From the NCBI RefSeq assembly GCF_900156165.1, contig NZ_FTMY01000003.1, forward strand, positions 186,001 through 250,000: a stretch of 64,000 nucleotides of DNA. Reading direction: 5' to 3'. The notes below the pieces were generated by a model that did not search any database, was not told the origin of the DNA, and saw nothing but the letters and a program-made list of their open reading frames with translations. The DNA is from Pseudacidovorax sp. RU35E (GTDB lineage Bacteria > Pseudomonadota > Gammaproteobacteria > Burkholderiales > Burkholderiaceae_C). Position numbers and translations under genes: made by a program. Positions 1-64,000 of this stretch are shown piece after piece (the stretch's first letter is position 1; each line of letters starts with the position of its first letter).

Positions 1-211
1 GCGCGATCTCGGTATGGCGCTGGAAGCAGTCATCTGTCGATCCCCCTGGAATGCCCTCTGGCCCGCCTCTTGGATGTGGGGCGGGCGCCGGATCGTCAGT
101 CTAGGTTGGCACTTTTGTGTTAAATCGAAAGACCGCAGATTTGCCCCGAGTGCGTTAAATCCTTGGGGATTGCCCGAGGCGATCTATTCACAATCCGTTG
201 GATCGACGCAG
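1..211. other. Left-edge intergenic region
   Basis: No convincing reading frame is seen here. From about 105 to 205 the sequence is visibly more AT-rich than the surrounding genes, as expected of a promoter or spacer region. It lies downstream of the stop of the first crotonase gene, so any promoter would serve a gene beyond the left edge. No clear hairpin terminator was found. Confidence 0.35.
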
Positions 212-1018
212 TTATCCCCGGTCGGCTCGCCCGTGCCGCCCCGCTCCCGCCGCGAAGCGCGCCGCCCCCGCCTCGCCCTCGGCGAAGAAGGCTGGCACGC
301 CATTCGCACCTTCCTGCCGCAGCGCGTCGCTCAGCGGCAGGTCCCACTGCGCGTAGGCCGATCGGCGATCGGCCAGCATGCACTGTTGCGGGAAGGCCGC
401 CAGCTCGTGCGCCCAGGCCTGGGCCCTGGCCAGGGCGTCGCCGCGCGGCACGACGCGGTTGACCAGGCCCATGGCCAGCGCCTCGTCGGCGGGCACGGGC
501 CGGCCGCTGAGGATCAGGTCCATCGCCCGGCCCATGCCGATCAGGCGCGGCAGCCGCACGGTGCCGCCGTCGATCAGTGGCACGCCCCAGCGGCGGCAGA
601 AGACGCCCATCACCGCGTCGTCGGCGGCCACGCGCAGGTCGGCCAGCAGGGCCAGCTCCAGCCCGCCGGCCACGGCATAGCCCTCGATGGCGGCGATCAG
701 CGGCTTGGACAGGGCCATGCGCGTCGGACCCATGGGGCCGGGACCCTCACCGCGGGCATCCAGCGCATTGCGCGCTTCGGGGTCGGTGGCGGCCGCGAGG
801 TCGGCCCCGGCGCAGAAGTGGCCGCCCGCGCCGGTGAGCACCGCCACGCGCAGCGCGTCGTCGGCCTCGAAGCGTTCGAAGGCCTTGCGCAGCGCTTCGG
901 CGGTGGCGCCGTCGACGGCGTTGCGCTTGTGCGGGCGGTCGAGGGTGATGGTGCAGACGGGGCCGTCGGCGGCGTAATGCACGATGGCTGGCTGCGTGGA
1001 TGACGAGCGATCGGTCAT
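212..1018 (-). CDS. Enoyl-CoA hydratase/isomerase (crotonase) family protein
   Basis: A 268-residue crotonase-fold protein acting on acyl-CoA thioesters. The fold shows in ITLDRPHKRNAVD near the N-terminus, the oxyanion-hole segments GGHFCAGADL and EGYAVAGGLELAL, and the C-terminal helical tail. The ATG at 1018 is chosen because AGGAG lies 8 nt upstream; the frame stays open further upstream but has no such site. The first catalytic Glu of classical hydratases is kept (GGLELAL). The second position reads CRRWGVPLIDGG, with Arg where hydratases usually have Glu, so an isomerase or other crotonase reaction is as likely as hydration. It lies 155 nt downstream of the LuxR-type regulator on the same strand and may be co-transcribed with it. 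Confidence 0.9.
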   Translation of the reverse strand: MTDRSSSTQPAIVHYAADGPVCTITLDRPHKRNAVDGATAEALRKAFERFEADDALRVAVLTGAGGHFCAGADLAAATDPEARNALDARGEGPGPMGPTRMALSKPLIAAIEGYAVAGGLELALLADLRVAADDAVMGVFCRRWGVPLIDGGTVRLPRLIGMGRAMDLILSGRPVPADEALAMGLVNRVVPRGDALARAQAWAHELAAFPQQCMLADRRSAYAQWDLPLSDALRQEGANGVPAFFAEGEAGAARFAAGAGRHGRADRG

Positions 1019-1091
1019 GGGCAGGACTCCTGTTCGAAAAGGACCGCGGCCGGCGCCGTGCCGATGGTGGCACCCGGCAAGAAGACTTGTT

Positions 1092-1117
1092 CCGTTCGCC
1101 GTGAGCCCGTCGAAGGG
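1092..1117. repeat. REP-like intergenic element
   Basis: The segment contains GTTCGCCGTGAGCCCGTCGAAG, close to the dispersed TTCGGGCTGAGCCTGTCGAA type of intergenic repeat seen in many GC-rich proteobacteria. A second, closer copy lies at 9455-9480. It sits between the crotonase gene and the LuxR-type gene and could act as a transcript boundary. Confidence 0.5.
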
Positions 1118-1173
1118 CAGAGCGGCGCGCCCGCCATGCGTTCGCATCCCATGAGCGCGTCGTCGGTGGCGCC

Positions 1174-3846
1174 CTACCGCACCACCCCCGCCTGCCGCGC
1201 CAGCGCCACGGCCTGCGTGCGGCTGCGGGCGCCGAGCTTGAGGTTGATGTTGCGCAGGTGCGTGCGCACGGTGCTGTCCGAGACAAACAGCTTCTCGGCC
1301 ATGGCGGCGTTGGAATAGCCGGCGGCCAGCAGCTCCAGCACACGGATCTCCTTGCGGGTCAGCGGCTCGGCCAGCGGTGCGGGCGGGGCGTCGCCCGCAA
1401 CGGACTCGTCCTCGTGCGCCTCGCCGAAGGCGGCGGCCAAGCGAGCGATATGGTCGGCATAGATGGGGCCGGCCTCATCCAGCCGGGCGCGGTCGGCCTG
1501 CAGGGTGCGCAGCAGCGGCGCCAAGGCAGGTCCCTCGTCCAGCAGCAGCCGCACGAAGCCTTCGCGCGCGGTCTCGGCCAGCACCGCGGCCAGCACCGCC
1601 TGCGCCTCCGCCGCGGCACCCGCGCGCGCCTGGGCCAGCGCGAGCAGCACGCGCAGCTTGAGCGCGCGGTGCCGCCGCGCCAGCGTGTCGGCCTCGGCGA
1701 TGGCGGGGGCCAGCGCCTGCCGCACCGCCTCGGCATCGCCGAAGCGCAGCTGCCAGCGCCAGCGGCCGATGGCGATGTCGTCCACCGGGTGGGCCGGCAG
1801 GTTGAGGCGGCGCACGCGGTCCCACACGGCGGCATCGTCGGCGCGCTCCAGCATGTCAGCGGCGGCGTCGCGGTTGCCCTGCAGCATCAGCAGGCGCGCA
1901 TGCTCCAGCTTGGCGCTGGCCACCACGCGCGGCAGCTGGCGGTCGTGCCCCAGGTATTCCAGCTCGGTCAGCAGCTGGAAGGCACTGTCCACGTCGCCCT
2001 GCAGGAAGGCGATGCGCGCGCGCATGCGGTAGGCCGCGATCACGTGGTCGGGCAGACCGACGTCGCGGGCCAGCGGCAGGTACACGCTCAGCAGGTGCTC
2101 GGCGCCGGCCAGGTCGTCGCCTTCGTACAGCACGCCGGCATGCAGAACACCGGCCCAGGCATTGCCCTGCGTGGGGTTGTACGAGGCGCTGCGCGGCGTG
2201 GCGGAAAGCGCCACCCGAAAGCGCGCGGCCGCCTGGCGCAGACGGCCCTCGGCCAGGTCGAGCACGCCTTCCATGGCCTCGGTGTACATGCGGTTGAAGA
2301 TGCTGCCGGCCTGGCTGCGGCGCGCGGCGTCGAGCAGGCGGTGGGCTTCGTGCTGCTCGCCCATCACCGAGACGATGTAGGCCATGGCATTGGCGAGCGC
2401 GCTGTCGGCGAAGGCGCGGCAGGTGGGCAGCCGCCGCAGGTTGGCATGGCCGACGGGGTAGGCGTCCTCGGGATGGTCCATCATGGCCAGCAGCAGCGGC
2501 TGCAGGCCGTTGACGTGGGCGCGCACGGCGGCGTCGTCGCTGGTCTCGCAGCCGCTGGCCTGCAGCCGCTGCAGCGCCTGCCAGGGGCCGCGGGTGAAGC
2601 ATTCGGCCCAGGTGGCCACCATCTGCAGCAGCGGCTGGCCGGCCAGCTGCTCGGGCGGCAGCGCGGCAAACCAGCGGTCGAGCAGGCGCATGCGGCCTTC
2701 TTCCAGGAAGCGCTCGGCATGGCGCGCGAGCAAAGCCAGCGCATGCGGATGGTCCCCGCCTTCGATGGCATGGTCGATGGCGGGCACCGGCCGGCCCTCG
2801 GCCTCGTACCAGCCCGAGGCCGCCAGGTGCAGCCGTGCCACGTCGCCGGGCCGCTCGCGCGCCAGTTGCGCGCGCAGGAAGTCGGCGAACAGGCTGTGGT
2901 AGCGGTAGCTGCGCGCATCGCTGGCCAGCGGCGCCAGGAAGAGATGGCCGGCCTCCAGCTGGGCCAGCAGGGCCGCGCAATCGGCGCGCGGCGCCACGGC
3001 GGCGCACACCCGGGCGTCGAGCACGCGCAGCACGCTGGTGCGCAGCAGGAAGTCGCGCACCTCCTCGCTCTGCTGGGCGAGCACGTCCTCGGCCAGGTAA
3101 TCGGCCACGGCGCGGTCGGAGCCCGAGAAGCGCTCGACGAAGTCGCTGCCCGCGGCGCCATGCCGTTGCAGTGCCAGCGAGGCCAGCCACAGCGCGCCGG
3201 CCCAGCCCTCGGTCTTGGCCAGCAGGCGCTCCAGCGTGTCGCGCGGCAGGGCTTCGCCACGCAGGCGGAAGAACTCCTCCGCCTCGGCGGCCGAGAAGCG
3301 CAGCAGGGCGGCATCGATCTCCAGCAGCTGGCCGCGGGCCCGCAGCCGGCCCAGGCCCAGGTCGGGCAGGCTGCGCGAGCCGATCACGAGCTGGCCCTGG
3401 CGCGGCAGGCCGTCGAGCAGCTGCCGAACCAGGCCGATGACGGCGGGCGACTGCAGCACCTCGAAGTCGTCGAGGAAGAGCGCGAAGGGCAGCGCGTCGT
3501 GACCCAGGGCCGCGATGGGATCGCCCAGGCCGCTGCCCGGGGCGGGCTCGATGCCCAGCGCCTGCACGGCCGCGCCCAGGCTTTGCAGGAAACGCGGCAC
3601 GTCGTTGTCCGCGCCGTCGAGCGTGAGCCAGGCGGTGGCGATGCCCTCGGCCTCCAGGCGGTCGCGCATCTGGTGCATGGCGGTGGTCTTGCCGAAGCCG
3701 GCCGGTGCGCGCACCAGCAGCAGCCGCGCGCGGGCTGCCTCGTGCACCTGCCGCGCGATGGCCTGCCGCAGCACCTGCGCCGCCGGCGCTGCGGGCGGAC
3801 TGAGTTTGGCGGGCTGGACGTGCACGGAAGTCGACGGGGCGTACAT
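1174..3846 (-). CDS. Large ATP-binding LuxR family regulator (MalT/AlkS-like, LAL)
   Basis: An 890-residue signal-transduction regulator of the LAL class. A STAND/NTPase domain carries Walker A APAGFGKT at residues 47-54 and a Walker B-like FLDDFE at 124-129. A long helical, TPR-like middle region follows, then a C-terminal LuxR HTH (LTRKEIRVLELLAAGYSN through VSDSTVRTHLRNIN). Family members such as MalT and AlkS bind an inducer plus ATP and activate catabolic promoters. The gene is divergent from the 3-hydroxyacyl-CoA dehydrogenase gene across 150 nt that hold a 16-bp dyad also found before three further operons of the island. I infer that this protein controls them. The inducer is unknown, probably the imported acid or its CoA ester. 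Confidence 0.93.
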   Translation of the reverse strand: MYAPSTSVHVQPAKLSPPAAPAAQVLRQAIARQVHEAARARLLLVRAPAGFGKTTAMHQMRDRLEAEGIATAWLTLDGADNDVPRFLQSLGAAVQALGIEPAPGSGLGDPIAALGHDALPFALFLDDFEVLQSPAVIGLVRQLLDGLPRQGQLVIGSRSLPDLGLGRLRARGQLLEIDAALLRFSAAEAEEFFRLRGEALPRDTLERLLAKTEGWAGALWLASLALQRHGAAGSDFVERFSGSDRAVADYLAEDVLAQQSEEVRDFLLRTSVLRVLDARVCAAVAPRADCAALLAQLEAGHLFLAPLASDARSYRYHSLFADFLRAQLARERPGDVARLHLAASGWYEAEGRPVPAIDHAIEGGDHPHALALLARHAERFLEEGRMRLLDRWFAALPPEQLAGQPLLQMVATWAECFTRGPWQALQRLQASGCETSDDAAVRAHVNGLQPLLLAMMDHPEDAYPVGHANLRRLPTCRAFADSALANAMAYIVSVMGEQHEAHRLLDAARRSQAGSIFNRMYTEAMEGVLDLAEGRLRQAAARFRVALSATPRSASYNPTQGNAWAGVLHAGVLYEGDDLAGAEHLLSVYLPLARDVGLPDHVIAAYRMRARIAFLQGDVDSAFQLLTELEYLGHDRQLPRVVASAKLEHARLLMLQGNRDAAADMLERADDAAVWDRVRRLNLPAHPVDDIAIGRWRWQLRFGDAEAVRQALAPAIAEADTLARRHRALKLRVLLALAQARAGAAAEAQAVLAAVLAETAREGFVRLLLDEGPALAPLLRTLQADRARLDEAGPIYADHIARLAAAFGEAHEDESVAGDAPPAPLAEPLTRKEIRVLELLAAGYSNAAMAEKLFVSDSTVRTHLRNINLKLGARSRTQAVALARQAGVVR

Positions 3847-3907
3847 GGTACGAGGCGGCGCGCGTGGCGCGGAGTGACAAGGGCCGCGCGATGGCGGCCG
3901 GCCACTT

Positions 3908-3923
3908 TCGTCGGTTTGGACGA
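3908..3923. promoter_or_regulatory. Candidate operator 1, TCGTC-N6-GACGA
   Basis: The sequence TCGTCGGTTTGGACGA lies between the divergent LuxR-type and SDR genes. Starting 24 nt after it is a -10-like TAGACT (3947-3952), which would centre the dyad near -43, the classical position for LuxR-type activation. Three other copies occur in the window at 8133, 13866 and 17810. The link to the regulator is inferred. Confidence 0.65.
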
Positions 3924-3996
3924 TGGCCGCAAGAAGGGGCGATTCCTAGACTGCGGCCCGCTTGCCCACCGCCTTTGCACAGAACAGGAGCGCTTC

Positions 3997-4791
<795 letters not shown>

Positions 4792-4806
4792 CGGGCGCCG
4801 CAGTGC

Positions 4807-5223
4807 TCAGGATGGCGCAAAGGGGTTGAACACCTCGACGGCCAGCGCCTTGAAGTCCGCCACGTTGCGGGTGGCCACGGTCAGGCCATGGACCTGGGCG
4901 GTGGCGGCGATCATGGCATCTTCGTAGAGCGTGTCGGACTTCCGGTGCATCAGCCGCGCCCAGGCCCGGAAGGCCGCGGCGTCCATGGGCAGGACGTTGT
5001 AGGCGCTGGCGATCTGCGCCAGCCATGCCTCGATCTCCTGGGCCTTGGACGCGTCCTGCTCCTTCGTCAGCTCGATGCCGGCCTGGATCTCGCCGAGCGT
5101 CACCGCCGAAAGATGCAGCTGCGCCTCGTCCAGGGACTTCAGCCAGGCGACCACCCCGCCGTGCGGGCGCAGGCGGCGCAGTTCGGAGACGACGTTGATG
5201 TCGAGCAGGTAGCCCTGCGTCAC
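4807..5223 (-). CDS. PIN-domain ribonuclease toxin (VapC/FitB type)
   Basis: A 138-residue PIN-domain protein, the toxin half of a type II toxin-antitoxin pair; such proteins cleave RNA in the cytoplasm. The metal-binding acidic residues are visible: Asp8 in YLLDINVV, Glu45 in TLGEIQAG, Asp102 in LYEDAMIAATA and Asp123 in TRNVADF. The usual Thr after Asp8 (LDTN) is Ile here. I start it at GTG 5223 because this overlaps the antitoxin stop by 4 nt (GTGA) and gives a normal PIN length; the longer upstream frame is a shadow of the antitoxin gene. The overlap implies coupled translation. Confidence 0.88.
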   Translation of the reverse strand: MTQGYLLDINVVSELRRLRPHGGVVAWLKSLDEAQLHLSAVTLGEIQAGIELTKEQDASKAQEIEAWLAQIASAYNVLPMDAAAFRAWARLMHRKSDTLYEDAMIAATAQVHGLTVATRNVADFKALAVEVFNPFAPS

Positions 5224-5507
5224 CGCTGCGGCTCCACCTTGCGCCTGCGCGCCTGGCCGCGCGCGGGCACCAGCAGATCGGTGCGGCCGACGTCCGACAG
5301 CAGCAACTGCTTGAGTGACGGACGTGCCGCCGACTGCAGCCGGCGCCATTCCTGCACCGGCACCAGCACGGCCGCTTCGGCGCCGCGGCGGGTCACCATC
5401 TGCGGGCCTTGCTCGAGGCAGGCGTCGAGGAATTCGCTGAACCGCGCCTTGGCGTCCTGAACGGGCCATGTGTGCAACGAAAAGCTCCTGTTGAACTGGT
5501 CAGGCAA
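5220..5507 (-). CDS. Phd/YefM family antitoxin
   Basis: A 95-residue antitoxin partner of the PIN toxin. The N-terminal half reads like the Phd/YefM DNA-binding fold (WPVQDAKARFSEFLDACLEQG, then PQMVTRRGAEAAVLVPV). The basic C-terminal tail (PARGQARRRKVEP) would contact the toxin. Antitoxin-first order and the 4-nt overlap with the toxin are typical. By family analogy it should repress its own promoter in the 5508-5620 interval, but I see no decisive operator there. Confidence 0.85.
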   Translation of the reverse strand: MPDQFNRSFSLHTWPVQDAKARFSEFLDACLEQGPQMVTRRGAEAAVLVPVQEWRRLQSAARPSLKQLLLSDVGRTDLLVPARGQARRRKVEPQR

Positions 5508-5622
5508 CTAGTCTGTCAGCGGAGCGGCGCACTGTCCAACGACCGACCTCGCGGCCCGTTTCTCGACGGGACTTTCGCCCATCGGCGGGCGGCCGGGCCG
5601 GAGTCCAGATCGATCCCCTCCC

Positions 5623-5644
5623 AATCGTTGGAATTCAAACGATT
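5623..5644. promoter_or_regulatory. Palindromic operator of the MarR regulator
   Basis: A 22-bp near-perfect palindrome centred on GAATTC, with arms AATCGTT and AACGATT and a single mismatched pair. It ends 17 bp before the MarR start codon, where a self-repressing MarR dimer would block transcription of the marR-FUSC pair. Size and symmetry are typical of MarR operators. Confidence 0.7.
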
Positions 5645-5661
5645 CGCCTATCATCCACCCC

Positions 5662-6120
5662 ATGGATGACGACGCCCCCGCCCTGCCCCGCCAGCGCTTC
5701 GGCATGCGCTTCGTCGTGCTCGCCCGCCGCTGGCGCCGGGCGCTGGACGCGCAACTCGCCGCCCTGGGCCTGACCGATGCGGGCTGGCCGCCGCTGATGT
5801 ACCTCGCCCAGGCGGGCGGCGGGCTCACGCAGCGGGAGCTGGCCGAGCGCATCGGCATCGACGGCTCCAGCCTGGTTCGGTTGCTGGACCAGCATGCCCG
5901 CGCCGGCTGGATCGAGCGCCGCGACGATCCGCAGGACCGCCGCACCTGGCGGCTCTTCCTCACCCGCGACGGGCGCGCGGTGGTGCGGCGCATCCAGACG
6001 GTGCTGGACCGGGTGGAAAGCCGCATGCTCGCCGGGCTGGACGACGCGCAGCTGCAGGCGCTGCTCGATGGCTTCGACCGCATCGGCGAAGGCATCGCGG
6101 CGATGGAGTCGGACGCATGA
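5662..6120 (+). CDS. MarR family transcriptional regulator
   Basis: A 152-residue winged-helix regulator. The recognition region reads TQRELAERIGIDGSSLVRLLD and the wing ERRDDPQDRRTWRLFLT, both standard MarR features, flanked by dimerisation helices. Its stop overlaps the start of the efflux gene by 4 nt (ATGA), so the two are translationally coupled. MarR proteins of this kind usually repress the neighbouring efflux gene until a phenolic or aromatic acid ligand binds. The palindrome directly upstream supports autoregulation. Confidence 0.93.
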   Translation: MDDDAPALPRQRFGMRFVVLARRWRRALDAQLAALGLTDAGWPPLMYLAQAGGGLTQRELAERIGIDGSSLVRLLDQHARAGWIERRDDPQDRRTWRLFLTRDGRAVVRRIQTVLDRVESRMLAGLDDAQLQALLDGFDRIGEGIAAMESDA

Positions 6121-8102
6121 CGGTCCATCCAGTCCCGGCCGCCGGCGCTCCTTCCTTCGACCGCCTCGCGCGCCGCCTCGGCTTCGAGCCCGCTCGCCTC
6201 GCCTTCACCCTGCGCACCGCGGCGGGCTCGGGCGTGGCGCTGCTGCTGGCGGGCCTGCTGGGCCTGGACCATCCCCAATGGGCGGCCATGACCGTGTGGA
6301 TCGCGGCGCAGCCGCTTCGCGGCCACCTGATCGAGAAGAGCCTGTTCCGCCTGCTGGGCACGGCCGCCGGTGCCGCCTATGGCGTGGCGCTGGTAGCCCT
6401 GGGCCAGGGCTCGCCGGCGGTGCTGGTGCCGGGGCTGGCGCTGTGGGCCGGGCTGTGCGCCGGGGCCGGCCAGCTGCTGCGCGGTTTCGCGAGCTACGGC
6501 ACGCTGCTGGCCGGCTACTCGGCGGCGATGGTGGTGCTGCTCGACGCTAGCCATCCCACGCACATCGCTGCGTTCGGGCTGGACCGGCTGCTGACCATCG
6601 GCCTGGGCGTGGTGGTCGCGCTGGCCGTGAGCCTGCGCTTCGCGGCCCGGCCGCCGGCCGATGCGCTGCACCTGCGCACGCGCACGCTCTGCCTCGAGCG
6701 GCTGCGCGAACTGGCCGCCTGGGCGCGCACCGGGGCGCTGCCGGTGCAGACGGCGCGGGACACCCAGCTGGCCGAACTGGCGCGCCTCGAAGAAGGGCTG
6801 GAGCTGCAGGTGGCCGGCCGCCTCGATTCGCGCCGCGAGGTGCGCGCGCTGCGCCAGGCGCTGACCGCCCAGGTCGGCCTGCTGCTGTGGTGGCCGGGGG
6901 CCCAGGCGCCTGCCCGCGCCGATGGCGCCGCGCTGGCCGATGCCCTGCAGGCCACGCTCGATGCCGCCGCGGCCGGCCGGCTGGTGAGCCCTTCGCTCCT
7001 TCAGGCCGCCACGGTCGCCGACGCGCAGGACACCGAACTGGGCGCCGTGCTGCGTCGCCTCGGCGCAGCTACCGGGAGCATCGAAAGCGCTGCAGCTTCG
7101 CCGACGCGACGCGACACCGCCAGCGGCCCTGCATCCGGCGCCCAGCCGCAGGCCGCCTTCGAGCCGACCGTCGTGCTGCACCGCGACTGGATCGCCGCGC
7201 GCGAGACCTTCCTGCGCTCCGTGCTCACGCTTGGCCTGATCGGGGCGCTGTGGCTGGCGACTGGCTGGCCGGCGACGCCGCTGCTCATGCTTGGCGTGGC
7301 GGTGATGACCACGCTCTTTTCCACCGCCGACGACCCGGCGCGGCTCATGCGCTCGGTCTTCTGCGGCCAGTTGCTCGGCGCGGCTGCGGCGCTGGCGGTG
7401 CAGGCCCTGCTCTGGCCGTGGGTGGACGGCGCGGTCGGGCGATTGCTGATGTGCCTGCCGCTGGTGCTGGCCGGCGCCTTCGTGCTGGCGCATCCGCGCA
7501 CGGCGCGCTTCGGCTTCGACTTCAACCTCGTCGGCCTGCTGCTCCTGCAGCCCATGCATGTCCATGCCTTCTCCTGGCCGACGGGGCTGGCCGAGGCCGC
7601 GGCCGTGGTGGCCGGACCGCTGGTGGCGCTGGCGGCCTTCCGCCTCGTCTTTCCGCCGGGCGGACGGCGCCGCTATGCGCAGCTGTCGGCGCTGATGCAG
7701 GCGGAGGTCGCGGCCATGGCCGCGCAGCCGCAGGCCTGGCGACGGGCCGAGGTGTGGCGAGCTCGGTTGCAGCATCGCGTGCTGCGCCTGGTCCGCTGGG
7801 CCGATGCGGCGGGCCTGGCGCCGGAGCACGGCGCACGCCAAGGCCTGGCCGTGCTGGCCACGGGGCAGGCGGTGCTCGCTCTCGGGCAGCTATTGGCGCA
7901 GGATGCGCTGCCGCCCGCCGACCGTCGCCGCGCGCAGGCCTGGTTGCGTCGGCTGGCCCGGCCCATTCGCAGCCCGGCCCAGGCCCACCGCCGGGGCCGC
8001 CTGCTGGCGCGCGATGCATTGCGGCTCGGCCCCCCGCCCGCCGGGCCTGCGCCGGCTGCGGCGCTGCAGCACGCCGCCCGGGTGCTGGCGCGGGCGGTCT
8101 GA
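6117..8102 (+). CDS. FUSC family inner-membrane efflux protein (AaeB/fusaric-acid-resistance-like)
   Basis: A 661-residue inner-membrane protein with two blocks of hydrophobic helices (about residues 25-175 and 365-505) separated by a soluble segment, plus a C-terminal cytoplasmic region. This is the FUSC/AaeB arrangement, associated with export of aromatic carboxylic acids and fusaric acid. The motif HPQWAAMTVWIAAQP near residue 60 is typical. Most FUSC exporters are encoded beside an HlyD-type adaptor and a DUF1656 protein; neither is present here, so it either works alone or uses partners elsewhere. Control by the coupled MarR protein is likely. Confidence 0.87.
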   Translation: MTVHPVPAAGAPSFDRLARRLGFEPARLAFTLRTAAGSGVALLLAGLLGLDHPQWAAMTVWIAAQPLRGHLIEKSLFRLLGTAAGAAYGVALVALGQGSPAVLVPGLALWAGLCAGAGQLLRGFASYGTLLAGYSAAMVVLLDASHPTHIAAFGLDRLLTIGLGVVVALAVSLRFAARPPADALHLRTRTLCLERLRELAAWARTGALPVQTARDTQLAELARLEEGLELQVAGRLDSRREVRALRQALTAQVGLLLWWPGAQAPARADGAALADALQATLDAAAAGRLVSPSLLQAATVADAQDTELGAVLRRLGAATGSIESAAASPTRRDTASGPASGAQPQAAFEPTVVLHRDWIAARETFLRSVLTLGLIGALWLATGWPATPLLMLGVAVMTTLFSTADDPARLMRSVFCGQLLGAAAALAVQALLWPWVDGAVGRLLMCLPLVLAGAFVLAHPRTARFGFDFNLVGLLLLQPMHVHAFSWPTGLAEAAAVVAGPLVALAAFRLVFPPGGRRRYAQLSALMQAEVAAMAAQPQAWRRAEVWRARLQHRVLRLVRWADAAGLAPEHGARQGLAVLATGQAVLALGQLLAQDALPPADRRRAQAWLRRLARPIRSPAQAHRRGRLLARDALRLGPPPAGPAPAAALQHAARVLARAV

Positions 8103-8132
8103 AGGGCCGTCGCGGTTCGCGGCCCTCGAAAT

Positions 8133-8148
8133 TCGTCGCTTCGGACGA
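8133..8148. promoter_or_regulatory. Candidate operator 2, TCGTC-N6-GACGA
   Basis: The sequence TCGTCGCTTCGGACGA lies 72 bp before the thiolase start. A -10-like CAGAAT begins at 8172, again 24 nt after the dyad, which is the spacing found at operator 1. Confidence 0.6.
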
Positions 8149-8220
8149 GCGACGCCGCCGCCTTCGCCGCCCAGAATCCACGCGGACTTCCGACGAACCG
8201 CATTGGAGACTGGAGACCCC

Positions 8221-9405
8221 ATGGCAGAAGCATTCATCGTCGCCGCCACCCGCACCGCCGGCGGCAAACGCGGCGGCCGACTCTCGGGCTGGCACCCCGT
8301 GGACCTCGCAGCACAGGTGATCGACGAACTGGTGCGCCGCGCCGATGCCGACCCGGCCCTGGTCGAGGACGTGATCATGGGCTGCGTCAGCCAGGTCGGC
8401 CAGCAGGCCACCAACGTGGCGCGCAACGCGGTGCTGGCCTCTTCGCTGCCCGAGTCGGTGCCGGGCACCTCGGTCGACCGGCAGTGCGGCTCCTCGCAGC
8501 AGGCGCTGCATTTCGCGGCCCAGGCCGTGATGAGCGGCAGCATGGACGTGGTGATCGCCGCCGGTGTGGAGAGCATGTCGCGCGTGCCCATGTTCACGCC
8601 CAACGTCCTGCCGCTGAAGGCGGGCCTGGGCGGCTACATGAGCCCGGCCATGCAGAAGCGCTACCCCGGCGTGGAGTTCAGCCAGTTCATGGGCGCCGAG
8701 ATGATGGCGAAGAAGTACGGCCTGTCGAAGGAGCAGCTCGACGTCTACGCGCTGCAGAGCCACCAGCGCGCCGTGGCCGCGACGAACGAGGGTCGCTTCG
8801 CCAAGGAGATCCTGGCGATCGAGGCCCGCAGCGCCGAAGGCGGCACCGAGGGCGAGGGCCAGCCGCACATGGTGGACGAAGGCATCCGCTTCAACGCCAC
8901 GCTGGAGGGCATCGCCGGCGTCAAGCTGATCCAGGAGGGCGGCCGCTGCACGGCGGCCACCGCCAGCCAGATCTGCGATGGCGCCACCGGCGTGATGGTG
9001 GTCAACGAGCGCGGCCTCAAGGCGCTGGGCGTCAAGCCGCTCGCGCGCATCCACCACATGACCATGATCGGCCACGACCCGGTGATCATGCTGGAGGCGC
9101 CCATCCCCGCCACGCAGCGCGCGCTGCAGAAGGCCGGCATGAAGATCGACGACATCGACCTGTTCGAGGTCAACGAGGCCTTCGCGCCCGTGCCGCTGGC
9201 CTGGCTGCAGGTGACGGGCGCCGACCCGGCGCGCCTGAACGTCAATGGCGGTGCCATCGCCCTGGGCCATCCGCTGGGCGCCTCGGGCACCAAGCTGATG
9301 ACCACGCTCGTGCATGCCCTGCACGACCGCGGCGGCCGCTACGGCCTGCAGACCATGTGCGAAGGCGGCGGCATGGCGAACGTGACCATCGTCGAGCGGC
9401 TTTGA
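8221..9405 (+). CDS. Acetyl-CoA acyltransferase (thiolase)
   Basis: A 394-residue thiolase carrying out the final thiolytic cleavage of beta-oxidation, or the reverse condensation. The catalytic triad is intact: Cys89 in DRQCGSS, His350 in ALGHPLGASG and Cys380 in MCEGGGMAN. The NEAFAPVPLAW segment is standard for the family. The frame is open upstream, but the start at 8221 is the normal thiolase N-terminus (MAEAFIVAATRT). It has its own promoter with operator 2 and is separated from the transporter genes by a REP-like element. The substrate chain length cannot be read from the sequence. Confidence 0.95.
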   Translation: MAEAFIVAATRTAGGKRGGRLSGWHPVDLAAQVIDELVRRADADPALVEDVIMGCVSQVGQQATNVARNAVLASSLPESVPGTSVDRQCGSSQQALHFAAQAVMSGSMDVVIAAGVESMSRVPMFTPNVLPLKAGLGGYMSPAMQKRYPGVEFSQFMGAEMMAKKYGLSKEQLDVYALQSHQRAVAATNEGRFAKEILAIEARSAEGGTEGEGQPHMVDEGIRFNATLEGIAGVKLIQEGGRCTAATASQICDGATGVMVVNERGLKALGVKPLARIHHMTMIGHDPVIMLEAPIPATQRALQKAGMKIDDIDLFEVNEAFAPVPLAWLQVTGADPARLNVNGGAIALGHPLGASGTKLMTTLVHALHDRGGRYGLQTMCEGGGMANVTIVERL

Positions 9406-9454
9406 CCCGCTGCCGGGCCATCTCCACGGGAGATGCACGCTCGGTGACCCTGGA

Positions 9455-9480
9455 CCGTTCAGGCTGAGCCTGTCGAAGCC
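9455..9480. repeat. REP-like intergenic element
   Basis: The core GTTCAGGCTGAGCCTGTCGA is nearly identical to the dispersed GGCTGAGCCTGTCGAA repeat of GC-rich beta- and gammaproteobacteria. It lies between the thiolase and livG-like genes, 57 bp before the latter. GGCT-GA-GCC inside it can pair as a short hairpin. Confidence 0.6.
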
Positions 9481-9536
9481 CGGGCGCGGAGTGGCGCGCG
9501 CCGGCCCTTCCATCACAACACCAGGGCAGGACTTCC

Positions 9537-10362
9537 ATGACCCAGGACTTCGGAGACAGACACGCCGCCGCCGCCGAACCCCTGCTGCGCATCGAGGGGC
9601 TGTCGGTGCGCTTCGGCGGCATCGTGGCGTTGGACGGCGTGGGCTTCGACGTGGCCGCCGGCCAGGTCTGCGGCCTGATCGGGCCCAACGGCGCAGGCAA
9701 GAGCACGCTGTTCAACTGCCTCTCGCGGCTGTACGGCTGGCAGGCCGGGCGCATCGAATTCGCCGGCCGCTCGCTGGCCACGCTGCCGCGCCACCGCATG
9801 GCGGCGCTCGGCATCGGCCGCACCTTCCAGAACCTCGCGCTCTTCGCCAGCATGACCGTGCGCGAGAACGTGCGCGTGGGCACGCACACGCACCAGCATG
9901 CGGGCTTCCTGCGCGATGCGCTGCGCCTGCCCGGCGTGCGGCAGCTGGAGGCCGAAGCCGATGTGCGCACCGAGGAGTTCATCACCCTGCTCGACCTGGG
10001 CGCCGTGGCCGACCGCCGCGTGGCCGACCTGCCCTTCGGCAGCCAGAAGCGGGTGGAGCTGGCCCGCGCGCTGGCGGCGAAGCCCCGCTTGCTGCTGCTG
10101 GACGAGCCCGCCTGCGGCCTCAACCACGAGGAGCTGGAGGGCCTGGGCGACCTGATCCTCGCGCTGCGTGCGCGGCTGGGCCTGACGGTGCTGCTGGTGG
10201 AGCACCACATGGGCCTGGTCATGCGGGTGAGCGACAAGGTGGTCGCGCTCAACTTCGGCCGCAAGATCGCCGAGGGCACGCCCGAGGCGGTGCGCCGCCA
10301 TCCCGAGGTGATCCGCGCCTATCTGGGCGACGACGGCGGTGCTGCCGAGACGGAGGTGCGCC

Positions 10363-10379
<17 letters not shown>
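9537..10379 (+). CDS. Branched-chain-type ABC transporter ATPase (LivG-like)
   Basis: A 280-residue cytoplasmic ATPase of a HAAT-family importer. Walker A GPNGAGKST at residues 49-57, signature LPFGSQKRVELARAL, Walker B LLLLDEPACGLN and the H-loop in VEHHMGLV are all present. The LivG hallmark FGGIVALDGV and the extra loop with TFQNLALF are seen. It is the first gene of a tight transporter block (livG-livF-livH-livM), and its 3' end overlaps livF. Given the catabolic neighbours, the substrate is probably a carboxylic acid rather than an amino acid; this is inferred. Confidence 0.93.
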
Positions 10380-11088
<709 letters not shown>

Positions 11089-11095
11089 CAAGGCC

Positions 11096-11968
11096 ATGGA
11101 CGCATTCCTGCACCAGCTCTTCGCCGGCCTGGCCACCGGCGGCATCTACGCCACCGTCGCGCTGGCGCTGGTGATGATCTACCAGGCCACGCACCACATC
11201 AATTTCGCCCAGGGCGAGATGGCGATGTTCTCCACCTTCATCGCCTGGTCGCTGATGCAGGCGGGGCTGCCGTATTGGGCGGCTTTCTTCGCCACGGTGG
11301 CGCTGTCCTTCGTGGTGGGCGCAGCGGTGGAGTTCGCCATCATCCGGCCGATGCACAAGGCCACCGACCTGGCGCAGGTGGTCGTCTTCATCGGGCTGCT
11401 GGTGGTCTTCCATAGCCTGGCGGGCTGGCTCTTCGGCTACACGATCAAGGAGTTTCCCAGCCCCTTCCCCAAGGACGCCTGGTATGCCAGCGCGCTGATG
11501 TCCGCGCACGAGGTGGGCGCCATCGCCGTGGCGCTGGCCCTGGTGGCGCTGCTCTTCGCCTTCTTCCGCCTCACGCCGCTGGGCCTGGCCATGCGGGCCG
11601 CGGCGCAGAACCCGGCCTCCTCGCGGCTGGTGGGCATCTCGGTGGGCCGCATGCTGATGCTGGGCTGGGGCCTGGCCGGCGCCATCGGCGCGGTGGCCGG
11701 GATGATGGTGGCACCGGTGGTCTTCCTCGATCCGCACATGATGACCGGCGTGCTGCTCTATGCCTTTGCCGGCGCGCTGCTGGGCGGCATCGACAACCCG
11801 GTGGGCGCGGTGGTCGGCGGCTTCCTGGTGGGCGTGCTGGAGAACCTGATGGGCAGCTACGTGGTGGGCACCGAGCTCAAGCTCTCGGTGGCGCTGGTGC
11901 TGATCGTGGGCGTGCTCATCGTGCGCCCGGCCGGCCTGATGGGTCGGCGCATCGTGAAGAGGGTCTGA
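11096..11968 (+). CDS. Branched-chain-type ABC transporter permease (LivH-like)
   Basis: A 290-residue polytopic inner-membrane protein with about eight hydrophobic segments. It carries the LivH signatures NFAQGEMAMF near residue 38 and AVVGGFLVGVLEN near 243, plus the MRAAAQNPASSRLVGI cytoplasmic loop that couples to the ATPases. It starts 7 nt after livF and pairs with the LivM-like permease encoded next. Confidence 0.93.
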   Translation: MDAFLHQLFAGLATGGIYATVALALVMIYQATHHINFAQGEMAMFSTFIAWSLMQAGLPYWAAFFATVALSFVVGAAVEFAIIRPMHKATDLAQVVVFIGLLVVFHSLAGWLFGYTIKEFPSPFPKDAWYASALMSAHEVGAIAVALALVALLFAFFRLTPLGLAMRAAAQNPASSRLVGISVGRMLMLGWGLAGAIGAVAGMMVAPVVFLDPHMMTGVLLYAFAGALLGGIDNPVGAVVGGFLVGVLENLMGSYVVGTELKLSVALVLIVGVLIVRPAGLMGRRIVKRV

Positions 11969-11973
11969 ACGTC

Positions 11974-12981
11974 ATGTCCACCGTGCTCACTTCCGAGGCC
12001 GTGCCGCTGAAGGCGGCACCCGCGAGGCGGCGGCTCTCGCCCTCGTCCGTTTTCGCGCTGGCGTTGATCGTGGCCGGCGTGGCCCTGGCCTTCATCGCGC
12101 AGGGCTACCAGCTCTTCCAGGCCACCATGGTGCTGGCCTATGCGGTGGCGCTGGTGGGACTGAACATCCTCACCGGCTACAACGGCCAGATCTCGCTGGG
12201 CCATGGCGCCTTCTTCGCCATCGGCGCCTATGCGGCCGGCATCCTCATGGACCGCGCGGGCGTGCCCTACTGGCTGGCGGTACCGGCCGCGGGCGTCGTG
12301 AGCCTGGGGGTGGGCTACCTCTTCGGGCGACCGGCGCTCAAGCTCGAAGGCCTGTACCTGGCGCTGGCCACCTTCGCGCTGGGCGTGGCCATGCCGCAGC
12401 TGCTCAAGTACAAGCATCTGGAGGCGTGGACCGGCGGCGTGGGCGGCATCGTGCTGACCAAGCCCGAGGCGCCCTGGGGCCTGCCGCTGGATGCCGACCA
12501 GTGGTTCTATCTCTATGCGCTGGCCGTCGCGGTGCTGCTGTTCTGGGGCGCGCGCAACCTCATCGACAGCGGCAGCGGCCTGGCGCTGCGGGCCATCCGC
12601 GACCACGGCATGGCGGCCGAGGCCATGGGCGTGAACAACGCGCATGCCAAGTCCATGGCCTTCGCCGTCTCCGCCGGCTACACCGGCGTGGGCGGCGCGC
12701 TGGCGGCCATCGCGGTGCAGTTCGTGGCGCCGGATTCCTTCACCTTCTTCCTGTCCATCTCGCTGCTGGTGGGCATCGTGGTGGGCGGCGTCGGCACGCT
12801 GTGGGGGGCGCTGTTCGGCGCGCTGTTCATCCTCTTCGTGCCGGGGCTGGCCGAGCAGGTGTCCAAGTCCGCACCCTGGGCCGTGTATGGCGTGGTGCTG
12901 ATCCTCTTCATGTTCGTGATGCCCGGCGGGGTGATGGGGCTGCTGCACCGGCTGCGCGCCCGCCTCGCACGCCGTGACTGA
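11974..12981 (+). CDS. Branched-chain-type ABC transporter permease (LivM-like)
   Basis: A 335-residue inner-membrane permease. A hydrophobic core begins near residue 22; the LivM motif GYNGQISLGHGAFFAIGAY is at about residues 68-86, the coupling loop LRAIRDHGMAAEAMGV near 205, and the final helices read GGVGTLWGALFGALF. It is the last gene of the four-gene membrane block. The binding protein is encoded about 1 kb further on, behind a crotonase gene and its own operator. Confidence 0.93.
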   Translation: MSTVLTSEAVPLKAAPARRRLSPSSVFALALIVAGVALAFIAQGYQLFQATMVLAYAVALVGLNILTGYNGQISLGHGAFFAIGAYAAGILMDRAGVPYWLAVPAAGVVSLGVGYLFGRPALKLEGLYLALATFALGVAMPQLLKYKHLEAWTGGVGGIVLTKPEAPWGLPLDADQWFYLYALAVAVLLFWGARNLIDSGSGLALRAIRDHGMAAEAMGVNNAHAKSMAFAVSAGYTGVGGALAAIAVQFVAPDSFTFFLSISLLVGIVVGGVGTLWGALFGALFILFVPGLAEQVSKSAPWAVYGVVLILFMFVMPGGVMGLLHRLRARLARRD

Positions 12982-13020
12982 GCCCTCTTCGCCTCGACCT
13001 CCGACTCCCAAGGAAACCGC

Positions 13021-13845
13021 ATGACCGCCGACACCGACACCGTGCTCCGCCTGCACCGCCACGACGAGGTGGCCGTGCTCACGCTGTGCAACACCGCGCG
13101 TTTGAACCCGCTGGGCATCGGCCTGCAGCAGCAGCTGCGTGCGCGGCTGGCCGAGCTGGCGGCCGATGCCGGCGTGCGCGCCCTGGTGCTCACCGGTGAG
13201 GGCAAGGGCTTCTGCGTGGGGGCCGACCTGCAGTCCATGGGCGGCGTGCCGGCCGGCGACGGGCGCACGCTGGGCGCACACACCGCGGACACCATGCATG
13301 CGCTGTCCAACCGGCTGATCCTCGACCTGCAGGCCCTGCCCATGCCCGTGGTCTGCGCCGTCAACGGCGCGGCGGCGGGCGCCGGAGCCGGCCTTGCGCT
13401 GGCGGGCGACTTCACGCTCATGGCCCGCTCGGCCTACTTCTTCCTGCCCTTCCTGCCCCGGCTGGGCATCGTGCCCGACCTGGGCACCACCTGGTTCATC
13501 GAACGCCGGCTGGGCCGTGCGCGCGCCATGGGCCTGGCCCTGCTGGGCGAGCGCCTGTCGGCCCAGCAGGCGCTGGACTGGGGCCTGGTGTGGGGCTGCG
13601 CGGACGATACCGCCCTGCAGGACGAGGCGCTCGCCCTGGCCCGCCGCCTGGCCCGCCTGCCCGCCCATGCCGCGATGGAGGCGCGCCGCGCCCTCGACGC
13701 CGCCGCCACCGGCAGCCTGGCCGACCAGCTGCACTACGAGGCCGAGCGCCAGCGCGAGCTGATCGATGGCGCCGCCTTCGCCGAGGGCGTGCGCGCCTTC
13801 GTGCAGAAGCGCGAGCCGGCGTTCCCGCCGCGCAGCGCCGGCTGA
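13021..13845 (+). CDS. Enoyl-CoA hydratase/isomerase, PaaG-like
   Basis: A 274-residue crotonase-fold enzyme. Oxyanion-hole segments GKGFCVGADLQ and GAAAGAGAGLALAGD are present. Both Glu positions of classical hydratases are replaced (GLALAGD and RLGIVPDLGTTW), as in the PaaG isomerase group, and the C-terminal half resembles PaaG throughout (LLGERLSAQQALDWGLVW). An isomerase acting on an unsaturated or epoxidised acyl-CoA is therefore more likely than hydration. It follows livM by 39 nt with AAGGA just upstream of its ATG and probably belongs to the transporter transcript. Confidence 0.88.
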   Translation: MTADTDTVLRLHRHDEVAVLTLCNTARLNPLGIGLQQQLRARLAELAADAGVRALVLTGEGKGFCVGADLQSMGGVPAGDGRTLGAHTADTMHALSNRLILDLQALPMPVVCAVNGAAAGAGAGLALAGDFTLMARSAYFFLPFLPRLGIVPDLGTTWFIERRLGRARAMGLALLGERLSAQQALDWGLVWGCADDTALQDEALALARRLARLPAHAAMEARRALDAAATGSLADQLHYEAERQRELIDGAAFAEGVRAFVQKREPAFPPRSAG

Positions 13846-13865
13846 TCCGGCAGGCGCCGGCCCAA

Positions 13866-13881
13866 TCGTCGGAACCGACGA
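13866..13881. promoter_or_regulatory. Candidate operator 3, TCGTC-N6-GACGA
   Basis: TCGTCGGAACCGACGA is a perfect 16-bp palindrome lying 95 bp before the binding-protein start. A -10-like TACCAT begins at 13905, again 24 nt after the dyad. The flank GGGGCGATTCCTA is shared with operator 1. Confidence 0.68.
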
Positions 13882-13976
13882 TGGGCATCGGCAGGGGCGA
13901 TTCCTACCATCGCCTCGCGACCCCGCACCAAGGCCCACGCAACACAGAACGGGCCGACGACAACCAGGAGACAACC

Positions 13977-15191
13977 ATGCGCCTTTCCATCGCACGCGGC
14001 CTGGGGGCCGCGCTTGCCACCTTCTCGCTGCTGGCCCTGGCGCCTGCCGCGCAGGCCCAGAAGAAGTACGACACCGGGGCCAGCGACACCGAGATCAAGG
14101 TCGGCAACTTCGTGCCTTACTCCGGCCCGGCCTCGGCCTACGGCACCATCGGCAAGGCCCATGCGGCCTACTTCGCCAAGCTCAACGCCGAGGGCGGCAT
14201 CAACGGCCGCAAGATCACCTACCTGTCGGCCGACGATGCCTACAACCCCGCCCAGAGCGTGGAGCAGACCCGCAAGCTGGTCGAGCGTGACGGCGTGCTG
14301 CTGATGTTCGGCGCGCTGGGCACCTCGCACAATCAGGCCGTGCAGCGCTACATGAACCAGCGCAAGGTGCCGCAGCTGTTCGTCTCCACCGGCGCCACGC
14401 GCTGGGGCGACCCGAAGAACTTCCCGTGGACCATGGGCTGGCAGCCCACCTACCAGCTCGAAGGCGCGATCTTCGCGCGCCACATCATGGCCACGCGGCC
14501 CAACGCCAAGGTCGGCATCCTGATGCAGAACGACGACTTCGGGAAGGACTACCTCAAGGGCGTGATGGACGGCTTCGGCGACAAGGCCAAGCAGTTCATC
14601 GTGAGTCAGCAGACCTACGAGGTGACCGACCCGACGGTGGACAGCCAGATGGTCGCGCTCAAGGGCTCGGGCGCCGACACCTTCATCAACATCACCACGC
14701 CCAAGTTCGCCGCCCAGTCCATCCGCAAGGCGGCCGACATCGGCTGGAAGCCGGCCCACTACCTGGTGAGCGTGTCGCTGTCGATCAGCTCGGTCATCAA
14801 ACCGGCGGGTGCCGACAACGCGCAGGGCATCATCACCGCCAGCTACCTGCGCGAGCCCTCCGACCCGAGCAACCAGGGCACGCGCGAGCTGGCCGACTAC
14901 CTGGCCTTCATGAAGCAGTACTACCCGGCAGGCGACCCCAACGATTCACTCAACGTCATCGGCTATTCGCAGGCCCAGACGCTGGCCGAGATGCTGCGCC
15001 GCTGCGGCGACGACCTGACCCGCGCCAACGTCATGAAGCAGGCCGCCAGCCTGAAGATGGCGCTGCCCATGCTCTACCCCGGCATCACGCTCAGCACCGG
15101 CGCCGACGACTTCTTTCCCATCAAGAAGATGCAGCCGGTGCGCTTCGACGGCACGCGCTACGTGCCCTTCGGCGAGCTGCTCGGCGGCTGA
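13977..15191 (+). CDS. Branched-chain-type ABC transporter substrate-binding protein (LivK-like)
   Basis: A 404-residue periplasmic binding protein. The signal peptide is clear (MRLSIARG, hydrophobic core, cut after PAAQA). The mature part begins with IKVGNFVPYSGPASAYGTIG, the type I periplasmic fold of HAAT systems, and contains the hinge-region ATRPNAKVGILMQNDDFGKDY. The start at 13977 is set by CAGGAGAC 7 nt upstream and the signal peptide; the open frame further upstream is a shadow of the crotonase gene. It serves the LivGFHM-like block but has its own operator-bearing promoter and leads the ligase-thioesterase genes. Confidence 0.94.
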   Translation: MRLSIARGLGAALATFSLLALAPAAQAQKKYDTGASDTEIKVGNFVPYSGPASAYGTIGKAHAAYFAKLNAEGGINGRKITYLSADDAYNPAQSVEQTRKLVERDGVLLMFGALGTSHNQAVQRYMNQRKVPQLFVSTGATRWGDPKNFPWTMGWQPTYQLEGAIFARHIMATRPNAKVGILMQNDDFGKDYLKGVMDGFGDKAKQFIVSQQTYEVTDPTVDSQMVALKGSGADTFINITTPKFAAQSIRKAADIGWKPAHYLVSVSLSISSVIKPAGADNAQGIITASYLREPSDPSNQGTRELADYLAFMKQYYPAGDPNDSLNVIGYSQAQTLAEMLRRCGDDLTRANVMKQAASLKMALPMLYPGITLSTGADDFFPIKKMQPVRFDGTRYVPFGELLGG

Positions 15192-15230
15192 GCCACCACC
15201 GCACCGCCACCGCATCCAGGAGACACCGCC

Positions 15231-16880
15231 ATGTCCGAACCCCTCTTCGGCCTGATGCAGGACCGCCCGCTGCTGATCTCGTCACTCATCGAGCATGCGG
15301 CGCGCTTCCATCCGCGCACCGAGATCGTCTCGCGCCTGCCCGAGGGCGGCACGCACCGCACCGACTGGCTGGGCGTGCGCAATGCCGCCTGCCGCATCGC
15401 CAACGCGCTGCAGTCGCTGGGCATCCAGCGCGGCGAACGCGTGGCCACGCTGGCCTGGAACACCTGGCGCCACCTGGCGCTGTACTTCGGCGTCTCGGGC
15501 ACGGGCGCCGTGCTGCACACCGTCAACCCGCGGCTCTTTCCGGAGCAGATCGAGTACATCGCCAACCATGCCGAAGACCGCGTGCTGTTCTTCGACGTGA
15601 CCTTCGCGCCGCTGGTGCAGAAGCTGGCGCCGAAGCTCAAGACCGTGAAGACCTACGTCTGCATGACCTCGCGCGAGCACATGCCCGCGCTGGACCTGCC
15701 CGACCTGCGCTGCTGGGACGAGCTGCTCGCCGCCCAGAGCGAACACTACGAGTGGCCCGACTTCGACGAGCGCACGGCGTCCTCGCTCTGCTACACCTCG
15801 GGCACCACTGGCAACCCCAAGGGCGTGCTCTATTCGCACCGCTCGACGATGCTGCACACGCTGATGGAGCTCGCGCCCGATACCTTCGGCATCAGCTCGC
15901 GCGAGACGGTGATGCTGATCGTGCCCATGTTCCATGCCAACGGCTGGGGCACGCCCTATGCGGCGGCCATGGTGGGCACGCGGCTGGTGTTCCCGGGGCC
16001 GCACATGGACGGCGAGAGCGTCTACACGCTGATGAAGGACGAGCGGGTCACCTTCTCGCAGGGCGTGCCCACGGTGTGGCTGATGCTCTTCCAGTACCTC
16101 GATGCGCATCCCGAGATCGATCCGCGCGCGCTCGGCATCAAGATGATCGGCATCGGTGGCGCCGCCGTGCCGCGCGCCATGCTGGAGCGCTTCGAGCAGC
16201 AGTTCGGCGCGCAGGTGGTGCAGGGCTGGGGCATGACCGAGACCAGTCCCATCGGCGTCATCAGCAAGCTGCTGCCCAAGCACGACGCCATGAGCGGGGA
16301 CGAGCTGGTCAAGGTCAAGCTCAAGCAGGGCCGCGGCGTCTGGGGCGTGGACCTCAAGCTGGTGGACGATGCCGGCGAGGTACAGCCCTGGGACGGCCAG
16401 TCGCGCGGCCACCTGCGCGTGCGTGGGCCGTGGATCGCGTCCGGCTATTTCAAGGGCGAGGGCGGCTCGCCCATGGACGAGGAAGGTTTCTTCAATACCG
16501 GCGACGTCGCCACCATCGACACCGACGGCTACCTGCAGCTGGTCGACCGGGCCAAGGACGTGATCAAGTCCGGCGGCGAGTGGATCTCGTCCATCGACGT
16601 CGAGAACGCGGCCATGGGCCATCCGGGCGTGGCCGAGGCGGCCATCATCGGCGTGGCCCATCCGAAGTGGCAGGAGCGTCCGCTGCTGCTGGTGGTGCCG
16701 CGCGCGGGCCACCAGCCCACCAAGGAATCGGTGCTCGACTTCCTGTCCACCCGCATCGCCAAGTGGTGGCTGCCCGACGACGTGGTGGTGGTGCCCGAGC
16801 TGCCCCACACGGCCACCGGCAAGCTGCTCAAGACGCGGCTGCGCGAGCAGTACCGCGACTACCGACTGCCCACGGCATGA
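15231..16880 (+). CDS. Acyl-CoA ligase (AlkK-like medium/long-chain AMP-forming)
   Basis: A 549-residue ANL-superfamily ligase that activates a carboxylic acid to its CoA thioester via an acyl-AMP. Visible motifs are the P-loop YTSGTTGNPKGV near residues 187-198, GWGMTETSP, the hinge region VDRAKDVIKSGGEWIS and the catalytic Lys in TATGKLLKTRLRE. The match to SSLCYTSGTTGNPKGVLYSH of AlkK suggests a medium-chain substrate. It is encoded 39 nt after the binding protein and overlaps the thioesterase gene by 4 nt. Confidence 0.93.
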   Translation: MSEPLFGLMQDRPLLISSLIEHAARFHPRTEIVSRLPEGGTHRTDWLGVRNAACRIANALQSLGIQRGERVATLAWNTWRHLALYFGVSGTGAVLHTVNPRLFPEQIEYIANHAEDRVLFFDVTFAPLVQKLAPKLKTVKTYVCMTSREHMPALDLPDLRCWDELLAAQSEHYEWPDFDERTASSLCYTSGTTGNPKGVLYSHRSTMLHTLMELAPDTFGISSRETVMLIVPMFHANGWGTPYAAAMVGTRLVFPGPHMDGESVYTLMKDERVTFSQGVPTVWLMLFQYLDAHPEIDPRALGIKMIGIGGAAVPRAMLERFEQQFGAQVVQGWGMTETSPIGVISKLLPKHDAMSGDELVKVKLKQGRGVWGVDLKLVDDAGEVQPWDGQSRGHLRVRGPWIASGYFKGEGGSPMDEEGFFNTGDVATIDTDGYLQLVDRAKDVIKSGGEWISSIDVENAAMGHPGVAEAAIIGVAHPKWQERPLLLVVPRAGHQPTKESVLDFLSTRIAKWWLPDDVVVVPELPHTATGKLLKTRLREQYRDYRLPTA

Positions 16881-17791
16881 GCGGTGCTGCCGCCCCTCCT
16901 CACGAAGCCATGCGCCGGCAGGCCTGGCACCAGGCGCGCGAGGCCTATGGGTGGCACACGGCCCTGGCGCCACGCCATGCCGACCTGGACCTGCTGCGGC
17001 ACCTGAACAATGCCGCGGTGATCGGGCTGCACATCGAGGCCCGTATGCGCTGGCTCGACGCCGTGCTGCCCCAGGCGGCGCCGGATGGCCTGCGCCTGCG
17101 CCCTGCCGGGCTCTGGACTGACTTCCTGGCCGAAGGCGCCTATCCCGCGGCGCTGGAGGTCGGCGTGGCGCTGCTGTGCGTGGATGCCGAGGCAGCCCAC
17201 ATCGCCACCGCCCTTTTCCAGCAGGGCCGCTGCATCGGCCTGCAGCACACCGAGCTGGCGGCCTGGCAGGACGGCGAGCGCGTGCCCTTGCCCACTGCGC
17301 TCGTGCAGCAGCTGCGCCTGCACGAGCAGCCGCGCGCCTTGCCTGCGCAGGCGCATGCGGCCTTCGGCGCGCCGGCCACCCAGGCCATCGAGGAACTGCT
17401 GGCCACCCGGTATGCCGACGTCGATGCCGAAGGGCTGCTGTCCGACGTGGCGCTGGCCCGCTACCTGGAGCATGGCCGCTCCCGCTGGTGGCTCGACGGC
17501 GGCACCGACCCCAGCCGGCTGCCGCTTACGGGCGGCGTCGACGTGATGGTGGCTCACATCGCCCTGCGAGTGCACCGCGCCGCGCCCGTGCCGGTCACCT
17601 GGGGCCTGCGCACTGGCGTGCAGGCACTGGGCCGTAGTTCGGTGGTGCTGCGCTGCCGGCTGTTCGACGGCGCGCTACTGCAGGCCGACAGCGAGGCCGT
17701 CCTGGTCGCCATCGACCCCGCCACGCACCGGCCGGCGCCGCTGCCCGATGCAGTGCGCGAACGCTGGGCCGCGCTGCTGCCGGCGGCCTGA
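16877..17791 (+). CDS. Double-hotdog acyl-CoA thioesterase-like protein
   Basis: A 304-residue protein made of two hotdog (4HBT-like) repeats. The first begins with RHADLDLLRHLNNAAVIG near residue 33. The second begins near residue 175 with TRYADVDAEGLLSDVALARYLEHGRSRW, and each is followed by a long beta region. The Asp and Asn of the D-D-H-N-N motif in repeat 1 suit hydrolysis of acyl-CoA; repeat 2 is more diverged. ATGA overlaps the ligase stop, so it is co-translated with the ligase. It may release CoA from dead-end thioesters. A binding rather than catalytic role cannot be excluded. Confidence 0.8.
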   Translation: MSGAAAPPHEAMRRQAWHQAREAYGWHTALAPRHADLDLLRHLNNAAVIGLHIEARMRWLDAVLPQAAPDGLRLRPAGLWTDFLAEGAYPAALEVGVALLCVDAEAAHIATALFQQGRCIGLQHTELAAWQDGERVPLPTALVQQLRLHEQPRALPAQAHAAFGAPATQAIEELLATRYADVDAEGLLSDVALARYLEHGRSRWWLDGGTDPSRLPLTGGVDVMVAHIALRVHRAAPVPVTWGLRTGVQALGRSSVVLRCRLFDGALLQADSEAVLVAIDPATHRPAPLPDAVRERWAALLPAA

Positions 17792-17809
17792 AGCAAAGGC
17801 GCGGCACTT

Positions 17810-17825
17810 TCGTCCGTTCCGACGA
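17810..17825. promoter_or_regulatory. Candidate operator 4, TCGTC-N6-GACGA
   Basis: TCGTCCGTTCCGACGA lies 19 bp after the thioesterase stop and 89 bp before the racemase start. It shares the CACTTTCGTC flank with operator 1. A weak -10-like CATCAT begins 25 nt after it. Confidence 0.6.
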
Positions 17826-17914
17826 TTCCGGGTGCGGCGCCAGCTGCGCCATCATCGGGGCAGGGACCGGCAACAGGGCCGGCCCGCGCCATGCACACAC
17901 AAGGAGACAACGCG

Positions 17915-18997
17915 ATGGCAGGTCCGCTCCACGGCGTCCGGGTGGTCGAGTTCGCCGGCCTGGGCCCCGGCCCCTTCTGCGCCATGCTGCTGGCCGACCT
18001 GGGCGCGGAGGTGCTGCGCATCGTCCGCCCCGGCACCCCGCCCGATCCGCAGGACATCACCACCCGCAGCCGCCGCCAGGTGGCCATCGACCTGCGCGGC
18101 CCCGATGGCCAGGCGGCGGCATTGGCCCTGATCGACAAGGCCGACCTGCTGGTGGAGGGCTTCCGCCCCGGCGTGATGGAACGCCTGGGCCTGAGCCCCG
18201 ACGACTGCCTGGCCCGCAACCCGCGCCTGGTCTACGGCCGCATGACGGGCTGGGGCCAGCACGGCCCGCTGGCCAAGGCGGCGGGCCACGACATCAACTA
18301 CATCGCCATCAGCGGCGCCCTGCATGCCATCGGCCGCGCGGGCGAGGCGCCGGTGCCGCCGCTCAACTACGTGGGCGACTTCGGCGGCGGCGGCATGCTG
18401 CTGGCCGTGGGCCTGCTGGCCGCCCTGCACGAGGCCGGCCGCAGCGGCCGCGGTCAGGTCATCGACGCCGCCATGACCGACGGCACGGCGCTGCTCTCGG
18501 CCTTCATGTACGGCTTCAAGGCCAAGGGCCAGTGGAGCAACCAGCGTGGCGAGAACATGCTCGACGGCGGCGCCCACTTCTACGACACCTATGCCTGCGC
18601 CGACGGCAAGTACGTGGCCATCGGCGCCATCGAGCCGCAGTTCTATGCCGAGTTGCGCGAGCGCTGCGGCATCCACGATCCGCTCTTCGATGGCCAGATG
18701 GACCCGGCCCGCTGGCCCCTGCTCAAGCTGCGGCTGGCCGACGTGTTCCGCACCCGCACGCGCGACGAATGGTGCGCGCTGCTCGAAGGCACCGACGCCT
18801 GCTTCGCCCCGGTGCTGGACTGGGACGAGGCGCCGCAGCATGCCCACAACCGCGCGCGCGGCACCTTCACCGAGGTCGATGGCGTGGTGCAGCCCGCGCC
18901 AGCGCCGCGCTTCTCGCGCAGCACACCCACCGCGCCCGCCGCGCCGCACGCCGCCAGCCTGGACGAGGTGCTGGCCGCCTGGGGCGCCAGGGTGTGA
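17915..18997 (+). CDS. Alpha-methylacyl-CoA racemase-like CoA transferase family III protein
   Basis: A 360-residue CaiB/BaiF-fold protein. The block [20 protein letters not shown] (residues 108-126) followed by [15 protein letters not shown], and the later [16 protein letters not shown], match alpha-methylacyl-CoA racemases, in which a His/Asp pair moves the alpha proton of 2-methylacyl-CoA; Asp126 is the expected acid. The true start is 17915, with AAGGAG 8 nt upstream; an ATG at 17891 lacks such a site. It opens a six-gene run of acyl-CoA enzymes. A racemase points to a 2-methyl-branched intermediate. CoA transfer remains the alternative. Confidence 0.87.
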
Positions 18998-19016
18998 TGG
19001 GCGGGAGGAGACCGCG

Positions 19017-20579
19017 ATGACGATGTCCCTCACCCAATCCATCCACAAGGGCCGGCGCGAGAAGGCGGGCGAGACCGCGGCGATCTGCGGCGACGAGCGT
19101 CGCAGCTGGGCCGAGCTGGCCGGCCGCATCGAACGCCTGGCCGGCGCGCTCGCGGCCCTGGGCGTGGCGCCGGGCGACCGCGTGGGCATGATGGCCCTGA
19201 ACTCCGTGCGCTATCTGGAGTACTTCTACGGCTGCTGGTGGGCCGGCGCCGTGGTCAACCCCGTCAACATCCGCTGGAATCCGCACGAGGTCGCCTATTC
19301 GCTGGACGATTGCGACACCCGCGTGCTGATCGTGGACGATGCCTTCGCCCCGCTGGTGCCGCAGCTGCGCCAGTTGTCGCGCAGCCTGCGCACGGTGATC
19401 TTCTGCGGCCGCGGCACGCCGCCCGAGGGCGCGCTGGACTACGAAGCCCTGCTGGCCGAGGCGGCGCCCCGCGACGACCTGCGCCGCGGCGGCGGGGACC
19501 TGGCCGCCGTCATGTACACCGGCGGCACCACCGGCCGGCCCAAGGGCGTGATGCTGGGCCACGACAACCTGTACATCAATGCCCTGTCGAACGCGAGCGG
19601 GGTGCCGCGCGTGGGCGTCAAGGTGGGGCTTGTGGTCTCGCCCATGTTCCATGTGGCGGGCTGCGGCCTGTCGCTGCTGATGGCGCAGCGGCTGGTGCCG
19701 CAGGTCATCGTGCCGGCCTTCGACGAGGTGGCCATCATGGCGGCGGTGCAGGCGCACCGGGCCAACGAGATCTTCCTCGTGCCCACCATGATCAAGCGGC
19801 TGATCGAGCATCCGCGCTTCGCCGACTTCGACCTCTCCAGCCTCCGGTTGATGCTCTACGGCGCCGCGCCCATCGACGCGACGCTGCTGGCGCAGGCCAT
19901 GGCCGCCCTGCCCGGCGCCGACTTCGCCCAGGCCTACGGCATGACCGAGCTGGCGCCGACCGTCGTCACCCTCGGCCCCGAGGAGCACCGCCCCGGCCCG
20001 CAGCGCGAGCGCCTTCTGCGCGCCGCCGGCCGGCCGGTGCCCATCGCCGAGGTGCGCATCGTCGACGGCGAAGGCCATGAGCTGCCGCCCGGCGAGGTGG
20101 GCGAGATCACCGCCCGCGGTCCCATGGTGATGCAGGGCTACTGGAACAAGCCGGCCGAGACGGCCGTGGCGCTGCGGGACGGCTGGATGCACACCGGCGA
20201 CATGGGCCGGCTCGATGCAGACGGCTACCTCTTCGTGGTCGACCGGCTCAAGGACATGATCGTCAGCGGCGGCGAGAACGTGTATTCGGCCGAGGTGGAA
20301 AACGCCATCGCCCAGTTGCCGCAGGTGTCGATGTGCGCCGTCATCGGCGTGCCCGACGAGCGCTGGGGCGAGCGGGTGCATGCGGTGCTGGTGCTGCGCG
20401 AGGCCCAGTCGCTGGACGAGGCGGCGGTCATCGCCCATTGCCGCGCGCACATCGCCGGCTACAAGTGCCCGCGCTCGGTGGAGTTCCGCGCCGCGCTGCC
20501 GCTGTCGGCCGCGGGCAAGCTGCAGAAGTTCGAGCTGCGCAAGCCCTTCTGGGAAGGCCGCAGCCGCAACGTCAATTGA
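19017..20579 (+). CDS. Acyl-CoA ligase (AMP-forming)
   Basis: A 520-residue ANL-superfamily ligase distinct from the one at 15231. P-loop MYTGGTTGRPKGVML near residues 164-178, AYGMTELAPT, the hinge VDRLKDMIVSGGENVYS and the catalytic Lys in SAAGKLQKFELRKPF are seen. GGGAGGAG lies upstream of the ATG at 19017; a second ATG two codons on is possible. It follows the racemase by 19 nt. Having two ligases in one island suggests two acids, or a primary substrate and a chain-shortened product. Confidence 0.93.
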   Translation: MTMSLTQSIHKGRREKAGETAAICGDERRSWAELAGRIERLAGALAALGVAPGDRVGMMALNSVRYLEYFYGCWWAGAVVNPVNIRWNPHEVAYSLDDCDTRVLIVDDAFAPLVPQLRQLSRSLRTVIFCGRGTPPEGALDYEALLAEAAPRDDLRRGGGDLAAVMYTGGTTGRPKGVMLGHDNLYINALSNASGVPRVGVKVGLVVSPMFHVAGCGLSLLMAQRLVPQVIVPAFDEVAIMAAVQAHRANEIFLVPTMIKRLIEHPRFADFDLSSLRLMLYGAAPIDATLLAQAMAALPGADFAQAYGMTELAPTVVTLGPEEHRPGPQRERLLRAAGRPVPIAEVRIVDGEGHELPPGEVGEITARGPMVMQGYWNKPAETAVALRDGWMHTGDMGRLDADGYLFVVDRLKDMIVSGGENVYSAEVENAIAQLPQVSMCAVIGVPDERWGERVHAVLVLREAQSLDEAAVIAHCRAHIAGYKCPRSVEFRAALPLSAAGKLQKFELRKPFWEGRSRNVN

Positions 20580-20628
20580 CCGATCGCGCAGCCCGGCGCG
20601 GCCGGCTGCGCCCGACAAGGAGACAGAC

Positions 20629-21810
20629 ATGCCCCTGAACCTGACCCGCTCCTGGAGCAACGAGGAGCTCGAGGCGCTGCGCGACACCGCGGTGCGTTTC
20701 ATCGAATCCGAGATGCAGCCGCAGGACGAGGCCGCCCGCAAGCGCGGTCACGTCGGCCATGCGCTCTGGCGCCGCGCCGGCGAACTGGGCCTGCTGTGTA
20801 CCGACATCCCCGAAGAGTATGGCGGCGGTGGCGGCGACTTCCGGCACGAGGCGGTGATCTACGAGGAGATGGCGCGCCGCGGCCTTTCCGGCATGAGCAA
20901 CTCGGTGCATTCCATCGTGGCGCACTACTTCATCAACCACGGCACCGAGGCGCAGAAGCGCCGCTACCTGCCACGCATGGCCCGCGGCGAGCTGATCGGC
21001 GCCATCGCCATGACCGAGCCCGGGGCCGGCTCGGACCTGCAGGGCATCCGCACCCGGGCCGAGCGGCAGGGCGACCGCTACGTGCTCAACGGCAGCAAGA
21101 CCTTCATCACCAACGGCTTCCTGGCCGGCGTGATCCTGGTCGTCTGCAAGACCGATCCGACGCAGGGCGCGCGCGGCACCTCGATCCTGATCGTGGAGAC
21201 CGACGCGTCGCCCGCGGGCGACGACGCGCCGGGGATGCAGCGCGAGGGCTTCCGCGTGGGCCGCGTGCTCGACAAGATGGGCATGAAGGCGCAGGACACC
21301 TCCGAGCTCTTCTTCGACAACGTGGTGGTGCCGGCCGACGGCCTGCTCGGCGGCCAGGAAGGCCAGGGCTTCTATCAGCTGATGGGTGACCTGCCCTACG
21401 AGCGGCTGATCATCGGCGTCAGTGCCGTGGCCTGCATGGAGGGCGCCTATGCCGCCACGCTGGACTACGTGCGCGAGCGCAAGGCCTTCGGCAAGCCCAT
21501 TGCCGAGATGCAGAACACCAAGTTCAAGCTGGCCGAGGTGGCCACGCAGATCATGGTGGGCCGCGCCTTCATGGACCGCTGCGTGGAACGCATCGTGGCC
21601 GGCGAACTGGACACCGCCACCGCCTCCATGGCCAAGCTGTGGGGCTCGGAAGCGCAGGGCCGCGTGCTCGACGAGCTGGTGCAGCTGCACGGCGGCTACG
21701 GCTTCATGAACGAGTACCTGGTCACGCGCATGTATGCCGACGCGCGGGTGCAGCGCATCTATGGCGGCACCAGCGAGATCATGAAGGAAGTCATCTCGCG
21801 GGCGCTGTGA
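20629..21810 (+). CDS. Acyl-CoA dehydrogenase (long-chain/isovaleryl type)
   Basis: A 393-residue FAD flavoenzyme introducing the alpha-beta double bond. N-terminal helices, the flavin-binding AIAMTEPGAGSDLQGI and NGSKTFITNG segments and the C-terminal ending RIYGGTSEIMKEVI are standard. The usual C-terminal catalytic Glu (YEGT) is Gly here. Instead LPYERLIIG carries the Glu at the alternative site used by isovaleryl- and long-chain dehydrogenases, so the enzyme should be active and suited to long or branched chains. AAGGAGAC precedes the ATG. Electrons would pass to an ETF encoded elsewhere. Confidence 0.93.
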   Translation: MPLNLTRSWSNEELEALRDTAVRFIESEMQPQDEAARKRGHVGHALWRRAGELGLLCTDIPEEYGGGGGDFRHEAVIYEEMARRGLSGMSNSVHSIVAHYFINHGTEAQKRRYLPRMARGELIGAIAMTEPGAGSDLQGIRTRAERQGDRYVLNGSKTFITNGFLAGVILVVCKTDPTQGARGTSILIVETDASPAGDDAPGMQREGFRVGRVLDKMGMKAQDTSELFFDNVVVPADGLLGGQEGQGFYQLMGDLPYERLIIGVSAVACMEGAYAATLDYVRERKAFGKPIAEMQNTKFKLAEVATQIMVGRAFMDRCVERIVAGELDTATASMAKLWGSEAQGRVLDELVQLHGGYGFMNEYLVTRMYADARVQRIYGGTSEIMKEVISRAL

Positions 21811-21812
21811 CC

Positions 21813-22628
21813 ATGGCCTCCGCCGACGATGTGCTGCAGGTGCGCGAGGAAGCCGGCGTCGCCTGGCTCACGCTCAACCGCCCCGAGCGCCTGAACGCGC
21901 TGGACGACACGCTGGTGCAGGCGCTGCGCCAGTACTTCCAGGGCCTGACGCTGCAGTCCACCGCCCGCGTGGTGGTGCTGCGCGGCGCGGGCCGGGCCTT
22001 CTGCGCCGGGCTGGACCTGCAGGCGCTGGACCTCGACCGCCTGCCCGATGCCGCCACCATGCTGCAGCGCCAACGCGGCATCCGCGACATCATGGTCGCC
22101 ATGCGGCGCTGCCCGCAGCCCATCGTGAGCCTGGTGCAGGGCGCGGCCAGTGGCGGCGGCTTCGCGCTGGCGCTGGCCTCGGACATCCGCCTGGCCACGC
22201 CCGATGCCCGCATGAATGCCGCCTTCATCCGCATCGGCCTGTCGGCCTGCGACGTGGGCGTGAGCTACTTCCTGCCGCGCATGGTCGGCAGCTCGGTGGC
22301 CGCCGAATACATGCTGACCGGGCGCTTCATCGACGCCCCGCGTGCCCAGCAGCTGGGCCTGGTCAGCCGCGTGGGTCCGATGGACGAGATCGAGGCCGAG
22401 GCCCGCGGCATGTGCGCCGACATGCTGCGCGCCACGCCGCTGGGCCTGGCCCTCACCAAGGACGCGCTGGGCCATGCGGTGGATGCCGCCAGCCTGGAGG
22501 CCGCCATGGCCCTCGAAGACCGCAACCAGGTGCTGTGCACCCAGACGCCCGACTTCCAGGAAGGCGTGCGCGCCTTCCTCGAGCGGCGCGAACCGCGCTA
22601 CGGCGCTCCCTTGCCTTCAAACCCATGA
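21813..22628 (+). CDS. Enoyl-CoA hydratase/isomerase family protein
   Basis: A 271-residue crotonase-fold enzyme. LNRPERLNALDD, GRAFCAGLDLQ and GAASGGGFALALASD form the CoA-binding and oxyanion-hole regions. The second catalytic region reads FIRIGLSACDVGVSYFLPR, with an Asp as in isomerase-like members, and the first Glu is missing. Hydration is uncertain and isomerisation of an unsaturated acyl-CoA is plausible. It begins 2 nt after the dehydrogenase stop and overlaps the next gene by 4 nt. Confidence 0.87.
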   Translation: MASADDVLQVREEAGVAWLTLNRPERLNALDDTLVQALRQYFQGLTLQSTARVVVLRGAGRAFCAGLDLQALDLDRLPDAATMLQRQRGIRDIMVAMRRCPQPIVSLVQGAASGGGFALALASDIRLATPDARMNAAFIRIGLSACDVGVSYFLPRMVGSSVAAEYMLTGRFIDAPRAQQLGLVSRVGPMDEIEAEARGMCADMLRATPLGLALTKDALGHAVDAASLEAAMALEDRNQVLCTQTPDFQEGVRAFLERREPRYGAPLPSNP

Positions 22629-23515
22629 CCCTCGACGACCTCATGTACAAGCCCGGCCTGCTGGCCGGCGAACGCATCCTCGTGACGGGCGGCGGCACCG
22701 GCCTGGGCCGCGTCATGGCCGAGGCCTTCCTCATGCTGGGCGCCGACGTCTACCTCTGCGGCCGCCGCGGCCCCGTCGTGGAAGAGACGGCGCGCGAGTT
22801 GATGGCCGCGCACGGCGGCAAGGCCGCAGGCCATGCCTGCGACGTGCGACAGCCCGAGGCCATCGAGGCCATGCTCGACGCCATCTGGGCCGACGGCGGG
22901 CCGCTCACCGGCTTGGTCAACAACGCGGCCGGCAACTTCGTCAGCCGCACCGAGGACCTGTCGATGCGCGCCTTCGACGCCGTGGCCAACATCGTGATGC
23001 GGGGCAGCTTCAACATGACGCTGGAATGCGGCCGGCGCTGGCTGGCGGCGGGGCAGCGCGGCAGCGTGCTGTCCATCCTCACCACCTGGGTGTGGAACGG
23101 CTCGGCCTTCACCGTGCCCTCGGCCATGGCCAAGTCGGGCGTGCATGCGATGACGCAGTCGCTGGCGGTGGAATGGGGCAACCGCGGCATCCGCTGCAAC
23201 GCCATCGCGCCGGGGCTCTTTCCCACGGAGGGCATGAGTGCGCGCCTGAATCCGCAGGGCGGCGAGCACAGGCCCGAGGGCAACCCCATGGAGCGCACCG
23301 GCCGCATGCCCGAACTGGCCAACCTGGCGGTCTTCCTGATGAGCCGGCAGGCCGAGTACCTGACGGGACAGACGATTGCCATCGATGGCGGGCAATATCA
23401 GGCCACCGGCGGCAACTTCGCCAGCCTGGCCGCCTGGGGCGACGAGGACTGGGCGAAGGCGCGGGAGGCCATTGCGTCCCGCAACGCGGCCGACCGCGCA
23501 CAGCGCACGACCTGA
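22625..23515 (+). CDS. 2,4-dienoyl-CoA reductase-like SDR
   Basis: A 296-residue SDR. The cofactor motif TGGGTGLG is at residues 21-28 and NNAAGNF at 99-105; the extra Phe is characteristic of 2,4-dienoyl-CoA reductases. The usual YxxxK catalytic Tyr is absent: the segment reads FTVPSAMAKSGVHAMTQ. This is also the pattern of peroxisomal/mitochondrial dienoyl-CoA reductases, so it is not damage. The tail QYLTGQTIAIDGGQ-like region is intact. It probably reduces a dienoyl-CoA with NADPH so that unsaturated chains can continue through beta-oxidation. It is coupled by ATGA to the preceding crotonase. Confidence 0.85.
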   Translation: MTLDDLMYKPGLLAGERILVTGGGTGLGRVMAEAFLMLGADVYLCGRRGPVVEETARELMAAHGGKAAGHACDVRQPEAIEAMLDAIWADGGPLTGLVNNAAGNFVSRTEDLSMRAFDAVANIVMRGSFNMTLECGRRWLAAGQRGSVLSILTTWVWNGSAFTVPSAMAKSGVHAMTQSLAVEWGNRGIRCNAIAPGLFPTEGMSARLNPQGGEHRPEGNPMERTGRMPELANLAVFLMSRQAEYLTGQTIAIDGGQYQATGGNFASLAAWGDEDWAKAREAIASRNAADRAQRTT

Positions 23516-23552
23516 AGTCGCTCGCCAGGCCTTCCACAGGAGACTTTTTTCG

Positions 23553-24359
23553 ATGACTTCCCCCACCCGCGTGCGGATCGACATGGACGGCGGCGTGGCC
23601 GAGGTGACCCTCGCCCGCCCCGACAAGATGAACGCGCTCGATCCGGCCATGTTCGACGCCCTGCTCGATGCCCTGGCGCGCCTGCAGGTCGAGCCCGGTC
23701 TGCGCGCCGTGGTGCTGCACGGCGAAGGCCGCGCCTTCTGCGCCGGGCTGGACATGGGCAGCATGGCCGGCATGGCGGGCGGCGAACCCGCCGGCGGCTT
23801 CACCGACCTGCTGCCGCGCACCCACGGCATCGCCAACCGCTTCCAGCAGGTCTGCTGGGGCTGGCAGGAACTGCCGGTGCCGGTGATCGCCGCGGTTCAT
23901 GGCGTGGCCTATGGCGGCGGTTTGCAGCTGGCGGCCGGGGCGGACATCCGCCTGGTGGCGGCCGATGCGCGCCTGTCGGTGCTGGAGATCAAGTGGGGCC
24001 TGGTGCCCGACATGGCGGGCTGCGCGCTGCTGGCGCCGCTGGTGCGCGGCGACCGGCTGCGCGAGCTGGTCTACACCGGCCGTGTGGTCGACGGCGCCGA
24101 GGCCGCCGAGCTGGGCCTGGCGACGCGGGTCAGTGCCGATCCGCTGGCCGAGGCCCGCACGCTGGCGCGGCAGATCGCCGCCAGCAGCCCCAGCGCCATC
24201 CGCGCCGCCAAGCGGCTGATGCGCCTGACGGCCCACGCCACGCCGGAGGAACTGCTGCTGGCCGAAGCCCGCGAGCAGCAGGCGCTCATCGGCAGCCCGC
24301 AGCAGGTGGAAGCGGTGCGCGCGGGAATGGAAAAGCGCCCGGCGAGGTTCGAGGACTGA
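23553..24359 (+). CDS. Enoyl-CoA hydratase/isomerase family protein
   Basis: A 268-residue crotonase-fold enzyme. LARPDKMNALDP, GRAFCAGLDMGSM and GVAYGGGLQLAAGADIR are the conserved blocks. The second catalytic region keeps a Glu (LSVLEIKWGLVPDMAG), unlike the other three crotonases of this island. This makes it the best candidate for the true hydratase or a delta-isomerase. ACAGGAGAC precedes the ATG. It ends the catabolic run; the next genes are on the other strand. Confidence 0.88.
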   Translation: MTSPTRVRIDMDGGVAEVTLARPDKMNALDPAMFDALLDALARLQVEPGLRAVVLHGEGRAFCAGLDMGSMAGMAGGEPAGGFTDLLPRTHGIANRFQQVCWGWQELPVPVIAAVHGVAYGGGLQLAAGADIRLVAADARLSVLEIKWGLVPDMAGCALLAPLVRGDRLRELVYTGRVVDGAEAAELGLATRVSADPLAEARTLARQIAASSPSAIRAAKRLMRLTAHATPEELLLAEAREQQALIGSPQQVEAVRAGMEKRPARFED

Positions 24360-24422
24360 TCTCCTTCGCGCTTCGCGGCTCGGAGCGCTTCCCGTTCGAT
24401 CTGCCGGAGAGTGTCCCGCTGC

Positions 24423-24626
24423 TCAGCGGCCCGACTTGTTGCGCACCCCGCTGACGCCGGCGTCGATGGTGCCGAACACCTCCACTCCGCTGCCGCCCGT
24501 GGAGGCCGTGCTGCCACCGCTGGCCGCGCCGCTGCTCGCGCAGCCGGAGCCCAGGACCGCGAGGCCCAGCATCAGGGCCAGGGTGAAGGTGGCGCGCCTG
24601 GCGCCAGGGGCGAATCGTGGTGTCAT
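24423..24626 (-). CDS. Small lipoprotein with a porin-like C-terminal motif
   Basis: A 67-residue protein with an N-terminal basic stretch, a hydrophobic segment (TLALMLGLAVLGSG) and a candidate lipidated Cys29 in GSGCASS, followed by a Gly/Ser/Thr-rich linker. The C-terminal half contains VEVFGTIDAGVSGVRN, which looks like the first beta strand of Burkholderiales porins (typically LYGxIDAGV). AAGGAAG lies 7 nt before the ATG. Function unknown. It could be a degenerate or miniature porin-related lipoprotein. Confidence 0.7.
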   Translation of the reverse strand: MTPRFAPGARRATFTLALMLGLAVLGSGCASSGAASGGSTASTGGSGVEVFGTIDAGVSGVRNKSGR

Positions 24627-24673
24627 CGGATGCTTCCTTGGATGAGGGTGGCCGGCAGCAGGCGCCGGGCGCT

Positions 24674-25501
24674 TCATGGTCGACTCCGCGGCTGCGCCGG
24701 CAGTTCCACGCAGCCGAGCGGCAGGAAGCCGGCCTGCTCGCCCTTCTCCTCGTAGCCGCGCGGATTGGCGACGACGCGGCAGCCCGACTTCACGTAGTCG
24801 AAGGCGCAGTGCAGATGGCCGTGCAGCCAGACGTCGGCCAGGGGCAGCAGTTCGTCCAGCGCATTGCAGAAGCCGGCCGTGCCCGGCGCCAGGCCATAGC
24901 GCGGATCGGCGCTGGCCAGCGAGGGCGCGAAGTGAGTGATGGCTACCGTCACACCGTCGAAGGGTTGGGACAGCGTCTCCCGCAGCCAGCCTTGGCACGC
25001 CAGCCCCTGCGCCCGCAACTCAGCCGCCATGAAGGGCTGGCCGCCGCGCGTGGTGGCGGCCTTGGCCAGGTAGAAATCGGCCGCGCGCATGGCCTTGCCG
25101 CGCTTGCGGATCCGGGCGACGGTGTCGTCCTGCGGCGTGGCCAGGGCATCGAAGTCGGCCCAGAGCGTGGTGCCGACGAAGCGCACGCCGGCGTGCACAT
25201 GCGTCTCACGCTCCAGCCAGACGATGCCGAGCGCCTCGCAGTGTTCGCGCAGACGGCCATGGGTCTCGTCGAAATCCAGGCCGTCGTACTCGTGGTTGCC
25301 GGGCACGTAGATCACCGGTACCGGCCAGCCCCGCTTCGGGGAAAAGCGGCCCAGGCCGAAATCCGGGTCGGTCAGCTGCGAGCCGCGCTGGTAGGAGCCC
25401 ACGTCCCCGGCCAGCACCAGCAGCTCGGCGCCGGGCGCAGGGTGGGCGACGAATTCGGGATAGGTCTCGAGGTGCAGGTCCGACAGCAGCTGGATCTTCA
25501 T
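24674..25501 (-). CDS. Calcineurin-like metallophosphoesterase
   Basis: A 275-residue cytoplasmic metallophosphoesterase. The metal-binding motifs appear in order: LLSDLHLE at the N-terminus, LVLAGDVGSY, VPGNHEYDG, AITHFAPS and WLHGHLHCAF. These five motifs give a complete dinuclear site. The ATG at 25501 is chosen; a GTG two codons upstream is in frame but adds nothing. No signal peptide is seen. Substrate unknown; members include nucleotide phosphodiesterases and phosphatases. Confidence 0.92.
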   Translation of the reverse strand: MKIQLLSDLHLETYPEFVAHPAPGAELLVLAGDVGSYQRGSQLTDPDFGLGRFSPKRGWPVPVIYVPGNHEYDGLDFDETHGRLREHCEALGIVWLERETHVHAGVRFVGTTLWADFDALATPQDDTVARIRKRGKAMRAADFYLAKAATTRGGQPFMAAELRAQGLACQGWLRETLSQPFDGVTVAITHFAPSLASADPRYGLAPGTAGFCNALDELLPLADVWLHGHLHCAFDYVKSGCRVVANPRGYEEKGEQAGFLPLGCVELPAQPRSRP

Positions 25502-25585
25502 GCGCACCAGTGTAGAAATTCACCGCCCATGTCGCGGTCGCGCCGGCGCCATGCGCGGAATGCATGAGGATGGGGTTGTGAAAAC

Positions 25586-25599
25586 TAGGGAAAACCCTA
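25586..25599. promoter_or_regulatory. TAGGG-N4-CCCTA dyad in a low-GC promoter region
   Basis: The sequence TAGGGAAAACCCTA lies 47 bp before the start of the 57-residue ORF, inside a clearly AT-richer stretch. Its symmetry suggests a regulator site or part of a promoter. The half-site AAACCCTAA also occurs at 26921-26929, between the LysR gene and its divergent neighbour. Confidence 0.4.
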
Positions 25600-25646
25600 T
25601 TCTTCTACCCATAGTCACACACGCGGCGTGGAGCCGCGAAAACATC

Positions 25647-25820
25647 ATGTCTCCCCTGCTCACTTTCTGGTCCCGTTGGATGCAACCGACCACCGCGCCC
25701 GTCCCCGCCAGCCCCGCTGCCGATCTCTTCGAGTCGGCCGACGCAATGGCCGGCTTGGATCCGCACCACGCACAGGAACTGCGCGAAGCCGCCTCCGCCT
25801 GGTTGCGCGTCGTCCGCTGA
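25647..25820 (+). CDS. Small hypothetical protein (57 residues)
   Basis: A short reading frame starting at ATG 25647 after a low-GC promoter-like stretch with a TAGGG/CCCTA dyad. The product has an aromatic N-terminus (LLTFWSRWMQP), a Pro/Ala linker and a helical, charged C-terminus (LDPHHAQELREAASAWLRV). Not recognised. Codon usage fits the neighbours and the promoter-like upstream sequence supports expression. No strong ribosome binding site is seen. Confidence 0.5.
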   Translation: MSPLLTFWSRWMQPTTAPVPASPAADLFESADAMAGLDPHHAQELREAASAWLRVVR

Positions 25821-25885
25821 GGCATCGCCCGGCGTACGCCGGGTGGGCGCCAGCCGGATCGGCGACTGGCGCGGCTGCGCCCCGC

Positions 25886-26872
25886 TCAGGCCCGCGGCAG
25901 CACGTATTCCGCCAGGGTGCGGGCAAAGGCGTCGCCTGCCGCCCGCACGATCAGGTCGCGCAGCCACATGTGGCCCGGCGCCGCCTGCATGCGCCGATGC
26001 CACAGCGCATCCACGTGCACCAGCGGCAGGGTCAGCGGCAGCTCGCGCACCACCAGCCCGTCGCTCACGCCGGTGCTGCTCACGAAATGGCGGGGCAGCA
26101 CGGTCAGCAGGTCCGAATCGGCCACCACCTTGCCGGCCGTGAAGAACTGGTTCACGGTCAGCACGATGCGCCGGCGACGGCCGATGGCCTCCAGCGCCTC
26201 GTCGACGAAGCCCCAGGGCCGCCCGGAAAAGCTCACCAGCAGGTGGCGCGCGGCGCAGAAGGCGTCCAGCGTCAGCTCCTGCGCGGCCAGCGGATGGCCG
26301 CTGCGCATCACGCACACATAGCGGCCCACGTACAGCCGGTGCGATTCGAAGGGGACCGCCTCGCCGGCCTGCGTGCGGGCGGTCAGGTCGGCCATCACGG
26401 CCGGAAAGTGGCCGATGGCCAGGTCCGCCGATTCCTTGTCGAGGAGCCCGCGCGGGTCGCGCGTGTTCAGCGGCACCACCCGCAGCGACACGCCGGGCGC
26501 CTCGGCCTCCAGCAGCCGCACGGCGCCGGGGATCAGCTCGGTGGCCGTCGCATCGGCCATGGCCAGCACGAAGCTGTCGTCCGCCTGCGCCGGCTCGAAG
26601 GCCGTGGGCGCGATGGCGTGCTGGATGTGGCGCAAGGCGTCGCGCACCACCGGCCACAGTGCGAGGGCCCGCGGCGTGGGCTCGACGCCGCTGCCGGCGC
26701 GGTGCACCAGCTCGTCGCCCAGCGTCTCACGCAGGCGTCGCAGGGCGTTGCTGACCGCAGGCTGGGTCAGCGAGAGGTTGCGGGCGGCGCGGGTGAGGCT
26801 GCGCTCGGCCATCACCTCGTCGAAGACGCGCAGCAGATTCAGGTCGAGGGTGCGAAAGTTGACGTTCATCAT
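25886..26872 (-). CDS. LysR family transcriptional regulator
   Basis: A 328-residue LysR regulator. The N-terminal HTH is complete (LNLLRVFDEVMAERSLTRAARNLSLTQPAVSNALRRL, residues 11-47), followed by the two-lobe effector domain. The effector domain is of the NodD/NahR-like subgroup (VGRYVCVMRSGHPLA, VTVLPRHF-like region). Adjacent ATGs at 26872 and 26869 are both possible. It is divergent from a two-TM protein gene, with a 14-bp dyad 22 bp upstream of its start, as expected of LysR autoregulation and control of the neighbour. Confidence 0.93.
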   Translation of the reverse strand: MMNVNFRTLDLNLLRVFDEVMAERSLTRAARNLSLTQPAVSNALRRLRETLGDELVHRAGSGVEPTPRALALWPVVRDALRHIQHAIAPTAFEPAQADDSFVLAMADATATELIPGAVRLLEAEAPGVSLRVVPLNTRDPRGLLDKESADLAIGHFPAVMADLTARTQAGEAVPFESHRLYVGRYVCVMRSGHPLAAQELTLDAFCAARHLLVSFSGRPWGFVDEALEAIGRRRRIVLTVNQFFTAGKVVADSDLLTVLPRHFVSSTGVSDGLVVRELPLTLPLVHVDALWHRRMQAAPGHMWLRDLIVRAAGDAFARTLAEYVLPRA

Positions 26873-26893
26873 TCCGGTGAATGAAGAGCATCA

Positions 26894-26907
26894 CCACTAT
26901 AAAGTGG
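26894..26907. promoter_or_regulatory. Dyad CCACT-ATAA-AGTGG, candidate LysR site
   Basis: A perfect 5-bp inverted repeat with a 4-bp AT-rich centre in the 116-bp region between the divergent LysR and two-TM protein genes. It lies 22 bp from the LysR start and 81 bp from the other start. Confidence 0.5.
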
Positions 26908-26988
26908 AAGAACACTGGTGCAAACCCTAATATTCGGTCCATCGGCCTTACCGGCCCACCACTTTTCTTCCCTCAGGAGGGGATTGTC

Positions 26989-27495
26989 ATGACCACCTTC
27001 GTCCACGTCGACCAACCCGTCTCGCACCCCGGCGTCCGCCGCGCCGAGGCAACTGCCGCCTACTTCCGCGATGCCAGCCGCAGCTTCAAGACCCGTGGTG
27101 GCGCCGTCATGATGGTGGTCGCGGCGTTGCTGGCGGCTGCCCTCGTGGTGGCCGAGCGTTTCGTCGCCGAGATCACCGACGGCAGCCTGCTGGCCGCCTG
27201 GGTGGTGTTGTGGGCGCTGGTGTTCGGCGCGCTCTCGCTGTACGCCGCCGGCGCCGCCCAGAACCTGGCCATCGGCCTGGTCGAGCGCTGGAACAGCCTG
27301 CAACGTGCCCAGGCCGCTGCCCGCGCCGACGAGCGCTTCCTGGCCGCCGCGCACCGCGACACGCGCATCATGAACGACCTGCAGGCGGCCATCACCCGCG
27401 CCGAATCGGTTTCGGCGGTCGACAGCGCCGTGCCGGCCCAGACCAAGATGCGCGTCCATCAGGCCACGGCCAGTCACATTGCGCGCTACTACTGA
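26989..27495 (+). CDS. Two-TM membrane protein of unknown function
   Basis: A 168-residue protein with two predicted membrane helices (about residues 38-56 and 67-87), a short cytoplasmic N-terminus and an 80-residue charged, probably helical C-terminal tail. The ATG at 26989 is preceded by CAGGAGG, the best ribosome site nearby. It is divergent from the LysR regulator, so control by it is likely. A strong terminator hairpin follows at 27539. The family was not recognised. Confidence 0.8.
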   Translation: MTTFVHVDQPVSHPGVRRAEATAAYFRDASRSFKTRGGAVMMVVAALLAAALVVAERFVAEITDGSLLAAWVVLWALVFGALSLYAAGAAQNLAIGLVERWNSLQRAQAAARADERFLAAAHRDTRIMNDLQAAITRAESVSAVDSAVPAQTKMRVHQATASHIARYY

Positions 27496-27538
27496 GCGCA
27501 GCCTGGCCCGCCCCTACTAAAGGCGGCGAGCGCCCATG

Positions 27539-27564
27539 AAAAAACCGCCCTAGGGCGGTTTTTT
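27539..27564. terminator. Bidirectional rho-independent terminator
   Basis: A perfect 26-bp palindrome: an A-run, ACCGCCC, TA, GGGCGGT, then a T-run. Either strand gives a GC-rich stem followed by at least six U residues. It ends the two-TM protein transcript and could also stop leftward transcription. Confidence 0.92.
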
Positions 27565-27641
27565 TGCGTCTGCTGCCGCGGGGCCTGATGCGCTGGCTGC
27601 AGGACAGCGGGCGCAGCCAAGCTCGGGCATCCGAATCGAAA

Positions 27642-27845
27642 GGTCGCGGAGCAGGCCATGCCAGGGCACTCGCGGACCTGGCTTCGCCGGACCGGCGGGG
27701 CGCCCATCTCCAAGCCGAAGCCGCGAGAGAGCCCGAACACGCCACCAAGATCAAATGGCCGCGGAGCAGGCCATGCCAGGGCACCCGCGGAACTGGCTTT
27801 GCCAGGCCGCTGGGTGCGCCCCCCTCCAAGCCGAAGGCGCAAGGG
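27642..27845. repeat. Two imperfect direct copies of a ~90-bp element, offset 115 bp
   Basis: The 320-bp gap between the terminator and pckG holds no gene. GCGGAGCAGGCCATGCCAGG begins at both 27646 and 27761, and the similarity continues through ACTGGCTT...CCAAGCCGAAG in each copy. The second copy ends in a C-run/G-run hairpin (CCCCCCTCC with GGGAGGGGGG). The copies differ at many positions, so the duplication is old or two members of a dispersed repeat sit side by side. Confidence 0.7.
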
Positions 27846-27885
27846 AGGGGGGAGCCGCGAAGCGGCATGGGGGGTGTGCCTTATC

Positions 27886-29739
27886 TCAAGCCGCGAGGCG
27901 CTGCTCGATGGCCGCCTTGGTCTGCGGCAGCTCTTCCGGCAGGTGATGGGCCAGTTGCTCGAACAGCTCGCTGTGCAGCTTCAGCTCGGCCTGCCAAGCG
28001 GCCTTGTCGATGCTGGTGACCTTGTCGAACTGCTCGCGGCTGAAGTCCAAGCCGGTCCAGTTCAGGTCCTCGTAGCGCGGGCTCACGCCGAAGACATGCT
28101 CGTCGCCCTGGCCCTGGCCTTCGATGCGGTCGATCATCCACTTGAGCACGCGCATGTTCTCGCCGTAGCCGGGCCATACGAACTTGCCGTCGTCGCCCTT
28201 GCGGAACCAGTTGGTGGTGTAGATGTGCGGCAGCTTGGCGCCCGAGGCCTGCAGCTTGCGGCCCAGGTCCAGCCAGTGCTGGAAGTAGTCGCTCATGTTG
28301 TAGCCCATGAAGGGCAGCATGGCGAAGGGGTCACGGCGCACCACGCCCTGCTGGCCGGCGGCGGCGGCGGTGGTCTCGCTGCCCATGGTGGCGGCCATGT
28401 AGACGCCCTCGGTCCAGTTGCGGGCCTCGGTCACCAGCGGCACGGTGGTGGAGCGGCGGCCGCCGAAGATGAAGGCGTCGATCTTCACGCCCTTGGGGTC
28501 GTCCCAGGCCTCGTCCAGCGCGGGGTTATTGGTGGCGGCCACGGTGAAGCGGGCGTTCGGGTGGGCAGCCTTGGCGCCGGTCTCGCGGGCGATCTGCGGC
28601 GTCCAGTCCTTGCCCTGCCAGTCGATCAGGTGCGCGGGCATGGCTTTGCCGGGGGCGTCGGCCTCCATGCCTTCCCACCACACGTCGCCGTCGTCGGTCA
28701 GCGCGACGTTCGTGAAGATCACGTTCTTGTCGAGGCTGGCCATGCAGTTGGGGTTGGTCTTGAAGTTGGTGCCCGGTGCCACGCCGAAGTAGCCTGCCTC
28801 GGGGTTGATGGCGCGCAGGCTGCCATCGGCCTGGGGCTTGATCCAGGCGATGTCGTCGCCGATGGTCGTGACCTTCCAGCCCTCGAAGCCGGCCGGCGGC
28901 ACGAGCATCGAGAAGTTGGTCTTGCCGCAGGCGCTCGGGAAGGCGGCGGCCACGTGGTACTTGCGGCCCTCAGGGCTGGTCACGCCCAGGATGAGCATGT
29001 GCTCGGCCAGCCAGCCTTCGTCGCGGCCCATGTTGGAGGCGATGCGCAGGGCGAAGCACTTCTTGCCCAGCAGCGCGTTGCCGCCGTAGCCCGAGCCGTA
29101 CGACCAGATCTCGCGCGTGGCCGGGTAGTGGACGATGTACTTGGTCTTGTTGCAGGGCCAGGCCACGTCCTTCTGCCCCGGCTGCAGCGGCGCGCCCACG
29201 GTGTGCACGCAGGGCACGAACTCGCCCTCTGCGCCCAGCACGTCGTACACGTCGCGGCCCATGCGGGTCATGATCTTCATGTTCACGGCGACGTACGGGC
29301 TGTCGGACAGCTCGATGCCGATGTGGGCGATGGGCGAACCCAGCGGGCCCATGCTGAAGGGCACCACGTACAGGGTGCGGCCCTTCATGCAGCCATCGAA
29401 CAGGGGCTGCAGCGTGGCACGCATCTCGGCCGGGGCCATCCAGTTGTTGGTGGGGCCGGCGTCTTCCTTCTTGTCGCTGCAGATGAAAGTGCGGTCCTCG
29501 ACGCGGGCGACGTCGCTCGGATCGGAGCAGGCGAGGAAGGAGTCGGGGCGCTTGGCCGGGTTCAGGCGCTTGAAGGTGCCGGCCTCGACGAGCTGGTTGC
29601 ACAGGGCGTCGTATTCTTCCTGGCTGCCGTCGCACCAGTGGATGCGCTCGGGCTTGCACAGGGCTGCCATCTCCGACACCCAGGCGATGAGCTTGGGATT
29701 CTTGACGTAGTCGGGGGCCTGCAGATTGCTGGGACTCAT
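27886..29739 (-). CDS. pckG: Phosphoenolpyruvate carboxykinase (GTP)
   Basis: A 617-residue cytosolic enzyme making PEP from oxaloacetate with GTP, the entry step of gluconeogenesis. The hallmark P-loop with the reactive Cys (PSACGKTNF, residues 268-276, Cys271) identifies the GTP-dependent family. The metal and substrate regions [14 protein letters not shown] and [14 protein letters not shown] are intact, and length and both termini are normal. AGGAGTTCACC lies just upstream of the ATG. It suits growth on the acids and histidine-derived glutamate that the rest of the window is built to degrade. Confidence 0.98.
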
Positions 29740-29949
29740 GGTGAACTCCTGAAAAGAAAACTGTCTTTTCGAACGGCGCTCGTCGCGACGCGCGCGGCGT
29801 GAACGTCGTTGGAGAAAACGTCTTCGCTCAGGGGGTTCGCGGTCGATGCGGGCGACGGAGATGACGGCACATGCGGCCGGTCTTTTTCGTGTGAAGGCGG
29901 GGCGAAATCCGGCGGGAAACCCAGGCCGGACCCGTGCGCCTGCGGCCCC

Positions 29950-30102
29950 TCAGGCCAGATACACCGCGATCGACGCCAGCAGCAGCATGAGGATGCCGCC
30001 GGCGATGGGCAGCACGATCGGCATCAGCGGAACGATGCCTTCCACCGCGTCTTTCTCGACGATGGCGTCGTGGCCGGGCTCGACGGGCGTGGGAGTGGAC
30101 AT
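29950..30102 (-). CDS. Small single-TM membrane peptide upstream of pckG
   Basis: A 50-residue product with a polar, acidic N-terminus (STPTPVEPGHDAIVEKDAVEG) and one C-terminal membrane helix (MPIVLPIAGGILMLLLASIAV). It is on the pckG strand, 210 nt upstream of it, with AAAGAGA a few nucleotides before the ATG. Function not recognised. The well-formed helix and the position behind an AT-richer leader support a real gene. Confidence 0.6.
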   Translation of the reverse strand: MSTPTPVEPGHDAIVEKDAVEGIVPLMPIVLPIAGGILMLLLASIAVYLA

Positions 30103-30233
30103 GGGAAAGTGTCTCTTTTCTATGCGGACAAGACCGGGGATGTTAACAAGCACCCCTTCTCCCAGGAAAGCGAGTAGGACTCGGGGTTTCTCCTGCCGAG
30201 GCGCTCCAGCAGCGGGTTTGCGCTATCCCGCGA

Positions 30234-31448
30234 CTAGCGCTTTTCCTCGGCCTCGAAGCCGGCGTGGTGCAGTGCGTCGATGACCGAGGCCAGATGTTCG
30301 CGGCCACGGGTCTGCAGCACCAGCTCGATGTCCACGTTCTGCGCCGCCAGCAGCGTGAAGGCGCGCTGGTGGTGCACCTCGTCGATGTTGGCGCCGGCCT
30401 CGGCCACCGTGGCCGTGATGCGGGCCAGCATGCCGGGCACGTCGCGCGCGCTCACCGTGAGCCGCGCCAGCCGCCCGGCGCGCACCATGCCGCGCTCGAT
30501 GATCGCCGCCAGCAGCAGCGGATCGATGTTGCCGCCCGACAGCACCAGCCCCACCTTGCGTCCCCGGAACCGCTCTGGGTGGCGCACCAGCGCCGCCAGC
30601 CCGGCGGCGCCGGCACCTTCCACCAGCGTCTTCTCGATCTCCAGCAGCATCAGCACGCACTGCTCGATGTCGCCTTCGTCCACCAGCACCAGGTCGTCCA
30701 CCATCGACGCGATGATCTCGCGCGTGCGCTCGCCGGGCGTGCCCACCGCGATGCCTTCGGCGATGGTGCTGGTGCCCGAGATGTGCTGCGTGCCCTTGAC
30801 GGCGTTGACCATGGACGGGAAGCGCGCGGTCTGCACACCGACGATCTGCAGGCCGGGGCGGCGGGCACGGCCGACCACCGCCATGCCGGCCAGCAGGCCA
30901 CCGCCGCCCACCGAGACGACCAGCGTGTCCAGATCCGGCACGTCCTCCATCATCTCCAGCGCCACCGTGCCCTGGCCCGCGATGATCGCGTCGTCGTCGT
31001 AGGGATGGACGAAGGCCAGACCGTCGCGCTCGGACAGCTCGTAGGCATGGCCGCGGGCCGCCTCCAGCGAATCGCCGAACAGCACCACATTTGCGCCGAA
31101 GCCGCGGGTGCGCTCGATCTTCACGCCCGGCGTGAAGCGCGGCATGACGATGGTGGCCGGAATGCCCAGCCGCTGCGCGTGATAGGCCACGCCTTGCGCA
31201 TGGTTGCCGGCCGACATGGCGATCACGCCCTTGGGCGGCACATCGGCGGCGGCCAGCTGCGCCATGATGTTGCAGGCGCCGCGCTCCTTGAAGGAGGCGG
31301 TGAACTGCAGGTTCTCGAACTTGAGGAAGACCTGCGCGCCGACGATGTCGGACAGGGTGCGCGATTCCACGCAGGGCGTGCGCAGCACCTGGCCCTGCAG
31401 CCGGCGGGCGGCCGCTTCGATGTCTTGGAGGGAGACCATGCCCGGCAT
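30234..31448 (-). CDS. Threonine ammonia-lyase (PLP-dependent, with ACT domain)
   Basis: A 404-residue fold-type II PLP enzyme deaminating threonine (and probably serine) to a 2-oxo acid. The PLP Lys is K54 in FTASFKERGACN. Other motifs are MSAGNHAQGVAYHA and the phosphate-binding SVGGGGLLAG. A C-terminal ACT domain (LTVSARDVPGMLARIT onward) suggests allosteric control. Start codons at 31448 and 31439 are both plausible; neither has a strong ribosome site. With one ACT domain it resembles the 400-residue catabolic/biosynthetic class rather than the longer two-domain IlvA of E. coli. Confidence 0.92.
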   Translation of the reverse strand: MPGMVSLQDIEAAARRLQGQVLRTPCVESRTLSDIVGAQVFLKFENLQFTASFKERGACNIMAQLAAADVPPKGVIAMSAGNHAQGVAYHAQRLGIPATIVMPRFTPGVKIERTRGFGANVVLFGDSLEAARGHAYELSERDGLAFVHPYDDDAIIAGQGTVALEMMEDVPDLDTLVVSVGGGGLLAGMAVVGRARRPGLQIVGVQTARFPSMVNAVKGTQHISGTSTIAEGIAVGTPGERTREIIASMVDDLVLVDEGDIEQCVLMLLEIEKTLVEGAGAAGLAALVRHPERFRGRKVGLVLSGGNIDPLLLAAIIERGMVRAGRLARLTVSARDVPGMLARITATVAEAGANIDEVHHQRAFTLLAAQNVDIELVLQTRGREHLASVIDALHHAGFEAEEKR

Positions 31449-31622
31449 TGTGGCGCCGCCCTGCACGCAGGCGCCCACACGACGCCCGTCCGCGTTCGGG
31501 CGGGGCCGCGCCCCGGGGCTGGCGCAGTCGCGCAGCCGCCCCCGGGGGTTTGGTGGCCCCGCACTTCCGCATTGCATCGGACTGCGCTATGGTCGCCGCT
31601 CAATCTCCGAGGAAACCCTGCC

Positions 31623-33947
31623 ATGGCCCGCCGCTCAGGACTCGACGCCAGCACCGCCCAGCGCGGGGCCGCCTTGCCCTCGCCCGGCCTGCGCGAGGCG
31701 CCGGTGTTGGAGCTGATGTGCTCGCACTTCGTGCTGACGCTGGCCGCGCAGCAGGGCCCGCGCTTCAACGTGCGGCGCGATCTCAACGGCCTGCTCTCGC
31801 TCACCGGCCGCCACCTGGTGTGGCCCGCGTCGGTGCTGCAGCGGCTGCGGGCCTTCCTGGTGCGGCGCTGCGAGGGCAACGAGGTCTGGAAGGACGTGCA
31901 GACGCTGGACAACCGCGCCCTGCTCGAACGCCACGGCCACTGGCGCGGCCCTTACGAAGAAGGCACGCTCTTCTTCCACCTCGACGAATACGCCAAGGAC
32001 CAGCCCAAGGACCTGCTGGCCGTGCTGGCATCGACCCGCGACTGGCTGGCCCAGACGCTGCGCAAGCAGTCCACGCTGGTCGAGAAGAACATCGACGCCC
32101 TCGCCGGCCTGCTGCAGCTGAACAAGGCCGAGCGCGCGCTGCTGCTCTACGGCACGCTGGCGCGCTACCAGCGCGACCTGCGCTCGCTGCTGGTGGAGTT
32201 CAAGGTCAGCAACGCGCCCGAGGCCTATGCCGCGCTGGCCGAGGTGGCCGGCGTGAGCCCCAGCGAGGTGGGCGAGGCGCTGCGCGCCGGCTCGCGGCTG
32301 GAGCGCATCGGCCTGGTCGAAAACCTCATCTCCGAGCACAACATCACCGACCTGGCCGACCTGATGAAGGTCAGCGAGAAGCTGCCGCCGGTGCTCATGC
32401 GCGAGTACCGCGACCAGAGTGAGCTGATGGCCGTGTTCACGCGGCCCTCCACCAAGAGCGAACTGGCGCTGGACGACTTCGACTTCGTCGGCGAGGAGGC
32501 CCGCATGCTGATCACGCTGCTGCGCGCCGCCGTCGCGCGCAAGGAGCCGGGCGTGAACGTGTTGCTCTACGGCCCGCCAGGCACCGGCAAGACCGAACTG
32601 GCCAAGGTGGTGGCGCAGGCCGCGGGGCTGGAGCTGTTCGAGGTCGAGTACGCCGACCGCGACGGCAATTCGCTCTCGGGCCGCGACCGCTACCGCTCGC
32701 TGCAGATCGCGCAGGTCTTCCTCAAGGGCAGCGCGCAGTCGGCGCTGCTGTTCGACGAGGTGGAGGACGTGTTCCCGCCCATCAGCACCGAGGCGGCGCA
32801 GTTCATGGCCCGTGCCGAGCAGATCGCGGCGCCGGCCGCCAGCGGCAGCGTCAACGGCAAGGCCTGGGTCAACCAGATCCTGGAGACCAACCCGGTGCCC
32901 ACGCTGTGGGTCACCAACCGCATCGAGCAGATCGACCCGGCCTTCCGCCGTCGCTTCGCCTACCACCTGGAGCTGAAGTCGCCGCCGCCCGGCGCGCGCG
33001 AGCAGATCGTGCGCAAGGCGCTGGCCGGCGTCGAGGTGTCCGAGGCCCTTGCCGGCCGGCTGGCCGAGCGGCGCGGGCTCACGCCGGCGCAGATCCGCAC
33101 CGCGGTGCGCTTCGCTGGGTTGGCGGCCGAGGGCGGCGCCGACGCCGAGGCGCTGATCGAGCGGCAACTGCGCAATGCCGACCAGGCCCTGGGCCGCAGC
33201 GCTGGCGCGCCTGCCGAGCGGCTGGCCGTGACGACCTGGGATCTGGGCATGCTCAACGTCGACACGCGTTTCGAGATCCCGCGCATCGTCGAGGCGCTCA
33301 AGGCCCGCGGCCACGGCACGCTGTGCTTCTACGGCGCGCCCGGCACGGGCAAGACGGCGCTGGCCGAGCACATCGCCCGCGCGCTGGGTCGGCCGCTGAT
33401 GATCAAGCAGGCCAGCGACCTGATGAGCAAGTACGTCGGCGAGACCGAGCAGCAGATGGCCGCCATGTTCCGCGAGGCCGAGGCCGAGAAGGCGGTTCTG
33501 CTGCTGGACGAGGCCGACTCCTTCCTGCAGGACCGGCGCGGCGCCCAGCGCACCTACGAGGTCACCGAGGTCAACGAGATGCTGCAGGGCATGGAGCGCT
33601 ACCAGGGTGTCTTCGTCTGCACCACCAACCTGCTCGACCGCATCGACCAGGCGGCGCTGCGGCGCTTCACCTTCAAGATCCGCTTCAAGCCCCTCACGGC
33701 CGAGCAGCGCGAACGCATGTTCGTCACCGAGGCGCTGGACGGCCAGACCGAGGCACTCACGCCCGAGGCCACGGCGCGGCTGGCGCGGCTCGACCAGCTC
33801 TGCCCCGGCGACTTCGCGGCGGTGAAGCGGCAGGTGGAGATCCTGGCTGCCGCCTTCACGCCCGAGGAGTTCCTGCAGCAGCTGGAGGCCGAGCACCGGC
33901 TCAAGCCCGAGGTGCGCGAAGCGCGCGGCATGGGCTTTGTTCACTGA
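31623..33947 (+). CDS. ATPase with two AAA domains
   Basis: A 774-residue cytoplasmic protein. Residues 1-285 are a helical region without recognised motifs. AAA domain 1 has Walker A YGPPGTGKT (316-324), Walker B LLFDEVEDVF (375-383) and an Arg-rich FRRRF. AAA domain 2 has Walker A YGAPGTGKT (569-577), Walker B LLLDEADSF and the arginine cluster LRRFTF. Both domains look competent. The pattern resembles Cdc48/FtsH-like AAA proteins, but there is no protease motif. It is monocistronic between ilvA-like and S41 genes. The substrate is unknown. Confidence 0.88.
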   Translation: MARRSGLDASTAQRGAALPSPGLREAPVLELMCSHFVLTLAAQQGPRFNVRRDLNGLLSLTGRHLVWPASVLQRLRAFLVRRCEGNEVWKDVQTLDNRALLERHGHWRGPYEEGTLFFHLDEYAKDQPKDLLAVLASTRDWLAQTLRKQSTLVEKNIDALAGLLQLNKAERALLLYGTLARYQRDLRSLLVEFKVSNAPEAYAALAEVAGVSPSEVGEALRAGSRLERIGLVENLISEHNITDLADLMKVSEKLPPVLMREYRDQSELMAVFTRPSTKSELALDDFDFVGEEARMLITLLRAAVARKEPGVNVLLYGPPGTGKTELAKVVAQAAGLELFEVEYADRDGNSLSGRDRYRSLQIAQVFLKGSAQSALLFDEVEDVFPPISTEAAQFMARAEQIAAPAASGSVNGKAWVNQILETNPVPTLWVTNRIEQIDPAFRRRFAYHLELKSPPPGAREQIVRKALAGVEVSEALAGRLAERRGLTPAQIRTAVRFAGLAAEGGADAEALIERQLRNADQALGRSAGAPAERLAVTTWDLGMLNVDTRFEIPRIVEALKARGHGTLCFYGAPGTGKTALAEHIARALGRPLMIKQASDLMSKYVGETEQQMAAMFREAEAEKAVLLLDEADSFLQDRRGAQRTYEVTEVNEMLQGMERYQGVFVCTTNLLDRIDQAALRRFTFKIRFKPLTAEQRERMFVTEALDGQTEALTPEATARLARLDQLCPGDFAAVKRQVEILAAAFTPEEFLQQLEAEHRLKPEVREARGMGFVH

Positions 33948-34044
33948 TCCGGCGCGGGCGGCCGGCGTTCAGTGTCCGTGGGTTGCTAGCATCGTCCGGC
34001 CGTGGGCCGGGGGGCGCGCGGCCTCACAAAGACAGGGATCCACC

Positions 34045-35637
34045 ATGACGCAAAAAGGGATGGGCGCGCTGCTCGCCGGCGCAATCGTGACTGCACTGAC
34101 CGCTTGTGGCGGCGGTGGTGGGGGCGGCGGAGGCGGTGGATTCGTGCCGTTGCCCGCAGCGCCTGCGCCTGCGCCTGCACCGGCGCCCGCGTCGGCACCC
34201 GCACCAACCGCCCAGGCGACCGATCCGGACATCGTCAACACCGCCAGCGTCGCCGGCCGCTGCGCCAGCCCCCGCAGCGGCACGGCCGACGTGTCCGGCA
34301 CGCTGCTGGACGAGAAGCGTTGGGTGCGTTCATGGATCAACGACACCTACCTCTGGTACGACGAGGTGCCGACCCGGTCGGCGGCGGACTATGCCACGCC
34401 CATCGACTACTTCGGGGTGCTCAAGACCTCCGCACTCACGAGCAGCGGCAAGCCCAAGGACCGCTTCCACTTCACCTATGACACCGCGGCCTATCTGGGC
34501 CTGTCCAACAATGGCCAGGAGATCGGCTACGGCCTCCGACTGGCGTATCTCTCCAGCGTGCCGCCGCGCGATGTACGTGTCGCCTATGTGGAGCCCAACT
34601 CGCCGGCCTCCGCCGCCGGCGTGACCCGCGGCATGAGCGTGCGCACGGTCGACGGCATCGATGTGACGAACGGCAGCAATGTCGACGGCCTCAATGCCGG
34701 CCTGGCGCCGCAGAAATCCGGCGAGGTGCACCAGCTGGGCCTGCGTCGCCTCGACGGCAGCGACTTCACCCTCACGCTCACGGCCACCGCCATCGCCAGC
34801 CGCGCCGTGATGAATGTGAAGACCATCCCCACGGCCAGCGGCAACGTCGGCTACCTGCAGTTCAATCAGCACAGCATCGCGGCGGAAGCCCAGCTGATGG
34901 ACGCCATCACCAATCTGCGCGATGCCGCCGTGGCCGACCTGGTGCTGGACATGCGCTACAACGGCGGCGGCCTGCTGGGCATCGCGGCAGAGCTCGGCAG
35001 CATGATCGCGCCCACCAACAGTACGACGGGCCAGACCTTCGAGCGCCTCGTCTACAACCGCAAGAACCCTTTCGGCACCTCCGCCTCCGCCAGTCGCGTG
35101 CCCTTCTATTCCACGGCCCAATATGGGTCGCGCGCCGGCAGTCCGCTGCCGCGTCTGAACCTGCCGCGCGTGCTGGTGCTGGCCGGTGGCGACACCTGCT
35201 CGGCCAGCGAGTCCGTGGTCAATGGACTGCGCGGCATCGGTGTCAATGTGGCGCTCGTGGGCGGCACGACCTGCGGCAAGCCCTATGGCTTCTACCCGCA
35301 GGACAACTGCGGCACCACCTACTTCTCCATCCAGTTCCAGGGCGTCAACGCGAAGGGCGAGGGCGACTATGCGGATGGCCTCGCGCCCACCTGCAGCGTG
35401 GCCGACGACTTCAGTCATGCGTTGGGCGATCCAGCCGAGGCGCGGCTGGCCGCGGCCCTGAGCCTGCGCCAGAACGGTGTCTGCCCCACGCCTGTCACGG
35501 CCTTCGCGGCGAGTGCGGGATCCGTCGCCGGTGGCAGCGGCACCGGGCGCTCGCCCAACCAGGCGGTGCTGGGGTCGCGCGCACCCTGGCTGGACAACCG
35601 GATCGTTCTGCCGCAGGACCTCGGATCCGCGCCTTGA
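34045..35637 (+). CDS. S41 family serine peptidase, lipoprotein
   Basis: A 530-residue envelope protease of the C-terminal-processing type. The lipoprotein signal ends in ALTACGGG. A run of 11 Gly and a Pro-Ala repeat (residues 39-53) form a tether. A PDZ-like region follows (VEPNSPASAAGVTRGMSV). The protease core has the catalytic Ser in GDTCSASESVVNGL and the Lys in TTCGKPYGFYP. Paired Cys residues near the active site (DTCS, TTCG, DNCG) fit a periplasmic, disulfide-bearing domain. The start at 34045 is set by the signal peptide. It is convergent with recQ, 15 nt apart. Confidence 0.9.
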   Translation: MTQKGMGALLAGAIVTALTACGGGGGGGGGGGFVPLPAAPAPAPAPAPASAPAPTAQATDPDIVNTASVAGRCASPRSGTADVSGTLLDEKRWVRSWINDTYLWYDEVPTRSAADYATPIDYFGVLKTSALTSSGKPKDRFHFTYDTAAYLGLSNNGQEIGYGLRLAYLSSVPPRDVRVAYVEPNSPASAAGVTRGMSVRTVDGIDVTNGSNVDGLNAGLAPQKSGEVHQLGLRRLDGSDFTLTLTATAIASRAVMNVKTIPTASGNVGYLQFNQHSIAAEAQLMDAITNLRDAAVADLVLDMRYNGGGLLGIAAELGSMIAPTNSTTGQTFERLVYNRKNPFGTSASASRVPFYSTAQYGSRAGSPLPRLNLPRVLVLAGGDTCSASESVVNGLRGIGVNVALVGGTTCGKPYGFYPQDNCGTTYFSIQFQGVNAKGEGDYADGLAPTCSVADDFSHALGDPAEARLAAALSLRQNGVCPTPVTAFAASAGSVAGGSGTGRSPNQAVLGSRAPWLDNRIVLPQDLGSAP

Positions 35638-35652
35638 ACCAGCGCGGGTGCC

Positions 35653-37638
<1,986 letters not shown>

Positions 37639-37800
37639 GTGGATGGCTGCGACGCGCCGCCGAAAGGCGCGTGCGGCGCGCCTCCCGCGCGCCAGGGCGG
37701 CATTGTCTCAGGCCGACACCCGGGAGCCGGTGTGCCGGCCCCAAGCCCGCGGAAGCTGGCACGCCTTCTGCAATCGGGTGGGCACTGCGCTCGCCACTGC

Positions 37801-37812
37801 CTGTATAGACAG
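37801..37812. promoter_or_regulatory. HutC-type operator, distal site
   Basis: CTGTATAGACAG matches the core of known HutC operators (TTGTATNTACAAG type). It lies in the 377-nt gap between recQ and the ABC transporter genes, 102 bp centre to centre upstream of a second site. The rest of the gap shows no gene. Confidence 0.72.
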
Positions 37813-37902
37813 CATTTTGGTGCATGGCTCCGGCCGATGCACCGAAGCGGGACTTGACCCCAGCACGTTCGCTCTCTCAATGAAACTTCGCTGCGGGTTG
37901 TC

Positions 37903-37914
37903 CTGTATATACAG
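37903..37914. promoter_or_regulatory. HutC-type operator, proximal site
   Basis: CTGTATATACAG, perfectly symmetric and extended to CCTGTATATACAGG, is the best HutC-like site of the window. It lies 101 bp before the binding-protein start. The second copy upstream would allow repressor looping. Confidence 0.8.
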
Positions 37915-38015
37915 GTGTGGCGGCCAGGCTCAGACTGCGCCGCGCTCCCCCGCTGGCGAGGTTGCCTGCACCGATGTCCGTTGTTGTTCCGCCATTCACA
38001 CCACAGGAGGGCCGC

Positions 38016-38981
38016 ATGGCCAAGACCGTCTTCAAGATCGCATCGCTGGTGGCCGCGGCCGCCGCCCTCGCCTGCGCTGCAGGCACTGCCGCCGCGCAGG
38101 AGACGAAGATCGCGCTCGGCATGTCCGGCTGGACGGGCTTCGCCCCGCTCACGCTGGCCGACAAGGCCGGCATCTTCAAGAAGAACGGTCTGGACGTGGA
38201 GATCAAGATGATCCCGCAGAAGGACCGCCACCTGGCCCTGGCCTCGGGCGCCATCCAGTGCGCCGCCACCACGGTGGAGACGCATGTGGCCTGGAATGCC
38301 AACGGCGTGCCCATCGTGCAGATCTTCCAGATGGACAAGTCCTACGGCGCCGACGGCATCGCCGTGCGGGGCGACGTCAAGTCCTTCGCCGACCTCAAGG
38401 GCAAGACCATCGGCGTCGATGCGCCTGGCACTGCGCCCTACTTCGGCCTGGCCTGGATGCTCAGCAAGAACGGCATGACGCTCAAGGACGTGAAGACCGT
38501 GACGCTGGCGCCGCAGGCCGCCGCCCAGGCCTTCGTGGCCGGCCAGAACGACGCCGCCATGACCTACGAGCCGTACCTGTCGACGGTGCGCAACGCGCCT
38601 CAGTCCGGCAAGATCCTCGCGACCACGCTGGACTACCCGATGGTGATGGACACCGTGGGCTGCGCGCCCACCTGGCTCAAGGCCAACGCCAAGGCGGCGC
38701 AGGCGCTCACCGCGTCGTACTTCGAGGCGCTGGAGATGATCAAGGCCGAGCCGGCCAAGGCCAACGAGATCATGGGTTCTGCGGTCAAGCAGACCGGCGA
38801 GGCCTTCGCCAATTCGTCCAAGTACCTGCGCTGGCAGGACAAGGCCGCCAACCAGAAGTTCTTCTCCGGCGAGCTGGAGCAGTTCATGAAGGAGTCGGTG
38901 CCGATCCTGCTGGAGGCCGGTGTGATCCGCAAGGCGCCCGAAGACTTGAAGGCCACCTACGACGCGTCCTTCATCAAGTAA
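38016..38981 (+). CDS. NitT/TauT-type ABC transporter substrate-binding protein
   Basis: A 321-residue periplasmic binding protein with a clear signal peptide (MAKTVFKIASL, core, cut after GTAAA). The mature start IALGMSGWTGFAPLTLADKAGIFKKNGLDVEIK is typical of the NMT1/SsuA/TauA fold. CAGGAGG precedes the ATG. Two HutC-type operators stand in its promoter region and the hut genes follow downstream, so the ligand is inferred to be histidine, urocanate or a related imidazole compound. The fold alone does not show this. Confidence 0.92.
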   Translation: MAKTVFKIASLVAAAAALACAAGTAAAQETKIALGMSGWTGFAPLTLADKAGIFKKNGLDVEIKMIPQKDRHLALASGAIQCAATTVETHVAWNANGVPIVQIFQMDKSYGADGIAVRGDVKSFADLKGKTIGVDAPGTAPYFGLAWMLSKNGMTLKDVKTVTLAPQAAAQAFVAGQNDAAMTYEPYLSTVRNAPQSGKILATTLDYPMVMDTVGCAPTWLKANAKAAQALTASYFEALEMIKAEPAKANEIMGSAVKQTGEAFANSSKYLRWQDKAANQKFFSGELEQFMKESVPILLEAGVIRKAPEDLKATYDASFIK

Positions 38982-39797
38982 ATGCCCTTGCCTGAGTCTG
39001 TGTCCGTGCCCCGCCGTTCCGTCATGACCCCGCTCGAGCCCGTCGGCCCGCGCACGCGCTGGCTGCTGGGCGTGGCCTTCTTCGTGCTCTTCGTGGCGGT
39101 GTGGGCCTTCTTCACGCTGGGCGGCTACGTGTCGCCCACCTTCCTGGCCAGCCCGGTCACGATGGTGAAGGAGGCGGTGCTGCTGTTCACCGAATACGGC
39201 TTCATCGGCGACATCGGCATGACGGTGTGGCGGGTGTTCGGCGGCTTCCTGCTGGCGGCCGTCATCGCGGTGCCGCTGGGCATCCTGATGGGCGCCTACA
39301 AGCCGGTGGAAGCCTTCCTGGAGCCCTTCGTCTCCTTCTGCCGCTACCTGCCGGCCTCGGCCTTCATTCCCCTCTTGATCCTGTGGGCCGGCATCGGCGA
39401 GGCGCAGAAGCTGCTGGTGATCTTCATCGGCTCGGTGTTCCAGATCATCCTGATGGTGGCGGTGACGGTGGGCGGCGCCCGCAAGGACCTGGTCGAGGCC
39501 GCCTACACGCTGGGCGCCGACGGCGGCGGCATCGTGCGGCGGGTGCTGATTCCGGGCGCGGCGCCGGGCATCGCCGAGACGCTGCGCCTGGTGCTGGGCT
39601 GGGCCTGGACCTACGTGATCGTGGCCGAGCTCATCGGCTCGTCCTCGGGCATCGGCCACATGATCACCGACAGCCAGGCGCTGCTGAACACCGGGCAGAT
39701 CATCTTCGGCATCATCGTCATCGGCCTGATCGGGCTGGTGTCGGACTTCCTGTTCAAGGCCGTCAACCGTCGGCTCTTTGCCTGGGCCTCGCTATGA
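38982..39797 (+). CDS. NitT/TauT-type ABC transporter permease
   Basis: A 271-residue inner-membrane permease with six hydrophobic helices and the BPD_transp_1 coupling motif EAAYTLGADGGGIVRRVLIPGAAPG. Its ATG directly abuts the binding-protein stop; a second ATG at codon 15 (MTPLEP) is an alternative start. The stop overlaps the ATPase start (ATGA). It forms a three-gene importer with its neighbours. Confidence 0.92.
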   Translation: MPLPESVSVPRRSVMTPLEPVGPRTRWLLGVAFFVLFVAVWAFFTLGGYVSPTFLASPVTMVKEAVLLFTEYGFIGDIGMTVWRVFGGFLLAAVIAVPLGILMGAYKPVEAFLEPFVSFCRYLPASAFIPLLILWAGIGEAQKLLVIFIGSVFQIILMVAVTVGGARKDLVEAAYTLGADGGGIVRRVLIPGAAPGIAETLRLVLGWAWTYVIVAELIGSSSGIGHMITDSQALLNTGQIIFGIIVIGLIGLVSDFLFKAVNRRLFAWASL

Positions 39798-40597
39798 GCG
39801 GCAACGTGCAAGAAGCCGGCGTGCAGCTGGCCATCCGCGGCGTCTCGCGCACCTTCACCGGGGCGCGGGGGCAGTCCACGCAGGCGCTGCTGCCGGTGGA
39901 CTTCGACGTGCGCGAAAACGACTTCGTCACCATCCTCGGGCCCTCAGGCTGCGGCAAGTCGACGCTGCTGCGCATCGTGGCGGGGCTGGACTTCCCGACC
40001 GGCGGCCAGGTGCTGCTGGACGGCCGGCTGGTGACCGGGCCGGGGGCGGACCGGGGCATGGTGTTCCAGAGCTACACGCTCTTTCCGTGGCTGGACATCG
40101 AGCAGAACATCCGCTTCGGCCTGCGCGAGCGCGGCATGTCCGAGGCCGAGCAGAAGGAGCGCGCGGCCTACTTCATCGCCAAGGTGGGATTGCGGGGCTT
40201 CGAGCGGCACTATCCCAAGCAGCTGTCGGGTGGCATGCAGCAGCGCACGGCGATCGCGCGCGCATTGGCCAACGACCCCAAGATGCTGCTGATGGACGAG
40301 CCCTTCGGCGCGCTGGACAACCAGACGCGGGTGCTGATGCAGGAGTTGCTGCTGGGCATCTGGGAGGCCGAGCGCAAGACGGTGCTGTTCGTCACGCACG
40401 ACATCGACGAGGCGATCTTCATGGCCAACCGGGTGGCGGTGTTCAGCGCCCGGCCCGGCCGCATCAAGACCGAGATCGCGGTGGACCTGCCGCATCCGCG
40501 CCACTACACGCTCAAGACGACGCCGGAGTTCATGGAACTCAAGGCACGGTTGACGGAAGAGATCCGGGCGGAGTCGATGGCGGCGGCGGAGCATTGA
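39794..40597 (+). CDS. NitT/TauT-type ABC transporter ATPase
   Basis: A 267-residue ATPase. Walker A GPSGCGKST (residues 49-57), signature LSGGMQQRTAIARAL, Walker B LLMDEPFGALD and the H-loop VTHDIDEAIF are present, all typical of SsuB/TauB/NrtD-like subunits. It is coupled to the permease by a 4-nt overlap and ends the transporter operon. The following 0.9 kb is a large inverted repeat. Confidence 0.94.
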   Translation: MSGNVQEAGVQLAIRGVSRTFTGARGQSTQALLPVDFDVRENDFVTILGPSGCGKSTLLRIVAGLDFPTGGQVLLDGRLVTGPGADRGMVFQSYTLFPWLDIEQNIRFGLRERGMSEAEQKERAAYFIAKVGLRGFERHYPKQLSGGMQQRTAIARALANDPKMLLMDEPFGALDNQTRVLMQELLLGIWEAERKTVLFVTHDIDEAIFMANRVAVFSARPGRIKTEIAVDLPHPRHYTLKTTPEFMELKARLTEEIRAESMAAAEH

Positions 40598-40674
40598 GCG
40601 ATGTCTGGGGTGCGCGTTCAGGGTGAGGTCCGGGGTGGCGCTCTCGTTGGGGTCGGGGGCGGCGCGCGGGGCCG

Positions 40675-41400
40675 GGGCCGGCTGCCGCGGGCTCATGGCG
40701 GGGTGGTCGGCTGCGCCGACTCCGCTGCGATGCTCGGCCGGGGCTCGCGTCGCAGAACTCGCTACGCGCTGGCGCGCTCCGCTCAAACAACTGCGACGAG
40801 TCAGTTCACGAAGCACGCCTGTCCTTCGGCAGGCGTGCCTCGCCCCGGCCTGCGCTTCTCGCCACCCCGCAAATCGCCCGCGGCAGCCGGCCCCGGACCC
40901 GCGCGCTGGGGACGTTGCGCCGGTATCGGATCAGGGGCGCCGCGCGCCCGGACCGCGATCGAGGCCCGGGCTTTGGCCCCGGTTTTCGCTCCTCTCCCCT
41001 CTGGGGAGAGGTTGGGTGAGGGGCCGCCCAGCGCCTCATTGACGCTCGACCGTCACCAACGCCGCAGGCCCTCACCCCAGCCCTCTCCCAGAGGGAGAGG
41101 GAGAAACAGCCCACTGCCGCTGAGTCGGAGGGCGCAACCGCACGGCCCAATCCAGAGTGGCCGGCAGCCCGTGGGCGGTGGTGCGCCTGTGGCGCGCCGA
41201 GAAGCGCAGCGAAGCCGGCCGCAGGCCTGCCGAAGGACAGGCCTGCTTCGTGATCTGACTCGCGGCATTTGTCCGAGCAGAGTGAACGCAGTGAACGTCG
41301 CGAGTTATGCCGCGGGCCGGTTTCGCGAGCATCGCAGGGGCGTCGGCGCGCAGCGCCGACCGCGCCACCGAAGCACCGCCGCCCACGGGCTGCTGGCCGC
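40675..41400. repeat. Large imperfect inverted repeat (~700 bp) between the transporter and hutC
   Basis: The gap from 40598 to 41464 has no credible gene but is built as a palindrome centred near 41030. Matching pairs, left arm to right arm, are GTCGGCTGCGCCGAC (40706-40720) to GTCGGCGCGCAGCGCCGAC (41342-41360), CTGCGATGCTCG (40725-40736) to CGAGCATCGCAG (41326-41337), and GCCTGTCCTTCGGCAGGC (40817-40834) to GCCTGCCGAAGGACAGGC (41225-41242). All share the centre within 2 bp. The arms also share GAGTCAG...CACGAAGCA. Open frames across it are spurious. Confidence 0.8.
40991..41100. repeat. Inner inverted pair of CTCTCCC/GAGGG elements
   Basis: CCTCTCCCCTCTGGGGAGAG, then TTGGGTGAGGGG at 40991-41023, is mirrored by CCCTCACCCCAG, then CCCTCTCCCAGAGGGAGAGG at 41069-41100. 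Each unit is itself a hairpin. The unit resembles a widespread dispersed repeat of proteobacteria. The pair sits in the core of the larger inverted repeat, but its centre (about 41046) is offset by 15 bp. Confidence 0.75.
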
Positions 41401-41464
41401 TCTGGCGCACCGTCCTTTCCAACGCGGCGGCACGAAAACGACCAAGAACATCGAGCGACAAGCC

Positions 41465-41524
41465 ATGCACGCGCTGATCGCGGCCGGCACCCGCAAGCCG
41501 CATCACGACGGAGGCCGCGCATGA
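41465..41524 (+). CDS. Possible 19-residue leader peptide upstream of hutC
   Basis: A mini reading frame whose TGA overlaps the hutC start (ATGA). It encodes 19 residues, three of them His (M-H-A..., then KPHHDGGRA). There is no strong ribosome site. The overlap with hutC and the His codons suggest a translational-coupling or histidine-sensing role, but chance cannot be excluded. Confidence 0.25.
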   Translation: MHALIAAGTRKPHHDGGRA

Positions 41525-42306
41525 CGACGACCGCCGCCAAGGCACCGCGTGACCGCCGCCCCGTCAGCGCCCCACCGAGCAACCCGTCCCTGGCCCTCTA
41601 CGAGCAGGTCAAGGAACACATCGTCCGCCGCATCCAGAGCGGCGAATGGCCCGCCGGCCACCGGCTGCCGTCGGAACACGAGCTGGTCGCGCAGTTCGGC
41701 ATCTCGCGCATGACCGCCAACCGCGCCCTGCGCGAGCTGGTGGACGAAGGCCGCGTCAAGCGTGTGGCCGGCGTGGGCAGCTTCGTCGCCGAGACCAAGC
41801 CGCAGTCCACCCTGCTGCAGATCGCCAACATCGCCAGCGAGATCCGCGGCCGCGGCCACGACTATGGCTTCGAGCTGCTGGCGGCCGAGCGCATCGCCGC
41901 GCCCGCGGACATCGCCGCCTGGCTGGACGTGCGCCTGGGCGAATCGCTCTTCCATTGCCTCTGCCTGCACCTGGAGAACGGCACCCCCGTGCAGCTGGAG
42001 GACCGCTGGGTCAGCCCGCGCATGGTGCCGGCTTTCCTCGACCAGGACTTCTCGCTCATGCCGCCCAGCGAATACCTGGTGCGCCACGTGCCCTTCGACC
42101 AGATCGAGCACCTGGTCGATGCCGTGCTGCCCACGCCCGAGCAGGCCGCGCGCCTAGCCATGGACGTGGGCGAGCCCTGCCTGCTGCTCACCCGCCGCAC
42201 CTGGTCGCGCGGCACGCCCATCACGCTGGTGCGCTGCCTGCACCCGGCCTCGCGCTACCGGTTGGGCAGCCGCTTCCGCGCCGACGGCAACCCCGGCTGG
42301 GGCTGA
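41521..42306 (+). CDS. hutC: Histidine utilisation repressor HutC (GntR/UTRA family)
   Basis: A 261-residue GntR-family repressor. The N-terminal winged HTH (LYEQVKEHIVRRIQSGEW through RLPSEHELVAQFGISRMTANRAL) is at about residues 26-75; a UTRA effector domain follows (QIANIASEIRGRGHDYGFELL onward, with RTWSRGTPITLVRCLHP). HutC proteins bind urocanate and then leave the operator. Urocanate-responsive operators of the expected type lie before hutH and before the ABC transporter. GGAGG lies 8 nt before the ATG. Its promoter must lie in or beside the large inverted repeat. Confidence 0.96.
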   Translation: MTTTAAKAPRDRRPVSAPPSNPSLALYEQVKEHIVRRIQSGEWPAGHRLPSEHELVAQFGISRMTANRALRELVDEGRVKRVAGVGSFVAETKPQSTLLQIANIASEIRGRGHDYGFELLAAERIAAPADIAAWLDVRLGESLFHCLCLHLENGTPVQLEDRWVSPRMVPAFLDQDFSLMPPSEYLVRHVPFDQIEHLVDAVLPTPEQAARLAMDVGEPCLLLTRRTWSRGTPITLVRCLHPASRYRLGSRFRADGNPGWG

Positions 42307-42345
42307 GCGCCCTTCGCCCACCCCTGCGCTTTCGCACGCCACAAC

Positions 42346-42356
42346 CTGTATAGACA
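42346..42356. promoter_or_regulatory. HutC-type operator at the hutH start
   Basis: CTGTATAGACA, shared with the distal transporter site, ends 7 bp before the hutH ATG. It occupies the place of the ribosome binding site; no Shine-Dalgarno sequence is visible there. Confidence 0.75.
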
Positions 42357-42363
42357 ACCTGCC

Positions 42364-43911
42364 ATGACCACCCTGCTGACCCTCCATCCCGGCCAGGTCG
42401 ACCTGGCCAGCCTGCGCCGCATCCACCAGGGCGGCCTCACCCTCTCGCTGGACGACAGCGTGCGTGCGGGCATGCAGGCCGCGCAGGCCGCCGTGCAGCG
42501 CATCGTGGACCACGACGACGTGGTCTACGGCATCAACACCGGCTTCGGCAAGCTGGCCAGCACCAGGATCGACCACGGCCACCTGGCCGAACTGCAGCGC
42601 AATCTGGTGCTGTCGCACAGCGTGGGCACGGGCGAGCCGCTGGCGGCCGAGGTGGTGCGGCTGGTGATCGCTACCAAGGCGGTGAGCCTGGCGCGCGGGC
42701 ATTCGGGCGTGCGGCCGGCGCTGGTCGATGCGCTGCTGGCGCTGTTCAATGCCGGCGTCACGCCGCTGATCCCGGCCAAGGGCTCGGTGGGCGCCTCGGG
42801 CGACCTGGCGCCGCTGGCGCACCTGGCCTGCGTGCTCATCGGCGAAGGCCAGGCGCGCCTGGCGGACGGCCGCGTGGTCGGCGGTGCGGAAGCCATGCGC
42901 AGCATCGGCATCGAGCCCTTCGTGCTCGGCCCCAAGGAAGGCCTGGCGCTGCTCAATGGCACGCAGGTTTCCACGGCGCTGGCGCTCGCCGGCCTCTTCG
43001 GCGCGGAGAACGTGTTCGCCTCGGCGCTGATGTCGGGCGCGCTGTCGCTGGAGGCCATCCAGGGCTCCATCAAGCCCTTCGACGCCCGCATCCATGCCGC
43101 GCGCGGCCAGCCGGGGCAGATGGCCGTCGCCGCCGCCGTGCGCACGTTGCTCGAAGGCAGCGACATCATCCCCAGCCATGCCGACTGCGGCCGCGTGCAG
43201 GACCCGTATTCCATCCGCTGCATCCCGCAGGTGATGGGCGCCTGCCTGGACAACCTGACGCATGCCGCCCGCGTGCTGGTGACCGAGGCCAATGCCGCGT
43301 CGGACAACCCGCTGGTCTTCTGCGACACCGGCGAGGTCATCTCCGGCGGCAACTTCCACGCCGAGCCGGTGGCCTTCGCCGCCGACATCCTCGCGCTGGC
43401 CGTCGCCGAGGTCGGCGCCATCGCCGAGCGCCGCATCGCGCTGCTGCTGGACACGGGCCTGTCGGGCCTGCCGCCCTTCCTGGTGCGCGACGGTGGCCTC
43501 AACTCCGGCTTCATGATCGCGCAGGTCACGGCCGCGGCCCTGGCCTCGGAGAACAAGTCGCTCGCCCATCCCGCCAGTGTGGACAGCCTGCCCACCTCGG
43601 CCAACCAGGAGGACCATGTGTCCATGGCGACCTTCGCGGCGCGCCGGCTGGGCGAGATGGTCAACAACACGGCGGTCGTCATCGGCATCGAAGCGATGGC
43701 TGCCGCGCAAGGCATTGAGCTGAAGCGCACCGAGACCACGCCGCGCAGCTCGCCAGCCATCGAAGCCGAGATCGCCCGCATCCGCCGCCAGGTCGCCTTC
43801 GTCGAGCGCGACCGCTACCTGGCGCCCGACATCGAGGCCATGCGCCAGTGGGCGCTGGCCGCCGAACTGCCCGCTCCGCTGCTGACGCTGCTGCCCAGCC
43901 ACGGCGCCTGA
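42364..43911 (+). CDS. hutH: Histidine ammonia-lyase
   Basis: A 515-residue cytosolic enzyme converting histidine to urocanate and ammonia. The MIO cofactor triad Ala144-Ser145-Gly146 is in [14 protein letters not shown], and the catalytic Tyr54 in [22 protein letters not shown] and the C-terminal [13 protein letters not shown] block are intact. The N-terminus ([20 protein letters not shown]) matches family starts, which supports the ATG at 42364 despite the absent ribosome site. It is the first structural gene after hutC, 57 nt downstream. Confidence 0.98.
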
Positions 43912-43959
43912 ACCGAACGACCGACCGACCGACACCCCGACCTTTCAAGGAGCACCGCC

Positions 43960-45768
43960 ATGAACGCCCCCGAGAACTTCATCGCTCGCACCGCCGCCGC
44001 CCTCGCCGACCCGCGCGTGGACCCCAGCCGCGTCGTGCGCGCCCCGCGCGGCACCGCGCTGTCGTGCAAGAACTGGCTGATCGAGGCCCCCTTCCGCATG
44101 CTGCAGAACAACCTCGACCCCGAGGTGGCCGAGAACCCGCAGGCCCTGGTGGTCTATGGCGGCATCGGCCGCGCGGCGCGCAACTGGGAATGCTTCGACG
44201 CCATCCTCGAGTCGCTGAAGAAGCTGGGCGAGGACGAGACGCTGCTGGTGCAGTCCGGCAAGCCGGTGGGCGTGTTCAAGACCCATGCGGACGCGCCTCG
44301 GGTGCTCATCGCCAACTCCAACCTCGTGCCCAAGTGGGGCAACTGGGAGCACTTCCATGAGCTGGACCGCAAGGGCCTCTTCATGTACGGCCAGATGACC
44401 GCCGGCAGCTGGATCTACATCGGCAGCCAGGGCATCGTGCAGGGCACCTTCGAGACCTTCGTCGAAGCGGGGCGGCAGCACTATGGCAATGACCGGCCCG
44501 ACGCCGGGCCGCCCCAAGGCGGGCCGCATCCCCTTGGGGGATCGGACGCCGGAGGCGGCCGAGGGGCTGAGTGGTCGGGTCGATGGATCCTGACGGCGGG
44601 CCTGGGCGGCATGGGTGGCGCGCAACCGCTGGCGGCCACGCTGGCGGGCGCCTGCTCGCTCACGGTCGAATGCCAGCAGAGCAGCATCGACTTCCGCCTG
44701 CGCACCCGCTACGTGGACAAGCAGGCCAAGGACATCGACGACGCGCTGGCCCTCATCGCCCACCACACGGCGAAGAAGGAGGCCGTCTCCATCGCCCTGC
44801 TCGGCAATGCGGCCGAGGTGCTGCCCGAGCTGGTGCGCCGCGCCAGGGCCGGCGGTCCCAAGCCCGACCTGGTCACCGACCAGACCTCGGCCCACGACCT
44901 CATCAACGGCTACCTGCCCGTGGGCTGGAGCGTGCCGCAGTGGCGTGCCGCCTCGGCGGACCCGGCGCAGCATGCCCAGCTCCAGCAGGCCGCCGCCGAA
45001 GGCTGCGCCGTGCACGTGCAGGCCATGCTGGACTTCCAGGCCATGGGCATCCCGACGGTGGACTACGGCAACAACATCCGCCAGGTGGCCTTCGACCAGG
45101 GCGTGAAGAACGCCTTCGACTTCCCCGGCTTCGTGCCCGCCTACATCCGGCCGCTGTTCTGCGAGGGCAAGGGCCCCTTCCGCTGGGTGGCGCTCTCGGG
45201 CGACCCGGAGGACATCTACAAGACCGACGCCAAGATCAAGGAGCTGTTCCCGCAGAACACCCACACCCACCGCTGGCTGGACATGGCGCGCGAGCGCATC
45301 GCCTTCCAGGGCCTTCCGGCGCGCATCTGCTGGCTGGGCCTGGGCGAGCGCCACGTGGCCGGCCTGGCCTTCAACGAGATGGTGAAGAAGGGCGAGCTCA
45401 AGGCCCCCATCGTCATCGGCCGCGACCACCTGGACACCGGCTCGGTCGCCAGCCCCAACCGCGAGACGGAGGGCATGAAGGACGGCACCGATGCGGTGAG
45501 CGACTGGCCGCTGCTCAATGCGCTGCTCAACACCGCGGGCGGCGCCACCTGGGTCAGCCTGCACCATGGCGGCGGCGTGGGCATGGGCTATTCGCAGCAC
45601 AGCGGCATGGTGATCGTCTGCGACGGCACCGAGGCCGCCGAACGCCGCCTGGCGCGCGTGCTGGTCAACGACTGCGCCTCGGGCGTCATGCGCCATGCGG
45701 ACGCCGGCTATGAACTGGCCGTGGCCACCGCGAAGAAGTTCGGCCTCAACCTGCCGATGGTGCGCTGA
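43960..45768 (+). CDS. hutU: Urocanate hydratase (with in-frame palindromic insertion)
   Basis: A 602-residue enzyme converting urocanate to imidazolonepropionate using tightly bound NAD. Typical blocks are all present: [35 protein letters not shown], the NAD loop GLGGMGGAQ (214-222), [15 protein letters not shown], and the catalytic-Cys region [13 protein letters not shown]. The protein is about 45 residues longer than the usual 555-560. About 26 extra Gly/Pro-rich residues lie between HYG (174-176) and SGRW (206-209), where family members have only about four. The rest is undisturbed, so the enzyme may still fold. AAGGAGCACC precedes the ATG. Confidence 0.96.
44491..44570. repeat. Palindromic repeat inserted in frame in hutU
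   Basis: The insert reads as nested hairpins: CGGCCC with GGGCCG around a 6-nt loop, then CCCCAAGG paired with CCTTGGGG. It has the look of the CCCCTTGGGG intergenic palindromes of Comamonadaceae. It keeps the reading frame and adds residues from about 178 to 204 of the protein. Confidence 0.75.
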
Positions 45769-45857
45769 GCGACTCGCGCGCTCCGGCGCGGGGGAAGACG
45801 GCGCCACAAAAACCGCTGCCCAGTCCCACCGCATGGGATCGGGTGGTGCACATCGCG

Positions 45858-46646
45858 ATGGCTTTTTTTGATACTGGACGCATGGCCTCGCCTGCGCCCC
45901 CCGTTGCTGCTGCTGCTGCCGCCGTCCCTGCCGCCGACCGCGTGTTGCAGGTGCTGGCCGTGCTGGCGCGGCAGGGCCGGCCGCTCACTGCCGCGGAGCT
46001 GATGGCCCACACCGGCCTGACACGCAGCACCCTCTATCGCCAGTTGGCGCGGCTGCGCCGCTGGGGCTTCGTGATCGAGCGCGAGGGCAGCTATGCCCCG
46101 GGGCCGCTCAGCCTGCAGATGGCGCTGGGCTTCGACCTGGCGTCTGAGCTCATGCGCCAGGCTCGCCCCACCATGGAAGAGCTGGCCCGCCAGTCCCACG
46201 AGAGCGTGGGCCTGATCGTCGCCGTCAACGACCAGGCCATCTGCCTCGACATGGTCGAGAGCCACCAGTCGCTGCGCTGCTCCTTCGAGAAGGGCCGCAG
46301 CGTGCCGCTGCGCGCGGGCGCCTCGGCCAAGTGCCTGCTGGCCCACCTGCCGCCGGCCGCGCGGGCTGCGGTGCTCGATGCGCAGTACGGCGCCGGCACC
46401 GCCGAGCGTGCCGCCGCCGAAGCCGAGCTGGCCGCCATCCGCCAGGCCGGCCATGCGCTGAGCGCCAGCGAGGTGGATGACGGCGTCTGGGGCTGCAGCG
46501 TGCCGCTGATGGGCGCCTCGCACCAGGCGGCCGGCGTGCTCACGCTGATGGCCCCGATCCTGCGTGCGCAGCACCAGGAGGCCGCGCTCGTGCAGATGAC
46601 CGTGGTGGCCGCGGCCCGCATCTCGCGCCGGCTGCTGCTGCATTGA
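45858..46646 (+). CDS. IclR family transcriptional regulator
   Basis: A 262-residue regulator with an N-terminal IclR-type winged HTH (DRVLQVLAVLARQGRPLTAAELMAHTGLTRSTLYRQLARL) and a C-terminal effector domain (SVGLIVAVNDQAICLDMVES, GASAKCLLAH). ATG 45858, ATG 45882 and GTG 45843 are all possible starts; none has a strong ribosome site. It sits between hutU and an amino acid ABC gene pair. It may control that pair or the downstream hutD-I-F-G genes, adding a second layer to HutC. Confidence 0.9.
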   Translation: MAFFDTGRMASPAPPVAAAAAAVPAADRVLQVLAVLARQGRPLTAAELMAHTGLTRSTLYRQLARLRRWGFVIEREGSYAPGPLSLQMALGFDLASELMRQARPTMEELARQSHESVGLIVAVNDQAICLDMVESHQSLRCSFEKGRSVPLRAGASAKCLLAHLPPAARAAVLDAQYGAGTAERAAAEAELAAIRQAGHALSASEVDDGVWGCSVPLMGASHQAAGVLTLMAPILRAQHQEAALVQMTVVAAARISRRLLLH

Positions 46647-46737
46647 GCAGGACGGCACCGCCAGCCAGCCCGCTTCCCTTCCTTCTCGCGCCTTCCGTTG
46701 TTCTTCTTCTTCCTTCCAACGTTCCCGGAGTGATCCC

Positions 46738-47487
46738 ATGATGTCCCGCCTTCTGCCCCGCCGCCTGCTGCTCGCCCTCGTCGGCACCTTCGCCCTGGCC
46801 GGCACCGCCGCCCATGCCGCCGAGCCGCTGCGCGTGGCCACCGATGCCACCTTCCCGCCCATGGAGTACATCGAGAACGGCAAGCGCACCGGCTTCGACA
46901 CCGAGATGGTCGAGGCCATCGGCAAGCAGCTGGGCCGGCCCGTCGAGTGGATCGACATCGACTTCAAGGGCCTGATCCCGGCCCTGGTCTCGCGCCGCGC
47001 CGACATGGCCGTCTCGGCCATTTACATCACCGACGAGCGCCGCAAGGTGGTCGACTTCACCGTGCCCTATTACGCCGGCGGCCTGGTGGTGATGACCAAG
47101 GCGGACAACACCACCGTCAAGTCGCCCGCCGACCTGGCCGGCCGCAAGGTGAGCGTGCAGGTGGGCACCAAGTCGGTGAGCTTCCTCAAGGAAAAGTACC
47201 CGCAGGCCCAGCTGCTGGAAGTCGAGAAGAACCAGGAGATGTTCAACCTGGTGGAAGTGGGCCGCACCGACGCCGCCGTCACCGGCAAGCCCGCCGCCTA
47301 CCAGTACGTGCGCACCCGCCCCGGCCTGAAGGTGCTGCCCGAGCAGCTGACCACCGAGGAATACGGCATGGCCATCCGCAAGGACACGCCCGAGCTGACC
47401 AAGGCCGTGAACGATGCGCTCGCGCGCATGAAGGCCGACGGCACTTACGCGGCCATCGTGCAGAAGTGGTTCCCCGCGTCGAAGTGA
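46738..47487 (+). CDS. Polar amino acid ABC transporter substrate-binding protein
   Basis: A 249-residue periplasmic protein of the SBP_bac_3 family. The signal peptide ends at AAHAA. The mature start PLRVATDATFPPMEYIENGKRTGFDTEM and the RRADMAVSAIYITDERRKVVDFT block contain the conserved amino acid-binding residues, including Arg and Asp contacts for the alpha-amino and carboxyl groups. Location in the hut cluster suggests histidine or a hut intermediate as ligand. Confidence 0.92.
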   Translation: MMSRLLPRRLLLALVGTFALAGTAAHAAEPLRVATDATFPPMEYIENGKRTGFDTEMVEAIGKQLGRPVEWIDIDFKGLIPALVSRRADMAVSAIYITDERRKVVDFTVPYYAGGLVVMTKADNTTVKSPADLAGRKVSVQVGTKSVSFLKEKYPQAQLLEVEKNQEMFNLVEVGRTDAAVTGKPAAYQYVRTRPGLKVLPEQLTTEEYGMAIRKDTPELTKAVNDALARMKADGTYAAIVQKWFPASK

Positions 47488-47513
47488 CGCGCGGCTGACC
47501 ACAGGACGCGACG

Positions 47514-48182
47514 ATGGATCTGGATTTCTCGCCGGTCTGGGCCGGCTGGCCCGACCTGCTGCGCGGCACGCTGGTGACGGTGGAGATCACCGCCTGCGCG
47601 CTGCTGCTGGGCTGCGTGCTGGGCCTGGCGGTGGGCATCGGCCGGCTGCGGCCGCAGCGTCGCTGGCTGTATGGCGTGTGCACCGCCTACGTGGCGGTGA
47701 TCCGCGGCACGCCGCTGCTCGTGCAGCTGTTCATCCTGTTCTTCGGGCTGCCGCATTTCGGGCTGCTGCTGCCGGCCTTCTTGTGCGGCGTGCTGGGACT
47801 GGGCGTGTACAGCGGCGCCTATGTGTCGGAGATCGTGCGCGGTGCCATCCAGTCCATCGACCGCGGCCAGACCATGGCCGCCCAGTCGCTGGGCATGACG
47901 CCGGGCCAGGCCATGCGCGACATCATCCTGCCGCAGGCGGTGGTGCGCATGATCCCGCCGCTGGGCAACGAGTTCATCGCGCTGATCAAGAACTCGGCCC
48001 TCGTCTCGCTGCTGACCATCCACGACGTGATGCACGAGGGCCAGAAGATCATCAGCGTGTCCTACCGCTCGCTGGAGGTGTACTTGGCCATTGCGGTCGT
48101 GTACTTCGCCCTCACCGGGATGGTGACGCTGGTGCTGCGCCACTTCGAGCGCCGCCTGCGCCAGGGTGGCCTGGTGCATTGA
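47514..48182 (+). CDS. Polar amino acid ABC transporter permease
   Basis: A 222-residue inner-membrane permease (HisM/GlnP type) with about five helices, the motif RGTPLLVQLFILFFGLP and the coupling loop AAQSLGMTPGQAMRDIILPQA. It starts 26 nt after the binding protein. No ATPase gene accompanies it, so the ATP-binding subunit must come from another locus. Confidence 0.92.
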   Translation: MDLDFSPVWAGWPDLLRGTLVTVEITACALLLGCVLGLAVGIGRLRPQRRWLYGVCTAYVAVIRGTPLLVQLFILFFGLPHFGLLLPAFLCGVLGLGVYSGAYVSEIVRGAIQSIDRGQTMAAQSLGMTPGQAMRDIILPQAVVRMIPPLGNEFIALIKNSALVSLLTIHDVMHEGQKIISVSYRSLEVYLAIAVVYFALTGMVTLVLRHFERRLRQGGLVH

Positions 48183-48210
48183 AGCGACAGCCGCCCACGG
48201 AGACATCGCC

Positions 48211-48786
48211 ATGACGAACCTGCACACCTTCACCCTCGACCAGCTGCCGGCCATGCCCTGGAAGAACGGCGGCGGCCACACCCGCGAGATCGCCTGCTGG
48301 CCGCCGGGCGCCGGGCTGGAGGATTTCGGCTGGCGCTGCTCGGCGGCCACCGTGGATGCGGACGGCCCCTTCTCCATCTTTGCCGGCATCGACCGCTGCA
48401 TCCTGCTGCTGGCTGGTGACGGCCTGCACCTCACCGGCGAGGGGCTCGACCACCGGCTGGACGTGCCGCTGCAGCCCTTCGCCTTTCCTGGCGAGGCGGC
48501 CATCGCGTGCAGCCGGCTGGGCGGCACCTCCACCGACTTCAACCTGATGACGCGGCGCGGCCGCTGGCAGGCCACGCTGACGGTGCACGCGGGCGCCGTG
48601 CGCCTGACCGGCGCGCCGCACGGGCTGCTGCTGGCCGTCGCCGGCACCTGGCGCACCGGCGCGGCGGCGCCCCTCGCGGCCGGCCAGGGCCTGTGGTGGG
48701 CCGATGCCGCGGGCCCCGCGGAGGCGGTGCCCGACGCGGAGGGCGGCGAGCCGCGGCTGATCGCCATCCGCCTGCTGCCGGCCTGA
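48211..48786 (+). CDS. hutD: HutD family protein
   Basis: A 191-residue cupin-like protein. The N-terminus ([23 protein letters not shown]) and the later [16 protein letters not shown] are the signatures of the HutD/Ves family. HutD is thought to limit the hut pathway or sense a pathway metabolite; its chemistry is not established. The ATG at 48211 has GGAGAC upstream; the longer frame to 48166 is a shadow of the permease gene end. Confidence 0.9.
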
Positions 48787-48851
48787 TCGCCGGCGTCCCT
48801 TCTGTCCCGGCCCGCACGCCAGCATCGAGCCCCTCTCGCCGGAGCGTCCGC

Positions 48852-50078
48852 ATGACCCTCGCCCTGCCCTTCTCCCAACGCCCCAGCGCCGACGGCCTGT
48901 GGACCGGCCTGCGCGGCAGCGACGGCCAGCCGCTGGCGTTGACCGTGACCGACGGTCGCATCGCCTGGCTGGGCGCGCCCGATGCGCTGCCGCCCGGCGC
49001 GGACGCCCTGCCCTGCCATGACGGCGGTGGCGCGCTCGTCACGCCCGGCCTCATCGACTGCCACACGCACCTGGTCTACGGCGGCCAGCGCGCCAACGAA
49101 TTCGCCATGCGCCTGGCCGGGGCCAGCTACGAAGAGGTGGCGCGCGCCGGCGGCGGCATCGTCTCCACCGTGCGGGCCACGCGCGAGGCCAGCGAGGACG
49201 ACCTTTTCGCATCCGCCAGCGCCCGCCTCGCGCCGCTGCTGGCCGAGGGCGTGTGTGCCATCGAGATCAAGTCCGGCTACGGCCTGGCGCTCGAGCACGA
49301 GCGCAAGCAGTTGCGCGTGGCGCGCCGCCTGGCCGCCGCCCATGGCGTGACGGTGCGCACCACCTTCCTCGGCGCCCACGCGCTGCCGCCCGAGTACGCG
49401 GGTCGGAGCAGCGACTACATCGACCTCGTCTGCCGCGAGATGCTGCCCGCCCTGCATGTCGAGGGCCTGGTGGATGCGGTGGACGTGTTCTGCGAGCGCA
49501 TCGCCTTCTCGCTCGAAGAGACCGAGCGCGTGTTCCAGTCCGCGCAGGCGCTGGGCCTGCCGGTCAAGCTGCACGCCGAGCAGCTCAGCGACATGGGCGG
49601 CGCGGCCCTGGCGGCGCGCTACGGCGCGCTCTCGTGCGACCACATCGAGCACCTGTCGCCCGCCGGCATCGCCGCCGTGGCCCAGGCCGGCACCGTGGCC
49701 GTGCTGCTGCCCGGCGCCTACTACACGCTGCGCGACACGCAGCCGCCGCCCATCGCCGGCCTGCGTGCGGCCGGCGTGCCGATGGCCGTCTCCACCGACC
49801 ACAACCCGGGCACCTCGCCCTGCCTGAGCCTGCTCCTGATGATGAACATGGCCTGCACGCTGTTCCGCCTGACGGTGCCCGAGGCGCTGGCGGGCGTCAC
49901 CACCCATGCCGCGCGGGCCCTGGGCCTTGCGGCCACGCACGGCGAACTGGCCGTGGGCCGCGCCGCCGACTTCGTGCTGTGGAACGTGCAGGAAGCCGCC
50001 GAGCTGGCCTACTGGTTCGGCCAGCGTCCCGTGCGCTGCGTGATCCGCCAGGGCCGGATCGCGGAGGGCGCGCTGTGA
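48852..50078 (+). CDS. hutI: Imidazolonepropionase
   Basis: A 408-residue amidohydrolase opening imidazolonepropionate to formiminoglutamate. The metal ligands His71 and His73 are in [12 protein letters not shown]. Further motifs are [20 protein letters not shown], the CDHIEHL His and the final metal Asp in STDHNPGT. The start at 48852 is chosen for the family-like N-terminus; the frame is open upstream through the hutD region. The stop overlaps hutF by 4 nt (GTGA). Confidence 0.97.
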
Positions 50079-51466
50079 GCGCCGGGAGCCTTTTCGCCGA
50101 CCACGCCCTGCTGCCCGGCGGCTGGGCGCGCGACGTGCGCCTCGCCTGGGACGCCGCCGGCCGCCTCACCGCCGTGCAGCCCGGTGCCACGCCAGAGCCC
50201 GGCATGCCGCGTGCCGAAGGCCCGCTGCTGCCCGGCATGCCCAACCTGCATTCGCATGCCTTCCAGCGCGGCATGGCGGGCCTGACCGAATACCGCGCCG
50301 AAGCGCAGGACAGCTTCTGGAGCTGGCGCAGCCTCATGTACCGCTTCGCCTTGCGGCTGAGCCCCGCGCAACTAGAGGCCATCGCCTTCGGCCTCTACGT
50401 CGACATGCTGGAGGCCGGCTACACGGCGGTGTGCGAGTTCCACTACGTGCACCACGACACCGACGGCCATCCCTACGCCGACGATGCCGAGCTGGCCCGC
50501 GCCCTGCTGCGCGCCGCCCAGCGCGCCGGCATCGGCCTGACGCTGCTGCCGGTGCTCTACCAGACCAGCGGCTTCGGCGGCGCCGCGCCGGCCGAAGGCC
50601 AGCGCCGCTTCATCCGCAGCACCGCGTCGATGCTGCGCCTGCTCGAAACCCTGCGTCCGGCGTGCGAGGCCCAGGGCGCGCGCCTGGGCCTGGCGCCGCA
50701 TTCGCTGCGCGCCGTGCCGCCCGAGGCGCTGCGCGACGCGCTGGCCGGCCTGGCCGCGCAGGACGCGACGGCGCCGATCCACATCCACATCGCCGAGCAG
50801 ACCAAGGAGGTGGACGACTGCCTGGCTTGGAGCGGCCAGCGCCCCGTCGCCTGGCTGCTGGACCATGCGCCGGTCGATGCCCGCTGGTGCCTGGTGCATG
50901 CCACCCACATGGACGCCGACGAATACCGCCGCGCCGCCGCCACCGGTGCCGTGGCGGGCCTGTGCCCCACCACCGAGGCCAACCTGGGCGATGGCCTGTT
51001 CGACCTGCCGCGGTGGACCGTTGACGGCGGCGCCTGGGGCGTCGGCTCCGACAGCCACGCCTGCGTCGATGCGGCCGAGGAGCTGCTGATGCTGGAGTAC
51101 GGCCAGCGCCTGAGCCGCCGCCAGCGCAACGTGGCCGCCACCGCGGCGCAGCCCGAGGTGGCCACCGCCCTATGGCTGTCGGCCGTGGGCGGCGGCGCGC
51201 AGGCGTCGGGCCGCGCGCTCGGTGGACTGGCCGTGGGCCAGCAGGCGGACATGCTCGTGCTCGACGCGGCCCATCCGGTCCTGGCCGGGCTGGAGGCACC
51301 GCAGATGCTGTCGGCCCATGTCTTCGCCGCCGGCCGCCAGCGTCCGCTTGCGCAGGCGTACGTGGCCGGCCGCAAGACGGTCGATGCCGGCCGCCACCCC
51401 CTGCGCGCCGAGGCCCAGCGGGCCTTCGTCCAGGCCCGGCGAGAACTGCTGGCCGGCGGGGCCTGA
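50075..51466 (+). CDS. hutF: Formimidoylglutamate deiminase
   Basis: A 463-residue amidohydrolase converting formiminoglutamate to N-formylglutamate and ammonia. Visible metal motifs are [28 protein letters not shown], the HATH His and VGSDSHAC. HutF plus HutG marks the five-step pathway ending in glutamate plus formate, instead of the formiminoglutamase route. The GTG start at 50075 overlaps the hutI stop and gives the normal N-terminus; the ORF further upstream is a hutI shadow. Confidence 0.96.
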
Positions 51467-51583
51467 GCGCCGGCTCTGCCGCACCGGAGCTCGGCCCATG
51501 AGCGCGCCCGAACCCCTTTCCTTTTCGGTGCCGTGCCCCCGCGCCAGCGCGGGCGCGCGGCCGCCTTCACACTCGCTTCTGCC

Positions 51584-52408
51584 ATGACCGCCTTCACCAC
51601 CACCGAACCCCCCTTCCGCTTCCGCCAGGGCACACGGCCGCTGCTGATCTCCATGCCGCACGTCGGCACCCACGTGCCGCCCGCCCTCGCCGCGCGCCTG
51701 ACCGACGAGGCCCGTCAGGTGCCCGACACCGACTGGCACCTGGAACGGCTCTACGACTTCGCCGACGCACTGGGCGCCTCGGTGCTGGTGGCCACGCACT
51801 CGCGCTACGTCATCGACCTCAACCGCCCGCCGGACGGCGCCAGCCTGTATCCGGGCCAGAGCGTCACGGGCCTGTGCCCCGTCGACACCTTCGACGACAC
51901 GCCGCTGTACGCCGACCCGGCCGACCTGCCCACCGAGGCCGAGATCGCCGCCCGCCGCGAGGCGATCTGGGTGCCCTACCACGCCAGGCTGGCCCAGGAA
52001 CTCGAACGCATCCGCGCCGCCCACGGCATCGCCATGCTGTGGGACGCGCATTCCATCCGTTCCGTGCTGCCGCGCTTCTTCGAGGGCACCCTGACCGACC
52101 TCAACCTGGGCACGGCCAAGGGCGCCGCCTGCGACCCGCAACTGGCCGAACAGTTGCTGGCCATCGCCCGCGCCGACACGGCGCACACCAGCGTGCTCAA
52201 CGGCCGTTTCACAGGTGGCTACATCACCCGCCACCACGGCCAGCCGGCACGGGGCGTGCATGCGGTGCAGCTCGAAATGACCCAGAGCAGCTACATGCAG
52301 GAACAGCTTCCCTTCGACTACCTTCCCGACGTGGCCGCACGCGTGCAGCCCACCGTGCGCCGCATGCTGGAGGCCGTGCTGGCCTTCGCCGACGGGCAGC
52401 AGCCGTGA
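51584..52408 (+). CDS. hutG: N-formylglutamate deformylase (amidohydrolase)
   Basis: A 274-residue zinc hydrolase releasing formate from N-formylglutamate. The HutG/FGase signatures are LISMPHVGTHVPP, DTDWHLERLYDF, VIDLNRPPDG, AMLWDAHSIRSVLPRFF and LNGRFTGGYITRHHG. The ATG at 51584 is the family-type start (MTAFTTTEPPFRF); about 117 nt separate it from hutF. It overlaps the following FAD enzyme by 4 nt (GTGA). Confidence 0.96.
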   Translation: MTAFTTTEPPFRFRQGTRPLLISMPHVGTHVPPALAARLTDEARQVPDTDWHLERLYDFADALGASVLVATHSRYVIDLNRPPDGASLYPGQSVTGLCPVDTFDDTPLYADPADLPTEAEIAARREAIWVPYHARLAQELERIRAAHGIAMLWDAHSIRSVLPRFFEGTLTDLNLGTAKGAACDPQLAEQLLAIARADTAHTSVLNGRFTGGYITRHHGQPARGVHAVQLEMTQSSYMQEQLPFDYLPDVAARVQPTVRRMLEAVLAFADGQQP

Positions 52409-53805
52409 GCGCGGGTACCGCTGCGCAGCCGGCCTTCCTGGCCGCCCTGGCCGAGGCTCTCGGTGCCGACGCCGTCACGCCCGCCGAGGCCGTGCCCGAG
52501 CGCCATCTGGCCGACTGGAGCGGCCTGCCGCCGGTGCGCCCGCTGGCCCTGCTGCGACCGCGCAGCACCGAGGCCGTGTCGGCCGCGCTGCGGCTGTGCA
52601 CCGAGTACCGCGTGCCGGTGGTGCCCCAGGGCGGCCTTTCCGGCCTGGCCGGCGCGGCCATGCCCATCGAAGGCGCGGTCGCGCTGTCGCTGGAGCGCAT
52701 GAACGCCATCGAGTCGGTCGATGCCGCCACCCGCACCCTCACCGCCCAGGCCGGCGTCACGATCCAGGCCGTGCAGGAGGCCGCGGCCGGCGCCGGCCTG
52801 CGCTTCGGCGTGGACTTCGGCGCCCGCGGCTCTGCCCAGGTGGGCGGCGCCCTGGCCACCAATGCCGGCGGCAACGGCGTGCTGCAGTTCGGCATGATGC
52901 GCGAGCAGCTGCTGGGCCTGGAGGCCGTACTGCCCGACGGACGTGTGCTGCCCATGCTGCGGCCCATGCAGAAGAACAACACCGGCTACGACCTCAAGCA
53001 GTTCTTCGTCGGCGCCGAGGGCACGCTGGGCGTGGTCACCCGCGCCCTCTTACGCCTGCACCCGGCGCCCCGCGCCCGCGCCACGCTGCTGGCCGCCCTG
53101 CCCGACTACGACGCCGCCCTCGCCCTGCTCGGCCGGCTGCAGTCCCGCTTCGCCGGCGGCGTCGCCGCCTTCGAGCTGATGTGGCGCGACTTCGTGGCCG
53201 CCTCCATGGCCTGGCAGCACCTGCGCGAGCCCTTCGACACTGCGCACCCGCTCTTGGCCCTGGTCGACATGGACGGCAGCAGCGAGGCCGCGCTGCAGGC
53301 CGAAGTGGAAGAGGCGCTGGCCGAGGCCATGGAAGCCGGCCTGGTGCTCGATGCGGTGCTGGCCCAGTCGCAGGCCCAGGCCGGCGCGCTGTGGAAGATC
53401 CGCGAAGCCACCGCCGAGCTGCCGGCCAACATGCATCCGCCCGTCAACTTCGACGTCAGCCTGCCCATGGCGCAGATCGGCCGATTCGTGCAGGAGTGCC
53501 GCGCCGCGCTGGAAGCCCGCTGGTCCGGCCACCTCAGCGTGTTCTTCGGCCACATCGGCGACAGCAACCTGCACGTGTCCATCGATGGCGTCAGCATCGG
53601 CCGCGATGCCGAGGCCGCCGAGCAGCTGGTCTACGGCATGGTCGGCCGCTTCGCCGGCAGCGTCTCGGCCGAGCACGGCATCGGTCTGCACAAGAAGCCC
53701 TACCTGGGCGCCAGCCGCACGCCCGACGAGCTGGCCGCCATGCGCGCCATCAAGGCCGCGCTGGATCCGCTGGGGTTGATGAATCCGGGGAAGGTGTTCG
53801 GCTGA
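52405..53805 (+). CDS. FAD-linked oxidoreductase (D-2-hydroxy-acid dehydrogenase/GlcD-like)
   Basis: A 466-residue flavoprotein of the PCMH/VAO family. The FAD-binding half includes VPVVPQGGLSGLAGAAMP, GVDFGARGSAQVGGALATNAGG and NNTGYDLKQFFVGAEGTLGVVT. The cap and C-terminal half ends with GHIGDSNLHVSI, SAEHGIGLHKKPYL and DPLGLMNPGKVF, the pattern of D-2-hydroxyglutarate and D-lactate dehydrogenases. The GTG start overlaps the hutG stop, so it is co-translated with the hut genes. A substrate linked to glutamate metabolism, such as 2-hydroxyglutarate, is plausible but unproven. Confidence 0.9.
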   Translation: MSAGTAAQPAFLAALAEALGADAVTPAEAVPERHLADWSGLPPVRPLALLRPRSTEAVSAALRLCTEYRVPVVPQGGLSGLAGAAMPIEGAVALSLERMNAIESVDAATRTLTAQAGVTIQAVQEAAAGAGLRFGVDFGARGSAQVGGALATNAGGNGVLQFGMMREQLLGLEAVLPDGRVLPMLRPMQKNNTGYDLKQFFVGAEGTLGVVTRALLRLHPAPRARATLLAALPDYDAALALLGRLQSRFAGGVAAFELMWRDFVAASMAWQHLREPFDTAHPLLALVDMDGSSEAALQAEVEEALAEAMEAGLVLDAVLAQSQAQAGALWKIREATAELPANMHPPVNFDVSLPMAQIGRFVQECRAALEARWSGHLSVFFGHIGDSNLHVSIDGVSIGRDAEAAEQLVYGMVGRFAGSVSAEHGIGLHKKPYLGASRTPDELAAMRAIKAALDPLGLMNPGKVFG

Positions 53806-53825
53806 CGTCCGATGGGCCGGCCGGG

Positions 53826-54401
53826 TCAGCCGGCGGCTTCGGCATTCAGGCGCCGGACGCCTGCCACGAAGGCGCGCAGGCTGGGCGAGCGATTGCGCTG
53901 CACCTCCAGATGGGCGGCCATCGCGCGGGCGCCACCGATCTTCTGGAAAGCCGGGATCAGGCGCTTGACCTCGACCGAAGGCTTCTGCCAGCTGTCCGGC
54001 GCATTGAAGCGCTTGCGGTTGGCGGGCGAATCGATCCGCGGCGTATCGAAGGCCACCGCCAGCGCGGCGAGGTCGCCGAGATACCAGCTCTCCAGTTCCT
54101 GGCAGACCAGCCGGACGAGGCTGTCTGGACGTCCCGCGTCCTCGCACAGTCGGCGCAGCCGTGCCTTCAGGTCGATGCAGTCCGCGTTGTCGTTGTCTCG
54201 GACGATGACGAAGCGGTCCCCGGGGTGGCGCCACGCCGCGAGCTTGCGCGCAATGCTGCGGTCCAGATCCGACTTCCCCTCGTGCGGCACACACAGGAAA
54301 TGCTCATCACTCACCCAGCCGGGGAACAGCCGAGGCAGCCAGCCTTCCAGCAATACCCGCATCGAGGGCTCCTCCAGCAGGAACACCAGCCGGCCCGCCA
54401 T
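53826..54401 (-). CDS. DUF4276-like, possible TOPRIM-type partner of the adjacent ATPase
   Basis: A 191-residue cytosolic protein. The N-terminal LVFLLEEPSMRVLLEG supplies an acidic residue after a hydrophobic strand (Glu10/Glu11), VPHEGKSDLDRSIARKL follows, and FVIVRDNDNAD (residues 64-73) gives a D-x-D motif after a second strand. This E...DxD layout is that of TOPRIM-like nucleases. QELESWYLGD (101-110) is a further conserved-looking block. It begins at the stop of the ATPase gene (TGATG), so the two are coupled. I recall this family as DUF4276. Nuclease activity is an inference. Confidence 0.75.
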   Translation of the reverse strand: MAGRLVFLLEEPSMRVLLEGWLPRLFPGWVSDEHFLCVPHEGKSDLDRSIARKLAAWRHPGDRFVIVRDNDNADCIDLKARLRRLCEDAGRPDSLVRLVCQELESWYLGDLAALAVAFDTPRIDSPANRKRFNAPDSWQKPSVEVKRLIPAFQKIGGARAMAAHLEVQRNRSPSLRAFVAGVRRLNAEAAG

Positions 54402-55597
54402 CAGCGCACGTCCCGGTTGAGGCCTTCGAAAAGTCCCTGCTTCCACAGGTAGCCGGGCAAGTCCCCGGCCTCGAACAGCGCGCGCAGGTTCTCCGAGTCG
54501 CCGGCCCGCGACACGCGGGTGAAGCCGTCCTGCTTGCGCAGGCAGTAGATCTCGTCCAGCGACAAGGCATTGAGGAAATCCGGCGAATGGGTGGAGATGA
54601 AGACCTGGCCGCCCCGCTCCGCATAGCTACGGAATTCCTCCGCAAGCTCGGGCAGCAGCTCGGGATAGAGCTGGTTTTCGGGCTCTTCCACGGCCAGCAT
54701 CGGATAGGGCTTGGGGTCGTTCAGAAGCACCAGGTACGCGAACATCTTGATCGTGCCGTCAGACACGTGCCGCGCGATGAACGGGTCCTTGAAGCTGCCG
54801 TCCTGAAAGCGCAGGACGAGCCGTCCGTCTTCGGTCTGCCGCGGCTCCACCACCGAGATGCCCGGCACTCTGCGGCGCATCGCCTCCAGCACATGGGCGA
54901 AGCGATCGGGGTGGTGCTCGTAGAGGTAGTTGGCCACCAGAGGCAGGTTGTCGCCCCGGGTCGAAAGATGCTCGGCGAAGCCCTCTTCCTGGCTCGGCCG
55001 CGCTTCGGACACGTGGAAATCCGAGATGTGCCAGTTCTCGATCATCAGCCGGAAGGCGCTGGCGGCCTTGAAGCGCTCGAACTGGCCCAGGCCCTTGATG
55101 GCGAGGATGTCCGGGGAATCCAGTTCCTGTTCCTCCCGGGTGAGGTCCTCGTCCGCCTTGGAGAAATCCTCTTCGTTGGTGATGGCGTAACCGCGACCGG
55201 AAGAAAAATCCAGGAAGCGGAACGGTGCGCCGTAGGCGCCCCGCTTGTAGCGCAGGACCTCGCGCTCCACGAAGGGCCGGCCCTCCGCGCCGGGCGCCAT
55301 GCGCAGCAGGTAGGTCACCAGGCGCTCCTTGCCGGTGATCTCCATGCGGAACTGCAGGGTGATCTCGATGGCCTCGTGCGCAAAGCCGCGGCTCGCGACT
55401 TCGCGGTAGCCGCCGCGCTTGGCGATGGCCTTGCCGACGTTCATCGACAGCGCGTCCTTGAGGAAGGAGAGCACATCGAACAGTGTGGATTTGCCTGTTC
55501 CGTTGGCGCCCACCAGCACGCAAAGACGGGGAATGTGGGTCAGCTTGGCGTCCCGGAACAGCCGGTAGTTCTTGATGGCGATGGATTCGATCTGCAT
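54401..55597 (-). CDS. AAA/SMC-like ATPase paired with the DUF4276-like protein
   Basis: A 398-residue ATPase of the AAA_21/RecF-OLD class. N-terminal IESIAIKNYRLFRDAKL, Walker A GANGTGKS (30-37), an ABC-signature-like HVSDGTIK (277-284), Walker B MLAVEEPEN (300-308) and the H-loop STHSPD (335-340) are intact. The middle is a charged, helical insert. The ATG at 55597 is chosen for the standard N-terminus; the frame runs further upstream. Base composition looks less GC-extreme than neighbouring genes, hinting at transfer. ATPases of this kind with small TOPRIM proteins form anti-phage systems such as AbiL and PARIS; membership is not shown. Confidence 0.85.
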   Translation of the reverse strand: MQIESIAIKNYRLFRDAKLTHIPRLCVLVGANGTGKSTLFDVLSFLKDALSMNVGKAIAKRGGYREVASRGFAHEAIEITLQFRMEITGKERLVTYLLRMAPGAEGRPFVEREVLRYKRGAYGAPFRFLDFSSGRGYAITNEEDFSKADEDLTREEQELDSPDILAIKGLGQFERFKAASAFRLMIENWHISDFHVSEARPSQEEGFAEHLSTRGDNLPLVANYLYEHHPDRFAHVLEAMRRRVPGISVVEPRQTEDGRLVLRFQDGSFKDPFIARHVSDGTIKMFAYLVLLNDPKPYPMLAVEEPENQLYPELLPELAEEFRSYAERGGQVFISTHSPDFLNALSLDEIYCLRKQDGFTRVSRAGDSENLRALFEAGDLPGYLWKQGLFEGLNRDVR

Positions 55598-55737
55598 GGC
55601 GCGTCCTGAACGCCCCGGCACGGCGTGGCCGGAGCAGTCGCGCATCGTGCCATATGCGCATGTTCAGGGGATCGCCGCACGCCTGTCGGGCTGCTCGGGC
55701 TCCCGCCGGATGGAAGGAGCGTTGCCCGACCTCAACC

Positions 55738-57627
55738 TCAGCGCCGCACCGGCCAATCCAGTCGCAGCGCGGCGCCCTCTCCCGGCGCCGAGGCCACGGT
55801 GAGCGTGGCGCCGATGGCGGCGGCGCGGCTGCGCATGCTCGGCAGGCCCTGGCCGCCTGCGGGCTGCCCGTCCGCCGCGAAGCCGCGGCCGTCGTCGGCC
55901 AGCACGATCTCCATGCGCTCGGGTGGTCCGGCATGCCAGTGCGCTTCGAGGCGGATGCGACGCGCCTGCGCATGGCGCAGCACGTTGGTGAAGCCTTCCA
56001 GCAGGATGCGCTGGATCTGCATCGCCGTCTGGGGCGTGACGTCGGCACGCGGCGGCAGGCTGTCCACCTCCCATTCCAGCGTCAGGCCGGCGGCCTCCAG
56101 GCGCGGCTGCAGCCGGTAGCGCAGCGTGGCGAGCACCACCGTGAGGTCGCCTTCCAGCGGCTGCAGCGAATCGACCGCGACGCGCAGCTCGTCCAGCGCG
56201 AGCTTGACCTGTGCCTCCATGACCGCCGGGTCGGCGCCGGGACGCCCCACCAGATTGAGCAGGCCCACGAGCTGCGAGCCCACGCCGTCGTGGATCTCGC
56301 GCATCAGGCGCTGGCGTTCCAGCAGCACGGCCTGCTGCTCGCGCTGGGTCTGCAGGGCGTCCATGGCCGCGGTGAGCTGACGCTCGCGCTCGGCCACGCG
56401 CGCATCGAGCGAGCGGGCCAGGTCGCGGTATTCATGCACCGAGCGGCTGTAGCGCGCGACCACCATGCCGGCCAGGATCAGCACGAAGCCGAACATGGCA
56501 TGGGGCGTGAGCGGTACCCAGCTGGCGCCGCCCAGGCCGATGCGCACCCGCAGCAGGTCGTGCAGCCCGGCGGCGATGGCCAGCAGGCCCGCCACGAGCA
56601 GCGCATGGGCCGTGGGATGACGGCCTTTCACCGCGTCGCCCAGCACGCCCGGGACGGCGGCGATGCCACCGCCGCACAGCAGCGCCAGGGCACCCGTCCA
56701 CAGCGCCGGCAGCCGCAGTGCGAAGGCCAGGCCCGCCAGGCCCACCGCGGTCCAGAGGATGCCGCTCAGCAGGCGCAACACCGCGCGCGAGGGCTGGTGC
56801 AGCGCCAGCGTCACGAAGCGGGCGAGCAGGGCGATGTGGACCGCGTAGCTCATGGCCACCACCGCGCCCCACCAGGGCCAGGGCAGCGGCATCTGCAGCC
56901 CGCTCTGGTCCAGGTTGCGCAGGGTGCCGGCCAAGGCGGCCAGGCTGAAGCAGCCGTAGAGCGGATCGCGCTGGTACCACCACAGGCCGGCAGCCAGTCC
57001 GCCCATCAGCAGCAGGCCCGCGGCATAGACCAGCGACAGCGTGTTGCGCCACAGCCGTTCCCGTGCCTCCAGCGCCTCCAGCTGCGCCAGCGGCGCCCAG
57101 CGCACGACCGAGACGCCGCCGCCGCGCTGGGGCTGGAAGCTCAGCTCGATGCGAAGCGGCAGGGGCGCGGCTGCGCCTTCGACGAGATCGGCGGGCAGCC
57201 GCACGAGCCGCGGTCCGCGGCCGGCGTCGAAGGTCGGATCGCCCAGCTGGCCCCAGCGGGCCACCAGCCGATCGCCCACATAGACGGCCGCCTGGTTGCC
57301 CAGGGCCTCGAAGAGCAGGCCGTGCAGACGGTCATCGCCGCCCGCGGGCAGCGGGGGCAGTTCGAGCGTGAGGGTCGCGCCGCCGGCCTGACGCGGCGCC
57401 TGGTCGGCCCAGCGGAAGGGCAGGGCGACGCGGGCGGCCGCCAGCGGCGGCTCGCCCGCCACGCGCACCACGGCCTCGGCCGTGCGCAGCGTCTGAACCG
57501 GGGCCGCAGGCTGCGCGGCGGCCAGGCCCGCAAGGAGGATTGGCAGGGCGAGTCCGCACAGCCCCATCGTCAGCCGACGCCGCCAGGGTCGGCGCCCCGG
57601 CGCAGGCGTCGGCGAGGCAAGCCGCAT
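55738..57627 (-). CDS. Sensor histidine kinase (NarL-type partner, 7TM sensor)
   Basis: A 629-residue inner-membrane kinase. An N-terminal signal/anchor is followed by a periplasmic domain of about 160 residues, seven or so membrane helices (about residues 190-400), a short coiled coil (YRDLARSLDARVAERERQL), a HisKA_3 site with the phospho-accepting His in REIHDGVGSQLVG, and an HATPase domain (N box NVLRHAQA, DDGRGF). It follows its response regulator by 43 nt on the same strand. The layout resembles 7TMR-DISM kinases. The signal sensed is unknown. Confidence 0.9.
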   Translation of the reverse strand: MRLASPTPAPGRRPWRRRLTMGLCGLALPILLAGLAAAQPAAPVQTLRTAEAVVRVAGEPPLAAARVALPFRWADQAPRQAGGATLTLELPPLPAGGDDRLHGLLFEALGNQAAVYVGDRLVARWGQLGDPTFDAGRGPRLVRLPADLVEGAAAPLPLRIELSFQPQRGGGVSVVRWAPLAQLEALEARERLWRNTLSLVYAAGLLLMGGLAAGLWWYQRDPLYGCFSLAALAGTLRNLDQSGLQMPLPWPWWGAVVAMSYAVHIALLARFVTLALHQPSRAVLRLLSGILWTAVGLAGLAFALRLPALWTGALALLCGGGIAAVPGVLGDAVKGRHPTAHALLVAGLLAIAAGLHDLLRVRIGLGGASWVPLTPHAMFGFVLILAGMVVARYSRSVHEYRDLARSLDARVAERERQLTAAMDALQTQREQQAVLLERQRLMREIHDGVGSQLVGLLNLVGRPGADPAVMEAQVKLALDELRVAVDSLQPLEGDLTVVLATLRYRLQPRLEAAGLTLEWEVDSLPPRADVTPQTAMQIQRILLEGFTNVLRHAQARRIRLEAHWHAGPPERMEIVLADDGRGFAADGQPAGGQGLPSMRSRAAAIGATLTVASAPGEGAALRLDWPVRR

Positions 57628-57670
57628 GCTCCGCCTGTGCGCGGCACCGGCGCCGGTGCCGCAGGAGGGG

Positions 57671-58378
57671 TCAGCGCAGCAGGCCAAGGTTGCGTGCTTC
57701 GTAGACGGCCTCGGACTTGTTGTGCACGTCCAGCTTGCTGTAGATGTTGCGCACATGGGTCTGCACCGTGCTCACCGACACGCCGATGCGCGTGGCCGTC
57801 TCGGCATAGGTGAAGCCGCGGGAGACGAGGTCGAGCACCTCGAATTCGCGCGGAGACAGACGCTCGGCCGCGTGCGGCGTGCCGGCGGCGGGCGTGGGGG
57901 CGATGGGTTCGGCGGGCGCCGCTGCGCCGACGCCCGACTGCTGCCAGCGCCGCAGCAGCTGCCGCGCAATGATGGGCGACATGGGCGAGCCGCCTGCGCG
58001 CAGCGAGCGGATGTGCAGGCCCAGGTCGCGCTCGGTCCCGTCCTTGAGCAGGTAACCGCTGGCGCCGGCCTCGAAGGCCTTCACCATGTTGGCCTCGTCG
58101 CCGAAGATGGTGATGACCATCACCGCGCAGTCGGGCTGCAGCTGGCGGGCGGCACGGATCACCTCCAGGCCCGAGCGGTCGGGCAGGCCCAGGTCCACCA
58201 GCAGCACGTCGACGGCATGGCCCGGCAGCCAGTCCAGGATCTGCTGGGCCGTGGCGGCCTCGAAGGCCAGCGACAGGTCGGCATCGCCCTGCACCGCCTG
58301 GGCGATGCGCTGGCGCATGCCGGCGTCGTCCTCGACCAGGGCGACGCGGGCGGGGAAGGTTTCAGAGGGAGGGGCCAA
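57671..58378 (-). CDS. NarL/FixJ family response regulator
   Basis: A 235-residue two-domain regulator. The receiver has acidic residues EDD (16-18), the phospho-accepting Asp62 in LLVDLGLPDRSG and Lys112 in GYLLKDG. An Ala/Pro linker leads to a LuxR HTH (LSPREFEVLDLVSRGFTYAETATRIGVSVSTVQTHVRNIYSKL). It is encoded just upstream of the kinase gene, and its start lies within the last codons of the phosphodiesterase gene (17-nt overlap), so the three are probably one transcript. Confidence 0.95.
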   Translation of the reverse strand: MAPPSETFPARVALVEDDAGMRQRIAQAVQGDADLSLAFEAATAQQILDWLPGHAVDVLLVDLGLPDRSGLEVIRAARQLQPDCAVMVITIFGDEANMVKAFEAGASGYLLKDGTERDLGLHIRSLRAGGSPMSPIIARQLLRRWQQSGVGAAAPAEPIAPTPAAGTPHAAERLSPREFEVLDLVSRGFTYAETATRIGVSVSTVQTHVRNIYSKLDVHNKSEAVYEARNLGLLR

Positions 58379-59363
58379 CTTTCCAATCCCAGGTGGTTCG
58401 GTCGATCATGGCTCTGTGCGTGATGCCTTGCGAGTGGCGCAGCTCGATCTCGATGCGGTCGGCACCGATGCGCAGCAACCCCCAATGATCGCGCGTGCCC
58501 TGGGCCTCCGGCATCATGAAGTCCACCAGGGCGGCCCCGGACGCGGTGGCCTCGTACAGCCACTTTCCCGTGGCGCCGTAGCGCGCCAGCCGGTTGCGGT
58601 GGATGTCGCCGCTGAGCATCAATGCCTTGCACCGCGCGGCGGTGTCGAGCAGGGCGTCGTGTTCCGACGGACAGTCGGCCCATGTTTCGCCCTTGTCGTG
58701 GGACTGCTTCCACAGCGCATCGGACTCGAAGACCACCCCGCTCGCGATCAGGTGCAGGGCGCCGCCGCGCGTCATGCGCTCGCGCAGCAGGTTCAGCTGG
58801 GTGGCGCCGAGCAGGGCCTTGTGCCCGCCCGTGGTCTTGAAGCCGCGGCCATCGGTGAGGTGAAGCTGCACGCCTTCTCCGAGGTCGACCGCATCGCCCA
58901 GACCGATCTCGGGCGGCTTCGTCTGGTCGAAGGTGTTGAGCGGCGGCATGTTCCCCGGACCGCCGGGTCTGGCGAGCTCGGCGCGGAAGGCCTGGAACAG
59001 GCACCGGCTGAAACCGAGGTGTCCTGCATAGACCTTCGCAGCCTGGGCCTGGGCGCCGCAGGCGTTGTTCCACAGGAAGTCATGGTCGTCCCAGATGGCA
59101 TGCGTCCTGACCTGGCCGACGAGCGCCCTGAAACCCGGGACGTCGAGCTGCCTCTGCCAGCGTGCATGGGCATGGACGGCGAAGTCATGGGCAGACATGT
59201 CCTGCAGCCAGCCCATGTTCGCGCCATCCCAGTTGTCATAGTAGACCGTGTCGCCGAGCAGCACCAGATGATCGGGATGCGCGGCAGCGATGCGGTCCCA
59301 GATGGGCTGCTCGGGCCGCTGCGAGGCTTCGGCGCAGGACGTGAACGCGAGCGTGATGGTCAT
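58362..59363 (-). CDS. PhoD-like metallophosphatase/phosphodiesterase
   Basis: A 333-residue protein of the alkaline phosphatase D fold. Metal-binding motifs are LGDTVYYDN near residue 37, the IWDDHDFLWN block near 90 and SGDIHRNRLARYG near 250. No signal peptide is present, unlike secreted PhoD enzymes, so it may be cytosolic. CCGGCGGGAGGAC-type sequence just before the ATG provides GGAGG. It is the first gene of a run that continues, by a 17-nt overlap, into the response regulator. Substrate unknown. Confidence 0.87.
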   Translation of the reverse strand: MTITLAFTSCAEASQRPEQPIWDRIAAAHPDHLVLLGDTVYYDNWDGANMGWLQDMSAHDFAVHAHARWQRQLDVPGFRALVGQVRTHAIWDDHDFLWNNACGAQAQAAKVYAGHLGFSRCLFQAFRAELARPGGPGNMPPLNTFDQTKPPEIGLGDAVDLGEGVQLHLTDGRGFKTTGGHKALLGATQLNLLRERMTRGGALHLIASGVVFESDALWKQSHDKGETWADCPSEHDALLDTAARCKALMLSGDIHRNRLARYGATGKWLYEATASGAALVDFMMPEAQGTRDHWGLLRIGADRIEIELRHSQGITHRAMIDRTTWDWKVGPSL

Positions 59364-59459
59364 CGGAGTCCTCCCGCCGGAGCGGATGGCCGGCGCCTGG
59401 GGAGTGTGGCGGCGACGAGGCGCGTCGGGCTCCCATGTATAGGGGAGCGCGTGGGGGCG

Positions 59460-61640
59460 CTAGTCGCGCGCCATCAGGCCGCTGGCCCGCAGCACGCGTC
59501 GGCCGATCGCGGCCTCCAGCACCCGCTGCCCACGCCCGGCCGGCGCCACCAGCGTGAACCAGCGCCGGGCACGGGTGATGCCGGTGTAGACCAGCTCGCG
59601 CGTGAGCACCGGGCTGGCGGTGGGCGGCAGCAGCAGGGCGGTGTGCTCGAACTCCGAGCCCTGCGACTTGTGCACCGTCATGGCGAAGACGGTTTCCACG
59701 GCCTGCAGGCGCGCGGGCAGGGTCCAGCGCACGCCGCCGGAGCCGTCGGCGGCGGCGAAGGCCACGCGCAGCGCGGTGCCGGCCTCGGGCACCGGCCGGC
59801 CGCTCGCATCGTCGAAGCGGGCCGGCAGCTGCAGCGTCAGGCCCACGTCGCCGTTCATCAGGCCCAGCGCCGGGTCGTTGCGGGTGACCAGCACCGGCCG
59901 GCCGGCGTACCAGCCCTGGGTGGCGGCGATCCAGCCTTCGGCGTGCAGCAGGTCGGCGATGGCGGCATTGAGGCCCGCCACGCCCCAGGGGCCTTCGCGC
60001 AGCGCGCACAGCAGCTGGAAGCGACCGCTGGCCTGCAGCAGCTGCGCCGCCCAGGCGTCCCACTCGGCGCGGGGCGCGTCGGAGTCGGGGCGCTCCTCGT
60101 GGATCCGGCGCAGCCAGTGGGCCGGACCGACAGGCTGGCGGCCGTCGGACTGCACGCCCGCCGCTGAGGTGTGGTCGATGCGGTCGTCGGCCAGCAGCAG
60201 GTCGCGCAGGGCGGCGTCCTGCGCCAGATGGCCCGGCGCAGCGCCGAGGCGGCAGCGGCGCAGGTCGGCGGGGCCGTCGTCGAACAGCGCCAGCGCCTCG
60301 GCCGCCCGGCCCGCATTGACGGCGGTCGCCAGCCGGCCGATGCCGCTGCCGGCATCGAAGCGCCGGCTCACGCGCAGCATGGCGATGGCCTGGTCCAGCG
60401 GCTGGCCGCGCGGGTCCTGCAGATCGGCGGGCGGTGTCTGCCCGGCGGCGGCCTGCAGCCAATCGGTGGTGGCGGGGGCATAGTGGCCGGCCTCGGCGCG
60501 GCTGCACAGCTCGCCGAGCACGGCGCCGGCCTCGACGGAGGCGAGCTGGTCCTTGTCGCCCAGCAGCACCAGCCGGGCCTGCGGGGGCAGGGCGTCGAGC
60601 AGGGCGTCCATCATCTCCAGGTCGACCATGGAGGCCTCGTCGACCACCAGCACGTCCAGCGGCAGCGGATGGCCCGCGTGGTGTCGCAGGTGGCGGGTGT
60701 CGGGGCGGCTGCCCAACAGGCGGTGAAGGGTGCGGGCCTCGGCCGGCACGTGGCTGCGCAGGTCGGCGCCGCCGGGCAGTTGGTGCCAGGGCAGCGCGTC
60801 CAGGGCGCCGCGGATGGACTCGGTGAGCCGCGCGGCGGCCTTGCCGGTGGGTGCGGCCAGTTGGATGCGCAGCGGCCGGCCGGGCGCGCCGCTGCCCTGC
60901 ATCACCATCGACTGCAGCAGCGCCAGCAGCCGCACCACGGTGGTCGTCTTGCCCGTGCCGGGGCCACCGGTGACGACGGCGAAGCGCTGGCGCAGGGCGA
61001 GGGCGCAGGCCATCTTCTGCCAGTCGGGCGTGCCGTCGCCGCTGCCGAAGAGCCGGTCGAGCACCGGGCGGATGTGGTCGGCCGGCGCCACCGGCGCGGG
61101 CGTCAGGCGGGCCTCGATGCGGGCGCGCACCTGCTGCTCGTACTGCCAGTAGCGCCGCAGGTAGAGGCGCGGGCCCTGCAGCACCAGCGGCGTGGCGCCT
61201 TCGGCCGGGTCGCCGCGGCCGCACAGGCGGCTGGTGGCCAACGACTCACGCCAGGCGGCCAGGCGCAGCGGCTGCAGCCAGCGCTGCGGGCCGTCGCCCA
61301 CCGCGGCGGCGCTGGCGGTGTCGGGCGGCAGCGAGAGGCTGTGGCGCCCATCGGCCAGCGTGGCCTGCAGGTCCAGGCAGACATGGCCGCGGCCCAGTTG
61401 GTGGCTGGCCAGGGCGGCGGCCAGCAGCAGCTCGGCGCCGGCTTCGGGATCGTGATCGCGGCAGAAGAGGGCGAAGCTGCGGTCCAGCTCGCGCAGCCAG
61501 CCCTGCTGCACCCAGCGGTCCAGGTCGGCCAGCATGGCGTCGCGCCGCTGGTCGGCGGCGGCTTCGGCGGGCGCGGCGTCGAAGAGGTCGGCGGTGGGGG
61601 GCAGGGGCGCGGTCTGCGCGCCGTCGGTGCGGCGGGTCAT
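59460..61640 (-). CDS. recD: Exodeoxyribonuclease V subunit alpha (RecD)
   Basis: A 726-residue 5'-3' helicase subunit of RecBCD. Walker A GGPGTGKT (residues 225-232), the LAAPTGKAAARL motif, the DEAS box VVDEASMVDLEM and the C-terminal VHKSQGSEF and TRELVYTGITRARRW motifs are all intact. The start at 61640 overlaps the recB stop by 4 nt (ATGA), giving the usual recB-recD order; the longer frame upstream is a recB shadow. Confidence 0.97.
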   Translation of the reverse strand: MTRRTDGAQTAPLPPTADLFDAAPAEAAADQRRDAMLADLDRWVQQGWLRELDRSFALFCRDHDPEAGAELLLAAALASHQLGRGHVCLDLQATLADGRHSLSLPPDTASAAAVGDGPQRWLQPLRLAAWRESLATSRLCGRGDPAEGATPLVLQGPRLYLRRYWQYEQQVRARIEARLTPAPVAPADHIRPVLDRLFGSGDGTPDWQKMACALALRQRFAVVTGGPGTGKTTTVVRLLALLQSMVMQGSGAPGRPLRIQLAAPTGKAAARLTESIRGALDALPWHQLPGGADLRSHVPAEARTLHRLLGSRPDTRHLRHHAGHPLPLDVLVVDEASMVDLEMMDALLDALPPQARLVLLGDKDQLASVEAGAVLGELCSRAEAGHYAPATTDWLQAAAGQTPPADLQDPRGQPLDQAIAMLRVSRRFDAGSGIGRLATAVNAGRAAEALALFDDGPADLRRCRLGAAPGHLAQDAALRDLLLADDRIDHTSAAGVQSDGRQPVGPAHWLRRIHEERPDSDAPRAEWDAWAAQLLQASGRFQLLCALREGPWGVAGLNAAIADLLHAEGWIAATQGWYAGRPVLVTRNDPALGLMNGDVGLTLQLPARFDDASGRPVPEAGTALRVAFAAADGSGGVRWTLPARLQAVETVFAMTVHKSQGSEFEHTALLLPPTASPVLTRELVYTGITRARRWFTLVAPAGRGQRVLEAAIGRRVLRASGLMARD

Positions 61641-64000
61641 TCGGCGTCGCCTTCCTCGGGGCCGCGCAGCAGGGCGTCGAGCTGCTCGACCAGTTCGCGC
61701 GGCGGCCGCACGGCCCAGAGGCCGTGGCCGGGCGCATCGGCTCCGCGCAGGTAGACGGTGAGGGCGCCGCCCAGGTGCGTGTCGGGGTCGTAGCCGGGCA
61801 GGCGGCTGCGCAGCAGGCGGTGCAGGGCCAGGGCGTAGAGCGCGGCCTGCACGTCGTAGCGGTGGGCCAGCAGCGAGGCCTGGATCGCCGCATCGCCGTA
61901 GGCCGCGTCGTCCGGGCCCAGCCAGTTGGACTTGTAGTCGGCCACCCACCAGCGGCCGTCGTGCTCGAAGACCAGGTCCATGAAGCCCTTGAGCATGCCG
62001 GCCAGTTGCGTGGGCGGCAGCGGCGGGCGGGGCTGGCCGGGCAGGATGTGGTCCTTGACGGCTTCGTCGATGCTGCGTGCGTCGGCGCGGTGCACCGGCA
62101 TCCAGAACTCCATCTCGGACTTCGGTTGCACCAGGCCGGCCAGCGTGGCGGGGGCGGCATCGGGCAGCGGCCAGGGCGTGCGCAGCCAGCGCGGCAGCCA
62201 GTCGCACAGCGGCTCGATCCAGGCCTCCCAGCCGCGCACGGTGCAGCGGCGGGCGACCAGATCGCGCAGGGCCTCGGGGGTGTCGAGCACGCGGGCGAAG
62301 CCCTGCTGCGCGCACCAGTCGAGCAGGCCGTGCAGGAAGCTACCGGCTTCGGCGCCCTGCGGGAAGGCGTGCCAGCTACCGCCCCGCGGGGCGGTGGCGG
62401 GGCGCTCGTCCGGTGCGACGTCGGCGGGGGCGATGGCTTCTTCCAGCGCCTGGTCCTGGCGGGCGTCCTCGGGCTCCGCGGCGGGCGCCGGGGCGTCCTG
62501 CGTCAGCGCGCCGCCGCTGCCGCCCAGTTGCTGCACGAGGGCGGAGTAGCTGGCGATCCACCACGGCGCATGGCCGTGGCGCAGCGGCGTGCGGGCGGTG
62601 CCGGGCGGCGGCGGCGCGGGCGGGTGCCAGACGCGGGTGTCGGGGGAGGGCGCAGGTTCGACGACGAGGGTGGGCGGGGTGGATGCGACAGACGCGCCAG
62701 CCGCGGCGTATGCGTCGGATGGCGTGGCTGTCCGGACTGCCCCTGATGCGCCACCGGCCCCCGACGCGGAGGACGATCCGGCTGCCGTCGTCGCGGCGCG
62801 CGCCGCGTCGTCGTCGCCCGCCAGCGCCTGCAGCGCCGCCCGGTAGCCCGCCAGGCTGTCGATGGCCGCGCCAGCGCCCAGCACCTGCCCCAGCGCGCCG
62901 CGGTCCAGCGCCACCTTCTTGCCGCTGCCGGCCGACAGGGGCGCCACGCCCAGCCACAGCGCATGCCGGGCGCGCGTGAGGGCCACGTAGAGCAGCCGCA
63001 TGTCCTCGGCCAGCCGCTCCTCGTCGGCCAGGGCGGCGGCCTCCTCGTGCCTGCCGTCCAGCTCGATCACACGGGCGTCGGCCTCGGCGTCGTGGAAGCC
63101 GATGGATTTGGTGGCCGAGGCCTTCTCCTCGCGCCAGGCGGCGATGAAGGGCAGCAGCACCAGCGGGTATTCCAGGCCCTTGGACTTGTGGATGGTCACG
63201 ACCTTGAGCAGGGCGGCGTCGCTCTCCAGCCGCAGGATCTCTTCCTCGCCGCCGGGCTCGGCCAGGCGTTGGGCGAGGGCGCGGATCAGCGCATGCGGTC
63301 CGTCCAGGTCGACGGCGCGGCGCTGCAGCCATTCGGCCAGGTGCAGCACGTTGGTGAGCCGGCGTTCGCCGCCGAGGGTCATGGGGCCCGATGCGTCGGC
63401 TGGCGCCGCCAGCCAGCGCGCGGGCAGGTCGTAGGCATGCAGCAGCGCATGCACCATCGGCAGCACGCCGTGCCGCAGCCAGCAGGCGTTGAAGGACTGC
63501 CAGCGCAGGGCGGTTTCTTCCCAGGCGAGTTCGTCCTCTTCCAGCCGGGCCAGTTCGGCCAGCGGCAGGCCCAGGCTGCGGCTGGCCAAGCCGGTGCGCA
63601 GCAGCCGGTCGTCGCCGGGCTCGGCGGCGGCGCGCAGCCAGCGCAGCATGTCCTGCGCCTCGGGCGTGGCGAAGACCGATTCGCGATCCGACAGATAGAC
63701 GCTGCGCAGCCCGCGGGCGGCCAGCGCGCCGCGGATGGCGGCGGCCTCGGTGCCGCTGCGCACCAGCACGGCGATGTCGGCCGGCCGCAGCGGCTGCCAG
63801 CGGCCGTCGGGCTGACGGAAGCCGCTGCGGCCCTCGCCGGTGTCGGCCAGCCAGCGCACGGCGGCGCTGGCGAAGACCTCGGCCATCTGCGCGCGGTAGT
63901 CGGCGGTGCCGACGCTGTCGCGGCCGGCGTCGGGCTCGGGTTCCTGCGACCAGAGGGTGAGGGCCGGGGCGGGCGCGCCTTCGAGCCACAGCGCCTCGCT
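61637..64000 (-). CDS. recB: Exodeoxyribonuclease V subunit beta (RecB), 5' part beyond the window
   Basis: The C-terminal 787 residues of RecB. The reading frame runs open to the right edge, so the N-terminal helicase motifs are not visible. Seen are the late helicase motifs IAVLVRSGTEAAAIR, VVTIHKSKGLEYPLVLLPF and LLYVALTRARHALWLG, then an Ala/Pro-rich linker (about residues 480-580 of the visible part). The C-terminal nuclease domain has the catalytic Asp/Lys in KGFMDLVFEHDGRWWVADYKSNWLG-type motif (split as FMDLVF and VADYKSN). It degrades and unwinds double-strand ends. recC is not in the window and may lie upstream of recB. Confidence 0.96.
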   Translation of the reverse strand, partial: SEALWLEGAPAPALTLWSQEPEPDAGRDSVGTADYRAQMAEVFASAAVRWLADTGEGRSGFRQPDGRWQPLRPADIAVLVRSGTEAAAIRGALAARGLRSVYLSDRESVFATPEAQDMLRWLRAAAEPGDDRLLRTGLASRSLGLPLAELARLEEDELAWEETALRWQSFNACWLRHGVLPMVHALLHAYDLPARWLAAPADASGPMTLGGERRLTNVLHLAEWLQRRAVDLDGPHALIRALAQRLAEPGGEEEILRLESDAALLKVVTIHKSKGLEYPLVLLPFIAAWREEKASATKSIGFHDAEADARVIELDGRHEEAAALADEERLAEDMRLLYVALTRARHALWLGVAPLSAGSGKKVALDRGALGQVLGAGAAIDSLAGYRAALQALAGDDDAARAATTAAGSSSASGAGGASGAVRTATPSDAYAAAGASVASTPPTLVVEPAPSPDTRVWHPPAPPPPGTARTPLRHGHAPWWIASYSALVQQLGGSGGALTQDAPAPAAEPEDARQDQALEEAIAPADVAPDERPATAPRGGSWHAFPQGAEAGSFLHGLLDWCAQQGFARVLDTPEALRDLVARRCTVRGWEAWIEPLCDWLPRWLRTPWPLPDAAPATLAGLVQPKSEMEFWMPVHRADARSIDEAVKDHILPGQPRPPLPPTQLAGMLKGFMDLVFEHDGRWWVADYKSNWLGPDDAAYGDAAIQASLLAHRYDVQAALYALALHRLLRSRLPGYDPDTHLGGALTVYLRGADAPGHGLWAVRPPRELVEQLDALLRGPEEGDAE

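Follow-up and report, generated by a model that had tools for sequence, protein, structure and literature searches.

Introduction

Palindromic elements that sit in frame within genes are best known from Rickettsia and Wolbachia, where a usual explanation for them is weak selection in small populations. The available sections of the literature report Rickettsia palindromic elements (RPE) and their Wolbachia counterparts (WPE) in frame in many metabolic genes, in which they are tolerated (PMC2229807, PMC3767692, PMC10969869), and describe a Rickettsia guanylate kinase with an RPE as active with an altered substrate affinity (PMC2229807, citing Abergel 2006). Other small non-autonomous repeats include ERIC/RU-1, YPAL/RU-2, the 107-bp Correia elements and the MITEs of Coxiella, and the same sources, in the parts available, mention several that carry open frames fused in frame to genes (PMC2229807, PMC5896051).

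For the Burkholderiales the description closest to the repeat reported here is that of the Beta-proteobacterial Repeat Element (BRE), a name given by Hot et al. (2011, PMC3110155) to an element of about 90 bp from Bordetella and Comamonadaceae which, in the available text, is often arranged in tandem and suspected of past mobility. BRE copies are described there as mostly intergenic and in some cases as contained completely in coding sequences, and the available part of the account does not take up in-frame insertion, frame usage or host proteins (PMC3110155). A further paper treats stem-loop families of Bordetella, and our repeat is not named in its available text (PMC2267715). Our searches of the open-access literature turned up no paper on BRE copies in frame or on the frame that they prefer, and none on repeats within urocanase.

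Results

The window, i.e., the whole 64-kb stretch of Pseudacidovorax sp. RU35E DNA that was analysed, holds a urocanate hydratase gene between two context genes on the same strand:

42364..43911, + strand, aromatic amino acid lyase upstream of hutU (PF00221)
43960..45768, + strand, hutU, urocanate hydratase, 602 aa (ORF with no stop or frameshift; TIGR01228 and Pfam)
45843..46646, + strand, IclR-family regulator downstream of hutU (PF01614, PF09339)

The hutU ORF scores 913.4 bits against TIGR01228, the NCBIfam hutU equivalog with a cut-off of 375, and contains the Urocanase_N, Urocanase and Urocanase_C domains of Pfam, all three in order; two thiourocanate models run on the same ORF both scored below their own cut-offs. 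It is the single HutU match found in the genome (5.7 Mb, 28 contigs). The upstream lyase occupies the hutH position, from which its substrate is presumed. Comparison with congeners places one further feature inside the gene:

44494..44571, + strand, net insertion of 78 bp, 26 codons, residues 179-204 of HutU

These 78 bases are absent from five congeners (G001, G006, G007, G010 and G011) with HutU proteins 96-98% identical to that of RU35E, and in all five the protein match stops at residue 178 and restarts at residue 205 with adjacent base coordinates. The original prediction had noticed a loop of about 30 residues where the family has about 4, together with an insert that stays in frame beside the NAD-binding region. 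Alignment with other HutU bears out the insert, which makes the protein 26 residues longer than those of the five congeners; the lengths were right in kind, and the linker from QHY to the W of the WILTAGLGG strand in fact measures 33 residues in RU35E and 7 in most of the family. The 7-residue linker occurs in 78 of the 80 named HutU loci and in 106 of 115 parsed linkers, a set which includes matches picked for bearing inserts. The frame is indeed kept, the ORF being open throughout the 26 codons, and close relatives are without the insert, among them the closest HutU in the named records, L119, from a metagenome-assembled genome (MAG) labelled Pseudacidovorax. One further candidate, G035, with a match 25 residues short that suggested an insert, was ruled out because its linker is short.

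In RU35E the match to PF01175 (Urocanase, the Rossmann-like NAD domain) resumes at residue 204 and profile position 24, whereas in the insert-free L119 the match begins at profile position 1. This pattern places the insert near the start of the Rossmann-like domain, before the strand leading to GLGGMGG, in agreement with the position first proposed. The urocanase structures 1UWK and 1UWL (molecule named urocanate hydratase, presumably from Pseudomonas putida) align with the remaining protein on both sides of the insert. In 1UWL the linker is short, and the query is aligned to residue 177 and again from residue 203, both at chain residue 163. The loop is probably exposed and tolerant of extra residues.

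The inserted DNA is a whole copy of a dispersed repeat, which we term BRE-like for reasons given below:

44493..44567, + strand, whole copy of a dispersed three-hairpin repeat (BRE-like), 75 nt (covariance model, HMM)
44493..44527, + strand, hairpin 1, 44493-44500 paired with 44520-44527, the loop bearing the conserved CGCCGGGCCGCCCCAAG (alignment fold, covariance model)
44528..44542, + strand, hairpin 2, ATCCCC-TTG-GGGGAT (alignment fold, covariance model)
44543..44561, + strand, hairpin 3, 44543-44550 paired with 44554-44561 (fold, alignment, covariance model)

An HMM built from 33 copies, none of them from hutU, detects the insert with an E-value of 4.5e-9 over 44495-44550, and in the same search, over 2.1 Mb of loci, this HMM also finds the inserts of four other HutU sequences (described below) at 3e-8 to 2.8e-7. 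The covariance model R1 gives the hutU copy 62 bits (E 6.5e-10) as the sole match in the 64-kb window at E<=1; over the RU35E genome this copy scores best, the next reaching 46 bits. The nested inverted repeats pointed out in the original prediction are real, CCCCAAGG and CCTTGGGG being complementary at 8 of 8 positions and the covariance model placing three hairpins in 44493-44567, and its view that the insert resembles dispersed palindromes agrees with the HMM, the covariance model and the matches dispersed through the RU35E genome. A search of Rfam with 44300-44750 returned nothing above the gathering threshold, the best score being 17 bits against 39 (BjrC68).

The three-hairpin structure was drawn by us and then scored on an alignment (A3) of 31 copies of the closest subtype, which align almost gap-free and include the four other HutU inserts but not the hutU copy of RU35E. 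It pairs 92.2% of cells, whereas shuffles give 83.8% and sliding the structure along the alignment gives no more than 52%; 13 of the 22 model pairs have changes on both sides, and none of 500 shuffles reaches that number or the observed pairing level. Compensated changes occur at 7 of the 8 pairs of the hairpin 1 helix among these 31 relatives, and the loop of hairpin 3 is shorter in the hutU copy than in most of them. As single-stranded DNA the insert folds with a z of -2.2 relative to dinucleotide shuffles, of which 5 in 200 are as good. The other four HutU inserts give -1.4, -0.3, -0.7 and -2.1, and folding energy alone is, given these modest values, weak evidence. RNAalifold applied to a mixed alignment (A1) yielded a poor structure, which we attribute to arm lengths that differ among subtypes of the repeat.

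Similar DNA is found in 15 of 15 same-genus genomes at E<=0.01 and in at least 77 of 299 family genomes at E<=1e-9, RU35E being counted in both. Other copies measure 76-92 nt as cut by our patterns. Tandem copies occur in RU35E as pairs 95 and 102 bp apart, and locus L095 (G233:C1:579511-580037) is a tandem array with six copies among the matches listed, 89 bp apart. No donor of the hutU insert was found among the copies in the RU35E genome, most of which belong to a different subtype with a different 3' half, and this may be why none was found. An exact search of genome contigs with a 36-base core gave no match in a collection from which records very near RU35E may have been excluded. A mobilising enzyme for the repeat is presumed. 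The sole PF01797 match in the RU35E genome, the Y1-type transposase-like L304 (G000:C9:167575-167865), lies in a 3.3-kb locus in which neither the HMM (best E 6.4) nor the covariance model detected the repeat.

Two features of particular copies are recorded here. In a subtype ending in GAGGGG (L090-L118), 15 of 33 distinct copies are followed by an ATG five bases after GAGGGG and then by about 20 open codons, as if the right end supplied a ribosome-binding site; four of these 15 lie in one tandem array, where three read into the next unit. At L113:1480-1779 (+) the repeat encodes most of an in-frame leader (33 residues shown before NGFTLIELLV) of a protein that we read as pseudopilin-like.

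The repeat is by no means confined to hutU as a host gene. Of 138 copies collected by DNA similarity, 31 lie in coding-like ORFs, as judged by the codon-position G+C of both flanks; the 138 are loci from searches of RU35E, the genus and the family plus 60 further genus-list positions in rank order, excluding G014 because it nearly duplicates G009, and they represent the better matches to the hutU repeat rather than a random draw, some being the same insertion in sister genomes. For the remaining 107 the test gave no sign of coding, but it is able to miss genes. A wider count finds a coding-like ORF through the copy in 38 of 149 distinct copies, the additional 7 being rows that came from HutU searches, a protein match or chance. 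Pfam was consulted for 20 of these 38 ORFs and named a domain in every one:

carbohydrate kinase, biotin carboxylase, AMP-binding ligase, histidine kinase, CobQ-like, UvrA (L232, L248)
RecQ, RecJ, DnaG, anthranilate synthase (TrpE), Ldh_2, PEP carboxylase, molybdopterin dehydrogenase
M16 and M3 peptidases, polysaccharide deacetylase, cytochrome c assembly, FemAB-like, corrinoid adenosyltransferase

By our reading of the coordinates, the repeat lies inside the Pfam domain, spanned by the match or splitting it, in 14 of the 20. The RU35E genome itself contains a second in-frame copy, L010 (G000:C12:82301-82339 region), in an AMP-binding ligase with the motif NISGGTD that we read as acetoacetyl-CoA ligase. 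It sits at a linker of variable length among relatives, and the repeat is present at the site in none of the 11 relatives parsed from 12 among the matches listed. On a Rhodoferax antarcticus plasmid, a CDS with the annotation Fic family protein also carries the repeat in frame. These hosts do not support the claim in the original prediction that in-frame entry of this kind is a rarity beyond Rickettsia-type elements, and reviews, in their available parts, list other bacterial elements inserting in frame. Separately, the UvrA-family genes L232, L247 and L248 carry in-frame repeats at different sites, the last two both coming from G009 and L247 being assigned to the family solely by its likeness to L232. 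An antisense ORF at L233, at first taken for an in-frame case, proved spurious, and the repeat there apparently lies between two genes that we read as nuo genes.

HutU proteins were also compared with one another. Four other HutU sequences (L121, L171, L211 and L212) bear the same repeat in the same loop, three of the four in the orientation opposite to that in RU35E. Among the 80 named loci the loop inserts are those of L121, labelled Rhodoferax ferrireducens isolate OTU1, and L171, a MAG, both in reverse orientation. The HutU segment is matched at E<=1e-10 in at least 207 of 399 family genomes, and the whole insert-bearing query, among the matches listed, in three: that of RU35E itself, G135 with an insert in the RU35E orientation, and G145 with a reversed one. 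In a tree of HutU, RU35E falls within a well-supported set of seven rows of which the other six have no insert, L121 lies apart from this set, and a third region holds L171, L211 and L212. Over all 114 rows four changes are needed, and strongly supported branches make at least three of these unavoidable. Within the third region the orientation of L211 is opposite to that of L171 and L212, and the insertion points differ by a few codons. These differences make four gains likely, with three as the cautious count, and we conclude that the repeat most likely entered the HutU loop four times. Formally, some of the changes might represent the loss of an insert that was once present, but the opposite orientations and the differing insertion points argue against this.

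Linkers of intermediate length also exist, with 16 residues in G091, 14 in G685 and G458, and 20 in G553, whose DNA holds a different palindrome (ATTCCCGC..CGCGGGAATGACG). Allowing up to one mismatch, this palindrome occurs 50 times in G553, 31 times in G458 and not at all in G057, with a control giving 0. Within the family of G553, 13 of 28 genomes have a HutU match, and the short length is kept in 11 of these 13, all except G553 and G458. An unrelated palindrome has thus entered the same loop once elsewhere, in G553. We also note, in another beta-proteobacterium, a copy of the repeat about 11 bases downstream of the end of a hutU match (L131:2624-2694).

Discussion

The repeat in hutU fits the description of BRE. 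Like BRE, it is dispersed and mainly intergenic with some copies in coding-like ORFs, its 75 nt in hutU fall within the 75-91 bp of the GC-rich BRE unit (PMC3110155, available text), and the tandem habit with few or no bases between units, also described there, is seen in the G233 array and the RU35E pairs. The hosts agree as well, RU35E being a member of the Comamonadaceae. The G+C of the hutU copy is 84%, outside the 63.7-78.9% given in the available text for BRE (PMC3110155). We therefore call the repeat BRE-like, likened by description and not by sequence, as that range describes the Bordetella copies rather than defining BRE. It shares with RPE an in-frame presence in several unrelated genes of one lineage. 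By their available descriptions, however, RPE are about 100-150 bp and belong to intracellular Rickettsia, whereas this repeat is about 75-92 bp, GC-rich and found in Burkholderiales; it works like RPE but is a different element, in free-living bacteria. Compared likewise by description, ERIC, YPAL, Correia elements and Coxiella MITEs have different hosts, and repeated landing in one enzyme loop is not described for them in the text available. REP and REPIN elements with RAYT are also small hairpin repeats and, in the available sources, mostly intergenic, but REPs are put at 20-40 bp (PMC3733652, available part), in contrast to a unit of about 75-92 nt with three hairpins.

We propose the following history for the locus. 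Judging from the sequence comparisons, a non-autonomous, hairpin-forming mobile repeat of the BRE kind very probably inserted into hutU after the split from the closest sequenced congeners. Its survival there may have had several reasons, i.e., a length that kept the reading frame, a repeat with few stops in any frame, a frame that encodes a peptide rich in Gly, Pro, Ser and Ala, and a loop, directly ahead of the first strand in the NAD-binding domain, that accepts additional residues. The product would be a working urocanase with an extra flexible loop, and this loop of HutU would be a repeated landing place, both for the repeat and for an unrelated palindrome.

The use of reading frames bears on how such copies come to persist. 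Among 38 coding copies examined, a palindrome centre was recognised in 35, and 32 of these share one phase, in either orientation; the binomial probability of such sharing (p 1e-12) assumes independent copies, which they are not. The hutU copy of RU35E is one of the three exceptions because its centre lacks one C, although the frame used for its 5' half agrees with that in UvrA, RecQ and RecJ. Stops do occur in the family, but they alone do not set the coding frame: the other two same-strand frames run through the repeat without a stop in 38 and 35 of the 38 copies, and in the similarity set all six frames are open in 27 of 31 coding copies and 62 of 107 other copies. Peptides encoded by these 31 contain 23% Gly, 21% Pro, 16% Ala and 9.5% Ser, and we read the shared frame as the survival of the least harmful peptide. 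Alternatively, it could stem from the chemistry of insertion, i.e., from a preference for targets at a given codon position in GC-rich genes, since the host genes have a strong codon-position bias that a sequence-preferring enzyme could read and since the usage is so extreme. We consider this unlikely, given that two frames are in use across the 5' half in forward copies (11 and 8 copies, with 1 in the third) and the codon phase at the 5' end is accordingly not fixed.

It is also conceivable that the insert was taken into service, with selection maintaining a loop that alters how HutU handles NAD, its oligomer contacts or its stability, as might be suspected from its nearness to the cofactor motif, from longer loops at the same place in several lineages and from the single frame that nearly all coding copies use in each orientation. 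Set against this, most HutU proteins, very close relatives included, do without the insert, the peptides of opposite orientations differ in sequence, and shorter linkers of 14-20 residues exist, some of which may be trimmed remnants. We regard such a role as improbable.

An insert that impairs HutU, making hutU an early pseudogene, is likewise improbable. With the loop left out, dN/dS between RU35E and the five congeners is 0.07-0.10, compared with 0.03-0.095 among the congeners. A value at the upper end of the congener range is what a dying enzyme might show, and points to possible mild relaxation or weak impairment. It is still far below 1, which indicates that the gene is kept under purifying selection, with room for mild relaxation. 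The ORF has no stop or frameshift and scores far above the hutU cut-off, and as the only hutU found in the genome its loss would cost the use of histidine. Seven residues are unique to RU35E HutU relative to the five congeners, none of them near the loop.

Could the insert have arrived by recombination, within a stretch of hutU from another genus? Among the matches listed, the full-length insert does match better in other genera than in its own. The flanks tell otherwise: 90 bases on each side, the upstream segment taking in the first four bases of the insert, are identical to the five insert-free congeners at 78-85 of 90 positions, and to insert-bearing HutU of other genera at 69-76 of 90. 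The repeat has thus most likely moved in by itself, and a recombinational origin is very improbable. No target-site duplication was recognised by eye at the insert. An assembly or sequencing artefact is barely credible, as the site lies inside a 480-kb contig with flanks that match the congeners to within a few bases of the insert, the net gain is 26 codons with the frame kept, the hutU repeat is not the same as any other copy found, and HutU sequences from other assemblies, four in number, bear similar inserts.

Two findings go beyond what was originally predicted. One loop has repeatedly received the same repeat, in both orientations, as well as a second palindrome unrelated to it, and in-frame entries are frequent in this free-living group. 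We tentatively put forward, as a possibility, that the repeat is shaped for life in genes and that the proteins of free-living Burkholderiales are being steadily lengthened at loops, some of which, as in HutU, would be general landing pads for unrelated palindromes. The traits that such a speculative model would draw together are hairpins that fold as DNA or RNA, few stops, one benign Gly/Pro-rich frame per orientation and a right end that, in one subtype, puts AGGGG at a distance of five bases upstream of a start codon.

Because free-living Burkholderiales with large genomes show the same habit, the weak-selection explanation becomes testable. HutU provides natural replicates for this, with one loop, the repeat in both orientations, an unrelated palindrome and close relatives free of any insert, in an enzyme that has a simple assay and a growth phenotype. 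If the frame preference does come from selection on the peptide, it would be a direct measure of what the loop of a folded enzyme accepts.
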